Below are positions 1-64,000 of a DNA stretch of 64,000 nucleotides, in pieces (position 1 is the stretch's first letter; each line of letters opens with the position of its first letter). Position numbers and translations under genes: made by a program. Origin of the DNA: Pseudomonadota bacterium (GTDB taxonomy: Bacteria > Pseudomonadota > Gammaproteobacteria > UBA5335); assembly GCA_002862435.1 (NCBI GenBank), contig PKDC01000004.1:23170-87169 (forward strand). Direction: 5' to 3'. The notes below the pieces were generated by a model. It made no database searches. It saw nothing but the letters and a program-made list of their open reading frames with translations, and was not told the origin of the DNA.

Positions 1-40
1 TGCGGCCCCGCGCAGCCCCGACAGAAGCTTCCGCCCGGCC

Positions 41-57
41 TGCGACAAATTGTCGCA
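41..57. promoter_or_regulatory. Operator-like perfect palindrome TGCGACAA-A-TTGTCGCA upstream of TonB receptor
   Basis: 8-bp arms around one central base, 66 nt upstream of the receptor ATG; regulator unknown. Confidence 0.5.
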
Positions 58-122
58 CTTGCGCCAAGCCACTGGAAATTCAGGGAGAATCGCCACGCCC
101 TCAAACTGGAAAAGGACTTCCC

Positions 123-2204
123 ATGAATTCGATGCCCCCCTGGCCACTGGGGCTGCTGGCCGCCCTGTCCGTACTGCCCCCCAGCGGCGCGCAGGCCGAA
201 ACGGCGCCCGTCGCGCCGGCGGCCGTACTTCCCGAAGTCACGGTGACCGGCACGGGCGGCAGCCTGACCGTGCCCAGTGCGACCCAGGCCCGCGAGCGCA
301 TCGAACAGATTCCCGGTGGCGCGGCGGTGGTGGGCGCCGAAACCTATGAAGATACGCGCGCGGCGACGATCAAGGACATGCTGGACTATGTTCCCGGCGT
401 GTTTGCCCAACCCCGTTATGCCGAGGAACTGCGCCTCTCCATCCGCGGCTCCGGCCTGTCGCGCACCTTCCATCTGCGCGGCATCAGCCTGCTGCAGGAC
501 GGCATCCCCATCAACCTGGCTGACGGCGGCGGCGACTTCCAGGACATCGACCCCCTCGCCTTTCAGTACATCGAAGTCTACAAGGGCGCCAACGCGCTGG
601 AGTACGGCGCTGCCTCGCTGGGCGGCGCGATCAACTTCGTCAGCCCCACCGGGCGCGATGCCGATCGCCTCAAGCTGCGTCTGGAAGGCGGCAGCTTCGA
701 CACCGGCCGCGCGCAAATCGCAACGGGCGGCGTGGTGGGCGACGGGGATTACTACCTCTCCCTCAGCCACCTGCGTTCGAATGGGTTTCGTGACCAGATG
801 GATCAGGGCAACACCCGGCTGTTCAGCAATGCCGGCTATCGCCTGAGCGAGGACCTGGAGACCCGCTTCTACCTCACTTATGGCGACATCAACCAGGAAA
901 TCCCCGGCAGCCTGTCCAAGGCGCAAGTGGAAGACGATCCTGCCCAGGCCAATCCCGGCAATGTGCGCAACAACTTCCAACGCGACTGGGAAGTCCTGCG
1001 TGTCGCCAACAAGACCACCTGGCGCGGGGACAACCAGGAAATCAGCGGGGGCGTCTATGCCGTCAGCAAGCAGCTCTACCACCCCATCTTCCAGCTCATC
1101 GATCAGGACAGCGCCGACTACGGCGCCTTCGCCACCTGGCGCCAGAACGGGGAACTGGCGGAACGAACCAACACCCTGACCGTGGGCACGCGCCTGGGCA
1201 CGGGCGACACCGACAGCCGCCGCTATGTGAACCTGGCCGGTGATTACGGCGACCTGACTGCCAAGGCCCGCGAACAGTCGCGCAATGCCGCCCTGTTCGC
1301 CGAGAACCGCACCGTCCTTACCCCTGGCTGGACCGGCATCCTGGGCGCGCAGGCCAGCTACGCCGAGCGGGATTATGACGACCGCTTCCTGAGCGATGGC
1401 GACCGCAGCGGCACGGAAAGCTACCAGGGCTTCAGTCCCAAGCTGGGCTTGCTCTGGGACGCGGCGGACAATCTGCAATTCTTTGCCAACCTGAGCCGGG
1501 CCTTTGAACCGCCCACCTTCTCGGAACTCACCCAGAGCATTCCCGGCGTGAGTGGCCTGGCGAACCTGGATCCACAAACCGCCACCACGCTCGAAATCGG
1601 AAGTCGCGGCCAATGGGCGGCGCTCTCCTGGGACGCGAGCCTGTATCGGAGCTGGGTGCGCGATGAACTGATCTTCATCGCCCTGGGCGATGGCGGCCAG
1701 AGCGCCGTGCTCAACACCGACAAGACCATTCACCAAGGTGTCGAGCTGGGACTGGGCGCCTCGTTGGCGCAATTCGACGGCCAGGAAATCTCCAGCCGGC
1801 TGGCCTACACCTACAACGACTTCAACTTCGACAACGACCCGCAATGGGGTGACAACCAGATTCCGGGGATTCCCGAGCACTACTTGCGCGCCGAGCTGCG
1901 CTATCGCCACACCGCCGGCTTCTCGATTGCGCCGCATGTGGAATGGGTGCCGCAGGGCTATCCCATCGACTTCAGGAACACCCTGGAAACCGAGCGTTAT
2001 GCGTTGCTGGGCCTGACCGCCAGCTATGACGTGAATCCGCGGCTCACCCTGTTCCTGGACGGCCGCAATCTCACCGATGAGAAATACGCGGCCACCACCG
2101 GCCTCATCACCGAACCGGCCGTGGGCGCCTTTGGGCCCAATACCGTCCAGTTCATCCCCGGCGATGGACGCGCTGTCTATGCCGGCCTGACCATGCGCTG
2201 GTAA
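123..2204 (+). CDS. TonB-dependent outer membrane receptor (FecA-like)
   Basis: 693 aa; signal peptide, plug motif (LRLSIRGSGLSRTFHLRGISLLQDGIPIN), C-terminal beta-barrel ending in aromatic residue (MRW). Confidence 0.9.
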   Translation: MNSMPPWPLGLLAALSVLPPSGAQAETAPVAPAAVLPEVTVTGTGGSLTVPSATQARERIEQIPGGAAVVGAETYEDTRAATIKDMLDYVPGVFAQPRYAEELRLSIRGSGLSRTFHLRGISLLQDGIPINLADGGGDFQDIDPLAFQYIEVYKGANALEYGAASLGGAINFVSPTGRDADRLKLRLEGGSFDTGRAQIATGGVVGDGDYYLSLSHLRSNGFRDQMDQGNTRLFSNAGYRLSEDLETRFYLTYGDINQEIPGSLSKAQVEDDPAQANPGNVRNNFQRDWEVLRVANKTTWRGDNQEISGGVYAVSKQLYHPIFQLIDQDSADYGAFATWRQNGELAERTNTLTVGTRLGTGDTDSRRYVNLAGDYGDLTAKAREQSRNAALFAENRTVLTPGWTGILGAQASYAERDYDDRFLSDGDRSGTESYQGFSPKLGLLWDAADNLQFFANLSRAFEPPTFSELTQSIPGVSGLANLDPQTATTLEIGSRGQWAALSWDASLYRSWVRDELIFIALGDGGQSAVLNTDKTIHQGVELGLGASLAQFDGQEISSRLAYTYNDFNFDNDPQWGDNQIPGIPEHYLRAELRYRHTAGFSIAPHVEWVPQGYPIDFRNTLETERYALLGLTASYDVNPRLTLFLDGRNLTDEKYAATTGLITEPAVGAFGPNTVQFIPGDGRAVYAGLTMRW

Positions 2205-2270
2205 GCCGCGATACACCTCCCATGGCGTCGGCAACCCATGCGGCGCCATGGGATCGCGCACGATCGGCCA

Positions 2271-3668
2271 TCACGTCCTGTTCTCGCTCCCAGCCTCACC
2301 CGGCATGTGCCGCGCGCCGGCCCCGTTGGACCGGGAGGAAGGGGGCCAGTCAATTTCAGCGCGCACCCGCGGCAGCGCCTCGGGATGCTGCTGTTGCAGA
2401 TAGAAAATCAGCCCTTCACGAATGGCGCAGCGCAAATCCCAGGCCTGGGGCGCATTGCGAGCGCTCATCAGGGCGCGCAGCTCGATCACCCGCTCGCGGC
2501 TGTCGGTGACCTGCAGGACATTGACCTTGCCATCCCAGAGCGGGTTGGCCTGCAGCAAACGGGTCAGCTCCGCCCTGAGCGGCTCCAGCGGCACCCCATA
2601 ATCGGTATACAAAAAAACGCTGCCAATCAGCTCCGCCGAGTTGCGGGTCCAGTTCTGGAACGGCTTTTCAAGAAAATAGTTGATCGGCAACACGAGGCGG
2701 CGCCAGTCCCACAGCCGCACCACCACATAGGTCAGCGTTAGTTCCTCGATCCAGCCCCATTCGTTTTCCACGATCACGGCATCATCGATGCGGATGGGCT
2801 GGGTCAGGGCGATCTGGAATCCCGCCAGCAGATTGCCGAGGATCTTCTGCGCGGCGAAGCCAACCACCAGGCCAATGATGCCGGCCGAGGTCAGCAGGCT
2901 GGTGCCCAGTTGGCGTGCGCCGTCGAACAGCATCAAGGCCGAAGAAGCGGCGATCAGCACAATGAGAAAAATGCCCAGCTTCTTGAGAAACGAAAATTGG
3001 GTGCGAATGCCGCGCGCCTGGAGATTGTCCTCGACATCGATCCGATAACGCAGCGTCACCAGGCGTTCCAGCACCGTCAATCCCCGAATCAGCACCCAGG
3101 CGATCGTGGCGATCAGCAGCATGGACGCAACCAGATTGACGATTTGGGTATAGCGGGGCGAGGCAGGGAGCAGGGGCCGGGCCAGCAGCAGGGCGATCAG
3201 GGGCAGCGCCAATTGCAGGCCGTTGGCCAGGACGGGGACGAGTAGCGCCTCCAGCGCGCCGGTCTGCTTTTGCGCCCACTGCTCGGCAAACCGCGCCAGC
3301 CGCCGCGCAATCCGATACAACACCCAGAAGGTCCAGGCAAACAGCAGGATGTCTGCGCCTTTTTCCAGGGCATCCGACAGCACAATCCCGGTCTGGCTCT
3401 CCAGGGAACGCACCAGAGGTCGCAGGGACAGATGCGTTCCCCCAACCAGCACCGCAAGCACGATCGGATAGCGGGAGGCGACCAGCAGCTCGCGGATCAA
3501 CTGGCGTAACGCCGGCGAATCGGTAGGTGCCTGGTGGCTGAGGCCGTTATTCGGGCGCAACAGGCGATGAAGCCCGCCGGCCACCGCGATCGTGGCCAGC
3601 AGGGAGGCGGCCGTGACCAGCCACAGGGTGAGGGGAACCTGCCGGAAGCTCTCCAGAATGCTGTTCAT
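2271..3668 (-). CDS. Mechanosensitive ion channel family protein (MscS-like)
   Basis: 465 aa; multiple TM helices plus MscS core (GLVVGFAAQKILGNLLAGFQIALTQPIRIDD). Confidence 0.88.
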   Translation of the reverse strand: MNSILESFRQVPLTLWLVTAASLLATIAVAGGLHRLLRPNNGLSHQAPTDSPALRQLIRELLVASRYPIVLAVLVGGTHLSLRPLVRSLESQTGIVLSDALEKGADILLFAWTFWVLYRIARRLARFAEQWAQKQTGALEALLVPVLANGLQLALPLIALLLARPLLPASPRYTQIVNLVASMLLIATIAWVLIRGLTVLERLVTLRYRIDVEDNLQARGIRTQFSFLKKLGIFLIVLIAASSALMLFDGARQLGTSLLTSAGIIGLVVGFAAQKILGNLLAGFQIALTQPIRIDDAVIVENEWGWIEELTLTYVVVRLWDWRRLVLPINYFLEKPFQNWTRNSAELIGSVFLYTDYGVPLEPLRAELTRLLQANPLWDGKVNVLQVTDSRERVIELRALMSARNAPQAWDLRCAIREGLIFYLQQQHPEALPRVRAEIDWPPSSRSNGAGARHMPGEAGSENRT

Positions 3669-3971
3669 GTCCAGGGTTCCTTGTCAGGGCAGTCGCACAA
3701 CAGGCGAAGCATGAAACGTCGGGAATCCATGAAATGGAGTTGCTGACCGGACTGAAGTTCCGCCGGCTGCGTGTCCAGGGCTGGACAGGCGACCGGCACA
3801 TCGCTGAACCGACTGCCGACGCAGGAGAGGCGCTGCAAGCTTGACGCTTTCGAGCCCGAAGCGCCTCCGCGCTCGCAAGGCGCCCGCAAGCACCGGCATC
3901 CAACCCATACGGATGTCCAGAGCGGCCGGGCGTTGCACGGAGAACAGGCCCGCCCCACCGGGATGGGATTG

Positions 3972-4778
3972 CTATCCAGCCAAGCCTGAGCGCGGCACGC
4001 CGAACAGATAGGTCGCCCGGTAGGGGAAGCCGAAGCGCCCCCTCAACCAGCGCTTGCCGATCTCGAAGTGGTAATCCTCCGACTCCAGATCCCGCGTCAG
4101 ATCCCGCAGTTCAGCCGGCGAGTAGGTCCGCAGGCAGGACACGAAGCCGTCCCAGGCGAAGGCCAGTGGACAGATCGGGATCAGGTAGGTGAACAGCAGC
4201 CGCTGCCAGGTCACCCGCCCGGCGAAGGGGGTAAAGAACACCCCGGCCAGAAAAACCAGGATCGGGATCAGGATCACCGTGTGCACTGCCCGCTCCTGCC
4301 CTTCGAAAACCGCAATGCCGGCGCGTTTGGCCACCGCGTCGCTGAGAATGCGATGGGCCTGCGCCGGCCGGAAATGGTGGAACCCGGTGAACACGGTGCG
4401 AAAACCATCGAGGTCGCCGGGCAGGTCGAAGGCGCTCACCGACACGGGCCAGCCGGTGATGCGCCCGCCCGAGGACTGTTCCAACTCGGCGAAAGCCGCC
4501 CGGTTGGGGTAAAGGTCCGTCAGCACCACCGGCACATCCGAGGCGCCGGCCGCATCCAGACGCGGCAACAGTCCCGGCACTGGCCCGCCCGCACCGGAAC
4601 ACAGATCCACGATGCGCGTCGCCCCGCTTGCACGCATGGCCGCCACCAACTGCGGCATCAAGGGTTGGAACAGCCCCATGACCTGCGCCAGAAAGCGCAG
4701 GTGATCGGTGATGAAGCGGCGGATCAAATCGGGAACCCAGGGCAGGTCCTCCCATTCCCACAGATGCACACGCGCCAT
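3972..4778 (-). CDS. Class I SAM-dependent methyltransferase-like membrane protein
   Basis: IVDLCSGAGGPVPGLLPRL motif I; C-terminal hydrophobic helices; start trimmed to MARVHLWEWEDLP. Confidence 0.6.
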   Translation of the reverse strand: MARVHLWEWEDLPWVPDLIRRFITDHLRFLAQVMGLFQPLMPQLVAAMRASGATRIVDLCSGAGGPVPGLLPRLDAAGASDVPVVLTDLYPNRAAFAELEQSSGGRITGWPVSVSAFDLPGDLDGFRTVFTGFHHFRPAQAHRILSDAVAKRAGIAVFEGQERAVHTVILIPILVFLAGVFFTPFAGRVTWQRLLFTYLIPICPLAFAWDGFVSCLRTYSPAELRDLTRDLESEDYHFEIGKRWLRGRFGFPYRATYLFGVPRSGLAG

Positions 4779-4875
4779 GGATCCCCTATCCTCCTGTGTC
4801 TTGACGACAAGCGCCGGACAGCAACCGGCCAGCCTTCCGATCCATTGAAGCAAATCCAGCAGGGAGCACAAGCAC

Positions 4876-5700
4876 ATGGGCAAACTGGGCGACATCGGCG
4901 ACCGTTATCGGGTTCCTCCGGGCAGCCAGGTGCGGCTGAAGGATTGGGATCCCGATGATGTCTGGGTCGCAGGCGGTGACAAAAGCGCCGGCGTTCACCA
5001 GCGCGAATCCCTCTCCGAGCGGCTCGATCGGCTCCAGGATCTGCTCTACGCCCAGAAGCAACACCGCATCCTGATGATCCTGCAAGGCATGGATACATCC
5101 GGCAAGGACAGCACCATCCGCCGCGTGTTTCACACCATCGACCCCCTGGGGGTGCGCGTCGCCAACTTCCGTGCGCCCAACGCCGATGAACTGGGGCGGG
5201 ACTACCTCTGGCGCGTGCATCGCCAGGTTCCCGCCAATGGCGAGATCGTCATCTTCAACCGCAGCCACTACGAGGACGTGCTGGTCCCGCGCGCCCGTGG
5301 CCACCAGACCCGCAGCGAACAACAGCAGCGCCTCGGCCACATCGCTGACTTCGAGCGCATGCTGAGTGACGAGGGCACCACGATCATCAAGTGCTACCTG
5401 CACATCAGCATTGACGAGCAGCGCCAGCGCCTCCAGGACCGGCTGGACGACCCCAGCAAGCACTGGAAATTCGACTACTCCGACATCCGTGAACGCGAAT
5501 ACTGGGACGGCTACATGAAGGCCTACCAGGACGCCCTCGCCGCCACCAGCCATCACCATGCGCCCTGGTATGTCATCCCCGCCAATCACAAGTGGGTGCG
5601 CGATCTGGTGGTCTCCGCCATCCTGGTGGATACGCTGCAACGCCTGCGCATGCGCTATCCGCCCGCGCCCGAGGGGCTCGACAAGGTGAAACTAGACTGA
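4876..5700 (+). CDS. Polyphosphate kinase 2 family protein
   Basis: QGMDTSGKDSTIRRVFHTIDPLGVRVANFRAP Walker A/lid and FNRSHYEDVLVPR. Confidence 0.92.
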   Translation: MGKLGDIGDRYRVPPGSQVRLKDWDPDDVWVAGGDKSAGVHQRESLSERLDRLQDLLYAQKQHRILMILQGMDTSGKDSTIRRVFHTIDPLGVRVANFRAPNADELGRDYLWRVHRQVPANGEIVIFNRSHYEDVLVPRARGHQTRSEQQQRLGHIADFERMLSDEGTTIIKCYLHISIDEQRQRLQDRLDDPSKHWKFDYSDIREREYWDGYMKAYQDALAATSHHHAPWYVIPANHKWVRDLVVSAILVDTLQRLRMRYPPAPEGLDKVKLD

Positions 5701-5771
5701 ACCGCCGAGCAAGCCGCGCTGCCCGGATGCGGTGGCGCGCCGGGAGCCCCCACCGCTCGGCGTCGCCACGC

Positions 5772-6332
5772 TCAGTTCTTTTTCAACTTGGTGAACTTCG
5801 AACCTTCCAGCGTGAGGTTGTACATCAGGCCTTTCTGGCCGAACACGAAGCCGATCACGGGATCTTCGATATTGTTGGTATCCACGGTCTTGCCGACGCC
5901 GATGTCGATGAGGGCCACGGAGCCATCAACCCCGACCTTCCAGCCTTCGCTGGCGCGGAACTTGGCCAGCGCCGCTTCGTCGGTGAAGATCACGACGATG
6001 GATTTGGACTGCGCGCCCAACTGGAAGCCAATGGAAGCCGCCGCGGTGCTGTAGTAATCAACCGTCTTTCCGCCCACGCGCAGCGCGCCTTCGCCATATT
6101 CACCGCCCACGCCAATCCCCGCCTTGTAGACCTTGGGGAACACCAGAACGCCCCGGGCAATGCCGAGGAATGCTGGTGCGCCCTCGATTTTCTGGAAAGC
6201 ATCCAGCGCCCCGGCGACATCGGCATCGATCTCGGCCGCGCTGGCGGCGAGCGCGGGGGAGGCAAAGACAGTCAAGGCAATCAGCGTGGCGAACATCGCA
6301 ACAAGGCGTTGGGCGGAAGCAATCGCGGCCAT
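5772..6332 (-). CDS. SYLF (Ysc84)-domain lipid-binding protein, secreted
   Basis: Signal peptide (MAAIASAQRLVAMFATLIALTVFASPALA) and SYLF motifs (GVLVFPKVYKAGIGVGGEYGEGALRVGGKTVDYYSTAAASIGFQLGAQSKSIVVIF). Confidence 0.85.
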   Translation of the reverse strand: MAAIASAQRLVAMFATLIALTVFASPALAASAAEIDADVAGALDAFQKIEGAPAFLGIARGVLVFPKVYKAGIGVGGEYGEGALRVGGKTVDYYSTAAASIGFQLGAQSKSIVVIFTDEAALAKFRASEGWKVGVDGSVALIDIGVGKTVDTNNIEDPVIGFVFGQKGLMYNLTLEGSKFTKLKKN

Positions 6333-6578
6333 TTCAGTTTTCCTGTGGGGTTGGTATTCCACGAACTTAGCACATGCCTGTTCCGAATGACGGCTCGGCT
6401 TGATTACCGCCGCTTGCGCCGGCGGAATGCGCCTGCCTATCCTGCGCAACAGCGGGAATCGCGATGACGGGAGAAATCAGCACTTCCGCGGCGCTCGGGC
6501 CGCTCAATATTTCGTTGATTCTGGAACTATCGATTACTACAATGGGCCTCCCGCCGTCCGACGCCCGGAGCTACCCTC

Positions 6579-7694
6579 ATGACCGCATCCGCCCCTCCCG
6601 CGCCCGCCATGGGCGGCTTCGAGCGCTACCTCAGCCTGTGGGTGCTGCTCTGCATCGTCGCCGGCATCGGCCTGGGGCAGATTGCGCCAGCCGCCTTCAC
6701 CCAGCTGGGTGAACTGGAATGGGCGGGCCTGAACCTGCCGGTGGCGGTGCTCATATGGCTCATGGTCATTCCCATGCTGCTCAAGGTCGACCTCAAGGCC
6801 CTCGGGGAAGTGCGCCAACACCTGGGCGGCGTGGGTGTGACGCTGTTCATCAACTGGGCGGTCAAGCCCTTTTCGATGGCGCTGCTGGGCTGGTTGTTCC
6901 TGGGCATCCTGTTCCGCCCGCTGCTGCCGGCCGAACAGATCACCTCCTACATCGCCGGGCTCATCCTGCTGGCCGGTGCGCCGTGTACGGCGATGGTGTT
7001 CGTGTGGAGCAACCTGTCGCGCGGCGAACCCCACTTCACCCTGGGGCAGGTCGCCCTGAACGATGTGATCATGGTGTTCGCCTTCGGCCCGCTGGTGGGG
7101 CTGCTGCTGGGCCTGTCCGCCATCAGCGTGCCGTGGGACACGCTGGCGCTGTCGGTATTGCTCTACATCGTGGTGCCGCTGACGCTGGCCCAGCTCTGGC
7201 GGCGCCGACTGCTCGCCCGGCCCGACGGCGCGCAGCAACTGGAAACCTGGCTGGCGCGGCTGCATCCCCTGTCCCTCGCTGCCCTGCTGGCGACCCTGGT
7301 GCTGCTGTTCGGCTTCCAGGGGCGGCAGATCCTGGCCCAGCCGCTCGTCATCGTCCTGCTGGCCGTGCCCATCCTGATCCAGGTGGTGCTCAACTCGGGA
7401 CTGGCCTATGTGCTCAACCGGCAGGTCGGCTCGCCCCATTGCATCGCCGCGCCCTCGGCGCTGATCGGCGCCAGCAACTTCTTCGAGCTGGCGGTGGCGA
7501 CCGCCATTGCCCTGTTCGGCTTCGATTCCGGCGCGGCCCTGGCGACGGTGGTGGGAGTTTTGATCGAGGTGCCGGTGATGCTGGCGCTGGTGCGCGTGCT
7601 CGACGTCTCCCGCCCCTGGTACGAGCGCGGCCGCGCCGTGCGCGCCAAGGCCGCAGCCACCCCCGGCGCCCGTGCCCTGCGTGGGCGGGCCTGA
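6579..7694 (+). CDS. acr3: Arsenite efflux permease, ACR3 family (bile acid:sodium symporter superfamily)
   Basis: LLAGAPCTAMVFVWSNLSRG and PSALIGASNFFELAVATAIALFGFDSGAALATVVGVLIEVPVML, typical of ACR3. Confidence 0.85.
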   Translation: MTASAPPAPAMGGFERYLSLWVLLCIVAGIGLGQIAPAAFTQLGELEWAGLNLPVAVLIWLMVIPMLLKVDLKALGEVRQHLGGVGVTLFINWAVKPFSMALLGWLFLGILFRPLLPAEQITSYIAGLILLAGAPCTAMVFVWSNLSRGEPHFTLGQVALNDVIMVFAFGPLVGLLLGLSAISVPWDTLALSVLLYIVVPLTLAQLWRRRLLARPDGAQQLETWLARLHPLSLAALLATLVLLFGFQGRQILAQPLVIVLLAVPILIQVVLNSGLAYVLNRQVGSPHCIAAPSALIGASNFFELAVATAIALFGFDSGAALATVVGVLIEVPVMLALVRVLDVSRPWYERGRAVRAKAAATPGARALRGRA

Positions 7695-7828
7695 AATCCC
7701 CGAAAAAAACCGCAGCTAGAGACCCACTTGCGCCGGGTCATGGCAGCACTTGTTCAGGGTGCTTTCGGTGGGCGCACGACGCTTGGCAATGAGGCTTCTC
7801 CTGCGCGCAACGCGGGGCCAGCTTCAGG

Positions 7829-8107
7829 TCAGCGCTTGATGTCCCGATAGAAGTTCTCATGCGACCCCACGGCCTCGAGATAGATCAGGCACAGCGCATC
7901 GTCACGGGTGTAACCCAGCAGATAGAGCTGGTTTTGGCTGTGGAACTTGTGGACCCACAAGGTGGCGAGATCGCCTTTTTTCTTCTCGCCTAGACCTGGG
8001 TCGGCGGCAATGGCCTCGACCGCGCCATCGACATCGGCCGCCACATCGTCATGCAGCTTCTTGTAGGCGCGGGCAAAGCGGCGCGTTTGCTGCACCGCCC
8101 AGATCAC
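7829..8107 (-). CDS. Type II toxin, RelE/ParE superfamily
   Basis: 92 aa, RelE-like length and composition; start overlaps the upstream antitoxin stop (ATGA). Confidence 0.75.
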   Translation of the reverse strand: MIWAVQQTRRFARAYKKLHDDVAADVDGAVEAIAADPGLGEKKKGDLATLWVHKFHSQNQLYLLGYTRDDALCLIYLEAVGSHENFYRDIKR

Positions 8108-8328
8108 TTGCGGCGACGCGGCGAGAACGGCGTGGCCTCTTCGCTGGGTTCGGCCATGGCCATCAGACTCTCGGCGATGAATGAAGCCGGCAAATCGGGA
8201 TTGTCCAGCGCGGCGCGGCCCACCTTGGCCCAGAACTCGATCTGCCCCTGGACCGTGCGAAACTCGGCCTTGGCTGCCGCGCGGGCCTGTTCAACCAGGG
8301 CGTCGTCGATGCGAACAGAAATGCTCAT
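8104..8328 (-). CDS. Type II antitoxin, ParD-like
   Basis: MSISVRIDDALVEQARAAAKAEFRTVQGQIEFWAKVGRAALDNPDLP; SD AAGGAG 6 nt upstream; translationally coupled to toxin. Confidence 0.75.
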   Translation of the reverse strand: MSISVRIDDALVEQARAAAKAEFRTVQGQIEFWAKVGRAALDNPDLPASFIAESLMAMAEPSEEATPFSPRRRK

Positions 8329-8639
8329 GCCCATCTCCTTGAGTAATCCGCCACAATTGTAGCAAGCACGGCGTTCCGGGTGCAGCCCCTGAGGAAGCAA
8401 CCCCGGAGAAGCGCCCTGGCCGATCCCGACCCGGCCCCCGGCCCTGACCCCGTGCCGGGCCGCAATGCGCCTTGGAAGGCAGCGGATATCGGGCATCGCC
8501 GGCGGCGCTGGGTGGATCGCCACCTTCCCTGCCTGGCCGCGTCGCTGCGCTTCTCGCCACAGGTTCTCGCCATGACAAAGCGGCACGAGCTGCCCGTTGT
8601 GAACCTCCAGCAGCCCGCGCCCCGGACCGGCAAACATGC

Positions 8640-9701
8640 TCACGACCCATCGGCGGGTGGATGCCGGGGCAAAGCCCACGCCGGGGTCAACCGCACCCGC
8701 GAGACCATCGCAGGCGTCATCTCCACCCCGCCATCCTCGCGCACCACCAGCGCCCGCTCGATGCCCAGGCGCACCGCCACCGCGCGCCATGCATCCGGCC
8801 CGGCCACGAACAGCGCCGTGGAGGCGGCATCGGCCAGCGCCGCTTCGGTGTGGATCACGGTCACGGCATGCAGGCCGCGCACCGGCAGGCCCGTGTGCGG
8901 ATCGAGGATGTGGTGGTAGCGCTGGCCGTGGTAATCGAACATGCGCTCATAATCCCCCGAGGTCGACACCGCCTCACCTGCAACCAGGGTTAAGCTGCCC
9001 ATCACGCCGGGCTTGAACGGATCGCGGATGCCGATGCGCCACGGCCGTCCCGGCGGCTCGCCCAGGGTCTTGAGGTTGCCGCCCGCATTGACCAGCGCCG
9101 CCGCAATGCCGCGTCGGGCTAGATCGGCCACCACCCGGTCCACGGCGTAGCCCTTGCCGATGCCACCCAGATCGATGAACAGCCCGCGCGGCCCGCACAC
9201 CTCGCCCGTCGGCGAGACGGTCACCTCCGCCATCGGTGGCAAGGGCAACAGGGCGCCGATCTCGGCCGGTTGCGGAAAGGGCCGATCCGGGTCACGCGGC
9301 GCGCGGTCGAAGCCCCACAGCGCCACCAGCCGGCCCACCGCGGGATCGAAGCGCCCGCCGCTGGCGATCGTCAACGCGCGCGCGCGGGATATCTGGCTAG
9401 CCAGATCGGGCGAAACACGCATGCACGCCCCGCGCCCCAGGGCCGCGTTGAGTCGCGCCAGTTCGCCATCGCCGAAGGCCCAGCCATCGCGACCGAAGGC
9501 CTGCAGCCAGGCGTCGCTGTCGCGGATCGCCGCTGCGGCCTGCTCCGGCGAGGTGCCGTAGAGGGTGAACTGGACCAGGGTCCCCATGGCGTAGACCTCT
9601 GCCGCCACCGGCTCCGGCGCGCGGCTGCAGGCCAGCAGGCCCCACACCGCCAGCAGCCCGAATACGCCGGCGCGTCCGATGGATCCAGCCCGTGAAACCA
9701 G
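8640..9701 (-). CDS. apbE: FAD:protein FMN transferase (ApbE), predicted lipoprotein; exact start unresolved
   Basis: YAMGTLVQFTLYG, DLGGIGKGYAVDRV, ALVNAGGNLKTLG, HHILDPHTGLPV; upstream GLLACS lipobox-like. No ATG before the lipobox, so the 5' end is approximate. Confidence 0.8.
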   Translation of the reverse strand: MVSRAGSIGRAGVFGLLAVWGLLACSRAPEPVAAEVYAMGTLVQFTLYGTSPEQAAAAIRDSDAWLQAFGRDGWAFGDGELARLNAALGRGACMRVSPDLASQISRARALTIASGGRFDPAVGRLVALWGFDRAPRDPDRPFPQPAEIGALLPLPPMAEVTVSPTGEVCGPRGLFIDLGGIGKGYAVDRVVADLARRGIAAALVNAGGNLKTLGEPPGRPWRIGIRDPFKPGVMGSLTLVAGEAVSTSGDYERMFDYHGQRYHHILDPHTGLPVRGLHAVTVIHTEAALADAASTALFVAGPDAWRAVAVRLGIERALVVREDGGVEMTPAMVSRVRLTPAWALPRHPPADGS

Positions 9702-9811
9702 GCGCTTTGAGGGTGTCGAAAACGCCTGCTGGCCAGGTTGCGACCGTCCAGCCGATCGACCGCTCGGCCTGAATGATTTCAGCCGGCGTGCGGCCCGGAT
9801 CCCCAAGCGCC

Positions 9812-10903
9812 TCACCGGGTCGACTCCGGCCAGGCATAGGGAGCGGGATCCAGCGCCGGCACGCGCTCCCGCAGCAGATCCGCCAGCAGCTCGGCGGCGG
9901 CCGGCGCCAGCAACACGCCGTTGCGGAAATGCCCGGCATTGACCCACAGCCCGCTGATGGCCGGATGCGGCGCGATCACCGGCACCCCCGCCGGCGAGCC
10001 GGGCCGCAGCCCCGCCCAGTGGCCAGCAAGCCGTGCCCGCGCCAGCGCAGGAATCAGCGCCACGGCATCCGCCCGCAAGCGCTCGCCGGTGGCGGGATCG
10101 GCGGTCTTGTCGAAACCGGCCTGTTCCACCGTGCTGCCGAACAGGATGTGTCCGTCGCGGCGCGCAATGGCGTAGCGATCCGCGCGCAGCAGCACATGGC
10201 CGATCAAGCCAGGCGACGCCTCGAACAGCAGCATCTGCCCCTTCACGGGCGCCACGGGCACGGGCGCGCCCAGTTCGGCCAGCAACGCGCCGCTCCAGGC
10301 GCCCGCAGCCACCACCACGGGACCCGTCACCGGCAGCCGGCCCTGGGGCGTATGCAGGCTGGTCACGCGGCCGGACGCGACGTCGAAACCGCTCACCGCA
10401 CAGTGTTCGCGGATCTCCACGCCCCGCTGGACCAGGGCCTGTCGCAAGGCCCGGAGCAGCCGCGGATTGCGCACCTGGGCCATGTCCGGCAAGCGCAGGG
10501 CGGTACCGGCGGTCGATGCCAGCGCCGGCTCCAGCCGCGCCACCTCGTCCGGTGCACAGGCCACCACACGCTGCGCCCAGCGCTGCGCCCAAGCCGCCGC
10601 CGCTGCCGGCTCGCCATCCAGTATCAACAGGCCGCTCGCGGTCCATTCGGAATCGACGCCCGTGATCGCGGCCAGCCGCGTGGCCAGTTCGGGATAAGCG
10701 GCCGCCGCCCGCCAGGCCAGCGCCTGCACCGCATCGGGATAGCGCCAGGGGTAGAGCGGACAGAGGATGCCGCCGCCGGCCCAGGAGGCCTCCCGCCCGA
10801 CGGCGCCGCGCTCCAGCACCCGCACCGCCACCCCTGCCTTGCTCAGGGCCCAGGCCGTGGTCAGGCCCACGATGCCGCCGCCGATCACCGTTACCGTCTG
10901 CAA
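9812..10903 (-). CDS. thiO: Glycine oxidase ThiO / FAD-dependent oxidoreductase (DAO family)
   Basis: N-terminal GGGIVGLTTAWALSKAGVAVRVLE dinucleotide fold; C-terminal LRPGSPAGVPVIAPHPAISGLWVNAGHFRNGVLLAP. Confidence 0.87.
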   Translation of the reverse strand: MQTVTVIGGGIVGLTTAWALSKAGVAVRVLERGAVGREASWAGGGILCPLYPWRYPDAVQALAWRAAAAYPELATRLAAITGVDSEWTASGLLILDGEPAAAAAWAQRWAQRVVACAPDEVARLEPALASTAGTALRLPDMAQVRNPRLLRALRQALVQRGVEIREHCAVSGFDVASGRVTSLHTPQGRLPVTGPVVVAAGAWSGALLAELGAPVPVAPVKGQMLLFEASPGLIGHVLLRADRYAIARRDGHILFGSTVEQAGFDKTADPATGERLRADAVALIPALARARLAGHWAGLRPGSPAGVPVIAPHPAISGLWVNAGHFRNGVLLAPAAAELLADLLRERVPALDPAPYAWPESTR

Positions 10904-11050
10904 ATCCCCCTCCCCCTGCTCACCTGGCGTCCCATGATGCCGTTCATCCCCCGTTTTCCACCGCCCATCGACTGCCCCATTCAGCCCCTGCGCGCGCGGC
11001 CGTCAACCGAAACAGAAGAATTGAGCACACGCGCCCCAGGGGGCTCGCCC

Positions 11051-11623
11051 ATGAACACGTCACGCCATCGCGGCCTGAGCCTGATCGAATTGATGGTCAC
11101 GCTGGCCGTCATTCTAGTCCTCGCCCTGGCTGGCGGACCGCCCATGGCCGATCTGCTGCGCAACAACCGCCTGACCGCCCAGGCCAATGCGCTGAATGCC
11201 GGCGTGGTTCGCGCGCGCGGCGAGGCGGTCTCCCGGCGCGGCTGGGTCACGCTGTGCAGCAGCACCGATGGCGACCTGTGCCGCACCAGCAACACCAACC
11301 AATGGGAAAGCGGCTGGATCGTCTTCGTCGACACCAACGGCAATGGCGCACGGGTCTCGACCGAAGCCCTGCTGGCTGCCGGGGGCGCCTTCGCGACAGG
11401 CGCCACCTTGCGCCTCGCCGGCTTCACCAATGCCGGCTTTGTCCGTTTCGACGCCCGCGGCCTGCCCGATTCGGCGGGCACCTTCATCCTCTGCGATGCG
11501 CGCGGCGCGGCCCGTGCCCGCACTGTCGCGGTGAACGCCGTGGGCAAGGTCGTGCGACCGGTGGACACCAATGCCAACGGCAGCCCGCAAGTCCTGACCG
11601 GAGGGGACGCCACATGTCCGTAA
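11051..11623 (+). CDS. fimT: GspH/FimT family type IV pilus minor pilin
   Basis: Prepilin motif RG|LSLIELMVTLAVILVLALAG; IVFVDTNGNGAR motif. Confidence 0.85.
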   Translation: MNTSRHRGLSLIELMVTLAVILVLALAGGPPMADLLRNNRLTAQANALNAGVVRARGEAVSRRGWVTLCSSTDGDLCRTSNTNQWESGWIVFVDTNGNGARVSTEALLAAGGAFATGATLRLAGFTNAGFVRFDARGLPDSAGTFILCDARGAARARTVAVNAVGKVVRPVDTNANGSPQVLTGGDATCP

Positions 11624-12171
11624 CCACACCACGGGACGCCACCAGGCCCCAACCGGCGCACCGCCGTGCGCGGCGTCTCGCCACCCCCAGCACGGCGGCC
11701 CGCGGCTTCACGCTGGTGGAGGTGTTGGTGGCAATCCTGTTGCTTTCCGTTGGCCTGTTGGGGGTCGCGGGCCTGCAGATCAGCGGCCTGCGCTACCAGC
11801 AGGGCGCCTACATGCGTGGCCAGGCCACCAGCCTGCTGTACGACATGGCCGACCGCATGCGCATCAATCCGCAAGGCGTGGGCGCCAGTAGCTACAACGC
11901 CATCACCATCAACACCACCACCAGCGGCTGGCAGTCCAGCCTGCCGGCCGACCCGGATTGCGCCGCCAATAACTGCACACCGGCCAACCAGGCCGCCCTG
12001 GACACCCGCCAATGGGGCCTGGCGCTGGGCCAGTTGCCGCGCGCCGTCGGCACGGTCACCCGCACTGGCTTGATCTTTACCCTCACCATCACCTGGCAGG
12101 ATCTGGACAGCAACGCCGAAGCGCCCGCCAACCAGACCGCCAGTCTCAACGTGCAGATCAACAACCCATGA
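11614..12171 (+). CDS. pilV: Type IV pilus modification protein PilV
   Basis: RG|FTLVEVLVAILLLSVGLLGVAGLQ; overlaps the preceding gene by 10 bp. Confidence 0.9.
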   Translation: MSVTTPRDATRPQPAHRRARRLATPSTAARGFTLVEVLVAILLLSVGLLGVAGLQISGLRYQQGAYMRGQATSLLYDMADRMRINPQGVGASSYNAITINTTTSGWQSSLPADPDCAANNCTPANQAALDTRQWGLALGQLPRAVGTVTRTGLIFTLTITWQDLDSNAEAPANQTASLNVQINNP

Positions 12172-13253
12172 ACGCGCCCGCCCGCCCCTCCGTTCGCTCC
12201 GCCGCCGGCTTCTCGCTGGTGGAGATCATGGTCGCCATGCTGGTGAGCCTGTTCCTGCTCGCCGGGGTGTTCCAGCTCTACCTCGGCAACCAGCAGACCA
12301 GCCGCCTCGGCACCGGCGTCGGCGACCTGCAGCAGACCGGCCAGTTCGCGCTGGATGAACTGGCGGGCAACCTGCGCATGGCCGCTTTCCAGGGCTGCGC
12401 CGATGCCGTGCGCGTGACCGCCCCGATCTGGGCCCTCAACGCCCCCACCACCGATCTGTCCGCTACCGCCGTGCGCGGCTTCGAGGTCGCCACCAACGGA
12501 ACCTGGACCGGCGGCACCGCGCCCGCCAACTGGAATGGCACGGTGCCACGGCCCCTGAGCGATGTGCTGCAGGTGCAGGGCGGCTCGCGCGCAGTGGTCA
12601 ATCTCGCCAGCACCATGAGCAGCGAGTCGGCCCAGGTGGCGCTGGCCAGCAATCCCGACAACATCGCGGCCGGCGAGATGGTGATCATCGCCGACTGCCG
12701 TGTGGCCGACCTGTTCCGGGTTACCTCGGTCACCGGTGGCCTGACCCTGGTGCACGCCACCAGCGACAACAGCTCAGCCAGTCTCACCAAGCCCTATGTC
12801 CACAACGGAATCAATGCCGCCCAGGCGACGCGTTTCAACAGTTGGATCTATTTCGTGCGCGACAGCGGCCGCAACGCTGCCGATGGCAGCGACATCTTCT
12901 CCCTGTTTCGCCTCGACACCAGCCGCACCGGCCAGACCGCGCAGGAACTGGTGGAGGGCGTGGAGCAACTGCAGGTCCTCTACGGCGAGCGCATCGGCAC
13001 CCAGAACATCCGCTACCGCGCCGCGCCCAATGTCGCCAACTGGGGCCAGGTGGTGGCGGTGAAGCTCGCCCTGCTGGTCGCCTCGCGCGACCCCGTGCTG
13101 GATGTCGCCGATGCCACCGCCGGCTACGCCCTGCTTGACCAGACCGCCGCCAAGACCGGCACCAGCGGCGCCACCATCACCTACGCCAACGACCGGCGTC
13201 TGCGGCGGGTGTTCTCCGCCACGGTCAACATCCGCAACCGCCGCGAGCTGTAA
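12168..13253 (+). CDS. pilW: Type IV pilus assembly protein PilW
   Basis: AG|FSLVEIMVAMLVSLFLLAGVFQLYLGNQQTSR; ATGA overlap with pilV. Confidence 0.9.
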   Translation: MNAPARPSVRSAAGFSLVEIMVAMLVSLFLLAGVFQLYLGNQQTSRLGTGVGDLQQTGQFALDELAGNLRMAAFQGCADAVRVTAPIWALNAPTTDLSATAVRGFEVATNGTWTGGTAPANWNGTVPRPLSDVLQVQGGSRAVVNLASTMSSESAQVALASNPDNIAAGEMVIIADCRVADLFRVTSVTGGLTLVHATSDNSSASLTKPYVHNGINAAQATRFNSWIYFVRDSGRNAADGSDIFSLFRLDTSRTGQTAQELVEGVEQLQVLYGERIGTQNIRYRAAPNVANWGQVVAVKLALLVASRDPVLDVADATAGYALLDQTAAKTGTSGATITYANDRRLRRVFSATVNIRNRREL

Positions 13254-13263
13254 GGAGTCCGCC

Positions 13264-13728
13264 ATGTCTACCCTGATCGTCCCGCCCCCCCGTCGCCAGC
13301 GTGGCATCGTGCTCATGGTGGCGCTGGTGATGCTGGTCACCATCACCCTGCTGGCCATCATGACCCTCGGCAGCGCGACCACCGAGCAAAAGATCGCCGC
13401 CACCGGTCATTTCCACAACATGGGTTTCCAGGGTGCGGAAAGCGCCATAGAAGCCGCCATGACGGATGTGCCGCATCTCTCGGCCGCCCTGATCGCCAGC
13501 ACGCCGGTGAGTCGCACCCTGAGTCTCGGCACCACCCCGGTCACCGCCGCGGCCCAGACCAGCTATCTGGGGGATGCCTCCAACATCGTGGGGTATTCCC
13601 TGGGCGGGCAAAGCCAGTTTGCCGCCTACCACTTCCTCATCCAGGGCACCGGCACCGTGACCGGCGTGAATCTGCCCGCCGTCACCGCCCAGGGCGTGTT
13701 TCGCATCGCCCCGGCCACCAACAACTGA
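13264..13728 (+). CDS. pilX: PilX-family minor pilin assembly protein
   Basis: RQRGIVLMVALVMLVTITLLAIMTLGSATTEQKIA; position between pilW and pilY1. Confidence 0.85.
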   Translation: MSTLIVPPPRRQRGIVLMVALVMLVTITLLAIMTLGSATTEQKIAATGHFHNMGFQGAESAIEAAMTDVPHLSAALIASTPVSRTLSLGTTPVTAAAQTSYLGDASNIVGYSLGGQSQFAAYHFLIQGTGTVTGVNLPAVTAQGVFRIAPATNN

Positions 13729-13744
13729 TCGGGAGGACATCGCC

Positions 13745-14107
13745 ATGTTGCGCATCATTCGCCACCTGTTGCACTTCCCCGGCCGGGCGCTGCTTGCCGC
13801 GCTGGTCATCACCGGCACGCTGCTTGCCGCGCCGGTCTCCGCCGGCCTGCGCCGCGATGCGCCCCATAGCGAGGACGCCATCGAGGCCCACCATATCGCC
13901 CTGTCCGTCAACGGCCAGGGGCGCGGCGAACTCATCGCCTATCCCTGCGCCGATTGCCCGCCGCGCAGCCTGAAAATGACCGGGCCGGTGATGGTGTGGG
14001 TCAAGGGCCGACCGGATCCCGGCGTGGATTTCCGCAGCCTCGACGGCCAGGAAGCCACCGTGATTTTCGACATCACCACCCTGCAGGTGTTGCGCCTGGT
14101 CCGTTGA
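13745..14107 (+). CDS. Small predicted secreted protein of the pilin cluster (120 aa, CxxC)
   Basis: Signal peptide LLAALVITGTLLAAPVSAG; conserved-looking body with YPCADCPPRSLKM; tightly packed between pilX and pilY1. Confidence 0.65.
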   Translation: MLRIIRHLLHFPGRALLAALVITGTLLAAPVSAGLRRDAPHSEDAIEAHHIALSVNGQGRGELIAYPCADCPPRSLKMTGPVMVWVKGRPDPGVDFRSLDGQEATVIFDITTLQVLRLVR

Positions 14108-14210
14108 GCGCCGCGTCGGCGTCGGGAGCACAGCCATGAACAAGAACAATCCGCGCCATCGCCTCATCGGCGTCAGGAGCACAGCCATGAACAAGAACAA
14201 TCCGCGCCGC
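14107..14210 (+). repeat. Imperfect 51-bp tandem duplication spanning the SD and start of pilY1
   Basis: ...CGGCGTCGGGAGCACAGCCATGAACAAGAACAATCCGCGCC... repeated 51 bp later (CGGCGTCAGGAGCACAGCCATGAACAAGAACAATCCGCGCC); ATGs at 14136 and 14187, in frame. Confidence 0.95.
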
Positions 14211-17200
14211 CGCCTTGCCGCCTTCCTGGGGGCCGTCGGCCTGAGCCTGCTCACCGGCGCCCCGCTGGCACTGGCCGATGACACCGAGGTCTATGTCAGC
14301 AACAGCACCGAGGGCAGCCAGCCCAACATCCTGTTCATCGTCGACACCTCGGGCAGCATGAGCACCAGCGTCACCATCCCCGCGGTCTATGACCCGGCCA
14401 CGACCTACACCGGCTCCTGCTCCAGCAGCAGGATCTACTGGAGCACGAACAGCACACCGCCCGCCTGCTCGACCACCCAGTGGTTCCCCACCACCCAGAA
14501 CTACTGCAAGGCCGCCCTGTCGCCGCTGGCCAGCTCCGGCCGCTTCACCGACCAGGCCGCGATGTGGCGCCGGGACTGGGGCCTGTTCGGCGAGCGCAGC
14601 TTTACCGATCAGCGCTGGCAAACCCTGCAAGCCGGCGCCAACAACCATGCGCTGGAATGCGAGGATGACTCGGGCAAGCACGGCAGCGCCGATGGCGTGT
14701 GGTATGCCGACAAGGACGCCCGCAACAGCGGCACCAAATGGAACAGCGCCCCCGCCAAGAAATACGGCTACTCAACCGCCTACAACTTCTGGTCGGCCAA
14801 CTACCTCAACTGGTGGGTCGCGACGGGCGGCTCGGGCACCATCAATGTCACCCGGCTGTGGATCGTGCAGGACGTCGCCAAGAAGCTGGTCGACCGGCTC
14901 AACGGCGTCAACATCGGCCTGATGCGTTTCGATTCCACCAGCCCTTACCAGGGTGGGCCGGTGACCCTGCCGATCGCGGACATCGCCGAAACCCGCGACC
15001 TCTTCAAGACCACCATCTCGGGCTACACCCCTGCGGGCAACACTCCGCTGGCGGAAACCTTCTGGGAAGCCTATCTCTACTTCACCGGCCAGACCGTGAA
15101 GTACGGCGCCGCCTCCAGTCCGATCACCAGCGTCCCCACATCCAGGAGCTCCACCGATAACACCAAATACAAGTCGCCCATCCTCGAGGCCTGCCAGAAG
15201 AACTACATCGTCTATCTCACCGATGGCGAGCCCACCGAGGACACCGACGCCAACCAGCCGATCTATAACCTGCTGGGCACCCGGCCCAAGGGCAACTGCC
15301 CCAACAGCACCAGTACCAGTACCAGCAACAACGGCATCTGCCTCGACGAACTGGCCGGCTACATGAACGACTACCTCGACGCCGCGCCCAGCCTGGGTGG
15401 CATCCAGAACGTCGTCACCTACACCGTGGGCTTCTTCAGCGACCAGAACCTGCTTGATGACACCGCCGTCAAGGGCGGCGGCAAGTACTACACCGTGGAT
15501 GACTACGCGGGCCTTGAGCAGTCGCTGAGCGAGATCTTCATCGAGATCCTGTTGCGCGAGGGGCTGTTCACCGCGCCGGCAGTGTCCGTGAACGCCTTCA
15601 ACAGGCTGGAACACCGCGACGAGATCTATTTCGCCCTGTTCGCGCCCCAGGACCGGGTGACCTGGCCCGGCAACGTCAAGCGCTATCGCTATAACGCCGC
15701 GTATGACAACGGCGCCGGAACCACGCCAGGCGCCATCGTCGATGTCGACGGGTTCTCCGCCATCGATCCCAGCACGGGCAGCTTCCGTTCCGGCGCCAAG
15801 AGCTGGTGGAGCGATGTGCTGGACGGCGACGAGGTCGCCAAGGGCGGCGCCGCCAACGAGCAGAGCATCAGCAGCCGCAAGGTCTACACCTACACCGGCA
15901 GCGCCGCGCCCAGCAACGTCAACCTGACCGCGGCGGCCAGCAAACTGCATGAGGACAACCTCACGGCGCTCACCCCGCTGCTCGACATCCAGGACAGCAG
16001 CATCTCGGCCACGGACCTCATCCAGTGGGCGCGCGGCGTGGATCTGCTGGATGCCGACCGGGACGATGTGACCAATGAGGCGCGCAAGCAGGTGGCCGAT
16101 CCGCTGCACACCCGGCCCGTCCTCATCACCTACGGCGGCACCGAGTCCAGCCCGGATCTCACCATCTACGCCATGACCAACGACGGCTTCCTGTATGCCC
16201 TCAACCCCAGCGACGGCACCGAGCGCTTCGCCTTCATGCCCAAGGAGCTGCTGCCCAACATCGAGGACCTCTATGTCAACGAAGCCGGCACCAACCATGT
16301 CTATGGCATGGACGGTCCCTTGGTCACACGGGTGAAAAACACCGGCGCCGTTACCCTGCAGACCAGCGAGGGGGATTTCGCCTATCTCTACCTCGGCATG
16401 CGCCGGGGCGGCAAGAACTACTACACGCTGGATGTCACAGACCGCACTACGCCGGTGCTCAAATGGATGATCAAGGGCGGCGTATCCGGCGACTTCGCCG
16501 AAATGGGCCAGAGCTGGTCGGCGCCCGCCATCACCAAAATGAACATTGGCGGCACGGTCAAGAACGTCATGGTCTTCGCCGGCGGCTACGACCCCAACCA
16601 CGACACCAAGACCACCCGCGGCAATGACGGCCAGGGCCGGGCGCTCTACATCGCCGATGCCGATACGGGGGCCAAGATCTGGTCCGGCGGCACGGCGGAC
16701 ACCAGCCCCGAGACCTTCACCAAGACCTTCACCGACATGCACTACGCCATTGCCTCGGACGTGAATACGCTGGACATGAACGGCGACGGCAACGCCGATC
16801 AGCTCTATGTAGGCGACCTGGGCGGCCAGCTCTGGCGCTTCGACGTCGCCAATGGGCAGAGCGGGACCAGCCTCGTCACTGGCGGCGTGATCCTGGATGT
16901 GGGCGGCAGCACCACCGCCACCAACCGGCGCTTCCACTACGCGCCCACTGTGGCACTCGCCAAGAAGGACGGCGCCGCCTATCTCGCCCTGGCCATCGGC
17001 AGCGGCTGGCGCGAGCACCCGCTCGACACGGCGGTGGATGATCGCTTCTACACCCTGAAACAGACCGCCGTCTTCGGTCCGCCGAAGAACACCAGCGGCG
17101 TCATCACCTACACCAAGCTGACCGAAGCCAACCTGTATGACGTGACCGCCAACCTGATCCAGCAGGGCAACACCACCGAACAGGCCGCCGCACTGGCGGG

Positions 17201-17630
17201 TCTGGCCGGCAGCCAGGGCTGGTACATCCAGCTCGAGGGTGACGGCGAAAAGGCGCTGGCGACGGCGGAAGTTTTGAACGAACAGATCATCTTCTCCACC
17301 TTCACCCCGGCGGTGAGCACCACCACCTGCGGCGGCGCCGTGGGTGCCGGCGCCTCCTATCTGGTGGATCTCTACGACGGCCGCGCCGTCAAGAACCTGG
17401 ACACCACCGCCGATGACGCGAACAGGGACAAGCCCTGCACGGCCGATGGCGTGAGCTGCGTCAAGGCCGACCGCAAGCGCGGCCTGCGCCGTGGCGGCAT
17501 TCCGCCCGGCGCGGTGATCCTGTTCCCGGCCGGCGCTGATCCCGTGATCCTGATCGGGCCCGAGACCCCCTTTACCGCCAACTTTGGCCAGCTCACGCAG
17601 CGCACCTTCTGGCGCGACGTGCCGAACTGA
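14136..17630 (+). CDS. pilY1: Type IV pilus tip-associated adhesin PilY1 (vWA plus beta-propeller); probable functional start at 14187
   Basis: ILFIVDTSGSMSTS MIDAS; Ca-binding-like DMNGDGNADQLYVGDLGGQLWRFD; 1164 aa. Confidence 0.92.
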   Translation: MNKNNPRHRLIGVRSTAMNKNNPRRRLAAFLGAVGLSLLTGAPLALADDTEVYVSNSTEGSQPNILFIVDTSGSMSTSVTIPAVYDPATTYTGSCSSSRIYWSTNSTPPACSTTQWFPTTQNYCKAALSPLASSGRFTDQAAMWRRDWGLFGERSFTDQRWQTLQAGANNHALECEDDSGKHGSADGVWYADKDARNSGTKWNSAPAKKYGYSTAYNFWSANYLNWWVATGGSGTINVTRLWIVQDVAKKLVDRLNGVNIGLMRFDSTSPYQGGPVTLPIADIAETRDLFKTTISGYTPAGNTPLAETFWEAYLYFTGQTVKYGAASSPITSVPTSRSSTDNTKYKSPILEACQKNYIVYLTDGEPTEDTDANQPIYNLLGTRPKGNCPNSTSTSTSNNGICLDELAGYMNDYLDAAPSLGGIQNVVTYTVGFFSDQNLLDDTAVKGGGKYYTVDDYAGLEQSLSEIFIEILLREGLFTAPAVSVNAFNRLEHRDEIYFALFAPQDRVTWPGNVKRYRYNAAYDNGAGTTPGAIVDVDGFSAIDPSTGSFRSGAKSWWSDVLDGDEVAKGGAANEQSISSRKVYTYTGSAAPSNVNLTAAASKLHEDNLTALTPLLDIQDSSISATDLIQWARGVDLLDADRDDVTNEARKQVADPLHTRPVLITYGGTESSPDLTIYAMTNDGFLYALNPSDGTERFAFMPKELLPNIEDLYVNEAGTNHVYGMDGPLVTRVKNTGAVTLQTSEGDFAYLYLGMRRGGKNYYTLDVTDRTTPVLKWMIKGGVSGDFAEMGQSWSAPAITKMNIGGTVKNVMVFAGGYDPNHDTKTTRGNDGQGRALYIADADTGAKIWSGGTADTSPETFTKTFTDMHYAIASDVNTLDMNGDGNADQLYVGDLGGQLWRFDVANGQSGTSLVTGGVILDVGGSTTATNRRFHYAPTVALAKKDGAAYLALAIGSGWREHPLDTAVDDRFYTLKQTAVFGPPKNTSGVITYTKLTEANLYDVTANLIQQGNTTEQAAALAGLAGSQGWYIQLEGDGEKALATAEVLNEQIIFSTFTPAVSTTTCGGAVGAGASYLVDLYDGRAVKNLDTTADDANRDKPCTADGVSCVKADRKRGLRRGGIPPGAVILFPAGADPVILIGPETPFTANFGQLTQRTFWRDVPN

Positions 17631-17646
17631 GGCAGGAGCACACACC

Positions 17647-18111
17647 ATGACCCTTATCCGCAACACCCCCCGCGCCCGCCCAGGCGCGGCGGGGTTCACC
17701 CTCATCGAGATCATGATCGCCGTAGTGATCGCGGCACTCTTGCTCGCCATCGCCGTGCCCAGCTACCGCGAACAGACCCGGCGCGGCTACCGCAGCCTGG
17801 CGACGGCGGGCCTGATGGACCGGGCGGCGCGGCTGGAGCGCTGCGCGGCTCTGGATCCCACCACCGGCTTTCTCGCCACCAACGCCGCCTGTCCCACCTT
17901 TCCCAGCAATGTGACCGACGAAGCGGGCGCGGCCTTGTGGGCCATCACCATCCCCACCCGCACGGCCACCACCTACACCCTGCAGGCACGCCCGGTGGCG
18001 AACACGCCGGCCGCCGGGGACACCCTCTGCGCCGTGATTCAGCTCACCCAGGCCGGCGTGCGCTCGGCCACCAACAGCAGCAGCGCGGACAGCACGGCAC
18101 GATGCTGGTAG
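17647..18111 (+). CDS. pilE: PilE-like type IV pilin
   Basis: AG|FTLIEIMIAVVIAALLLAIAVPSYREQTRRGYRS. Confidence 0.9.
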   Translation: MTLIRNTPRARPGAAGFTLIEIMIAVVIAALLLAIAVPSYREQTRRGYRSLATAGLMDRAARLERCAALDPTTGFLATNAACPTFPSNVTDEAGAALWAITIPTRTATTYTLQARPVANTPAAGDTLCAVIQLTQAGVRSATNSSSADSTARCW

Positions 18112-18179
18112 CAGCGGACACGCGGCGCCGGCGGTGCCGCGGGCGCGCCCCTGGCCGCAGCCGGATCGAGTCAAACGGC

Positions 18180-18818
18180 ATGCGGCAGCGGTCGTCCAAT
18201 GGGCATCACCGGAGCCAGGCGTCGCGCGGGATCAGCCCAAGGGAAAGGACTAGCACCAGCAAGCAGGGCCGTGCGGGCTTTTCCATGGCCGAACTGCTGA
18301 CCACGCTGTCCGTCATCGGGCTGCTGGCGGCGCTGGCCGCGCCGTCCCTCGGCGCATGGCTCCAGGAACGTCGCCTGATCGCGTTCAACAATGCCCTTGC
18401 GGGAGACTTGCAGCGCGCACGCGGCGAGGCGGCGCGCGCCATGCGTTCGGTCGTGATGTGCACGCAGGGCACCGGCCTGGCCTGCGGTGGACAGGCCGCC
18501 TGGGAAGGAGGCTGGCTGGTGTTCGAGGACCCCGATGGTGATCGGGATTGCACGGATGCCAATGGCAATGGCTTATGCGATGCGGACAATGGACGGCTGT
18601 TGCGGGCGCAACCCGCCTTGCCGACGGGCATCACCCTGCGCAAGACCGGCACGCCGGCGGATCGCATGCGCTTCACCAACACCGGCGCCACGCCGTTTTT
18701 CAACCACCGCTACACCTTCTGCGACAGCCGGGGCGCAAGCGCCGCGCGCGGCCTGGTGCTGGCCAACACCGGCCGCATCCGCCTCGCCAACGCGGGGGAC
18801 GCCCTGACTTGTCCCTGA
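18180..18818 (+). CDS. Second GspH/FimT family pseudopilin
   Basis: AG|FSMAELLTTLSVIGLLAALAAPSLGAWLQERRL; DPDGDRDCTDANGNGLCDADNG acidic loop. Confidence 0.82.
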   Translation: MRQRSSNGHHRSQASRGISPRERTSTSKQGRAGFSMAELLTTLSVIGLLAALAAPSLGAWLQERRLIAFNNALAGDLQRARGEAARAMRSVVMCTQGTGLACGGQAAWEGGWLVFEDPDGDRDCTDANGNGLCDADNGRLLRAQPALPTGITLRKTGTPADRMRFTNTGATPFFNHRYTFCDSRGASAARGLVLANTGRIRLANAGDALTCP

Positions 18819-18879
18819 CCACCGGGGACGAGCGGAAGCGTGGCCGCGCCCAGGGGGTCCACGCTGCAACCGCAAGGCC

Positions 18880-19824
18880 TCATGCGGCGGATATCCCGCG
18901 CAGGCCACGCGGCAGGGCGAACACCATGGTCTCGGCCGGACCCGGCAGCTCGCGCACTGTGCCACCGGCCGTGCGCAGGCGGTCGATGACGGCGCGCACC
19001 AGGCTGTCGGGCGCGGAAGCCCCGGCCGTGACGCCGACCCGAGCCACGCCAGCGAGCCATGCGGGCTGGATATCCTCCGGCCCATCGATCAGATAGGCGG
19101 GCCGGCCGCACTGTTCGGCCAGCTCGCGCAGGCGGTTGGAATTGGAACTGGTGACCGATCCCACCACCAACACCAGATCCACCTCGCCGGCCAATTCCCG
19201 CACGGCGTCCTGGCGGTTCTGGGTGGCGTAGCAGATGTCGTCGCGGCGCGGCGCGGCCATGTCGGGAAACCGGGCGCGCAGCGCCGCCACCACGCGATCG
19301 GTATCGTCCACCGACAGTGTCGTCTGGGTCACATAGGCGACTTGTCGCGCGTCGCGCACGCTGAGGCGCGCCACGTCCTCGGGCGTTTCCACCAGATGGA
19401 TGCTGCCGCCGTGGCGGGGATCGAAACGGCCCAGGGTGCCTTCCACTTCGGGATGCCCGGCATGACCGATGAGCACCACATCGAAGCCCTTGCGGGCCAG
19501 TGCCGCCACCTCCACATGGACCTTGGTCACCAGCGGACAGGTGGCATCGAAGATCTGCAGGCCGCGCTGGCGCGCCTCGTCCACCACCGCCCGGGAAACG
19601 CCATGGGCCGAGAAGATCACCGTCGCGCCGGCCGGCACCGCTGCCAGCTCCTCCACGAACACGGCGCCGAGCGCCCGCAAGCGGTCGATGACGAAGCGGT
19701 TGTGCACCACCTCATGACGCACATAAATCGGCGCGCCGAAGGCTTCCAGCGCCCGCTCGACGATCTCGATGGCGCGCTCAACCCCGGCGCAAAAGCCGCG
19801 TGGATTGGCCAGTACGATTTCCAT
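18880..19824 (-). CDS. ispH: 4-hydroxy-3-methylbut-2-enyl diphosphate reductase
   Basis: [44 protein letters not shown]. Confidence 0.96.
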
Positions 19825-20007
19825 CTTCTGCTCCCGGCGCATGGGCGCGCCTGTGATCGTCCAATTCGCGTTCGATCCACGCCGCGCAAGCCCTGGACGG
19901 GTTGCATCGCGCGTGATTGCGTTCCAAGCCAAGCCATCGGCGCCATGCCCGGCGCGCCGGATGCGCCCGGCGTGACCTCACAAGGAAGCGCGGAAGGCTT
20001 CAGCGTT

Positions 20008-20532
20008 TCACTCAGGCGCGCCGTACTTGAGGGTCAGCCAGATGTACAGCGCCGCGCCCACCATGATGGCCGAATCGGCCAGATTGAAGGCGGGCCAGTA
20101 CCAGTCCCGATAATAGACCTGGATGAAGTCGATGACATGGCCGTGCAGTGCCCGATCCAGGGCATTGCCCACCGCCCCGCCCAGAATCAGGCTGAAGGCC
20201 AGCGGCCAGCCAATCTCGCGCGCCGGCCGCACGAGCAACCAGCGCGCAAGCACCACGCCGACGCCAACCGCCAGGGCCAGAAACGCCCAGCGCTGCCAGC
20301 CGCCGGCGCTTGCCAGGAAGCTGAATGCCGCGCCGGGGTTGTAGGCCAGCGTCAGGTTGAAAAAACCGGGCACCACCGGATGCGGCGTGTAGGGGGACAA
20401 CCCGGCCTCGGCCAGTTGCTTGGTGAGCTGGTCCAGGCCCACGAGGAGGCCCACCACGACCGCCCAAAGCGCCACGCGCCCCGGCCGATCAATGATGCGC
20501 AGGGTGGGCGGCGCGCAATCCGCGCCGGTCAC
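20008..20532 (-). CDS. lspA: Lipoprotein signal peptidase (GTG start)
   Basis: [47 protein letters not shown] overlap with ileS stop. Confidence 0.93.
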
Positions 20533-23345
20533 GCCCACTGCCGATCCTCGCCCGGCCCCGCCACGTTCGTCGCGCAACGCCCGCACAGGGCGGGATGGTC
20601 GGGATGGCTGCCCACGTCCGCGCGCCGGTGCCAGCAGCGCGGGCACTTGGCGTGTTCGGCGGCGCGGATGGCGATCCACAGTTCATCGCCGCCTTCCAGG
20701 GTGACGTGCGCCGCCGACTCCGGCCGGACGGTTTCCCGGGCGAGCGTCGCGGCGGAGGTGATCAGCGCGAAACGCAGTTCATCACCCAGCGGCAGCAGGG
20801 TTTCATGGAGTTCCTGGCCGGCGTACAGATCCACCTCGGCTTCGAGATTCGCCCCGGCGCCGGTGGCCACGCGCCAGCGTTCCAGCTCGCGCCCGACCGC
20901 CTCGCGCACCGCCAGCAGCTGCGTCCACAGCGCCTCGTCGCCCGCCACCTCGGGCAGCGCGGACCATTCGGTGAAAAACACCGAGTCCTCCCGCGCGCCG
21001 GGCAGGTGGCGCCAGATTTCCTCGGCGGTAAAGCTCAGGATGGGCGCGATCCAGCGCACCAGCGCCTCCACCAGGTGATGCAGCGCGGTCTGGGCCGAGC
21101 GCCGCGCCCGGCTGTCGGCCTGCGTGGTGTAGAGCCGGTCCTTGATCACATCCAGATAGAACGCGCCCAGATCGACGGCGCAGAAGTTGTGCACATCCTG
21201 ATAGACGCGGTGGAACTCGTAGCGCGTATAGGCATCGCGCACGCGCTCCTGCAGCGCCCGGGCCCGACCGATCACCCAGCGATCCAGGGACAGCAGGTCG
21301 CTGGCCGGCAGCGCGTGAGCGCCCGGATCGAAGCCCTTGAGGTTGGCGAGCAGGAAGCGGGCGGTGTTGCGGATGCGCCGGTAGGCGTCGCTGGTGCGAC
21401 TCAAGATCTGCTGGGACACCGCCATCTCGGCGCGGTAATCGGTTGCGGCGACCCACAGGCGCAGCACATCCGCCCCCAGGGAGTCCACGACTGTCTGGGG
21501 CGCGACCACGTTGCCGCGGGATTTGGACATCTTCTGGCCCTGTTCATCCACCGTGAAGCCATGGGTCAGCACGGCCCGGTAGGGCGCCTCCCCGCGCCGG
21601 GCCACGGCCGTGAGCAGGGAGGATTGGAACCAGCCGCGGTGCTGATCGGAGCCTTCAAGATACAGATCGGCCGGATAGCCCAGCTCCGGGCGACGCTCCA
21701 GCACGGCGGCGCTGCTCACCCCCGAGTCGAACCACACATCCAGCGTGTCCGGCAGCTTGTCGTAGTCGGCGGCCGCATCGCCCAGCAGTTCGGCCGGGTC
21801 CAGATCGAACCAGGCCTGGATGCCTTGATGCTCGATGCGCTGGGCCACCACCTCCATCAGGGCCACGGTGTCGGGATGCGGCGCGCCGGTGCGGCGGTGC
21901 ACGAACAGCGCCAGCGGCACGCCCCACAGGCGCTGGCGCGACACGCACCAGTCCGGGCGCTCGGCCACCATGCCGCGGATGCGCTCCTCGCCCCAGGCCG
22001 GCAGCCACTGCACGCGCCCGATCTCGGCCAGGGCCTTGGCGCGCAGGCCGGCGGCCTCCATGGCGATGAACCACTGCGGCGTGGCGCGGAAGATGACCGG
22101 GGTCTTGTGGCGCCAGCAATGCGGATAGCTGTGGCGCAGGCGCGCGGCATGCACCAGCGCGCCGGTGCGCTTGAGGGTTTCGAGGATGGCGTCATGGGCG
22201 GTGAGCACCGGCAGTCCGGCAAACTCGGGCACATCCGCGTGGTAACGACCATCCGGTCCCACCGGGTTGTCCACTGGCAGGCCGTACTGATGCCCCACGG
22301 CATAGTCGTCCGGCCCGTGCGCGGGGGCGATGTGGATCAGTCCGGTGCCGGTGCCAGTGGTGACGAAATCGGCCAGGATCACGGGCACGTCCCGGTCCTG
22401 AAAGGGATGCAGCAGGCGCAGACCTTCCAGCGCCGCGCCCGGTCCATAGGCGATGACCTGATGCGCCGCGATGTCCCAGCGCGCCAGGACGTCCTCGATC
22501 CCGTCCTGGGCCAGCAGCAAGCGCTCCACGCCACGCGGCCCGTCGACCTGCACCAGCACGTAGTCCAGCGCCGGATGCACCGCCACCGCCTGGTTGGCCG
22601 GCAGGGTCCAGGGCGTGGTGGTCCAGATGACCACCGATACCGGCCCCTCCCCCTTGTCCTCGGGGCCATGGTGCAAGCGTGCCAGCAGCGCTTCCGGCTC
22701 AAGGCAAGCGAAGCGCACGTCGATGGCCAAGGACTGATGCTCCTGGTATTCCACCTCAGCCTCGGCCAGGGCCGAACCGCAGTCCACGCACCAGTGCACC
22801 GGCTTGGCGCCGCGCTGCAGGTGGCCATTGGCGACCATGCGCGCCAGGGCGCGGACAATATCGGCCTCATACGCCGGGTCCATGGTGAGGTAGGGATGGT
22901 CCCAGTCCGCCAAGACCCCCAGCCGGATGAAATCCTCGCGCTGGCGCGCCACCTGGGCCTCGGCGTAGGCGCGGCAGGCACGGCGAAAATCGCGCGCGCT
23001 CGCCACGCCCGGCTTGCCGTGGGTCTTCTCCACAGCCAGCTCGATGGGCAGGCCATGGCAGTCCCATCCCGGCACATAGGGCACATCCAGGCCGTCCAAC
23101 AAACGGCTCTTGTTGATGATGTCCTTCAGGATCTTGTTGACCGCATGGCCGATATGGATCTCGCCGTTGGCGTAGGGGGGGCCATCGTGCAGCACGAAGC
23201 GGGGCCGGCCGGCGCGGGCCGCGCGCAGCCGCCCGTAGAGGCCGGTCTGTTGCCAGTGGGCCACGAGGGCCGGCTCCCGCCTGGCCAAGTCGGCCTTCAT
23301 GGGGAAATCGGTGCCGGGCAGATTGAGGGTGTGCTTGTAATCCAT
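20529..23345 (-). CDS. ileS: Isoleucyl-tRNA synthetase
   Basis: 938 aa; [21 protein letters not shown] (HIGH) and KMSKSRGN; C-terminal Zn-binding CPRCWHRR...CGRC. Confidence 0.97.
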
Positions 23346-23369
23346 GGGTCTTCCGTCGATCGACCGGGG

Positions 23370-24314
23370 CTATTCGACCCAGCCGGGGTGGCTGAAATAA
23401 TCCCGGGCGTCCTGGACATCATGCGCGATCTGCTGGCACATGAGTTCCACCGAGGCGAAGCGCCGCTCCTCGCGCAGGTGCTTGAGGAAGGCCACCTGCA
23501 TGCGCTGGCCGTAGAGGTCGCCGGCGGGTTCGAGCAGGTGCACCTCCAACAGGGTGGCGCGGCCGTTCACCGTGGGGCGGGTGCCGAGGCTGGCCACACC
23601 GGGCAGCAAGGGGCCATCCGCCGCCAGTTGCGCGCGCACCACGAAGATGCCCCGCAGCGGGCTCACCCGCCGGCGCACGGCCAGGTTGGCGGTGGGAAAG
23701 CCCAGGGTGCGCCCCAGCTTGTCGCCGTGCATCACCCGGCCGCACAGGGCATAGGGCCGTCCCAGCAGGCGCCGCGCCTGTTGCAGCTCGCCGGCGGCAA
23801 GCAGGGTGCGAATGCGGCTGCTGCTGACCCGCTCCCCGTCCACGCTCAGGGTGTGGGTGCCATGCACGCCAAAACCGGCCTCGCGCCCGACGCGGGCGAG
23901 CAGCTCGAAATCGCCCTCCCGCCCTCGGCCGAAGCGGAAATCATCCCCCACCACCAGTTCCCGCACCCCCAGTCCCGCGATCAGGAAGCGCTCGATGAAC
24001 GCCTGCGCCGGCATGCGCGCGAGGGTTGCATCGAAGCGCAGGCACAGCGCCCGATCAACGCCCGCCGCCGCCAGTTCGGCCAGCTTCTCCGGCAGCCGGC
24101 TGAGGCGGGCCGGGGCCCCCTCGGCGGCGAAATATTCCTGCGGCGTGGGCTCGAAGGTAATGACCGTGATCGGCAGGCCCAGCGGCCGGGCCAGATGGCG
24201 CAACTGTTCCAGCACCGCGCGGTGGCCCAGGTGGACGCCATCGTAATTGCCGATGGTCGCCACGCAGCCCCGATGCGGCGGACGGAGGTTGTGGGCGCCC
24301 CGGATGAGTTCCAT
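23370..24314 (-). CDS. ribF: Bifunctional riboflavin kinase/FAD synthetase
   Basis: CVATIGNYDGVHLGHRAVL; GFPTANL; riboflavin kinase C-terminus. Confidence 0.95.
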   Translation of the reverse strand: MELIRGAHNLRPPHRGCVATIGNYDGVHLGHRAVLEQLRHLARPLGLPITVITFEPTPQEYFAAEGAPARLSRLPEKLAELAAAGVDRALCLRFDATLARMPAQAFIERFLIAGLGVRELVVGDDFRFGRGREGDFELLARVGREAGFGVHGTHTLSVDGERVSSSRIRTLLAAGELQQARRLLGRPYALCGRVMHGDKLGRTLGFPTANLAVRRRVSPLRGIFVVRAQLAADGPLLPGVASLGTRPTVNGRATLLEVHLLEPAGDLYGQRMQVAFLKHLREERRFASVELMCQQIAHDVQDARDYFSHPGWVE

Positions 24315-24340
24315 GTCCAGCCTGCGGCGAAAGGGGTTGA

Positions 24341-25933
24341 TTATAAAGTCTGGGCCGGGCTTGTCACTGCCGCCTCACTGGGCAGGCGGAAATGTCGCGG
24401 CCGCACGCCCAACAACAGCAGCAGCGCGGGATAGGCCAGGGCCACCGCAACCAGCACCATGCCCAATGCCAACAGGCGCTCACGGCCGGCGATCGCCACC
24501 CAATACGGCGCCGCCGGCACCCACCACCACAGCCCCAGCCCGATCAGGCCATTGGCAATCCCCATGCGCGCCAGAAAGCGCGCCCAGCCGGAACTGGGGA
24601 GATAAGCCCCCGACCGGCGCAAACCGCGGTACAGCAACAGGGCGTTGAGATAGGCCGCGAGACTGGTGGACAGGGCCAGGAAGGCATGCGGCGCGGCCAG
24701 GCTGCGCTGCACCGCCGGCACCAGCAGGATCATGTTCAGCCCGGTGTTGACGCCCATGGCGATCAAACCAATGCGCACCGGGGCGCGCGTGTCCTGGCGG
24801 GCGTAATAGCCCGGCACCAGCACCTTGACCAGGATGAAGCCGGTCAGCCCCAGCCCATAGGTCGCCAGGGCCGCCGCCGACATCGCCACATCCCGGTCCG
24901 TGAATGCGCCGCCATGGAACAACGTGGCCAGCAAGGGATGGGCGATCACCCCCATCATCACCGCCGCCGGCAGACTGATCAGCAGCGCGCCGCGCAAGGC
25001 CCAGTCCAGCGTGGCGGAAAAGCGCTCCGGGTCCGCCTCGGCGTGGCGCGCCGACAGATGGGGCAGGATCACCGTGGACAGGGCAATGCCGAACACCCCC
25101 AGTGGAAACTCCATCAGTCGGTCGGCGTAATACAGCCAGCTCACGCTGCCCACCGCGAGAAACGAGGCAATCAGCGTATCCACCAACAGATTGACCTGGG
25201 CCACCGAGGAACCGAACAAAGTCGGCACCATCAGCGTCATCACCCGGCGCACCGGCGGGTAATGCCAGCCCCAGCGCGGCCGCGGCAGCAAGCCCTGGCG
25301 CGCCAGGAACGGCAGTTGAAAGGCCAGTTGCACCACCCCGGCAATGAACACCCCCCAGGCCAGGGCATACACCGGCTGCGCCATGTGCGGCGCCACCCAC
25401 AGCGTCGCCGCGATCAGGCACAGGTTGAGCAGCACCGGCGTGAAGGCCGGCACCCCGAATTGCCCGTAGGTATTGAGCAATCCCGAGGCAAAGGCCGTCA
25501 GGGAGATGAACAGGAGATAGGGGAAGGTAATGCGCAGCAGGCCAATGGCCAGTTCGCGCTGCCCCTGGTTGCCGTCGAAGCCGGGCGCAAAGAGAAAAAT
25601 CAACACCGGCGCAAACACCACCCCCAGCACGGTGATCACGAGCAGCACGCCGCCCAGGGTGCCGGCCACCCGATCCGCGAACGCCCGCACCTCGGCCAGA
25701 TCGTCACGCGCGCGGCGCTCCGCCAGCACCGGGATGAAGGCCTGGGAAAACGACCCTTCAGCAAACAGCCGGCGCAGGAAGTTGGGGATCTTGAAAGCGA
25801 CGAAAAAGGCGTCCATGGCAGGCCCGGCCCCGAAGGCGCGCGCCATCAGCAAATCGCGCAGGAAACCGAAGCCGCGGGAGAGCAGCGTCATCGCGCTGAC
25901 CACGGCGGTGGATCGCATCAAACTGTGGGCCAT
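24341..25933 (-). CDS. murJ: Lipid II flippase MurJ (MviN)
   Basis: TLLSRGFGFLRDLLMARAFGAGPAMDAFFVAFKIPNFLRRLFAEGSFSQAFIPVL. Confidence 0.95.
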   Translation of the reverse strand: MAHSLMRSTAVVSAMTLLSRGFGFLRDLLMARAFGAGPAMDAFFVAFKIPNFLRRLFAEGSFSQAFIPVLAERRARDDLAEVRAFADRVAGTLGGVLLVITVLGVVFAPVLIFLFAPGFDGNQGQRELAIGLLRITFPYLLFISLTAFASGLLNTYGQFGVPAFTPVLLNLCLIAATLWVAPHMAQPVYALAWGVFIAGVVQLAFQLPFLARQGLLPRPRWGWHYPPVRRVMTLMVPTLFGSSVAQVNLLVDTLIASFLAVGSVSWLYYADRLMEFPLGVFGIALSTVILPHLSARHAEADPERFSATLDWALRGALLISLPAAVMMGVIAHPLLATLFHGGAFTDRDVAMSAAALATYGLGLTGFILVKVLVPGYYARQDTRAPVRIGLIAMGVNTGLNMILLVPAVQRSLAAPHAFLALSTSLAAYLNALLLYRGLRRSGAYLPSSGWARFLARMGIANGLIGLGLWWWVPAAPYWVAIAGRERLLALGMVLVAVALAYPALLLLLGVRPRHFRLPSEAAVTSPAQTL

Positions 25934-26046
25934 GTTGAACTCTTGGCGGTGCAGGGGAGAACCGGCCACGCCGGCTACCAGGCGGCCATGGTATCGGGCG
26001 CACCCCGCCGCCGCCATGGGGACAGCGGCATGCCGGTCACTGGCGA

Positions 26047-26076
26047 TTGACAGGCGCTGCCCCGATAGCGAATAAT
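26047..26076 (+). promoter_or_regulatory. Sigma70-type promoter for rpsT
   Basis: TTGACA (26047-26052), 18-nt spacer, AATAAT (26071-26076), upstream of rpsT. Confidence 0.7.
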
Positions 26077-26138
26077 CGCCCGCTTAAAACCTGCGGGACC
26101 TCCCGTTTTTCCATTCATTTCCGGCGGACAGACAGCCC

Positions 26139-26417
26139 ATGGCGAACACCAAACAGGCCGAGAAGCGGGCGCGACAGGCGGAAGACGCCCGTCAGCGCAA
26201 CATCAGCCACAAGACGCGCGTGCGCACGGCCATCAAGAAAGTGATCAAGGCGACTGATGCAGGCGACCTCGGCGCCGCCCAGGCCCAGTTCACCGCAGCC
26301 GTGCCCATCATCGACAGCATGGTCAACAAAGGTTTGGTCCACCGCAACAAGGCCGCCCGCCACAAGAGCCGCCTCAACAAGCGTCTCAAGGCCCTGAGCC
26401 AAGCCAACCCCGGCTGA
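26139..26417 (+). CDS. rpsT: 30S ribosomal protein S20
   Basis: MANTKQAEKRARQAEDARQRNISHKTRVRTAIKKV. Confidence 0.97.
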   Translation: MANTKQAEKRARQAEDARQRNISHKTRVRTAIKKVIKATDAGDLGAAQAQFTAAVPIIDSMVNKGLVHRNKAARHKSRLNKRLKALSQANPG

Positions 26418-26473
26418 TCCGGAACACCCCTTCCGGATCGCCCTGGAGCCCTGCCCACGCAGGGCTTTTTTTT
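26416..26473 (+). terminator. Tandem hairpins and Rho-independent terminator after rpsT
   Basis: 9-bp hairpin GATCCGGAA/TTCCGGATC (26416-26439) overlapping the stop codon, then AGCCCTGC-CCAC-GCAGGGCT plus T run (26447-26473). Confidence 0.9.
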
Positions 26474-26576
26474 GCCATGTGCCCGGACACGCCGGCAAGG
26501 GCGCGCATGATTGCCTAGAATGAATGACAGGCGCAAAATCCCGCTCCCAATCACCCCCCGCAAGGAAGCCCCAACC

Positions 26577-26951
26577 ATGACGATTGCTTACTGGTGCGTG
26601 CTCATCGCCGCCATCATCCCCATGCTGATGTCCACGCTGGCCAAGGCCGGCGGCCCCGGCTTCGATAACCACACTGTGCGCGCCTACCTGGATGCGCAGA
26701 CCGGCTGGCGGCAGCGCGCCAACTGGGCGCAGCAGAATGGCTATGAAGCCTTCCCGCCCTTCGCCGCCGCCGTGCTCATCGCCCATCAGGCGGGGGCCGA
26801 TCAGTCCATGGTGGATAACCTGGCCATGGCCTTCATCGTGATTCGCCTGATCTATGGCGCAATCTACATCGCCAACCTGGCGACCCTGCGCAGCCTGGCG
26901 TGGACCGCCGGCTTTGCCTGTGTGGTGGGCTTGTTCGTCGCCGCCACCTGA
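26577..26951 (+). CDS. MAPEG family membrane protein
   Basis: 124 aa; YLDAQTGWRQRANWAQQNGYEAFPPFAAAVLIAHQAG...RLIYGAIYIANLATLRSLAW. Confidence 0.82.
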   Translation: MTIAYWCVLIAAIIPMLMSTLAKAGGPGFDNHTVRAYLDAQTGWRQRANWAQQNGYEAFPPFAAAVLIAHQAGADQSMVDNLAMAFIVIRLIYGAIYIANLATLRSLAWTAGFACVVGLFVAAT

Positions 26952-27010
26952 TCCCGGCACTCCGGCGTGTCACGGCCGGCAGAGTGGTTATTCCGAAAAA
27001 CTCAGGAAGC

Positions 27011-27125
27011 TGCCCGGGGAAGGGCAAGGACGTCGGGAGCCGCGCGCACAGGGACGCGCGAACTCACGTTGTCGAATCAGGCGGATTCATCAACGTGAAC
27101 CCGGAGTCCTGGCCCTTCCCCGGCA
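27011..27125. repeat. Compact palindromic element with nested hairpins in a convergent intergenic region
   Basis: Outer arms TGCCCGGGGAAGGGCAAGGAC (27011-27031) / GTCCTGGCCCTTCCCCGGCA (27106-27125); inner hairpins CGCGCG-N8-CGCGCG (27041-27060) and TCACGTTG...CAACGTGA (27064-27098) with internal GAATC/GATTC. Confidence 0.8.
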
Positions 27126-27140
27126 GGCGGCGACGCGGAT

Positions 27141-28265
27141 TCAATGCACCACCATGTTGTCGCGGTGGATCAGTTCCGGCTCGTCCACATAGCCCAGCAA
27201 CTCCGGGATGCGATTGCTGGGCTGCCCCTGGATGCGCCGACATTCCTCGGCGCTGTAGTTGACCAGGCCGCGCGCCACTTCCACCCCATCCGGCCCACGG
27301 CAGATCACCACGTCGCCGCGCCGGAAATGCCCCTGCACCGCCGTCACGCCCACCGGCAACAGGCTGCGCCCGGCCTCGCGCACCACTCGCACCGCGCCGG
27401 CATCGAGCGTCAATTCGCCATGGGCCTGCAAATGGCTGTTGATCCACTGCTTGCGCGCCGCCAGGGGTTCCCGGGCCGGATGCAACAGGGTGCCGATTGC
27501 GTCCCCACGGGCGATGCGCAGCAGCACGTCAGGATGGCGGCCGTTGGCGATCACCGTCGCCGCGCCGCCCCGCGCCGCCCGGGCCGCGGCGGTGAGCTTG
27601 GTAAACATGCCGCCACGCCCCAGCGCGCCCGGCGTCGGTGTGGCCATGGCCAACAGGGCGGCATCCCCCGCCTGGCCCTCGCTGACCAGTTGGGCGTCCG
27701 GATGATTGCGTGGATCCTGATCGAACAGACCGTCCTGGTCGGTCAGGATCACCATCAATTCAGCCTCGACCAGATTCGCCACCAGCGACGCCAGGCTGTC
27801 GTTGTCGCCAAAGCGCAATTCCTCGGTGCTGACGGTGTCGTTTTCGTTGATGATGGGAATGGTGTCGAGATCAAGCAGGGTCTTGAGGGTGCTGCGGGCG
27901 TTGAGGTGGCGCTGGCGGTCGGTGAGATCGGCATAGCTCAACAGGATCTGGGCGGCATGCAGGCCATGGCGCGCAAATTCGGTTTCATAAGCCTGGATCA
28001 GGCGCATCTGGCCCACCGCGGCGGCGGCCTGGAGCTCATGCAGCGCCTGCGGGCGTTTGGACCAGCCCAGCCGCTCCATGCCGGCGGCCACCGCGCCGGA
28101 GGAAACGAGCGTCACCTGCTTGCCTTGCCGGTGCAATGCGGCCAACTGGGTCGCCCAGGCCGCCAGCGCGCCCTCGTCCAGCCCCTGGCCATTGTTGGTC
28201 ACCAGCGCGCTGCCGACCTTCACCACCCAGCGCCGACTCTGTCCCAGACTATTGCGGTCGTTCAT
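27141..28265 (-). CDS. proB: Glutamate 5-kinase with PUA domain
   Basis: [48 protein letters not shown]-terminal PUA. Confidence 0.96.
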
Positions 28266-28358
28266 CCGCGACTCTCCCCCCACCGCGCCGCCGGACACAT
28301 CCGATCTTGGCACGCGCTGATTTCTTCCGTCATCGTCGGATCTAAGCCTGCGTCAGAT

Positions 28359-29444
<1,086 letters not shown>

Positions 29445-29446
29445 CT

Positions 29447-29484
29447 AAAAACAAAACGGCCCCGCGCATCGTCACGCGGGGCCG
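29447..29484 (-). terminator. Rho-independent terminator/attenuator between rpmA and obgE
   Basis: Minus strand CGGCCCCGCGTGACGATGCGCGGGGCCG followed by TTTTGTTTTT. Confidence 0.85.
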
Positions 29485-29510
29485 CCGGAAAACAGCGGTC
29501 TGCCGAAGGC

Positions 29511-29768
29511 TTAGTCCGCGAGAATACTGACAAACTTGCGGTTGTTCGGGCCTTTCACCTGGAACACCACACGGCCATCGGCCTTGGCGAACAGGGTATG
29601 GTCCTTGCCACAGCCGACGTTGAGACCGGGATGGAAGCGGGTGCCGCGCTGACGGACCAGGATATGGCCTGCCACCACTTGCTCACCGCCGAAATGCTTC
29701 ACGCCGAGGCGCTTGGCGTGGGAATCGCGGCCGTTGCGGGTACTGCCGCCTGCTTTCTTATGTGCCAT
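29511..29768 (-). CDS. rpmA: 50S ribosomal protein L27
   Basis: [48 protein letters not shown]. Confidence 0.97.
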
Positions 29769-29830
29769 GGGTATTCACCTGATCGCTGAAAACATTGGGT
29801 CATTCGGGACCCGCCACAGGCAAGGCGGCT

Positions 29831-30145
29831 TCAAGCGCCCTGGATCGCCGTGATCTCGAGCTCCGTGAAGAGCTGGCGATGCCCCTTGCGCCGCATGTAG
29901 TGCTTGCGGCGGCGAAATTTGACGATCTCGACCTTGTCGCCCTTGCCATGGGCGCGCACCGTGGCGGTGACCTTGCCACCCTCCACGAAAGGGTGACCGA
30001 TGGTGAGGGCTTCGCCTTCACCGACCAGCAAAACCCGGTCGAATTCTATCTGGCTGCCGGCTTCCGCGGACAACTTTTCCACGCGCAGGACTTCGCCTTC
30101 CTGCACCCGATATTGCTTGCCACCGGTATGGATCACCGCGTACAT
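29831..30145 (-). CDS. rplU: 50S ribosomal protein L21
   Basis: [41 protein letters not shown]. Confidence 0.97.
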
Positions 30146-30352
30146 TACTGACTGTCTCCACAGGGGCCGCTCGGGCCCAAGTCACAAAGAACAGCTATCT
30201 TAACGTCGCCAGTGGAGACAGGTCAAACGCCATCGCATCCGGCCGCGCAGGCCCTCGATCCTGGCGGCGGCCCAAGCTCAGCGACCCACTCCTATCACCA
30301 GCCCGTCCCGACAGGGGACTGGACGGCAACAGCACGGCAAACGGAACGCCCC

Positions 30353-31330
30353 ATGCACGGCTCTGAGATCACGGAAATCCTTGCTCCCATCCGGGACGAC
30401 ATGCAGCGCATGGATGCCCTGCTCAAGCGCGCCATGAACTCGGTGGTGCCCTTGGTGGGAGAGATCAACCATCACATCATCAGCAGTGGCGGCAAGCGCC
30501 TGCGGCCCGCGGTGCTGCTGCTGGCGGCGCGGGCCTGTGGTCATGCCGGCGATGAACACCTGCGGCTGGCAGCCGCCACCGAGGCGGTGCATACCGCGAC
30601 CTTGCTGCATGACGATGTGGTTGATCGTTCCCGGCTGCGGCGCGGCCGCCCCACCGCCAATCAGGTCTGGGGCAACGAGGCCAGCGTCCTGGTGGGAGAC
30701 TTCATGTATTCGCGCGCCACCCAGATGATCGTGGAAAGCGAACGGCTGGACATCGTGGCTGTGCTGTCCACCGCCGCCAACGACATTGCCGAGGGCGAGG
30801 TGGTCCAGCTCAGCAATCGCCACAATCCCAGCCTGTCCGAGCAACAGTATTTCGACGTCATCCGCAACAAGACGGCGCGCCTGTTCGAGGCCAGCGCCCA
30901 GGTCGGCGCCCTCATCGCCAAGGCCCCCAAGGCCCGCGAGCGCGCGCTGGCCCGCTATGGCATCCATTTGGGCAATGCCTTTCAGCTCATCGACGACTCC
31001 CTGGATTTCACCGGCACGGTGGACGCCATCGGCAAAAATCTCGGCGATGACCTGGCCGACGGCAAGACCACCCTGCCCCTGATCCACGCCATGCGCCAGG
31101 CAAGCCCCGAGCAGGCCGAGTGTATCCGCCAGGCCATCCGCAAGGGCAGCCTGGAGCACCTGCCGGAAATCCTCGAAGCCATTGAGTCGACGGGCGCCAT
31201 CGACTACACTGCGCGGCTTGCGGCTCATGAAAGCGAGCAAGCCATCGACGCCCTCTCGGCGCTGGATGACTCCGCTTTCCGCAGGTCTCTTGCCGATCTG
31301 GCGCGCTTCGCGGTGCAACGCGACCGCTAG
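30353..31330 (+). CDS. ispB: Octaprenyl (polyprenyl) diphosphate synthase
   Basis: GGKRLRPAVLLL; LLHDDVVDRSRLRRGRPTAN; LIDDSLDFTG. Confidence 0.95.
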   Translation: MHGSEITEILAPIRDDMQRMDALLKRAMNSVVPLVGEINHHIISSGGKRLRPAVLLLAARACGHAGDEHLRLAAATEAVHTATLLHDDVVDRSRLRRGRPTANQVWGNEASVLVGDFMYSRATQMIVESERLDIVAVLSTAANDIAEGEVVQLSNRHNPSLSEQQYFDVIRNKTARLFEASAQVGALIAKAPKARERALARYGIHLGNAFQLIDDSLDFTGTVDAIGKNLGDDLADGKTTLPLIHAMRQASPEQAECIRQAIRKGSLEHLPEILEAIESTGAIDYTARLAAHESEQAIDALSALDDSAFRRSLADLARFAVQRDR

Positions 31331-31354
31331 CCGCCAGTCCCGCTTAAGCACCAT

Positions 31355-31431
31355 CGGGGTGTAGCTCAGCTTGGTAGAGCGCTGCTTTCGGGAAGCAGAG
31401 GTCACAGGTTCGAATCCTGTTACCCCGACCA
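31355..31431 (+). tRNA. tRNA-Pro(CGG), CCA encoded
   Basis: CGGGGTG acceptor, GTAGCTCAGCTTGGTAGAGC D-arm, CTGCT-TTCGGGA-AGCAG anticodon arm (CGG), CAGGTTCGAATCCTG T-arm, TACCCCG-A-CCA. Confidence 0.97.
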
Positions 31432-31452
31432 CATTCTTATCGACCGCCCCAG

Positions 31453-31758
31453 CTAATCGCCGCATCCACGGTGTCGGTGGTTCTGTTCGCGTCCCGAATC
31501 CGGCACCGGATCGAGCCCGAATCCGCCCCATGGATGACAGCGCGCCAAGCGCCGCAATGCATACCAGCCGCCCCGCCAGGGACCATGACGTTCCAGCGCT
31601 TCCAGCGCATAGGCCGAACAGGTGGGGGTGTAGCGGCAACGCGGGGCCAGCCAGGGCGATACCCCCATCTGATAGGCCCGCACCAGCGCCATGAGACCAC
31701 GCGCCAGTGCGCGCGAAATCCCGCTTGATTGCCCGCCATTGCGTTTCCGCCGACCCAT
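31453..31758 (-). CDS. yidD: Membrane protein insertion efficiency factor YidD
   Basis: [37 protein letters not shown]...[17 protein letters not shown]; alternate upstream start at 31773. Confidence 0.9.
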
Positions 31759-31789
31759 GACCGCCGCCCTCATTTCACCGGCAACAATC

Positions 31790-31812
31790 GAAACGTTATA
31801 CTATTTCGCAAA
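31790..31812 (+). promoter_or_regulatory. Candidate Zur box and overlapping promoter of znuACB-zur
   Basis: GAAACGTTATACTATTTCGCAAA resembles the Zur consensus GAAATGTTATANTATAACATTTC (left half strong); TATACT -10-like hexamer at 31797-31802; abuts the znuA ATG (31812). Confidence 0.65.
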
Positions 31813-32705
31813 TGAATGCTTCCCGACGGTCCCGCTTGCGCCCCGTGTCGCGCCTCGCCCTGCTGACGCTTTGGCTCTGCTGGAGCGGTTTGATCGCCGC
31901 CGCGCCGGCACCGGTGAAAGTGGCTGTGGGCGTGCCGGTGCTGAAAACCTTCGTGGAACGCATCGGGGGCGCGCGGGTCGAGGCACTGGTCCTTCAGGGC
32001 GGCGGTGATCCGCATGCCTTCGAACCGTCGGCGCGCCAGATCGCCAGCCTGACCGATGCGCGGCTTTATGTGCTCGCGGGCCTGCCCTTTGAAGCGGCCT
32101 GGTTGCCGCGCCTGCAGGCCGTCAATCCCAATCTGCGGGTGTTGGACCTGCGTGAGGCGGTCACGACGCGCGCGCTGGATGATCCCTGGGCCAATGGCGC
32201 CAGCCAGACCCGGTTTCCCGATCCCCATGTCTGGACCGATCCCCAGGGCGCCTTGCCGCTGGTGGCGGCCATCGCGACCCAATTGACGATCATGGACCCG
32301 GCCGGGGAAGCGGCGTATCGCGAGGGCAGCCGCCGCCTGAGTCAGGACTTGCGCGCGCTGGAGGCGGAAATCACGCCGCTGCTCGCCCCGCTGCGAGGCC
32401 GCATCCTGCTGGTGTTCCATCCCGGATGGGGCTATCTCGCGGACCACCACGGCCTGCGCCAGATCCCCATCGAAGTGGCTGGCCGGGAACCCAGCGCCAG
32501 CCAGTTGAATCGATTGATCGCGCTCTCGCACCAGGAACGCATCGACACCCTGTTCCTGCAGCCCGGCCACGGCGACCGCCTGGCCCGACAGCTTGCGCGC
32601 GAACTGGACCTACCCGTGGTGATCGCTGATCCCCTGGCGGCGGATTACTTCGGCAGTGTTCGCGCCCTGGTTCGTGCCCTTGCCCAACCGGCGGTGCGCC
32701 CATGA
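31812..32705 (+). CDS. znuA: Zinc ABC transporter substrate-binding protein
   Basis: VAVGVPVLKTFVERIGG; GGGDPHAFEPSARQI; DPHVWTDPQGALPLVAAIATQL; HPGWGYLADHHGLRQIPIEVAGREPSASQL. Confidence 0.9.
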   Translation: MNASRRSRLRPVSRLALLTLWLCWSGLIAAAPAPVKVAVGVPVLKTFVERIGGARVEALVLQGGGDPHAFEPSARQIASLTDARLYVLAGLPFEAAWLPRLQAVNPNLRVLDLREAVTTRALDDPWANGASQTRFPDPHVWTDPQGALPLVAAIATQLTIMDPAGEAAYREGSRRLSQDLRALEAEITPLLAPLRGRILLVFHPGWGYLADHHGLRQIPIEVAGREPSASQLNRLIALSHQERIDTLFLQPGHGDRLARQLARELDLPVVIADPLAADYFGSVRALVRALAQPAVRP

Positions 32706-33451
32706 ACCCGGCGGTGCGCATCCGGGGGCTGCGCTTCGCTCATCCCGGCCAAGCTCCCGTGCTGCAAGGCCTTGATCTCGATATCGCGCCGGGGGAGTTC
32801 CTCGGCATTCTCGGTCCCAATGGCGCGGGCAAGAGCAGCCTGATCCAGTTGCTGGCCAGCATCCTTCACCCCGATGCCGGCCACATCGACATCCTGGGCC
32901 GGCCACCCCGGGAGATGCGCCACCGCATCGGCTATGTCCCCCAGCAGCCTCCACCGGTCCGGCATTTGCCCATCACCGTGTCAACCCTCGTCGGGCTGGG
33001 ACGCCTGCATGGCTGGCGGCCATTGGGTTGCGCGCGGCGGGCCGACCGGGAACGCGCCCAGGCGGCGCTGGCGGAGGTGGAATTGACCGAGCTGGCGCTG
33101 CGCCTGCTGCGCGAGCTGTCTGGCGGCGAACTGCAACGCGCTCTGCTGGCCCGCGCGCTGGCCGCCGATCCGGCGCTGTTGCTGCTGGACGAGCCGACCG
33201 CCCACATCGATCCGGCGGCGGAAAGCCGGATTTGGACGCTGTTGCGCCGGATGACGCCGGCGCGCACGGTGGTCGTGGTCTCCCACGATCCCGCCCTGCT
33301 CGCCGCCCATGCCGATCGCATCGCCCTGCTCAACGGCACGCTGCGCGTGATCGCCCCCGACGGCCTGGATGCGCCGACCCTGCAATGGGCCTACAGCCGC
33401 CACCCCGAAATCCCGCCGCCCGCCCGCGCGCTTCGGGGAGCCGCCGGATGA
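32702..33451 (+). CDS. znuC: Zinc ABC transporter ATP-binding protein
   Basis: GPNGAGKSSLIQLL; ELSGGELQRALLARALAADPALLLLDEPTAHID. Confidence 0.92.
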   Translation: MNPAVRIRGLRFAHPGQAPVLQGLDLDIAPGEFLGILGPNGAGKSSLIQLLASILHPDAGHIDILGRPPREMRHRIGYVPQQPPPVRHLPITVSTLVGLGRLHGWRPLGCARRADRERAQAALAEVELTELALRLLRELSGGELQRALLARALAADPALLLLDEPTAHIDPAAESRIWTLLRRMTPARTVVVVSHDPALLAAHADRIALLNGTLRVIAPDGLDAPTLQWAYSRHPEIPPPARALRGAAG

Positions 33452-34287
33452 CCGCCTTCCTCGACGCCCTGCTGAACCAAGCCTTCCTGCAGCGCGCCGT
33501 TGCTGCGGGACTGCTGGCGAGCCTCGGCTGCGGACTGATCGGCCCCTGGGTGCTGATCCGGCGCATGAGCCACCTGGCCGGCGGCATCGCCCACGCGGTG
33601 CTGGGCGGCATGGGCATCGCCTTTTTCCTGGGCGGCTCACCGCTGCTGGGCGCCACCCTGGCGGCCGTGGTGGTGGCCCTGCTGATCGGCTTCATTCACC
33701 TCTATTGGGAAGCGCAGGAAGATCTGCTCACCGGCGCGCTGTGGTCGGTGGGCATGGCGGTGGGCCTGCTGTTCATCTATCGCACGCCCGGCTACGGCAC
33801 CGACCTCATGAGCTATCTGTTCGGCAACATCCTGCTGGTGGGGCGTCAGGACCTGCTGTTCATGCTGCTGATCGATGGGCTGGTGCTGGCGGTCGTGGGG
33901 CTGCTGCACCGCCATTTCCTGGCCATCAGCCTGGATGAGGCTTTCGCCCGCTCGCGCGGCATTCCCGTTGCTGCGGTCTATTTGATCCTGCTGGGCCTGG
34001 TGGCGCTGACCGTGGTGCTGCTGATCCGCGTGGTGGGACTGATCCTGGTGATGGCCCTGGTGACCCTGCCCGCAGCGGCCTGCAGCCTGTTCGCCCGCTC
34101 CATCGCCGCCCTCACCCTGGGCGCCACGGCCTTGGCCATGGCCTGCACCACGCTGGGTCTGGGATTGTCCTACGCCCCCGACTGGCCCGCCGGCCCCACC
34201 ATCATCCTGGTCTGCGCCGCCGCCTACGCCGTCGCGCTGGGCGTCAACGTCCTGCAGCGCCGCATCCGCGTCCCCGCCGCGAGGTAA
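33448..34287 (+). CDS. znuB: Zinc ABC transporter permease
   Basis: GCGLIGPWVLIRRMSHLAGGIAHAVLGGMGIAFFLG; ABC-3 family; ATGA overlap with znuC. Confidence 0.92.
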   Translation: MTAFLDALLNQAFLQRAVAAGLLASLGCGLIGPWVLIRRMSHLAGGIAHAVLGGMGIAFFLGGSPLLGATLAAVVVALLIGFIHLYWEAQEDLLTGALWSVGMAVGLLFIYRTPGYGTDLMSYLFGNILLVGRQDLLFMLLIDGLVLAVVGLLHRHFLAISLDEAFARSRGIPVAAVYLILLGLVALTVVLLIRVVGLILVMALVTLPAAACSLFARSIAALTLGATALAMACTTLGLGLSYAPDWPAGPTIILVCAAAYAVALGVNVLQRRIRVPAAR

Positions 34288-34292
34288 ACCCC

Positions 34293-34814
34293 ATGTCCGC
34301 GTCCCGCATCCTTGGCACCGAGGCCAGCACCGCCCACAACCACGGCCTCTGCGTCCACCAAGCGCTGGAACAGGCCGAGCACAGCTGCCGCCAGAACGGC
34401 CTGCGACTCACGCCAATCCGGCGCCAGGTGCTGGAACTGGTGTGGGAAGGGCATCACCCCGTCAAGGCCTACGACCTGATCGATGCCCTGCGCGGTCGCG
34501 GTGTGCGGACAGGTCCGCCCACCGTCTACCGGGCGCTGGATTTCCTGCTCAAGGCCGGGCTGATCCATCGGCTAGACACCGTCAACGCCTTCATCGGCTG
34601 TGGCGCCCCCAGTCGGCCCCACGCCGGGCTGTTCTTCATCTGCCAGGGCTGCGGGGACGTGGTGGAGCTGGACGCCCCGGCCACCGCGCGCATGATCGGC
34701 GCGGAAGCCGAGAGTCTGGGATTTCAGGTGGTGCCCCAGGCGGTGGAAATCCTCGGGCGCTGCCGGCGGTGCGGCGACCTCCGGCAGCAAACCGCCCTGG
34801 ACGTCAACGGCTAG
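34293..34814 (+). CDS. zur: Fur-family zinc uptake regulator Zur
   Basis: [32 protein letters not shown]...[28 protein letters not shown]; in znu operon. Confidence 0.9.
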
Positions 34815-36028
34815 GCTTCGCCGCGTCCATTGCGGCGCGCGCCAATGGCCAGGCGCAGGCCGTTGAGGCGGATGAAGCCGGTGGCATCGGCCTGGTTGTA
34901 GGCGCCGGCATCGTCCTCGAAGGTGGCGATGCGGGCATCGAACAGGCTGTCGGCAGACTGCCGGCCGACCACGGACACATTGCCTTTGTAGAGCTTGAGC
35001 CGCACCCGACCGTTGACGCGCGCCTGGGTGGCGTCGATGGCCGCCTGCAACATGCGCCGCTCGGGGCTCCACCAATAGCCGTTGTAGATGAGGCTGGCGT
35101 AGCGCGGCATCAGCTCATCCTTCAGATGCGCCTCTTCACGGTCCAGGGTCAGGGACTCGATCGCCCGATGGGCCTTGAGCAGGATGGTGCCGCCGGGGGT
35201 TTCATAACAGCCGCGGGACTTCATGCCCACATAGCGGTTCTCGACGATGTCGGCCCGACCCACGCCGTGGGCGCCGCCGACCTGATTGAGATAGGCAAGC
35301 GCTGTTGCGGGCGAGCAGGCATCGCCGTCGATGGCGACCAGGTCGCCGCGCTCGAAATCCAGTTCCAGATACTGGGCCGCATCGGGCGCCGCTTCCGGGG
35401 TCACCGACCAGCGCCACATGGATTCCTCGGGCTCGGCCCAAGGATCCTCCAGAACGCCGCCCTCGTAGGAGATGTGCAGCAGATTGGCATCCGTCGAATA
35501 GGGACTCTTCTGGCCCTGACGCTCGATGGGAATGCCGTGGCGTTCCGCATAGGCCAGCAGCGTTTCCCGGCTGGTGAGCTCCCATTCGCGCCAGGGCGCG
35601 ATCACTTGCAAGGCTGGCTTGAGCGCCAGCACCCCCAGCTCGAAACGCACCTGGTCGTTGCCCTTGCCGGTCGCGCCATGGGCCACCGCGTCGGCGCCGA
35701 CTTCGGTGGCGATCTCCACCAGACGCTTGGCAATCAAGGGCCGCGCGATGGACGTGCCCAGCAGGTATTCCCCCTCATAGAGGGTGTTGGCGCGGAACAT
35801 CGGGTAGACAAAATCACGCACGAATTCCTCGCGCAGATCGTCGATGAAGATTTCCTTCACGCCCAGCAGGGCGGCCTTGGCGCTTGCGGGCGCCAGCTCC
35901 TCGCCCTGGCCCAGGTCGGCGGTGAAGGTCACCACTTCGCAGTGATAGTGCTCGCGCAGCCACTTGAGAATGACGGAGGTGTCGAGCCCCCCCGAATAGG
36001 CCAAGACCACTTTGCGAATCGTTGCCAT
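34811..36028 (-). CDS. argG: Argininosuccinate synthase
   Basis: [45 protein letters not shown]. Confidence 0.97.
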
Positions 36029-36199
36029 GTCATCCCCCATCAATGCGCGGAAATCCCGGGTTCCGGCGTGCACCGGTTTCAGGTGCGCCATGCTAGCAAA
36101 AAGGCCAGACCGGCGCAGGGGATCCCTACCCCGGCGGGCGATGCTATCCTTGTGACATAAAAAATTCAGGGCGCCCGACCAAGGCAACAAGCGAGCACC

Positions 36200-37210
36200 A
36201 TGGCGAAAACCATACTGATCACCGGCGGGGCTGGCTACATCGGCAGCCATGTGGCGCGCCTCTTGGGCGCGCGCGGCGAGCGCCTGATCATCCTGGACGA
36301 CCTGTCCACCGGCCATCTGGACAACGTCCTGCACGGCCAACTGGTGGTCGGGGACGCCGGCAACGCCGCCCTGCTGGACGACCTGCTGCACCGCCACCCC
36401 ATCGATACCGTCCTGCATTTCGCCGCGCGCACCAGCGTGCCGGAATCGGTGCGGCAGCCGCTCGATTATTACGCCGCCAACACCTGCATGACCCATACCC
36501 TGCTCGCCGCCTGCGTCCAGGCCGGGGTCAGGCATTTCATGTTCTCCTCCACCGCCGCCGTCTACGCCCTGCCGGCCCTGCACCAACCTGCCACCGAGCA
36601 CAGCCCGACCGAACCCCACAATCCCTACGGCCGCTCCAAGCTCATGGCCGAATGGATGTTGCGCGACCTGAGCGCTGTCAGTCCGATGCGCCATGCCATC
36701 CTGCGCTACTTCAACGTCGCGGGCAGCGCAGCGGGCGCCGGCATCGGGCCGCGCGACCTGCAGGCCGGCCAGTTGATCAAGGTGGCCTGCGAAGCCGCCC
36801 TGGGTCGGCGTCCCGTCGTGGAAGTCTATGGCACCGACTACGACACCCCGGACGGCACCGGCATCCGCGACTACATCCATGTCGAGGACCTGGCCGAGGC
36901 CCATGTGCTGGCCCTGGACTACCTGCGTGATGGCGGAGAATCGGTGACGCTCAACTGCGGCTATGGACAGGGCTGCAGTGTGCGCGAAGTCTTGAGCGCG
37001 GTGGGCGCGGTGAGCGGTCGGGCGGTCCCGACGGTGGACCGTCCGCGCCGGCCCGGCGATCTCCCGCGCATGGTGGCCGATCCGTCGCGCCTGCGGCGGC
37101 TGTTGAACTGGACCCCGCGCCATGCCGATCTCGCCACCATCGTGCGCAGCACCCTGGAGTGGGAACGCGGCCTGCAACTGCCTGCCGCGCGCCTGCTTAC
37201 CCGAGTCTGA
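36200..37210 (+). CDS. galE: UDP-glucose 4-epimerase
   Basis: [55 protein letters not shown]. Confidence 0.92.
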
Positions 37211-37268
37211 TAAAGACCGGCTTGCGCCATTGGACCCGGGTGATACGCAACGGCGCACCCGCCTCCGC

Positions 37269-38411
37269 TCAGCCGCCCGTCTCCGCGTAGACGGCCAAGG
37301 TCTGGGCGATGACGTGAGCCTCGCTGAATTCCGCCAGCACCCGCGCCCGGCCCGCAGCGCCAAAGCGCCGGCAGCGTTCGGGGTCACTCAGCAATTGCCG
37401 CAAGGCATCGGCGAGAGCGGGCGCATCGCGGGGCGGCACCAGCAAGCCATTGACACCTGCCTGCACGATCTCCCGGCAGCCGGGCCGATCGGCGGTGATC
37501 AGGGCGCAGCCACAGGCGGCCGCCTCGATGAGGATGCGCGGCACCCCTTCGCCGTAGGCCGTGGGCAGACAGACGATGTCGGTAGCGGCGAGAATTTCCG
37601 GCATATCCTCGCGGAAGCCCCACCACTGCACCGCGCCTTCCGCATGCCAGGCCGCGAGCTCCTGTTCAGAGTGGCTGTCCGGATTGCCGGGATCTGGCAG
37701 CCCCAGCAGCACGAAGTCCGCCGCCACCCCCTCCGCGGCCAGTTGCCGGGCCGCCGCGACGTATTCCGCCACGCCCTTGTCACGCAGCATGCGCGAGGCG
37801 AACACCACCCGCGCTCGACCGGCCGCGGGGCGCGGCAGTGGCCGGTAGCGCGCTGGGTCCACGCCGGATCCAAGGATCACATGGGTTTTCCAGCCATCCA
37901 CCCAGCCTTGACCAACAAAGAAATCCCGATCATCGGGGTTCTGGAAAATGACCCGCGCGTTTGCCCCGCCCAGAGCCAGGTGGTAGGCCAGCCCGACTCC
38001 CGCCCGCAGGATTGCCCCCCGGACACCACCTGCCGTGGTGAAGACATAGCCCCGTCCGGGCACCGTCGCCACCCGCGGTCCCGCACCCAGCAGCCGCGCC
38101 ACCAGCGCGCCATAGAGCACCGGCTTGATGGTCACCAGATGAATGAGATCCGGGCGTATCTCGCGATACAAGCGAGCCAGCCGCAGCAGGCTCTGGAGCT
38201 CCTGCCAGGGCGCCATGCCGCGGCGGCTCAGGGGCAAGGGATGGAAGCCGATGCCCTGTGCCGAAAGTCTCGCCCGACTTGCCTCATCGGGCTCGGGTGC
38301 CGCCAGATGTACCGTCCAGCCGGCGGCTTGCGCGGCCTCGGCGACCGGGAGACGATGGGACAGAAAATAGGGTACGGCATTGTGCACGTAGAGCAGCCTG
38401 CGCCCCATCAT
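37269..38411 (-). CDS. Glycosyltransferase family 4 (GT-B)
   Basis: [85 protein letters not shown]. Confidence 0.9.
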
Positions 38412-38481
38412 CGTTTCCTCCTTGCGAAAGCGGGCATTCTAAGCCAGCCGGTGGCCCCGGCGGCGGGGTAAGATAGCCGTT

Positions 38482-39411
38482 TTGGCCCAGGACTCCTCCG
38501 TGTCACCGCGCGTCAGCGTCATCCTCCCCACCCATAACCGCGCGCCCGTGCTGGCGCGGTCGATCCGCAGTGTGCTGGCGCAAAGCGCGTCGGACCTGGA
38601 ATTGATCGTGGTGGACGACGCCTCCACCGACGCCACCGCCGAGGTATTGGCCAGCTTCGACGACCCGCGCCTGCGCCGGCTGCGCCACGACACCCGCCAG
38701 GGCGCCGCGGCGGCGCGCAACACCGGGCTCAGCGCCGCCCGGGCGGAATGGGTCGCCTTCCAGGACAGCGATGACGAATGGCTGCTGGACAAGCTCGAAC
38801 GCCAAGGGGCGCTGCTTGCGGCCGATTCGGCCCTGGGCGCGGTCTATTGCGCGTTTGTGCGCGTGGCGGGCGATCAGGTGGTGCGGACCCCCGCCGCACG
38901 GGTATGCCGGCGCGCGGGCTGGTTGCACGCGGAGATCCTGCGCGACAGCTTCATCAGCACCCAGACCCTGCTGGTGCGCCGGGACGTACTCGATGCCGTG
39001 GGCGGATTCGATGCCGCGCTGCCGCGCTTCCAGGACTGGGAGCTGATGATGCGCCTGAGCCGCCACCACGCCATCGGTTGCGTGGACGAGCCGCTGGTGA
39101 TGGTGCACACCCTGCCCGATGCCATCACCCACGACGCCCCTGCCCGCCTGCGCGCGCGGCAGCGCATCGTCGAGCGCCATGCCGTTTGGCTGGCCGCGCA
39201 GCCGCGCACCCTGGCCGAACACCGCTACGCCGTCGGTCACCTGAACGCCCTGGCGGGCGACATGCGCGCGGCGCGGCGCTGGCTGCGCCAGGCCGTCGCG
39301 GCGGACCGCTCGTTGCTCAAGGGCTGGGCGGCACTGGGACTGACCGTCCTGGGGCCGCGCGGCTACCGGCGCGCCACGACGCTGCGCGCCGGCCTGCGCG
39401 GTCGCTCCTGA
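38482..39411 (+). CDS. Glycosyltransferase family 2 (start TTG 38482 or GTG 38500)
   Basis: RVSVILPTHNRAPVLARSIRSVLAQSASDLELIVVDDASTDAT; WVAFQDSDDEW. Confidence 0.88.
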   Translation: MAQDSSVSPRVSVILPTHNRAPVLARSIRSVLAQSASDLELIVVDDASTDATAEVLASFDDPRLRRLRHDTRQGAAAARNTGLSAARAEWVAFQDSDDEWLLDKLERQGALLAADSALGAVYCAFVRVAGDQVVRTPAARVCRRAGWLHAEILRDSFISTQTLLVRRDVLDAVGGFDAALPRFQDWELMMRLSRHHAIGCVDEPLVMVHTLPDAITHDAPARLRARQRIVERHAVWLAAQPRTLAEHRYAVGHLNALAGDMRAARRWLRQAVAADRSLLKGWAALGLTVLGPRGYRRATTLRAGLRGRS

Positions 39412-40367
39412 TGATGGCGATTCCCACGCTGGCGGTGATCATCGTCAACTGGAATGCCGGCGACCAGTTGCGCGCCTGCCTGCAGGCACTGGCCGGCGCG
39501 CGCCAGGAGGGGTTTCATCTGGCGCAGGTGGTGGTGGTGGACAATGCCTCCCAGGATGACTCCCTGGCCGATCTGCCAGCGGACCGGCTGCCGCTGCGGG
39601 TGATACGCAACCCCGACAACCGGGGTTTCGGCGGCGCCTGTAACCAGGGCGCGGCAGAGACGCGCGCGGATTACCTGCTGTTCCTCAATCCGGACACGCG
39701 CATCGAAGCCGACGCGCTCGATCGTGCCGTGGCCCATTTGGAAAGCCCAGCCGGCGCAACGGCGGGCGTATGTGGCGCCCGGCTGCTGGGTGACCAGGAC
39801 CAGACTCACCGCCATTGCGCGCGCCAGGCCACGGCGGCACGCATGTGGGCCCACCTGCTGGGCGTGGACCGCCTGACGCCTTGGACCAGCGGCTATTTGC
39901 TGCGACGCTGGGATCACGGCCACAGCCGGGCGGTGGATCATGTCATGGGGGCGTTCTATCTGATCCGCCGCGAGCTGTTCACCACCCTTGGCGGCTTCGA
40001 TCCGCGTTTTTTTGTCTATCTGGAAGACCTGGACCTGTCCGAGCAGGTGCGCCGGGCCGGCTGGCGCATCGACTATTGCGCCGAGGTCCGCGTCTATCAC
40101 AAGGGCGGCGGCACTTCCGAGCAGATCAAGGCGCGCCGGCTCTACTACAGCTTGGACAGCCGCTTGCGCTATGCACGCAAGCATTTCACGCCGACCGGTG
40201 CGATGGGTCTCTGGGCCGGTACCCTGCTCATCGAGCCCTTGCTACGGCTGGGCCAGGCGCTGGCGCGGGGCTCATTCGCCCAAGTCCGTGAGGTATGGGT
40301 GGCCTATCGCTGGTTGGTCCAGGATCTGCCCGCCCGCTGGCGCTTACCGGCGCCCCACATCCCATGA
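39411..40367 (+). CDS. Glycosyltransferase family 2, rhamnosyltransferase-like
   Basis: TLAVIIVNWNAGDQLRACLQAL; VVVDNASQDDS; NRGFGGACNQGA; FLNPDTRIE; FFVYLEDLDLSEQVRRAGW. Confidence 0.9.
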   Translation: MMAIPTLAVIIVNWNAGDQLRACLQALAGARQEGFHLAQVVVVDNASQDDSLADLPADRLPLRVIRNPDNRGFGGACNQGAAETRADYLLFLNPDTRIEADALDRAVAHLESPAGATAGVCGARLLGDQDQTHRHCARQATAARMWAHLLGVDRLTPWTSGYLLRRWDHGHSRAVDHVMGAFYLIRRELFTTLGGFDPRFFVYLEDLDLSEQVRRAGWRIDYCAEVRVYHKGGGTSEQIKARRLYYSLDSRLRYARKHFTPTGAMGLWAGTLLIEPLLRLGQALARGSFAQVREVWVAYRWLVQDLPARWRLPAPHIP

Positions 40368-41449
40368 ACGTCCTGTTGCTCAGCCGCTATGGCCGCCAGG
40401 GCGCCAGCACGCGGTTGCGCGCCCTGCAATACCTGCCTCATCTGGCCGCTAGCGGCATCGACGTGCACTGGGCGCCGCTGCTGGATGACGCCTATCTCGA
40501 AACCCTTTATGGCGCAGGCGAGCGGCCGTGGCCCCGGGTGGCGCGGGCCTATCTGGCGCGCCTGGGGCAATTGCTGGCGATGCGGCGCTTCGACCTGCTG
40601 TGGATCGAAAAAGAATTGTTTCCGATGCTGCCGGCCAGCGCCGAGCGCCTGCTGGCGGCGGCGGGCGTGCCGTATGTGGTGGATTACGACGACGCGCTGT
40701 TTCACAACTACGACCAGCATCCCCGCGCGCTCGTGCGGCGGTTGCTGGGGCGCAAGATCGACCGGGTGATGGCTGGGGCGCGGCTGGTGATCGTCGGCAA
40801 CGACTACCTGGCGGACCGCGCGCGCCAGGCCGGGGCGCGGCGGGTGGCGCTGTTGCCGACGGTGGTGGATCTGGCGCGCTATGCCGCAGAAGCCGTCGCG
40901 GACAAACCGTCCGGTCCATCGCCTTTTACCATCGGCTGGATCGGCTCCCCCCAGACCGCCGCCTACCTGGCCGCCGTTGCCCCAGCCCTGGGCGAGCTGC
41001 TGGCACAGCCGGGCACGCGCTTGGTGCTGGTGGGCGCGGGCCGGGGCGCTCCCGGGAATCTGCCGGCCGAGATCCGGCCCTGGACCGAGGCCAGCGAGGT
41101 GGCGGACATCGCGTCGTTTGACGTGGGCATCATGCCGCTGCCGGATGCGCCCTGGGAACGGGGCAAATGCGGCTACAAGCTGATCCAGTACATGGCCTGC
41201 GCCAAGCCGGTGGTCGCCTCGCCGGTGGGCGTCAACCGCCAGTTGGTCGAGCCCGGCGTCAACGGCTACCTCGCCACGACGTCGGCGGACTGGACGCGGG
41301 CGTTGAACCAACTGCGGGAAGATGCGGCGCTGCGCGCACGGCTGGGCGAGGCTGGGCGCGCGCGGGTGGCAGCTGATTATGATCTGCAGGTGACCGCCCC
41401 CCAACTGGCGAACCTGCTGCGCCTGGCCGCCCATGCCCCGCGCGATTGA
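40364..41449 (+). CDS. Glycosyltransferase family 4
   Basis: NVLLLSRYGRQGASTRLRALQYLP; DVGIMPLPDAPWERGKCGYKLIQYMACAKPVVASPVGVN. Confidence 0.9.
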   Translation: MNVLLLSRYGRQGASTRLRALQYLPHLAASGIDVHWAPLLDDAYLETLYGAGERPWPRVARAYLARLGQLLAMRRFDLLWIEKELFPMLPASAERLLAAAGVPYVVDYDDALFHNYDQHPRALVRRLLGRKIDRVMAGARLVIVGNDYLADRARQAGARRVALLPTVVDLARYAAEAVADKPSGPSPFTIGWIGSPQTAAYLAAVAPALGELLAQPGTRLVLVGAGRGAPGNLPAEIRPWTEASEVADIASFDVGIMPLPDAPWERGKCGYKLIQYMACAKPVVASPVGVNRQLVEPGVNGYLATTSADWTRALNQLREDAALRARLGEAGRARVAADYDLQVTAPQLANLLRLAAHAPRD

Positions 41450-41641
41450 ACCTGGCAGCCCCCGGTGGGCTAGGCTTCTCTACAATGGGAAGCGTCGCAA
41501 GGACTTTTGAAGCATCCAGGCGGGGCGCCGGGCACAGCGGTAAAGGCGCGAGTCGCCGCAAGAGGACTGCTTGCGCCCACGAACCGGCAGCCGACGAGCG
41601 CGCATTTTTCACTGCACCTGACTCAAACCCTGGAGGATACC

Positions 41642-44341
<2,700 letters not shown>

Positions 44342-44693
44342 GCCACCGCATAATCCCGCTCATCGCTCACGCTCAACAACATCCGCGCGCCACCCTGGGC
44401 CGCCATGACCCGGGCAGCGGCGCCATGCAACTGCGCGCCAGGACCGCCCCTGGCATCGTGCACCACCTCGATCTGGGACGGCCCCACGCCCTCCCGAAAG
44501 CCGGTTCCCAGCGCCTTGGCGACGGCTTCCTTGGCGGCGAAACGGCGCGCCAACAGGCGGGCGGGGTCGGCTGCGTCCGCGTAACCGGGCCATTCTCCGG
44601 CATGCAATATGCGGCGCGCGAAACGGTCTCCCCGCCGCGCCAGCACAGCCCGCAGGCGCGCCACCGCGACGATGTCGGTGCCGATGCCGAGAA

Positions 44694-45440
44694 TCACGCC
44701 CGGCGCGCCTCCACCATCAGCCGTTTCATCTCGCGCACTGCCTCATGCATGCCGCTCAGCACCGCCCGCGCCACGATGGCATGGCCGATATTCAGTTCCA
44801 CGATCGGCGCAATCGCCGCCACCGGCGCCACATTGGCGTAGTTCAGGCCATGGCCGGCATGCACCGCCAGTCCTGCCCCGGCCGCCTGCGCGGCAGTTGC
44901 CACCAGCCGCGCCAGTTCGCGCGCCCGCTCGCTGGGGTGGATCGCATCGGCGTAAGCCCCGGTGTGCAGTTCCACCGCCGCGGCGCCGGTGCGCAGGCTG
45001 GCCGCGACCTGCGCGGGATCCGGATCGATGAACAGCGCGACCGTGATGCCCGCCGCCGCCAGACGGCAACAGGCCGCGGCGATGCCCTCCTCATGAGCTT
45101 GGACATCCAGCCCCCCCTCGGTGGTCAGTTCCGCGCGCCGCTCGGGGACCAGGCAACAGGCCTGGGGCGCGAGTTCCACAGCAAACGCCAGCATCTCGGC
45201 GGTCACCGCCATCTCCAGATTGAGCCGCGTCTGCACCAGCGCGCGCAGCAGCCGCACGTCCCGCTCCTGGATATGGCGCCGATCCTCGCGCAGATGAACG
45301 GTGATGCTGTCCGCGCCAGCCTGCTCCGCCAGCAAGGCGGCCTGTACCGGATCGGGATAGCGCGTGTGGCGCGCCTCACGCAAGGTTGCCACATGGTCGA
45401 TGTTTACCCCCAGGGCGGGGAGCGAAGCCAGCGCATACAT
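44694..45440 (-). CDS. pdxJ: Pyridoxine 5'-phosphate synthase
   Basis: [49 protein letters not shown]. Confidence 0.97.
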
Positions 45441-45449
45441 GGAAGAACG

Positions 45450-46205
45450 TCAAACCTCGGGTTCACGGGGTAAATCGGCTGGGGCAGGGCGGCGCAGCGC
45501 TTGCCAGAGTGCGCGGGTGCGCAGCGGCGCCCCTCCCAGTTGATCGGCAATCAGCACGCGGAACAGCCCGTTCACCGCCGCCTGCAATTCAGGGGGAATC
45601 ACCAGCGGTTCCCAGGCCAGCGCGAGCAGGGCCGTGCCGGGCACTTCCCAAGGGCCGCGACCGGGACCGACGATGGGCTGGGGTCCGCCCTGGGGGGAAC
45701 AACGATACCATTGCCCGGGGCGAATGGGCGCGCCGCTGCGGTCCTCCGTCAGCATCGGCCCCAGCCCCAAACTGTCCAGCAGGGCTTTCTCAAACGATCG
45801 CAGCGCCAGCACCAGGGGACGCGCTTCGCCCAATTCCCCCAGCGCACGGGCGTAAGCCAGGAACAGCTCGGGATGGGGGTCGTGGCGCCGACACAGGCGC
45901 ATCAGGAGTTCGTTGAGGTAAAAACCCCCCAGCAAGGCGTCCCCCTGCAAGGGGATTGGCGGACCCACCGCCTCCCAGTCGGCCAGGACCGGCAATTCGC
46001 CGCGCCCGCGCCAGGACACCAGCAGCGGCTGGAAGGGTTGCAAACCCCCGCCTCGCCCGCGTCCGCCGCGCCCCTGCGCCCCCTTGGCGATCACCCCGAG
46101 CCGGCCGGATTCGCGCGTGAACAACTCGGCCAGCAGGCTGGTTTCGCCATACGGCCGGCGATGCAACACATAGCCCGGCGCAAGGCTTGCGGGCGTTGCC
46201 CTCAT
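45450..46205 (-). CDS. recO: DNA repair protein RecO
   Basis: APGYVLHRRPYGETSLLAELFTRESGRLGVIAKGAQG; YLNELLMRLCRRHDPHPELFLAY. Confidence 0.92.
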   Translation of the reverse strand: MRATPASLAPGYVLHRRPYGETSLLAELFTRESGRLGVIAKGAQGRGGRGRGGGLQPFQPLLVSWRGRGELPVLADWEAVGPPIPLQGDALLGGFYLNELLMRLCRRHDPHPELFLAYARALGELGEARPLVLALRSFEKALLDSLGLGPMLTEDRSGAPIRPGQWYRCSPQGGPQPIVGPGRGPWEVPGTALLALAWEPLVIPPELQAAVNGLFRVLIADQLGGAPLRTRALWQALRRPAPADLPREPEV

Positions 46206-46210
46206 CCCGG

Positions 46211-47104
46211 TCAGTCGTAGCCGAAGCGGGTGAGCAGCGCGGGCTCGTCGGCCCAGTTCTCGCGCACCTTGACCCACAGGCTCAGGAACACCGGCTCCTG
46301 CCACTGGGCACTGATCTCCAGCCGCGCGGCGCGGCCGATGCGCTTGAGTTGCTCGCCCTGTTTGCCGATCACCATGCCCTTGTGGGATTCACGCGCCACC
46401 CAGATCACCGCGCCCAGTTCCAGCCCCGTATCGGTACGCACGAAACGCTCGATCTCCACCGTCATGCCATAGGGCAGCTCTTCATGCAGGTGCAGCAGGA
46501 GTTGCTCGCGCAACAGTTCGGCCGCAATAAAGCGCTCGCTACGGTCGGTGGGGACATCCTCCTCGAACAGCGCGGGGCCAACCGGCAAGTGGGCCGCCAG
46601 CTCCTGTTCAAGAGAGGCCAGGTTGTCGCCCTGCTGGGCCGAAAGCGGCACGATGAAAGCGAAAGGCGCCCGTTCGCGGCCCTCGGCGATGATCGCCAGT
46701 AGCCGGGTGCGCGGGTGCACTCGATCGATCTTATTGAGCACCCAGCCCACCGGCCGCCCACTGTCGCGGGCAGCGGCAAGCACGACCTCATCCTGGGCGG
46801 TCCAGCGCGTCGCATCCGTCACCAGCACCACGACATCGGCGTCCTGCATGGCGCCGCGGGCGGCCTGGTTCATGTAGCGGCCCAAGGCATTGCCGGCCGC
46901 GTGGATGCCGGGGGTGTCGATGAAGACGATCTGGGCGCCGGGGAGATTGTGGATGCCCTGGATGCGGTGGCGCGTGGTCTGCGCCTTATGGGTCACGATG
47001 CTGATTTTCTGACCCAGCAAGCGATTGAGCAGGGACGACTTGCCCACATTGGGGCGCCCCACCAGGGCGACCTGGCCACAACGGTGTTCCGGATCGGTAC
47101 TCAT
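46211..47104 (-). CDS. era: GTPase Era
   Basis: VALVGRPNVGKSSLLNRLLGQKISIVTHKAQTTRHRIQGI; C-terminal KH domain. Confidence 0.97.
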   Translation of the reverse strand: MSTDPEHRCGQVALVGRPNVGKSSLLNRLLGQKISIVTHKAQTTRHRIQGIHNLPGAQIVFIDTPGIHAAGNALGRYMNQAARGAMQDADVVVLVTDATRWTAQDEVVLAAARDSGRPVGWVLNKIDRVHPRTRLLAIIAEGRERAPFAFIVPLSAQQGDNLASLEQELAAHLPVGPALFEEDVPTDRSERFIAAELLREQLLLHLHEELPYGMTVEIERFVRTDTGLELGAVIWVARESHKGMVIGKQGEQLKRIGRAARLEISAQWQEPVFLSLWVKVRENWADEPALLTRFGYD

Positions 47105-47105
47105 T

Positions 47106-47786
47106 TCAAACGTCGCCCTCAAGGTCCAGCAAGGTCAGGCTTGCCGCCTGTTGCTCCGCATCACGCCGACTTGCCCCGACTCCCCGGAACGGCGCGGCCG
47201 CGCCATCCACCCGGCAGCTGACTTCGAAGCGCTGGTCATGTTCGGGACCGGTCACCGCTTCGAGCTGGTAGATCGGCAGCAACGCGCCCCGCGCCTGCAA
47301 ATATTCCTGCAAGCGGGTCTTGGGGTCCTTGAGATTGCCCTCGGTGGGAAGATGGGCCAGCCGTTCGGCAAACAACCGCTGCACCACAGCCGTGCCCGCC
47401 TCGGTCCCGCCATCCAGGCACACCGCGCCCAGCACCGCCTCCAAGGCGTCGGCCAGAATGGATTTGCGCCGGTAGCCGCCGGTCTTGCGGGCGCCGGCAC
47501 CCAGGCGCAGGCTGTGCCCCAGATCGAGCTCGAAGGCCACCTCGGCCAGCGTATCGCCCTTCACCAGATTGGCACGCAAGCGGCTCAAGATCCCTTCCGC
47601 CAGTTCGGGACAGCGATCAAACAACTCCCGCGCAATCACATAATTGAGCAGGGCATCGCCCAGGAATTCGAGGCGCTCGTTGTTGCGACGCCCGAAACTG
47701 CGGTGGGTCAGCGCCGACTCCAGCAGTTCGGGATTCTTGAACCGATAACCCAGTCGCTCGGACAACTGATCCTGACTCTGCCTCAA
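47106..47786 (-). CDS. rnc: Ribonuclease III
   Basis: LTHRSFGRRNNERLEFLGDALLNYVIARELF; dsRBD C-terminus. Confidence 0.97.
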   Translation of the reverse strand: MRQSQDQLSERLGYRFKNPELLESALTHRSFGRRNNERLEFLGDALLNYVIARELFDRCPELAEGILSRLRANLVKGDTLAEVAFELDLGHSLRLGAGARKTGGYRRKSILADALEAVLGAVCLDGGTEAGTAVVQRLFAERLAHLPTEGNLKDPKTRLQEYLQARGALLPIYQLEAVTGPEHDQRFEVSCRVDGAAAPFRGVGASRRDAEQQAASLTLLDLEGDV

Positions 47787-48157
47787 GGTCGTCTTACCTG
47801 TGTCTCATGCTGGAACTTCATCACCAGATCGATGTTGGCAAACCAGGGAATCCGTACCTCATAGGCCACAGCGACACGGAAATGGTTTTGCGCCGGGGTG
47901 ATGGTTACGTCGCGGGGCGTGACACTGTGGATGCCATTCACCATGAATCGCCGCTGCAGCAGATCCTGCAAGCGCCGGGCGTTCAGATCGCTCTCGGGTG
48001 CCCCCTCGTTCAGCGAGTCAACCGAAGAACGGACTTCTATATACTCCAAATAAACCGGCAGCAAGGCAAACCCGGTATACACCCCAAAACCGCCGATGGC
48101 GATGTAGGTCATCAGGCCAATGAGCCCAATGCCCCGCTGCATGTGATTCGGCCGCAT
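47783..48157 (-). CDS. DUF4845 family membrane protein
   Basis: MQRGIGLIGLMTYIAIGGFGVYTGFALLPVYLEYIEVRSSVDSL; canonical position between lepB and rnc. Confidence 0.85.
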   Translation of the reverse strand: MRPNHMQRGIGLIGLMTYIAIGGFGVYTGFALLPVYLEYIEVRSSVDSLNEGAPESDLNARRLQDLLQRRFMVNGIHSVTPRDVTITPAQNHFRVAVAYEVRIPWFANIDLVMKFQHETQVRRP

Positions 48158-48220
48158 GATCGAATTCCTCCTCGTTCCCGCCCCGGGCCGCACCCGGAAG
48201 ACAGGAACAGCAGGAGGCAA

Positions 48221-49006
48221 TCAATGAATTCCCTGTCCAATCCGCGACCACAGCGGCATCTTGGCATCAGGATCCCAGTTCATCCAGACGGCGAAGGCCT
48301 GGCCCACCAGGTTGGCATCCGGCACTGTGCCCCAGCGGCGGCTGTCATCGCTGTTGTCGCGATTGTCGCCCATCACGAAGTAATGCCCTGGCTGCACCAC
48401 GGCGCGGATGTTGTAGGACGGCCGGCCCATGGTGTGCAGCAAGCGGTGATTGACAGCGGCCACCTGCTCCTCATACTCCCAGGCTTCCCACCGCGCGGGA
48501 ACCCCGGGGCCGGTGTAACGTCCCTGAGGGGTTATCGGCAGGGGATCGCCATTCACGTAGACCTGCTTGTTGCGATAGACGATTTCATCGCCCGGCAAGC
48601 CGATGACCCGCTTGATGAAATCCTTGGACGGATCTTCCGGAAAGCGAAACACCATCACATCCCCACGCTCGGGGTGCCCCATGGGCAGCAGCCGGGTATT
48701 GAGCACCGGCAGCCGAATCCCATAGGCAAATTTATTGACCAGGATGAAATCGCCGGTCAGCAGGGTGGGCACCATGGAGCCGGAGGGAATGCGGAACGGT
48801 TCCACCAGGAAGGAGCGCACCAGGAAGACCGCGAGAACGATGGGAAACAGGCTGCGCCCGAAGTCCACCAGTCCCGACGGCCCCGGCACCTCGCCACCCG
48901 CCGCGGCCTGTCGCCGAGCCGGTTCCCAGCGATAGCGATCCAGCGCCCACAGCACACCGGTGATCGCCGTCAAGACCACTAGCAATAACGAAAAATCAGC
49001 CCGCAT
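48221..49006 (-). CDS. lepB: Signal peptidase I
   Basis: FRIPSGSMVPTLLTGDFILVNKFAYG; RGDVMVFRFPEDPSKDFIKRVIGLPGD; GDNRDNSDDSR. Confidence 0.97.
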   Translation of the reverse strand: MRADFSLLLVVLTAITGVLWALDRYRWEPARRQAAAGGEVPGPSGLVDFGRSLFPIVLAVFLVRSFLVEPFRIPSGSMVPTLLTGDFILVNKFAYGIRLPVLNTRLLPMGHPERGDVMVFRFPEDPSKDFIKRVIGLPGDEIVYRNKQVYVNGDPLPITPQGRYTGPGVPARWEAWEYEEQVAAVNHRLLHTMGRPSYNIRAVVQPGHYFVMGDNRDNSDDSRRWGTVPDANLVGQAFAVWMNWDPDAKMPLWSRIGQGIH

Positions 49007-49031
49007 GGGATCTCCTTGGATGATTCAAGAC

Positions 49032-50834
49032 TCAGTCGGGTTTCTTGCCAACGTCCAGAATGGCGAGGAAGGCCTCCTGCGGCACCTCGACCCGGCCGAT
49101 CTGTTTCATGCGCTTCTTGCCGGCCTTTTGCTTTTCCAGCAGCTTTTTCTTGCGCGAAATGTCGCCGCCGTAGCATTTGGCGATCACATTCTTGCGCATC
49201 GCCTTGACCGTGCTGCGAGCGATGATGTGACTGCCAATGGCGGCCTGGATGGCCACCTCGAACATCTGGCGGGGAATCAGCTCACGCATGCGCTCGGCGA
49301 GCTGCCGGCCGCGATAGCCTGTTTGCGCCCGATGTACGATGACCGAGAGGGCGTCCACGCGCTGGGCATTGATCAGCAGATCCAGCCGCACCAGATCGGC
49401 GACCTGAAAGCGCTCGAACTGGTAATCGAACGAGGCATAGCCGCGACTGACGGATTTCAGCTGGTCGAAGAAATCCAGCACCACCTCGCTCAGCGGCAAT
49501 TCGTAGACGATGGACACCTGTTTGCCCAGGTATTGCAGCTTGAGCTGGACGCCACGGCGCTGCTCGCACAAGGTCAACACGCCCCCCACATATTCCTGCG
49601 GGCAAAGGATATTGGCGCGGATGATGGGTTCGCGAATCTCAGCGATTTCATTGACCGGCGGCAGCTTGCTGGGGTTGTCGACGTGCAGCAGTTCGCCCGC
49701 GTTGGTGAGCACCTCGTAGATCACCGTCGGGGCGGTGGTGATCAGGTCCAGGTCGTATTCACGCTCCAGCCGTTCCTGCACGATCTCCATATGGAGCATG
49801 CCCAGAAAACCGCAGCGGAAGCCAAAACCGAGAGCGGTGGAGGTTTCCGGCTCAAAATGCAGCGCGGCGTCGTTCAACCTGAGCTTCTGCAAGGCTTCAC
49901 GCAGATCTTCGTAGTCTTCCGTGTTCACCGTGTACAGTCCTGCGAACACGCGCGGCTGCACCTGCTTGAAGCCGGGCAAACGTTCCGTGCAAGGGCGGTC
50001 GGCCAAAGTGACGGTATCGCCCACCGGCGCGCCGTCGATTTCCTTGATGCCCGCAATCAGGAAACCCACTTCACCCGCCTGGAGCCGGGGCCGGTCGACC
50101 GCCTTAGGGGTGAACACCCCCACGCGTGTGCCCGGATGGCTGCGACCGCTGGACATCATCATCACCTTGTCGCCACTGGCCACACTGCCATTGACAACGC
50201 GGATCAAGGACACCACGCCGACGAAATTGTCGAACCACGAATCGATGATCAAGGCTTGGAACGGCGCATCCGGATCGCCCTGGGGCGCCGGGATCCGCGT
50301 CAGCACGGCCTCCAGCAGCTCATCCACGCCCTGGCCGGTCTTGGCGCTCACCTGCATGGCGTCATGGGCATCGATGCCGATGACATCCTCGATTTCCTGC
50401 GCCACCCGATCCGGGTCAGCCTGCGGCAGGTCGATCTTGTTGAGCACCGGCACCACTTCCAGGCCCTGCTCGAGGGCTGTGTAGCAGTTGGCCACGCTCT
50501 GAGCTTCGACCCCTTGCGCGGCGTCCACCACCAACAGCGCGCCCTCGCAAGCCGCCAGCGAACGGGACACTTCGTAGGAGAAATCCACATGCCCTGGGGT
50601 ATCGATCAGGTTGAACTGATAGGTCACACCGTCACGCCCGCGGTAAGGCAAGGTGACCGACTGGGCCTTGATGGTGATGCCGCGCTCGCGCTCCAGATCC
50701 ATGGAATCGAGCACCTGGGCCTGCATCTCCCGCTCGCTCAGGCCGCCGCACATCTGGATGAAGCGATCGGCCAAGGTCGATTTGCCATGGTCGATGTGGG
50801 CGATGATGGAGAAATTCCGAATGCGCGACTGCAT
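49032..50834 (-). CDS. lepA: Elongation factor 4 (LepA)
   Basis: [57 protein letters not shown]. Confidence 0.97.
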
Positions 50835-50839
50835 GGGTT

Positions 50840-51103
50840 TCAGGCAACCCCCGTGGCCGCACGGCGCTGGTCCAGAAAGGCGCGCACCGCATCCGCATCC
50901 AGCCGCCCTTCGCACAGGACCACGCCCTCGCCCACCAGCACCGGAATCCGGGTGCCATAAAGGGCCTTGAGATCAGGGTCGCCATCCACATCAACCAAAA
51001 GGACGTCCACGGCGCTGCCACGGCACTGCGCCAGAAGATCTTCGTGCAGGAGGTCGCACAGCCCGCAGCGCGGCCGGGTGTAAAGAGTGAATTGCAGCTT
51101 CAT
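50840..51103 (-). CDS. Glutaredoxin family protein
   Basis: [45 protein letters not shown]. Confidence 0.82.
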
Positions 51104-51183
51104 TGAACGTGAAGAACCGCCGAACGCCAAAGGGGGTTGATTCTACGCTATCGCCCTGCGGACCGGCAGTGATGGGCGCCGGC

Positions 51184-52155
51184 TCAGGGCCGCCGCCGCA
51201 GGGATTCGGCCATGGCGCGCAGGGCGGGATAGGGCACCTCGCCCAACACCAGAACCTGGTGACCTTCACGCACATCCCCATAGGCATTCATGCTGCCGCG
51301 ACTGGTCTGTCCCATGATCGGCTTGCCGCCCACCAGCTCGTTGTCGATGAATACGGAAATAGCGGAAAGGCCATCACTGTAGATCAGATGTTCCTGCTCC
51401 CCACCATCGGGCAGGGAATGCGCGCCGCCGAACACCAGTCGGTAGCCGGCCGGCGGCTCGACCACATCCCAAGTTCGCGCATCCGATCCCGGCGCACCCC
51501 GGAGATGGGTCTTGACCGTATGGCGCTTGAGTGCGGCGACATTCATGCCGGGCTCCAACAGGGCTGGATCGAGTCGGTCTTCCACTTGCAGGCGGGTGAA
51601 CATCACCTCCTGCCGCACCTGTCCGCGCTCGCCGATGAGCTGCGCATCCAGAATCAACGCCGTCTCGCGATCAACGCACAAACGATAGCCATAGCGCAGG
51701 GTATCGCGAGGCTGCACTTCAACCCGCTGGCATTCCCGCCCAGCGACGCGATCATCAGCGCCCACCTTGAAGGTGTAATGCGCCGCGACCCGGGACACAT
51801 CCTCGGGAACCGTAGCGAAAAACGGATTGCTCCACCGCAACCCTTCGATCAAGAGCCCGCGCTGAGGCAGGTAGCGTGTCATCTGGTCCCCGCTGCGGTG
51901 GATCTCGGTCACTTCGCCATTCAGGGAAACCAGTCGGGTCCGACCACCCTGAGCAGATGAATGAATGACCTGCATGGTTTCAAGGGAACCATTCTTCAGA
52001 TAAACGAAAATGCCCTGGTAGCTGCGCTGGTTATAGGCCTTGAGAATCCGCACGACCCAGTCCGAAGGAATTTCATCGGCGCGCGCAGCCCCGCAGGGAA
52101 CCGCCAGCATGAGAACAAAAAAAGCGGCCCAGCCGCGTGCATGCCTTGACTTCAC
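51184..52155 (-). CDS. rseB: Sigma-E factor regulatory protein RseB/MucB
   Basis: YQGIFVYLKNGSLETMQVIHSS...RLVSLNGEVTEIHR; C-terminal GAHSLPDGGEQEHLIYSDGLSAISVFID. Confidence 0.92.
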   Translation of the reverse strand: MKSRHARGWAAFFVLMLAVPCGAARADEIPSDWVVRILKAYNQRSYQGIFVYLKNGSLETMQVIHSSAQGGRTRLVSLNGEVTEIHRSGDQMTRYLPQRGLLIEGLRWSNPFFATVPEDVSRVAAHYTFKVGADDRVAGRECQRVEVQPRDTLRYGYRLCVDRETALILDAQLIGERGQVRQEVMFTRLQVEDRLDPALLEPGMNVAALKRHTVKTHLRGAPGSDARTWDVVEPPAGYRLVFGGAHSLPDGGEQEHLIYSDGLSAISVFIDNELVGGKPIMGQTSRGSMNAYGDVREGHQVLVLGEVPYPALRAMAESLRRRP

Positions 52156-52766
52156 GGACTGGACGCCGCCCCCGGATCGACCGTGTACTCGGCCATGCTC
52201 AGATACGGAAGCATACGTGCACCCTCGCCGGCATCGGCCAAGGCCTGACTGTGATTGCGGAGATAGGATTCCAGCCGGGCTTGAGCATCATCCTCGCCCT
52301 CATCGCTCTTGCCCGAGCTGGATGACGCCCCGTTGCCAGGCACCGACTCCTGCTGCGCAACCTGGACAGCGCCTTGTCGGCCTTGCTGCTGCCAGGGATT
52401 GGCGACGATGATCGCTGCCAGCATCAGGGAGGCCGCCAGGCCCCACAGACGCGGATTGCGCATCAGGCGCGACCCGGTGGTCGCCTGCGCAGGGATATCG
52501 TCCAGACGCGCCATCACCGCAGCCGAAATATCCACCAATCCGTGATCAGGCAGGCTGCCGCGCAGGGCATCGCCGATCAGATGGTAGCGGGCCCACTGCG
52601 CCCGACGCGATTCATCCGCCATCATTCCGCGATAAGCCAGTCGGGCGCGGGCAGCAGACAGCTCCCCGTCCATCCAGGCCGACAGGTCGGCTGAAAAACC
52701 CGCGCTGCTGCCCTCCGCCTCGAGAGGCGGTCTTTGCAAGGATTCACTCATCATCCCGTCCTTCAT
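52152..52766 (-). CDS. rseA: Anti-sigma-E factor RseA/MucA
   Basis: LSAWMDGELSAARARLAYRGMMADESRRAQWARYHLIGDALRG; single TM. Confidence 0.88.
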   Translation of the reverse strand: MKDGMMSESLQRPPLEAEGSSAGFSADLSAWMDGELSAARARLAYRGMMADESRRAQWARYHLIGDALRGSLPDHGLVDISAAVMARLDDIPAQATTGSRLMRNPRLWGLAASLMLAAIIVANPWQQQGRQGAVQVAQQESVPGNGASSSSGKSDEGEDDAQARLESYLRNHSQALADAGEGARMLPYLSMAEYTVDPGAASSP

Positions 52767-53359
52767 GTTCCGGTCAATCCCTCGATTCTCCGCAGCTCGG
52801 CATCAATCGTATCCCGTGCTCGGAATAGGCGCGAACGGACTGTACCGACTGGGCAGTCCATGGTTTTGGCAATCTCTTCGTAACTCATGCCTTCAATTTC
52901 CCGCAGGATGATGGCGGTGCGCAAATCCTGCGGCAGCCCTTCGATGGCATTGACGATGGTCTGCCGCACTTCCTCGGTCAGCAACAACGCCTCGGGCGTA
53001 TCGATGTCGCTCAGGCGCGAGGAGAAATCAAACGCGTCCGAATCTCCATTGCCAAACTCCGATTCCGAGCTGATCGGCGTCCGATTTCGCGCAGCAACAT
53101 GATTCTTGGCCGTATTGATGGCAATCCGGTACAACCAAGTATAAAACGCACTGTCGCCGCGAAACCCCGGCAAGGCGCGATAGGCCTTGATAAAGGCTTC
53201 CTGCGCCACATCGTGGGCATCGCTCGGGTCATAGACGTAGCGCGAGACCAGCTTGATCACCTTGAACTGATACTTGCGCACCAGCAGGTCGAAAGCCGTC
53301 TTGTCGCCCCGCTGGACCCGCACCACCAGCTCTTGGTCAACTGCACCTGTATCGCCCAT
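52763..53359 (-). CDS. rpoE: RNA polymerase sigma factor RpoE/AlgU
   Basis: DQELVVRVQRGDKTAFDLLVRKYQFKVIKLVSRYV; LREIEGMSYEEIAKTMDCPVGTVRSRLFRARDTID. Confidence 0.95.
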   Translation of the reverse strand: MGDTGAVDQELVVRVQRGDKTAFDLLVRKYQFKVIKLVSRYVYDPSDAHDVAQEAFIKAYRALPGFRGDSAFYTWLYRIAINTAKNHVAARNRTPISSESEFGNGDSDAFDFSSRLSDIDTPEALLLTEEVRQTIVNAIEGLPQDLRTAIILREIEGMSYEEIAKTMDCPVGTVRSRLFRARDTIDAELRRIEGLTGT

Positions 53360-53397
53360 GAGGGGCATTGCTCCAAGCCCCGGCCGCTCTTGCCCCA

Positions 53398-53425
53398 CTA
53401 GACAAGCCTGGACCGGGAGAGTTCG
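53398..53425 (-). promoter_or_regulatory. Candidate sigmaE-dependent promoter of rpoE
   Basis: Minus strand CGAACTC-N15-GTCTAG vs sigmaE consensus GGAACTT-N15/16-GTCTAA; about 40 nt upstream of rpoE ATG. Confidence 0.65.
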
Positions 53426-53536
53426 TTCGTTTGGATGAAAAAGCGGTTTATAGTAGTGCTGCCGTATCCTGCGGTACGGGCCCACCCAGCCGTGCTGGGG
53501 CACGATTCTATCAGCAGCTTGTGATTACCGCGATCT

Positions 53537-55177
53537 ATGACCACTCCAAGCACCGACGTCCTCATCATCGGCAGTGGCGCGGCCGGCCTCTCTCTGGCCC
53601 TGCGGCTTGCCGAAGCCTGTGAGGTCACCGTCGTCTGCAAGGCAAGTCTGGATGAAGGCAGCACCCGCTACGCGCAGGGCGGCATCTCGGCTGTACTGGA
53701 TGCCACAGACTCGGTCGCATCCCACATCGAGGACACCTTGGTCGCCGGTGCCGGCCTGTGCGACCCGGAGGCGGTCCGCTTCACAGCGGAACGAGGGGCA
53801 GCAGCAATTGCCTGGCTGAGCGCGCTGGGCGTGGCCTTTACCCGCCAAGGCGGAGACTCCGCCAGCGCAGGCCCCTTCCACCTAACGCGCGAGGGCGGCC
53901 ACAGTCACCGGCGCGTGGTCCATGCCGCGGACGCAACCGGCAAAGCCGTTTCCGACGTGTTGCACGCCGCCTGTCGGGCGCATCCGCACATCCGACTGCT
54001 GGAGCGGCACATGGCGGTGGACCTCATCACCCGCGACGGGCCCCGGCGCGGGGAACGGATGTGCGTCGGGGCGCAACTGCTGGATCTAGACATTGGCGCC
54101 GTGCAATCCTGGCACGCCCGCAGCGTCGCCCTGGCCACCGGTGGCGCCAGCCGGGTCTACCTGTACACCAGCAACCCGGAAGTGGCCACCGGGGATGGCA
54201 TCGCCATGGCCTGGCGCGCCGGCTGCCGGGTGGCCAACCTGGAATTCATGCAATTCCACCCCACCTGTCTTTACCTGCCCGCCCAGGGATCCCGGGTGTT
54301 CCTCGTCAGCGAGGCGGTGCGTGGCGAAGGGGGGCGATTGGTATTGCCCGACGGCACGCCCCTGATGGACCGCTTCGATCCGCGCGGCGACCTAGCGCCC
54401 CGGGACATTGTCGCCCGCGCCATCGATCATGAAATGAAGCGGCTCGGCATCCCCTGCGTCTACCTGGACATCCGCCACCGGGGCGCCGACTTCATCCGCG
54501 CCCACTTCCCCACCATCCACGCCCAGTGCCTGGCCTGGGGCCTGGACATGACCGAACAGCCCCTGCCCGTCGTCCCGGCCGCCCACTACACCTGCGGCGG
54601 CGTCGTGACCGATCTGCGTGCCCGCACCGATCTGAAAAACCTCTATGCCATCGGCGAAACGGCCCACACCGGATTGCATGGCGCCAACCGCATGGCCAGC
54701 AACTCGCTACTGGAATGTCTGGTATTCGCCGAGGCAGCAGCGGACGACATCCACGCCCGCCTGCCCGGATTATCGTTAATTGCCGACGCGGATGAGGCGC
54801 CAAGCTCGGCTCCGAAGCCTTGCGCTGAAACGGTGACCCTCCATCACAACTGGATGGAGCTGCGCCGCGCCATGTGGGACTACGTCGGCATCGTGCGCAG
54901 CGAAGAGCGCCTGTTGCGCGCCCAGCGGCGCGTGGCCCTGATCCGCAGCGAAGCGGAGGTGCAGTGGACCGGTCACAACAGCGATCCCGATCTGCTGGAG
55001 TTGCGCAATCTGGCGACCGTTGCCGAACTGATCGTGCGCTGCGCCCTGCAGCGCCGCGAAAGCCGTGGACTGCATTACACCCTGGATCATCCTCAGACCG
55101 ATCCCCATGCCCGGGACAGCGTGCTCATCCCCGATGCGCTCTCGTTCCCCCTGCATGCCATGCACTGGGAAGGCTGA
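53537..55177 (+). CDS. nadB: L-aspartate oxidase
   Basis: DVLIIGSGAAGLSLALRLAEA; STRYAQGGISAVL; HYTCGGVVTDLRARTDLKNLYAIGETAHTGLHGANRMASNSLLE. Confidence 0.95.
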   Translation: MTTPSTDVLIIGSGAAGLSLALRLAEACEVTVVCKASLDEGSTRYAQGGISAVLDATDSVASHIEDTLVAGAGLCDPEAVRFTAERGAAAIAWLSALGVAFTRQGGDSASAGPFHLTREGGHSHRRVVHAADATGKAVSDVLHAACRAHPHIRLLERHMAVDLITRDGPRRGERMCVGAQLLDLDIGAVQSWHARSVALATGGASRVYLYTSNPEVATGDGIAMAWRAGCRVANLEFMQFHPTCLYLPAQGSRVFLVSEAVRGEGGRLVLPDGTPLMDRFDPRGDLAPRDIVARAIDHEMKRLGIPCVYLDIRHRGADFIRAHFPTIHAQCLAWGLDMTEQPLPVVPAAHYTCGGVVTDLRARTDLKNLYAIGETAHTGLHGANRMASNSLLECLVFAEAAADDIHARLPGLSLIADADEAPSSAPKPCAETVTLHHNWMELRRAMWDYVGIVRSEERLLRAQRRVALIRSEAEVQWTGHNSDPDLLELRNLATVAELIVRCALQRRESRGLHYTLDHPQTDPHARDSVLIPDALSFPLHAMHWEG

Positions 55178-55310
55178 ACCGTTGCGAGCATCCCGGGGCG
55201 ATTCAGCTCCCATACCGTCAAGGCCCCGCATCGACCACCGCCATCTACCCAGACCCCAAGCGCTTCCGGCTGTTTTTTTCTTGGTGAATCCTGCCGGCCG
55301 CACCAAAAGA

Positions 55311-55334
55311 AAAGGCCCTGAAAAGGGCCTTTAT
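55311..55334. terminator. Rho-independent terminator between nadB and the convergent lipoprotein gene
   Basis: AAAGGCCCT-GAAA-AGGGCCTTT hairpin flanked by A- and T-rich tracts. Confidence 0.8.
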
Positions 55335-55354
55335 TGGAGGTTGCGTTGATGTAA

Positions 55355-56152
55355 TCAGTGGGCGAGGAGATGCTTGGTTGCAAGATCTGCAACGCCGGAA
55401 GACGCGGCCCGCAATCCTTTGACGGCAGGATTTTCCTCGCATTTCTCGGGCCCAGCGCAAAGCCACTCGAAATCGCGCACCGTGAACTGGGGATCGGCGG
55501 GCAGATTATTGGCATCCTCCACGGGAACGGGCCCGCCGTACACCAGGCTGGTGGCGTACTTACGCTCTTTGGTGTCCGGATTGACCACATCCATGAACAC
55601 TTCCAGCGTAGGCGTGTACGGTTGCGTGGGAGTGGCTGCCGTATAGCCGGCGAATTCGATGTAGACATGAACGTAGGCATCCACGGGCTGGGTGGTTGCC
55701 GGATAGGTTCCCAGATACTTGTGATTGCGATAGGCCGTCGTATGACGGTGATTCGCCACATGCACCTCTTCAACCTGATAGCCATTCGCCGCAAGACGCG
55801 TCTTGATCTCATCCGTAAGTGTGCGGCCCACGTTGAAATTCCATTCCTTGATGGATTGGCTGAGGCGAAAGGTACGGCCGGCCTCGTCCGCTGCGCGGCC
55901 CGCAACGGTTACCGTGGTACCGACAATCCGGCCCGGCAGGGTGATGCCAGGGCTGTCAGGACCTGGATAGCGCAGCACCCGGACATCGTAGACGTCGGGT
56001 TCTTCTATCGTGAGCAGGGCGATCCTTTTCTGACCCCCATCGAGCAGCTTCTGGTCGGGCAACTGATAACTGATCTGGGGTGTGTCGGAAGCGCAGCCGG
56101 CCAGAATAAGCGCACAAGCCGCGAGCCATCCCTTGAAAATTCCTCGCCTCAT
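55355..56152 (-). CDS. Hypothetical lipoprotein
   Basis: MRRGIFKGWLAACALILAGCASDTP lipobox LAGC; no recognised domain. Confidence 0.7.
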   Translation of the reverse strand: MRRGIFKGWLAACALILAGCASDTPQISYQLPDQKLLDGGQKRIALLTIEEPDVYDVRVLRYPGPDSPGITLPGRIVGTTVTVAGRAADEAGRTFRLSQSIKEWNFNVGRTLTDEIKTRLAANGYQVEEVHVANHRHTTAYRNHKYLGTYPATTQPVDAYVHVYIEFAGYTAATPTQPYTPTLEVFMDVVNPDTKERKYATSLVYGGPVPVEDANNLPADPQFTVRDFEWLCAGPEKCEENPAVKGLRAASSGVADLATKHLLAH

Positions 56153-56410
56153 CGTTGATATCTCCTTATTACACATGTGGTGCATGCCCCCCAAGTCCTT
56201 GGGGCGTTCATTAAATCCGGTCTTGGCAATAACAGAAAAATCCTGCAGAACCAGCCGGGCTCCTGACGTTGAATCACGATCCTTTGATTGAATCCGCCGC
56301 ACCACCTTGCCCTGCATTGATGGTGCGCCATTCCATGTACCCTGAAACACGCCGGACTCTTACGGCCCGGTTACCCCTGCAACTATAGTCGGTTTTTGAA
56401 GCCTTGTTTG

Positions 56411-56860
56411 TTAAAAGGTCTGCGCAGAGGCCTGAACGCAACCCTTGAGCCGAGTCAGTTGCTGGCGGGCGCTACGCTCCAGCATCCAGCCCATCGCTCG
56501 CTCCATGCGGGCAACCGTACTATCCAGCGGCTGCAAGTGCAAACGATATTCCAGACGGGTCATCGCCTCCTTCTGGGAGAGATGATAGCCAATCCGCATG
56601 TGAAACCGCCGGTGCGTCAGCGCCACCACCAAAGCCTGCGGAGGCTCACGTTCCAGTACTTCACCCTCATAGGTCACACTGCGGCCCATTTCCCGCATGC
56701 GCTGGCGAAATCGAATGCCCACGCCAAGGTCCTCGATTGGAGAAAGGTATTCCGAGTGCTCCAGCCCTTGCACCCATTGCATCATCCGCTCGGGCTCCTC
56801 CAGCCAGGGGAAAATCTGCCCGGCCTCAGCCCCGATCTCGATATCACAGACAAAATCCAC
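56411..56860 (-). CDS. SRPBCC/polyketide cyclase-like protein
   Basis: DFVCDIEIGAEAGQIFPWLEEPERMMQWVQGLEHSEYL; GEVLEREPPQALVVAL. Confidence 0.7.
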   Translation of the reverse strand: MDFVCDIEIGAEAGQIFPWLEEPERMMQWVQGLEHSEYLSPIEDLGVGIRFRQRMREMGRSVTYEGEVLEREPPQALVVALTHRRFHMRIGYHLSQKEAMTRLEYRLHLQPLDSTVARMERAMGWMLERSARQQLTRLKGCVQASAQTF

Positions 56861-56896
56861 CCCATCCCTCCTGCAGTCCAGATACGCCCGATGGGG

Positions 56897-57736
56897 TCAT
56901 CCGCCCTGCCAACTGGGAGCCGATCGCCCCAGCAAGTCGAAAAGACGGACATTCTCCGGGCCATAAAACGTCCGCAATCGCGCCAGGGTGGCCTCGGACA
57001 CCCTTGGCCGATAGGGTCGACCCCAGCGCCGGTCGAGCCTGCGAACCCACGGCCTCAACAGCGGCACATGGTAGCTGAGCCTGAGCCCAAAACGACTTCC
57101 CGTATGTTCATTCGCGCGATGCTGCCAATGGGCAAAGCAATAATCGTCGTCCACGCCGAGGAATGCGCTCACCTCCCGCAACACACGCAAGGGATCAACG
57201 CTCAGCTCATCCTCGTAAAAAATGATGCACATGCGCTCAACCGCGAAATACGCCTGGAAAGCCTCCAGGTGCCGCGCGTAACAGCCTTGCTCCAGCACCC
57301 CGTGGGGCGCAGCCAGCGCGGCCTTGGTGCCCAGCAGCAGGTCATCCAGTCGAGTGTCGGGGGCGACACGGCCAGTCTGGATCAGATGTCGAGCCGCCGA
57401 AACCGCACGGGATACTGGATCGCGCAGGACACAGATCAGCCGCAGGTCCGGATAGAGTCCATGAATACGGGCCGCAATGCCGGGCGTGTGATCCTCTCCA
57501 CCGCGCCCCTCGCTCCAGAGGTAATCCGGCGTCTTTTCCCCAACCGCCCGCACCCCCGGCGCGGGCGCAAACTGGGCTTCATACCAGTCGCACCCTCGCG
57601 AAAAACGCTTTGATTTATCAAAAAAATGCAGCTCATGGGGCGGCAAATGAATCTGCGGGTGCATTGCAAGATTGTGGGCCAGCCAGGTAGTCCCCGCTTT
57701 CTGAGCGCCGATGATGAGGAAATCAGGTTTGGGCAC
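56897..57736 (-). CDS. Sulfotransferase domain protein
   Basis: PDFLIIGAQKAGTTWLAHNLAMHPQI (5'-PSB loop) and LICVLRDPVSRAVSAARHLIQTGR (3'-PB). Confidence 0.88.
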   Translation of the reverse strand: MPKPDFLIIGAQKAGTTWLAHNLAMHPQIHLPPHELHFFDKSKRFSRGCDWYEAQFAPAPGVRAVGEKTPDYLWSEGRGGEDHTPGIAARIHGLYPDLRLICVLRDPVSRAVSAARHLIQTGRVAPDTRLDDLLLGTKAALAAPHGVLEQGCYARHLEAFQAYFAVERMCIIFYEDELSVDPLRVLREVSAFLGVDDDYCFAHWQHRANEHTGSRFGLRLSYHVPLLRPWVRRLDRRWGRPYRPRVSEATLARLRTFYGPENVRLFDLLGRSAPSWQGG

Positions 57737-57739
57737 GGC

Positions 57740-58036
57740 TCAGGCGTCGCCTTCGAAAACCCAGCCATGCATCTGCAAGGCCTCCCCCTCTCGCACCGCC
57801 ATGTCGAAACCCTCCAGCGCCACCTCGTCGTGGAGGAAATCCTCCCGCCAAACCAGCGCTGGCTCTGAGCCGGAATCGATGACCCATCCCGCATTGCGCA
57901 ATCGGCTGGCGGCATGGAAATAAGCTATTTCGGCGGATTCCCGGTTGACCCAGCAGTGCATATACGCACCGCCCAGAACGCCTCCCTGCTCGGTGGGACG
58001 CACCTCGAACACCAGATAGAACATACTCATGACCAC
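57740..58036 (-). CDS. Hypothetical protein (98 aa) upstream of sulfotransferase
   Basis: Intact ORF, 3 nt between its stop-end coordinate and the sulfotransferase start; MFYLVFEVRPTEQGGVLGGAYMHCWVNRESAEIAYFHAASRLRNAGWVI. Confidence 0.65.
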   Translation of the reverse strand: MVMSMFYLVFEVRPTEQGGVLGGAYMHCWVNRESAEIAYFHAASRLRNAGWVIDSGSEPALVWREDFLHDEVALEGFDMAVREGEALQMHGWVFEGDA

Positions 58037-58497
58037 CTACCCGCTGCCCTTACCGCCTGACGGTTGAGGCATCGAGACTCATCCCGCCGCCAAGGCTTCA
58101 TTTTTGCCTCCCCGTGACGATGCAGAAAGACGGCGGCATTTTCAAGATCAAGGTCAAAGACTGACATGTGCGTGATACGCCACGGTCTCTTCCCTCTGTA
58201 CTGGATCCGCATCCTGAGTTGGCCAGGGCTCATTTCAGCCCTGGGGACCAGATTGCACGCTGGGATTCGTCATGGTTTTTGGCTACCCTCGCAGACCAGC
58301 TTTGCCATGGCAGCTGCTTTGCTGTGGCCGTGACTGCCCACAAGACCGCGCATCCCGCTTCTGGCGAGAATGCGTGTTCCCAACGCTTGACAATGGACCG
58401 CCCTGAATCAACCTTGCCGCGCGGATGTGACATGCCTGATCCTTGCTCAAAGCACGACATTGCGCCCTCGGTCTGCCTGCATCGCCCGGCCCGCCTG

Positions 58498-60141
58498 ATG
58501 AATAAACGGCCACGCCGATTCCATCGCCTGCTCGTTTGGCACGGCTTGCTGTTCCTCATGCATGCTGCGCACGCGAGCGGCCTGGAAACTTTGACCGCGG
58601 AACCCCCCAAGGCACAACGTACACAGAGCGTCCAGCTATGGAATGCCGAGGCGGTCGACCGGCTTTATGTGGATCGCGAAGGCCAACCCTTGTGGCTTGA
58701 AGCGGGCCAACCCCGACCTGCCCTGGCAAGCCTGATACGGGTTCTGGACGGCCTGCACACCCATGGATTGAACCCGGATGATTACCATCTGAATGCGCTT
58801 CAGGAGTATATCAACCAACCGCATGGCGACTCTCTCCCCCCAGAGCAACAAACCCAGCTCGAACGCTTGGCGACAGATGCTTTCTTGACATTGGCCATAC
58901 ATATGGCAACGGGCCGCGTACACCCGGCTGTTCGAAAGCCGCGTCAGATTCCTTTGGATGCCTTGCCGCAATTAACGCGCCTTCTGGTTGATGCGGTTGC
59001 CATGGATCAGGTGACAGCCCCATTGACGCCCCATCCAGCCGATCCGGCCATCTACAGCGGTCTACAAGCAGCCTTGATCCGCTGGGAGCGCGCCTCCAAT
59101 CTGCGTCCACTGCCCATGGGCGCGTCATTGCGCCCCGGTGATCGCAACGAGCGGATCGAAGCACTGCGCGATCGCTTGGCTGCATGGGAAAAGCTCGCCG
59201 CCGAGCGGCCTCCAGCACAAGCCCCGGTGGATGATCCCCAGTACTTTGATGAGGCGCTCACGCAGCGGGTCGCAGATTTTCAACGTCAGATGGGACTGGA
59301 TCATGACGCGGTCGTGGGACCGCAGACGATTACCGCCCTGAATACATCGCAAGCGGCGCGCCTGGACCAACTGCGCGCCAACCTGGAACGGCAACGCTGG
59401 CCCGCACCCACCGATAGCGACCGCCTGATCCGGGTGAATCTACCGGATTTCACGCTATCCGCAATACGTGAAGGCCAGGAAATCTGGCATACCCGGGTCA
59501 TTGTGGGCCGTCAATACCGGCCCACACCCCTGCTCGGCGGAGCAATCGATACCATCGTTTTCAATCCCACCTGGGAAGTGCCACGCCGGCTGGTCAAGGA
59601 AGACTTGCTGCCAAAAATCCGGGCGGATCCTGGCTTTCTGGAGCGGGAAGGGATGACGCTCTACCAACGCACCGCGACGGGCAGAATTCCGGTTGATCCC
59701 GCCATACTGACCCAGAATGCGTCAGCCGAGGACCCAGTGGCCGACCTTGGAATCCGACAAGCGGCGGGTGCCCGAAATGCGCTGGGGCGGATCAAGTTTC
59801 TGTTTCCCAATAATGAGCAGGTCTATCTGCACGACACGCCCTCGAAACAATTATTTGAACGCACGCGACGCATGTTCAGCTCCGGCTGCATCCGGGTTGA
59901 AACACCTTTGACCCTGGCCCGGTTTCTGATGGAAACACAGCCGGATTGGACACAGGAGCGCATGGAACAAATCATTATGGACGGCAAGACCCGGACCGTG
60001 CGAATCAAGCCGGTACCGATCCAGTTTGTTTACTGGACGGCCTGGCCCGACACGGAAAGTGGTGTCCTCCATTTTCGAGAGGACATCTATCAAAGTGATC
60101 AGCCCTTGGCGCGCGCGCTGGAACAGACGCCCTGGAACTGA
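58498..60141 (+). CDS. L,D-transpeptidase YcbB/LdtD-like
   Basis: Signal peptide at MNKRPRRFHRLLVWHGLLFLMHAAHASG; LDGLHTHGLNPDDYHL; FLFPNNEQVYLHDTPSKQLFERTRRMFSSGCIRVE. Confidence 0.9.
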   Translation: MNKRPRRFHRLLVWHGLLFLMHAAHASGLETLTAEPPKAQRTQSVQLWNAEAVDRLYVDREGQPLWLEAGQPRPALASLIRVLDGLHTHGLNPDDYHLNALQEYINQPHGDSLPPEQQTQLERLATDAFLTLAIHMATGRVHPAVRKPRQIPLDALPQLTRLLVDAVAMDQVTAPLTPHPADPAIYSGLQAALIRWERASNLRPLPMGASLRPGDRNERIEALRDRLAAWEKLAAERPPAQAPVDDPQYFDEALTQRVADFQRQMGLDHDAVVGPQTITALNTSQAARLDQLRANLERQRWPAPTDSDRLIRVNLPDFTLSAIREGQEIWHTRVIVGRQYRPTPLLGGAIDTIVFNPTWEVPRRLVKEDLLPKIRADPGFLEREGMTLYQRTATGRIPVDPAILTQNASAEDPVADLGIRQAAGARNALGRIKFLFPNNEQVYLHDTPSKQLFERTRRMFSSGCIRVETPLTLARFLMETQPDWTQERMEQIIMDGKTRTVRIKPVPIQFVYWTAWPDTESGVLHFREDIYQSDQPLARALEQTPWN

Positions 60142-60142
60142 C

Positions 60143-61108
60143 ATGAGATCATGGATTCAACGGTCTTGTTCATCCATGGCGCTGATCCTCGCGCTCGTCA
60201 CCGCGCCCAGTTCGGACGCACACACGCAAGCCGGCTTTGATTCGGGTCGCGCGCGTTTTACGGCCGCCTTTGGCGAAGTCGTCAACCCTTACCGAGAATT
60301 GGCCGTCTTTGTGATGCCGGGACAAACCGTGCCCATTCAGGTGGCTGGCATGCCGCCCGGCGCTCGGTTGGCCGCACTCGCCGACGGTGGGCGCCTTGGC
60401 GTGGTGCAGCGTGGCTCATGGATCTGGAAGGCGCCCATCACACCGGGACTGTATCGATTGCGTCTGAAGGGGCTGAATACCAACGATCAGATGCAATTCA
60501 ATGTATTCGTCATGCACCCCCTCGGCAGGGCCGCCAACGGGGTGCTGAATGGCTATCCCATCGGACATTATCCCGTGACGCCACTTGACAACCTGGACAG
60601 CTATCGCCCGCCCGAGGGTTTCGTCGAGGTTACGCCAGACCTGGTCCACGTGCGCGTCTCGCCCCACTTCCGGATCGGCCAGTTCCTTTGCAAGCAGGAA
60701 GCCACGGGGCCCAAGTACCTAGTGATGCGCAGCGCCTTGCCGCTGAAACTCGAAGGTGTGTTGGAGGAGGTGAATGCGCAAGGTATCGCCACGGATGGGT
60801 TGGAGATCATGAGCGGCTATCGAACACCCGCCTATAATCAGCGAATGGGCAGCGAAACAGTCTATAGCCGCCATTTGTGGGGCGATGCTGCGGACGTGTT
60901 CATCGACCGGGACGGCGATGGCCGCATGGATGACCTCAACCAGGACAGCCGGATCGACCAACTTGACGCCCAGTGGCTTGCCGAACGGGTCGACAGCCTC
61001 GAAGAAACCCATACCCATCTGGTCGGCGGCGTTGGCCGATACAAGGCCACCGCGTATCATGGACCCTTTGTCCATATCGACAGCCGGGGCCACAAAGCCC
61101 GCTGGTGA
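60143..61108 (+). CDS. YcbK-like DUF882 peptidase (M15-type fold) with acidic repeat insert
   Basis: MSGYRTPAYNQRMG...SRHLWGDAADVFID...HGPFVHIDSRG; follows YcbB-like gene. Confidence 0.8.
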   Translation: MRSWIQRSCSSMALILALVTAPSSDAHTQAGFDSGRARFTAAFGEVVNPYRELAVFVMPGQTVPIQVAGMPPGARLAALADGGRLGVVQRGSWIWKAPITPGLYRLRLKGLNTNDQMQFNVFVMHPLGRAANGVLNGYPIGHYPVTPLDNLDSYRPPEGFVEVTPDLVHVRVSPHFRIGQFLCKQEATGPKYLVMRSALPLKLEGVLEEVNAQGIATDGLEIMSGYRTPAYNQRMGSETVYSRHLWGDAADVFIDRDGDGRMDDLNQDSRIDQLDAQWLAERVDSLEETHTHLVGGVGRYKATAYHGPFVHIDSRGHKARW

Positions 61109-61127
61109 CACCGACGCAGAGGTTGCC

Positions 61128-62708
61128 ATGGAAGATCCGGAGTACCATAAATCATCGCTTCCGCGTCGGGTCGATCCGCCTATCCCCGACCACCACCTCA
61201 AATTGCGCAACTTGTTGCGCGAGGATTACGAAGACATCCAGCGCCTGATGGATCTGGTGTATGCCGACTTCGGCGGTGCCTGGCCACGCGACAAGTTTTA
61301 CTCACAGATTGCCACTTTTCCCGAAGGCCAGATCTGCATCGAAGACAATGGCCAAGTGATCGCCGCCGCCTTTGCGGTCATTGTGGATTACGACAAATTC
61401 GGAGATCAGCACACCTACGACCAAATCACGGGCAACGCCTATCTCACGACTCACGATCCGGATGGCGACGTGCTGTACGGGGTCGATATCTTTGTTGACC
61501 CGAAGTTTCGGGGCATGCGGCTGGGAAGGCGCCTGTACCAGGCCCGCAAGGCGCTGTGCCGACATCTCAATCTGCGCGCCATTGTGGCCGGGGGACGAAT
61601 ACCCGGCTACGGTGCCCACGCCGAACAGCTCTCCCCACCCGAATACATTGAAAAAGTCCAGCAGCGCGAATTGTACGATCCCATTTTATCCTTTCAGCTC
61701 TCCAATGAATTCCAAGTCAGGCGGGTATTGCGCAATTACCTCCCCGAAGATTCGGCCTCTCACGGTTACGCCACCCTGCTGGAATGGACCAACATCTATT
61801 ACGAGCCCAAGCCCCAGCCAGGATTCAATCAACGTCGTGATCGGGTTCGCATCGGGGTATTGCAATGGCAGATGCGCTGGATTAATTCGGTCGAGGAATT
61901 AATCCAGCAAATGGAATTTTTCATCGATGCGCTGTCCGATTATCAATCCGACTTTGCCCTCTTTCCGGAATTTTTCAGCGCCCCGCTCATGGGTTTGGGG
62001 CCACGTGAATCTCCGCTTTCCGGCATACGTCATCTGGCCAGCTACACGGAACACCTGCGTGATGAAATTTCACGATTGGCCATGAGTTACAACATCAATA
62101 TCATCGCGGGCAGCATGCCGCTGTATGAAGAAGGGATCTTGTATAACGTGGCTTATCTGTGCCGACGTGACGGCACGATTGACGCCCAATATAAAATTCA
62201 CCCCACGCCCTACGAGCAACGCGCTTGGGTGATGCGCAGTGGCGATCAATTGCGGGTTTTCGAAACGGATGCGGGAAAGATTGGAATCTTGATCTGCTAC
62301 GACGTTGAATTCCCAGAACTGGCGCGGCTGCTGGCGGATCAGCAGATGCAAATCCTGTTCGTGCCGTTTTGGACAGATACCAAGAACGGCTATCTGCGGG
62401 TGAAACGTTGCGCACAAGCACGCGCCATCGAGAATGAATGCTATGTCGCCATTGCCGGTAGCGTCGGCAACCTGCCCCAGGTCGATAACCTGGATATCCA
62501 GTACGCCGAATCGGCCGTTTTTTCACCCAGCGATTTCGCATTTCCGCATGACGCCATCATGGCAGAAAGTACGCCGAACACTGAAATGGCATTGATTGTC
62601 GATCTCGATCTCACCAAACTGGAAACCCTGCGTTACGAGGGGTCTGTGCAGAATTACCGAGACCGAAAGCGCCATCTCTATCGCATAGAGTGGCTTGGCC
62701 GCCGCTGA
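61128..62708 (+). CDS. Bifunctional GNAT N-acetyltransferase / carbon-nitrogen hydrolase (nitrilase) fusion
   Basis: N-terminal GNAT (VDIFVDPKFRGMRLGRRLYQARKALC); C-terminal nitrilase E-K-C (FALFPEFF; YKIHPTPYE; ILICYDVEFPELARLL). Confidence 0.88.
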   Translation: MEDPEYHKSSLPRRVDPPIPDHHLKLRNLLREDYEDIQRLMDLVYADFGGAWPRDKFYSQIATFPEGQICIEDNGQVIAAAFAVIVDYDKFGDQHTYDQITGNAYLTTHDPDGDVLYGVDIFVDPKFRGMRLGRRLYQARKALCRHLNLRAIVAGGRIPGYGAHAEQLSPPEYIEKVQQRELYDPILSFQLSNEFQVRRVLRNYLPEDSASHGYATLLEWTNIYYEPKPQPGFNQRRDRVRIGVLQWQMRWINSVEELIQQMEFFIDALSDYQSDFALFPEFFSAPLMGLGPRESPLSGIRHLASYTEHLRDEISRLAMSYNINIIAGSMPLYEEGILYNVAYLCRRDGTIDAQYKIHPTPYEQRAWVMRSGDQLRVFETDAGKIGILICYDVEFPELARLLADQQMQILFVPFWTDTKNGYLRVKRCAQARAIENECYVAIAGSVGNLPQVDNLDIQYAESAVFSPSDFAFPHDAIMAESTPNTEMALIVDLDLTKLETLRYEGSVQNYRDRKRHLYRIEWLGRR

Positions 62709-62742
62709 ATTTGCAATTCAATCTGCGGCGGCGCGAAGGTAA

Positions 62743-63396
62743 TCAGATTGCTTGGCCAATGCGCGCAATTGCTTTCTCGTACTCAGCATCCATCAGGTCA
62801 GGGCTATGCACCGAATAGCCGAGATCGTGGATAATTCCGTCGGTGAGGCCATAGATCCAGCTATGGACGGTGAGTTGCTGTCCCCGGGTCCAGGCATCCT
62901 GAATCACCGTGGTTTGACAGAGATTTCGCGCCTGCTCGATGGCGTTGAGTTCGCACAGCCTATCAATCTGGCTGGGACCATTTGCGATCGGTGCCAGAAT
63001 ATCCCAGTGCTTCTGTTTCACATCGTGGATATGGCGCAACCAGTTATCCACCAAGCCTAACCGCAGGTTTGCCAGCGCTGCTTGGACGCCTCCGCAGCCG
63101 TAATGCCCGACGACCAGTACATCACGCACCTTGAGCACATCCACCGCATATTGAACCGCCGCCAAGCAATTCAAGTCGCCATGGGCGACCACGTTTGCCA
63201 CGTTTCGGTGAACAAAGACTTCACCAGGCTTCAGGCCAATGATTTCGTTTGCCGGGACACGAGAATCCGAGCAACCAATCCATAAAAACTCCGGGGCCTG
63301 AATTTGGGCAAGACCATCAAAGAAAAGCGGATCCTGGGCGTCGATGGTCTCCGACCAGCGCCGGTTGTTCTCAAATAACTGGCAAACATCAGTCAT
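62743..63396 (-). CDS. can: Beta-class carbonic anhydrase
   Basis: FLWIGCSDSRVPANEIIGLKPGEVFVHRNVANVV; VVGHYGCGGVQAAL. Confidence 0.95.
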   Translation of the reverse strand: MTDVCQLFENNRRWSETIDAQDPLFFDGLAQIQAPEFLWIGCSDSRVPANEIIGLKPGEVFVHRNVANVVAHGDLNCLAAVQYAVDVLKVRDVLVVGHYGCGGVQAALANLRLGLVDNWLRHIHDVKQKHWDILAPIANGPSQIDRLCELNAIEQARNLCQTTVIQDAWTRGQQLTVHSWIYGLTDGIIHDLGYSVHSPDLMDAEYEKAIARIGQAI

Positions 63397-63523
63397 CGAA
63401 GCACCTACTTTGGCTCAGAAAAAAAAATTAAGCCACGAATCCGCAATGCCGTAGTCATGGGAGTCCAAGCCTTTCACCACTCAGATTCTGCATTATTCAA
63501 CACGTCAGATCAAAGATGAAGCA

Positions 63524-63555
63524 TAAAAAAACCCCCCATCCACAGGATGAGGGGT
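63524..63555 (-). terminator. Terminator of rRNA operon
   Basis: Minus strand CCCCTCATCC-TGT-GGATGGGGGG followed by T run; directly downstream of 5S. Confidence 0.88.
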
Positions 63556-63566
63556 TTGTATTAAGA

Positions 63567-63684
63567 GCCTGGCAGTGACCTACTCTCACATGGGGAAGCC
63601 CCACACTACCATCGGCGCTGAGCAGTTTCACTTCCGAGTTCGAAATGGGATCGGGTGGTTCCCACTCGCTATTGCCGCCAGGCA
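63567..63684 (-). rRNA. rrf: 5S ribosomal RNA
   Basis: Reverse complement of 5S: GCCTGGCGGCAATAGCGAGTGGGAACCACCCGATCCCATTTCGAACTCGGAAGTGAAACTGCTCAGCGCCGATGGTAGTGTGGGG. Confidence 0.97.
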
Positions 63685-63770
63685 AACCGAACACCTTTCC
63701 CACTTTGGGAAAGGAAAAACTGGAATGCGTCTAGGGATGCGTCATGCAAAAGACTGTTTGGGTGTTATAT

Positions 63771-64000
<230 letters not shown>

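Follow-up and report, generated by a model that had tools for sequence, protein, structure and literature searches.

A nested palindrome between convergent proB and MAPEG-family genes, probably an insertion drifting neutrally in two sister species

Within the 64,000-nucleotide stretch of DNA analyzed here (the window), a compact multi-stem palindrome lies between proB and a convergent MAPEG-family gene. The elaborate fold predicted for this element raises the question of whether it is a functional RNA, the 3' end of a neighboring transcript, a copy of a dispersed repeat, or a palindrome that entered or arose at this site and is now decaying.

Fold and setting of the element

The original prediction described a multi-stem palindrome in which an outer stem encloses two inner hairpins, and RNAfold of positions 26990-27140 bore this out. 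The predicted stability was -85.6 kcal/mol (z -7.3) on the plus strand and -80.5 kcal/mol (z -5.5) on the minus strand, far beyond a background of dinucleotide shuffles, none of which (0 of 200 on either strand) folded as well as the native sequence; a fold of 27009-27126 with DNA parameters gave a z score of -8.3. Positions 27010-27126 were predicted by RNAfold to form a three-way junction in which an outer stem of approximately 27 bp surrounds two hairpins, and this fold was obtained for both RNA strands as well as for DNA. The parts of the element are as follows.

27010..27037, plus strand: 5' arm of the outer stem, CTGCCCGGGGAAGGGCAAGGACGTCGGG (fold, inverted-repeat scan and sister comparison)
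27041..27060, plus strand: inner hairpin 1, CGCGCG-CACAGGGA-CGCGCG (fold and sister comparison)
27063..27099, plus strand: inner hairpin 2, (C)TCACGTTG-T-CGAATC-AGGCG-GATTCA-T-CAACGTGA (fold and sister comparison)
27100..27126, plus strand: 3' arm of the outer stem, CCCGGAGTCCTGGCCCTTCCCCGGCAG (fold, inverted-repeat scan and sister comparison)

The stem of hairpin 1 pairs 27041-27046 with 27055-27060 around the loop CACAGGGA, and that of hairpin 2 pairs 27064-27078 with 27084-27098. The outer arms (27010-27037 and 27100-27126) are 88% complementary over 24 nt. The predicted outer stem is thus present, but it is longer than the described arms of about 20 nt and has a second mismatch: in G000 it comprises 25 pairs, interrupted by one bulge and by two 1x1 mismatches. 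Among the non-coding inverted repeats of its length in the window, the element ranks best. A structure scan that was independent of sequence similarity and covered 464 kb of the genome (G000) placed it fourth in stability among 15,390 segments of 130 nt. No plausible gene was found within the element, in agreement with the lack of a coding role claimed for it.

Domain matches confirmed the convergent arrangement of the neighboring genes, between whose stop codons the element occupies a 189-bp spacer; rpsT is located upstream of the MAPEG gene.

26577..26951, plus strand: MAPEG-family gene (PF01124), convergent neighbor (domain match)
27141..28313, minus strand: proB, glutamate 5-kinase (AA_kinase and PUA domains), convergent neighbor (domain match)
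26996..27000, minus strand: TTTTT, 9 nt past the outer stem and too distant for a canonical intrinsic terminator

A position between convergent genes and a strong GC-rich stem are features shared with bidirectional intrinsic terminators. However, the element has no U-tract adjoining its stem on either strand, and its multi-branched structure far exceeds a simple terminator hairpin in size. The minus-strand TTTTT of the original prediction does exist, but its distance from the stem led to its rejection by a terminator scan, and TTTTT is absent on the plus strand. The scan detected no canonical intrinsic terminator at the element on either strand, though the genome does use canonical U-tract terminators, for example after rpsT at 26445-26468.

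Copy number and divergence

A blastn search of its own genome found the element in single copy, the matches being the element, its own arms and two chance pieces of 18-19 nt. Among 56 relatives, the sole homologue was in a sister species of the same genus (G001), where a copy with 89% identity lies in the proB/MAPEG spacer and is orthologous in position; both assemblies are incomplete drafts. A covariance model built from both copies found no further match in 12 relatives or in 369 genomes of the class. DNA searches of these 369 genomes and of 399 genomes of the phylum (overlapping draws with one genome per species), as well as of phages and plasmids, returned only short chance or coding matches. 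The class-wide matches, at E values of about 0.003-0.008, were short, scattered fragments at roughly the level of chance, and the phylum match at 5e-5 was coding DNA in two 6-Mb genomes. The phage search gave no match, exact element patterns were not found in viral contigs, and a plasmid origin was rejected, the best plasmid match being a weak one of 45 bp inside a Mut7-C gene.

The BLASTn check proposed for a multi-copy element therefore gave a single copy in this genome and one orthologue among its relatives, and the idea of a dispersed REP/MITE-like copy, as stated, was not supported. REP sequences are often found between convergent genes (PMC1525189), and the element resembles REP/BIME sequences in being an extragenic palindrome at this favored location; REPs, however, occur in tens to hundreds of copies per genome, and the element does not.

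The convergent order proB-MAPEG-rpsT is also present in two congeners, G002 and G003, whose spacers are shorter (about 96 nt in G002 and 45-48 nt in G003) and unrelated to the element. In G002, proB is divided between the ends of contigs C22 and C37, and its 5' part is not comparable. Because both congeners retain the gene order with unrelated spacers, the element appears to have been gained in the shared lineage of G000 and G001, and loss elsewhere seems less likely. Inspection by eye revealed no direct repeat in the flanks, CTCAGGAAG and GCGGCGACG, and the spacers of G002 and G003 could not be aligned by eye to reveal an empty site.

The two sister copies differ at 13 of 118 sites (11%), compared with 37 of 314 other non-coding sites (12%; Fisher p = 1) and 36 of 858 third codon positions (4%; p = 0.005). 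Of the 48 pairs in the shared structure, 37 are invariant, 3 have undergone one-sided G-U shifts, 7 are unpaired in one sister and 1 is gapped. Compensatory changes on both sides of a pair were found at none of the 48, with only two sequences comparable. The original prediction had set against itself a single-copy sequence with no stem covariation, and this is largely what we observed. By part of the structure, 2 of the 6 pairs of hairpin 1 are broken in G001, 3 of the 15 ancestral pairs of hairpin 2 are broken in one or other sister, and the outer 3' arm of G000 has lost one G relative to G001; one base of the structure is bulged out.

We built a best-pairing ancestor from the two sequences by taking the better-pairing letter at each difference, a choice that favors a decay model, and its predicted stability was -96.8 kcal/mol. 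Six random substitutions brought this ancestor to -81 +/- 6 kcal/mol, against -85.7 observed with the deleted G restored, and seven brought it to -79 +/- 6.5, against -75.9 observed. Because 6-7 random substitutions per lineage reproduce both present stabilities, the data are explained in this simulation by the neutral decay of an initially near-perfect palindrome, without selection, at a sample of two sequences that gives little power for weak structural constraint or for selection on total stability.

Origin of the palindrome and competing explanations

We consider it probable that a nested palindrome was inserted, or arose, in the common ancestor of the two sister species and is now drifting neutrally. 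A palindrome of approximately 117 bp, with outer arms of about 28 bp and two hairpins, would have entered or arisen in the proB/MAPEG spacer after the split from the other congeners, and would since have drifted at the neutral rate with progressive loss of base pairs. We infer insertion as a MITE-like palindromic element from an unsampled source, rather than local construction by a process such as template switching. On the sequence comparisons, the best fit seems to be an insertion of this type with no other copies in the searched genomes. The same sister pair, and neither G002 nor G003, carries another mobile palindromic family (F1, described below).

QMITE2 of Coxiella burnetii has terminal repeats of 23-29 bp and a core of 113-145 bp, and MITE transcripts have been described as folding into stable stem-loops (PMC10969869). 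The element has in common with such bacterial MITEs its non-coding character, intergenic location, long terminal inverted repeats and stable predicted transcript fold. In contrast to them, it is single copy and GC-rich rather than AT-rich, with no direct repeats found and no related IS ends identified. The long terminal inverted repeats and lack of coding capacity are as expected of a MITE, but copies at different sites were not found in this genome or in the sampled genomes, and for a MITE it is unusual that neither a further copy nor a source element was found. We have not classed the element as a MITE because it did not prove to be multi-copy and its flanks gave no clear duplication.

When transcribed, the element would still fold, and a passive effect would be expected: the 3' end of the proB or MAPEG mRNA might be shielded from 3'-to-5' exonucleases or, alternatively, read-through between the convergent genes might be hindered. 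Any such role at mRNA 3' ends would be at most incidental, as the comparison gave no sign of selection. A functional version of this idea, which we regard as the main but less likely alternative, is a bidirectional 3'-end element for proB and MAPEG, in which any strong hairpin would suffice and both sequence and pairs would be free to drift; it might be a Rho-assisted or U-tract-poor terminator combined with an mRNA-stabilizing hairpin. The convergent spacer and the TTTTT beyond the stem on the proB side are consistent with it, as are total stabilities under -75 kcal/mol in both sisters and the fold of the unrelated G003 spacer, which beats shuffles (z -3.1). Nevertheless, for the G002 spacer the margin over shuffles is small (z -1.25), no intrinsic terminator was detected on either strand at the element in a genome that uses U-tract terminators, and the loss of stability fits the neutral simulation.

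It is unlikely that the palindrome was made locally, through template switching or fold-back errors of replication, with no mobile insertion. Such an origin would agree with the single copy, with a target-site duplication not being seen, with no homologue being found beyond the orthologue, and with the 9-bp hairpin already at this site in the G003 spacer, but two inner hairpins within a nearly perfect 28-bp outer stem would need several independent events.

Explanations based on a specific RNA fare less well. It is very unlikely that the element is a lineage-specific, multi-branched proB 3'-end RNA that would act via its overall stability, folding on both strands and having a hairpin whose GGA loop could bind a protein of the CsrA type; under such a model, no pairwise covariation would be expected between just two species. 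Even less likely is a conserved structured small RNA or an RNA derived from the proB 3' untranslated region. The high stability on both strands is in its favor, as is the hairpin 1 loop, CAGGGACG, which is unchanged in the sister species and resembles CsrA/RsmA sites. However, the element shows no covariation or excess conservation and is absent from the congeners, hairpins with ANGGAY loops are not enriched genome-wide in G000, and the search of Rfam, proposed as a check for an ncRNA family, yielded no family at its gathering score, the best sub-threshold match being a spurious one to mir-629. The suggestion that the element could be the 3' end or a 3'UTR-derived RNA of proB was likewise not supported, with no adjoining U-tract, excess conservation, compensatory change or gathering-level Rfam match.

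Finally, it is extremely improbable that the element is a diverged F1 member, even though both occur in the same genome pair and share an 11-mer, CAGGGACGCGC, in a central hairpin: the F1 covariance model gives the element 7.4 bits with many broken pairs, against 167-189 bits for the genuine copies of the two sisters, the alignment score was attained by 9-28% of structure-preserving shuffles, and homology via the common CAGGGACG loop was not significant.

The F1 repeat family and implications

F1 surfaced during the structure scan of G000 and is unrelated to the element. It is approximately 160 bp long and consists of five hairpins in succession.

L102:16123-16281 (contig C1): F1 copy (structure scan)
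L114:8838-8996 (contig C13): F1 copy (structure scan)
Contigs C40, C2 and C3: further F1 copies

There are five full copies in G000, three matches in G001 and none in G002 or G003. Of 274 genomes sampled from the class, 18 contain F1, and its model matched 132 and 87 times in two single-contig gammaproteobacterial genomes. The consensus has 59 pairs, 25 of them with compensatory changes across 14 copies, and the ends, (C/T)TA(G/A)-GGAA...TTCC-(C/T)TA(G/A), resemble a 4-bp target duplication. The hairpin 2 loop CAGGGAYG, AAAACCACGCTTTT in hairpin 4 and TCCAGGATGGA in hairpin 5 are largely kept, and the stems vary. Hairpin 2 (columns 36-55 of the F1 alignment) has a GGA-containing loop in the forms AGGGAC, AGGGAT, AGGGAG and AAGGAG on a stem whose changes are compensated, and such a loop resembles CsrA/RsmA binding sites. 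A CsrA/RsmA-type protein might thus, in principle, be titrated by F1 transcripts at high copy number. Rfam searches of four F1-bearing loci gave no match at the gathering score, and a search of open-access text for short F1 sequence strings found none.

Separately, contig C15 of G000 contains two long inverted repeats, both near-perfect but of different types (GTTCGTGGTGAGCCTGTCGAACCACG and TGTAGGAGCGACGTAAGTCGCGACC), at L116:12204-12310 and L116:4226-4325. Its GC content of 0.676 is the highest among the sampled stretches, and the listed contamination of the assembly is 6.19%; this contig may be foreign or misbinned.

F1 is the more interesting lead of the two palindromic sequences carried by the sister pair. 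The element in the proB/MAPEG spacer illustrates that even a z score below -7 for a predicted fold does not, on its own, constitute evidence of a functional RNA, and that a single sister-species comparison is enough to reveal the neutral-decay pattern of a young palindrome.
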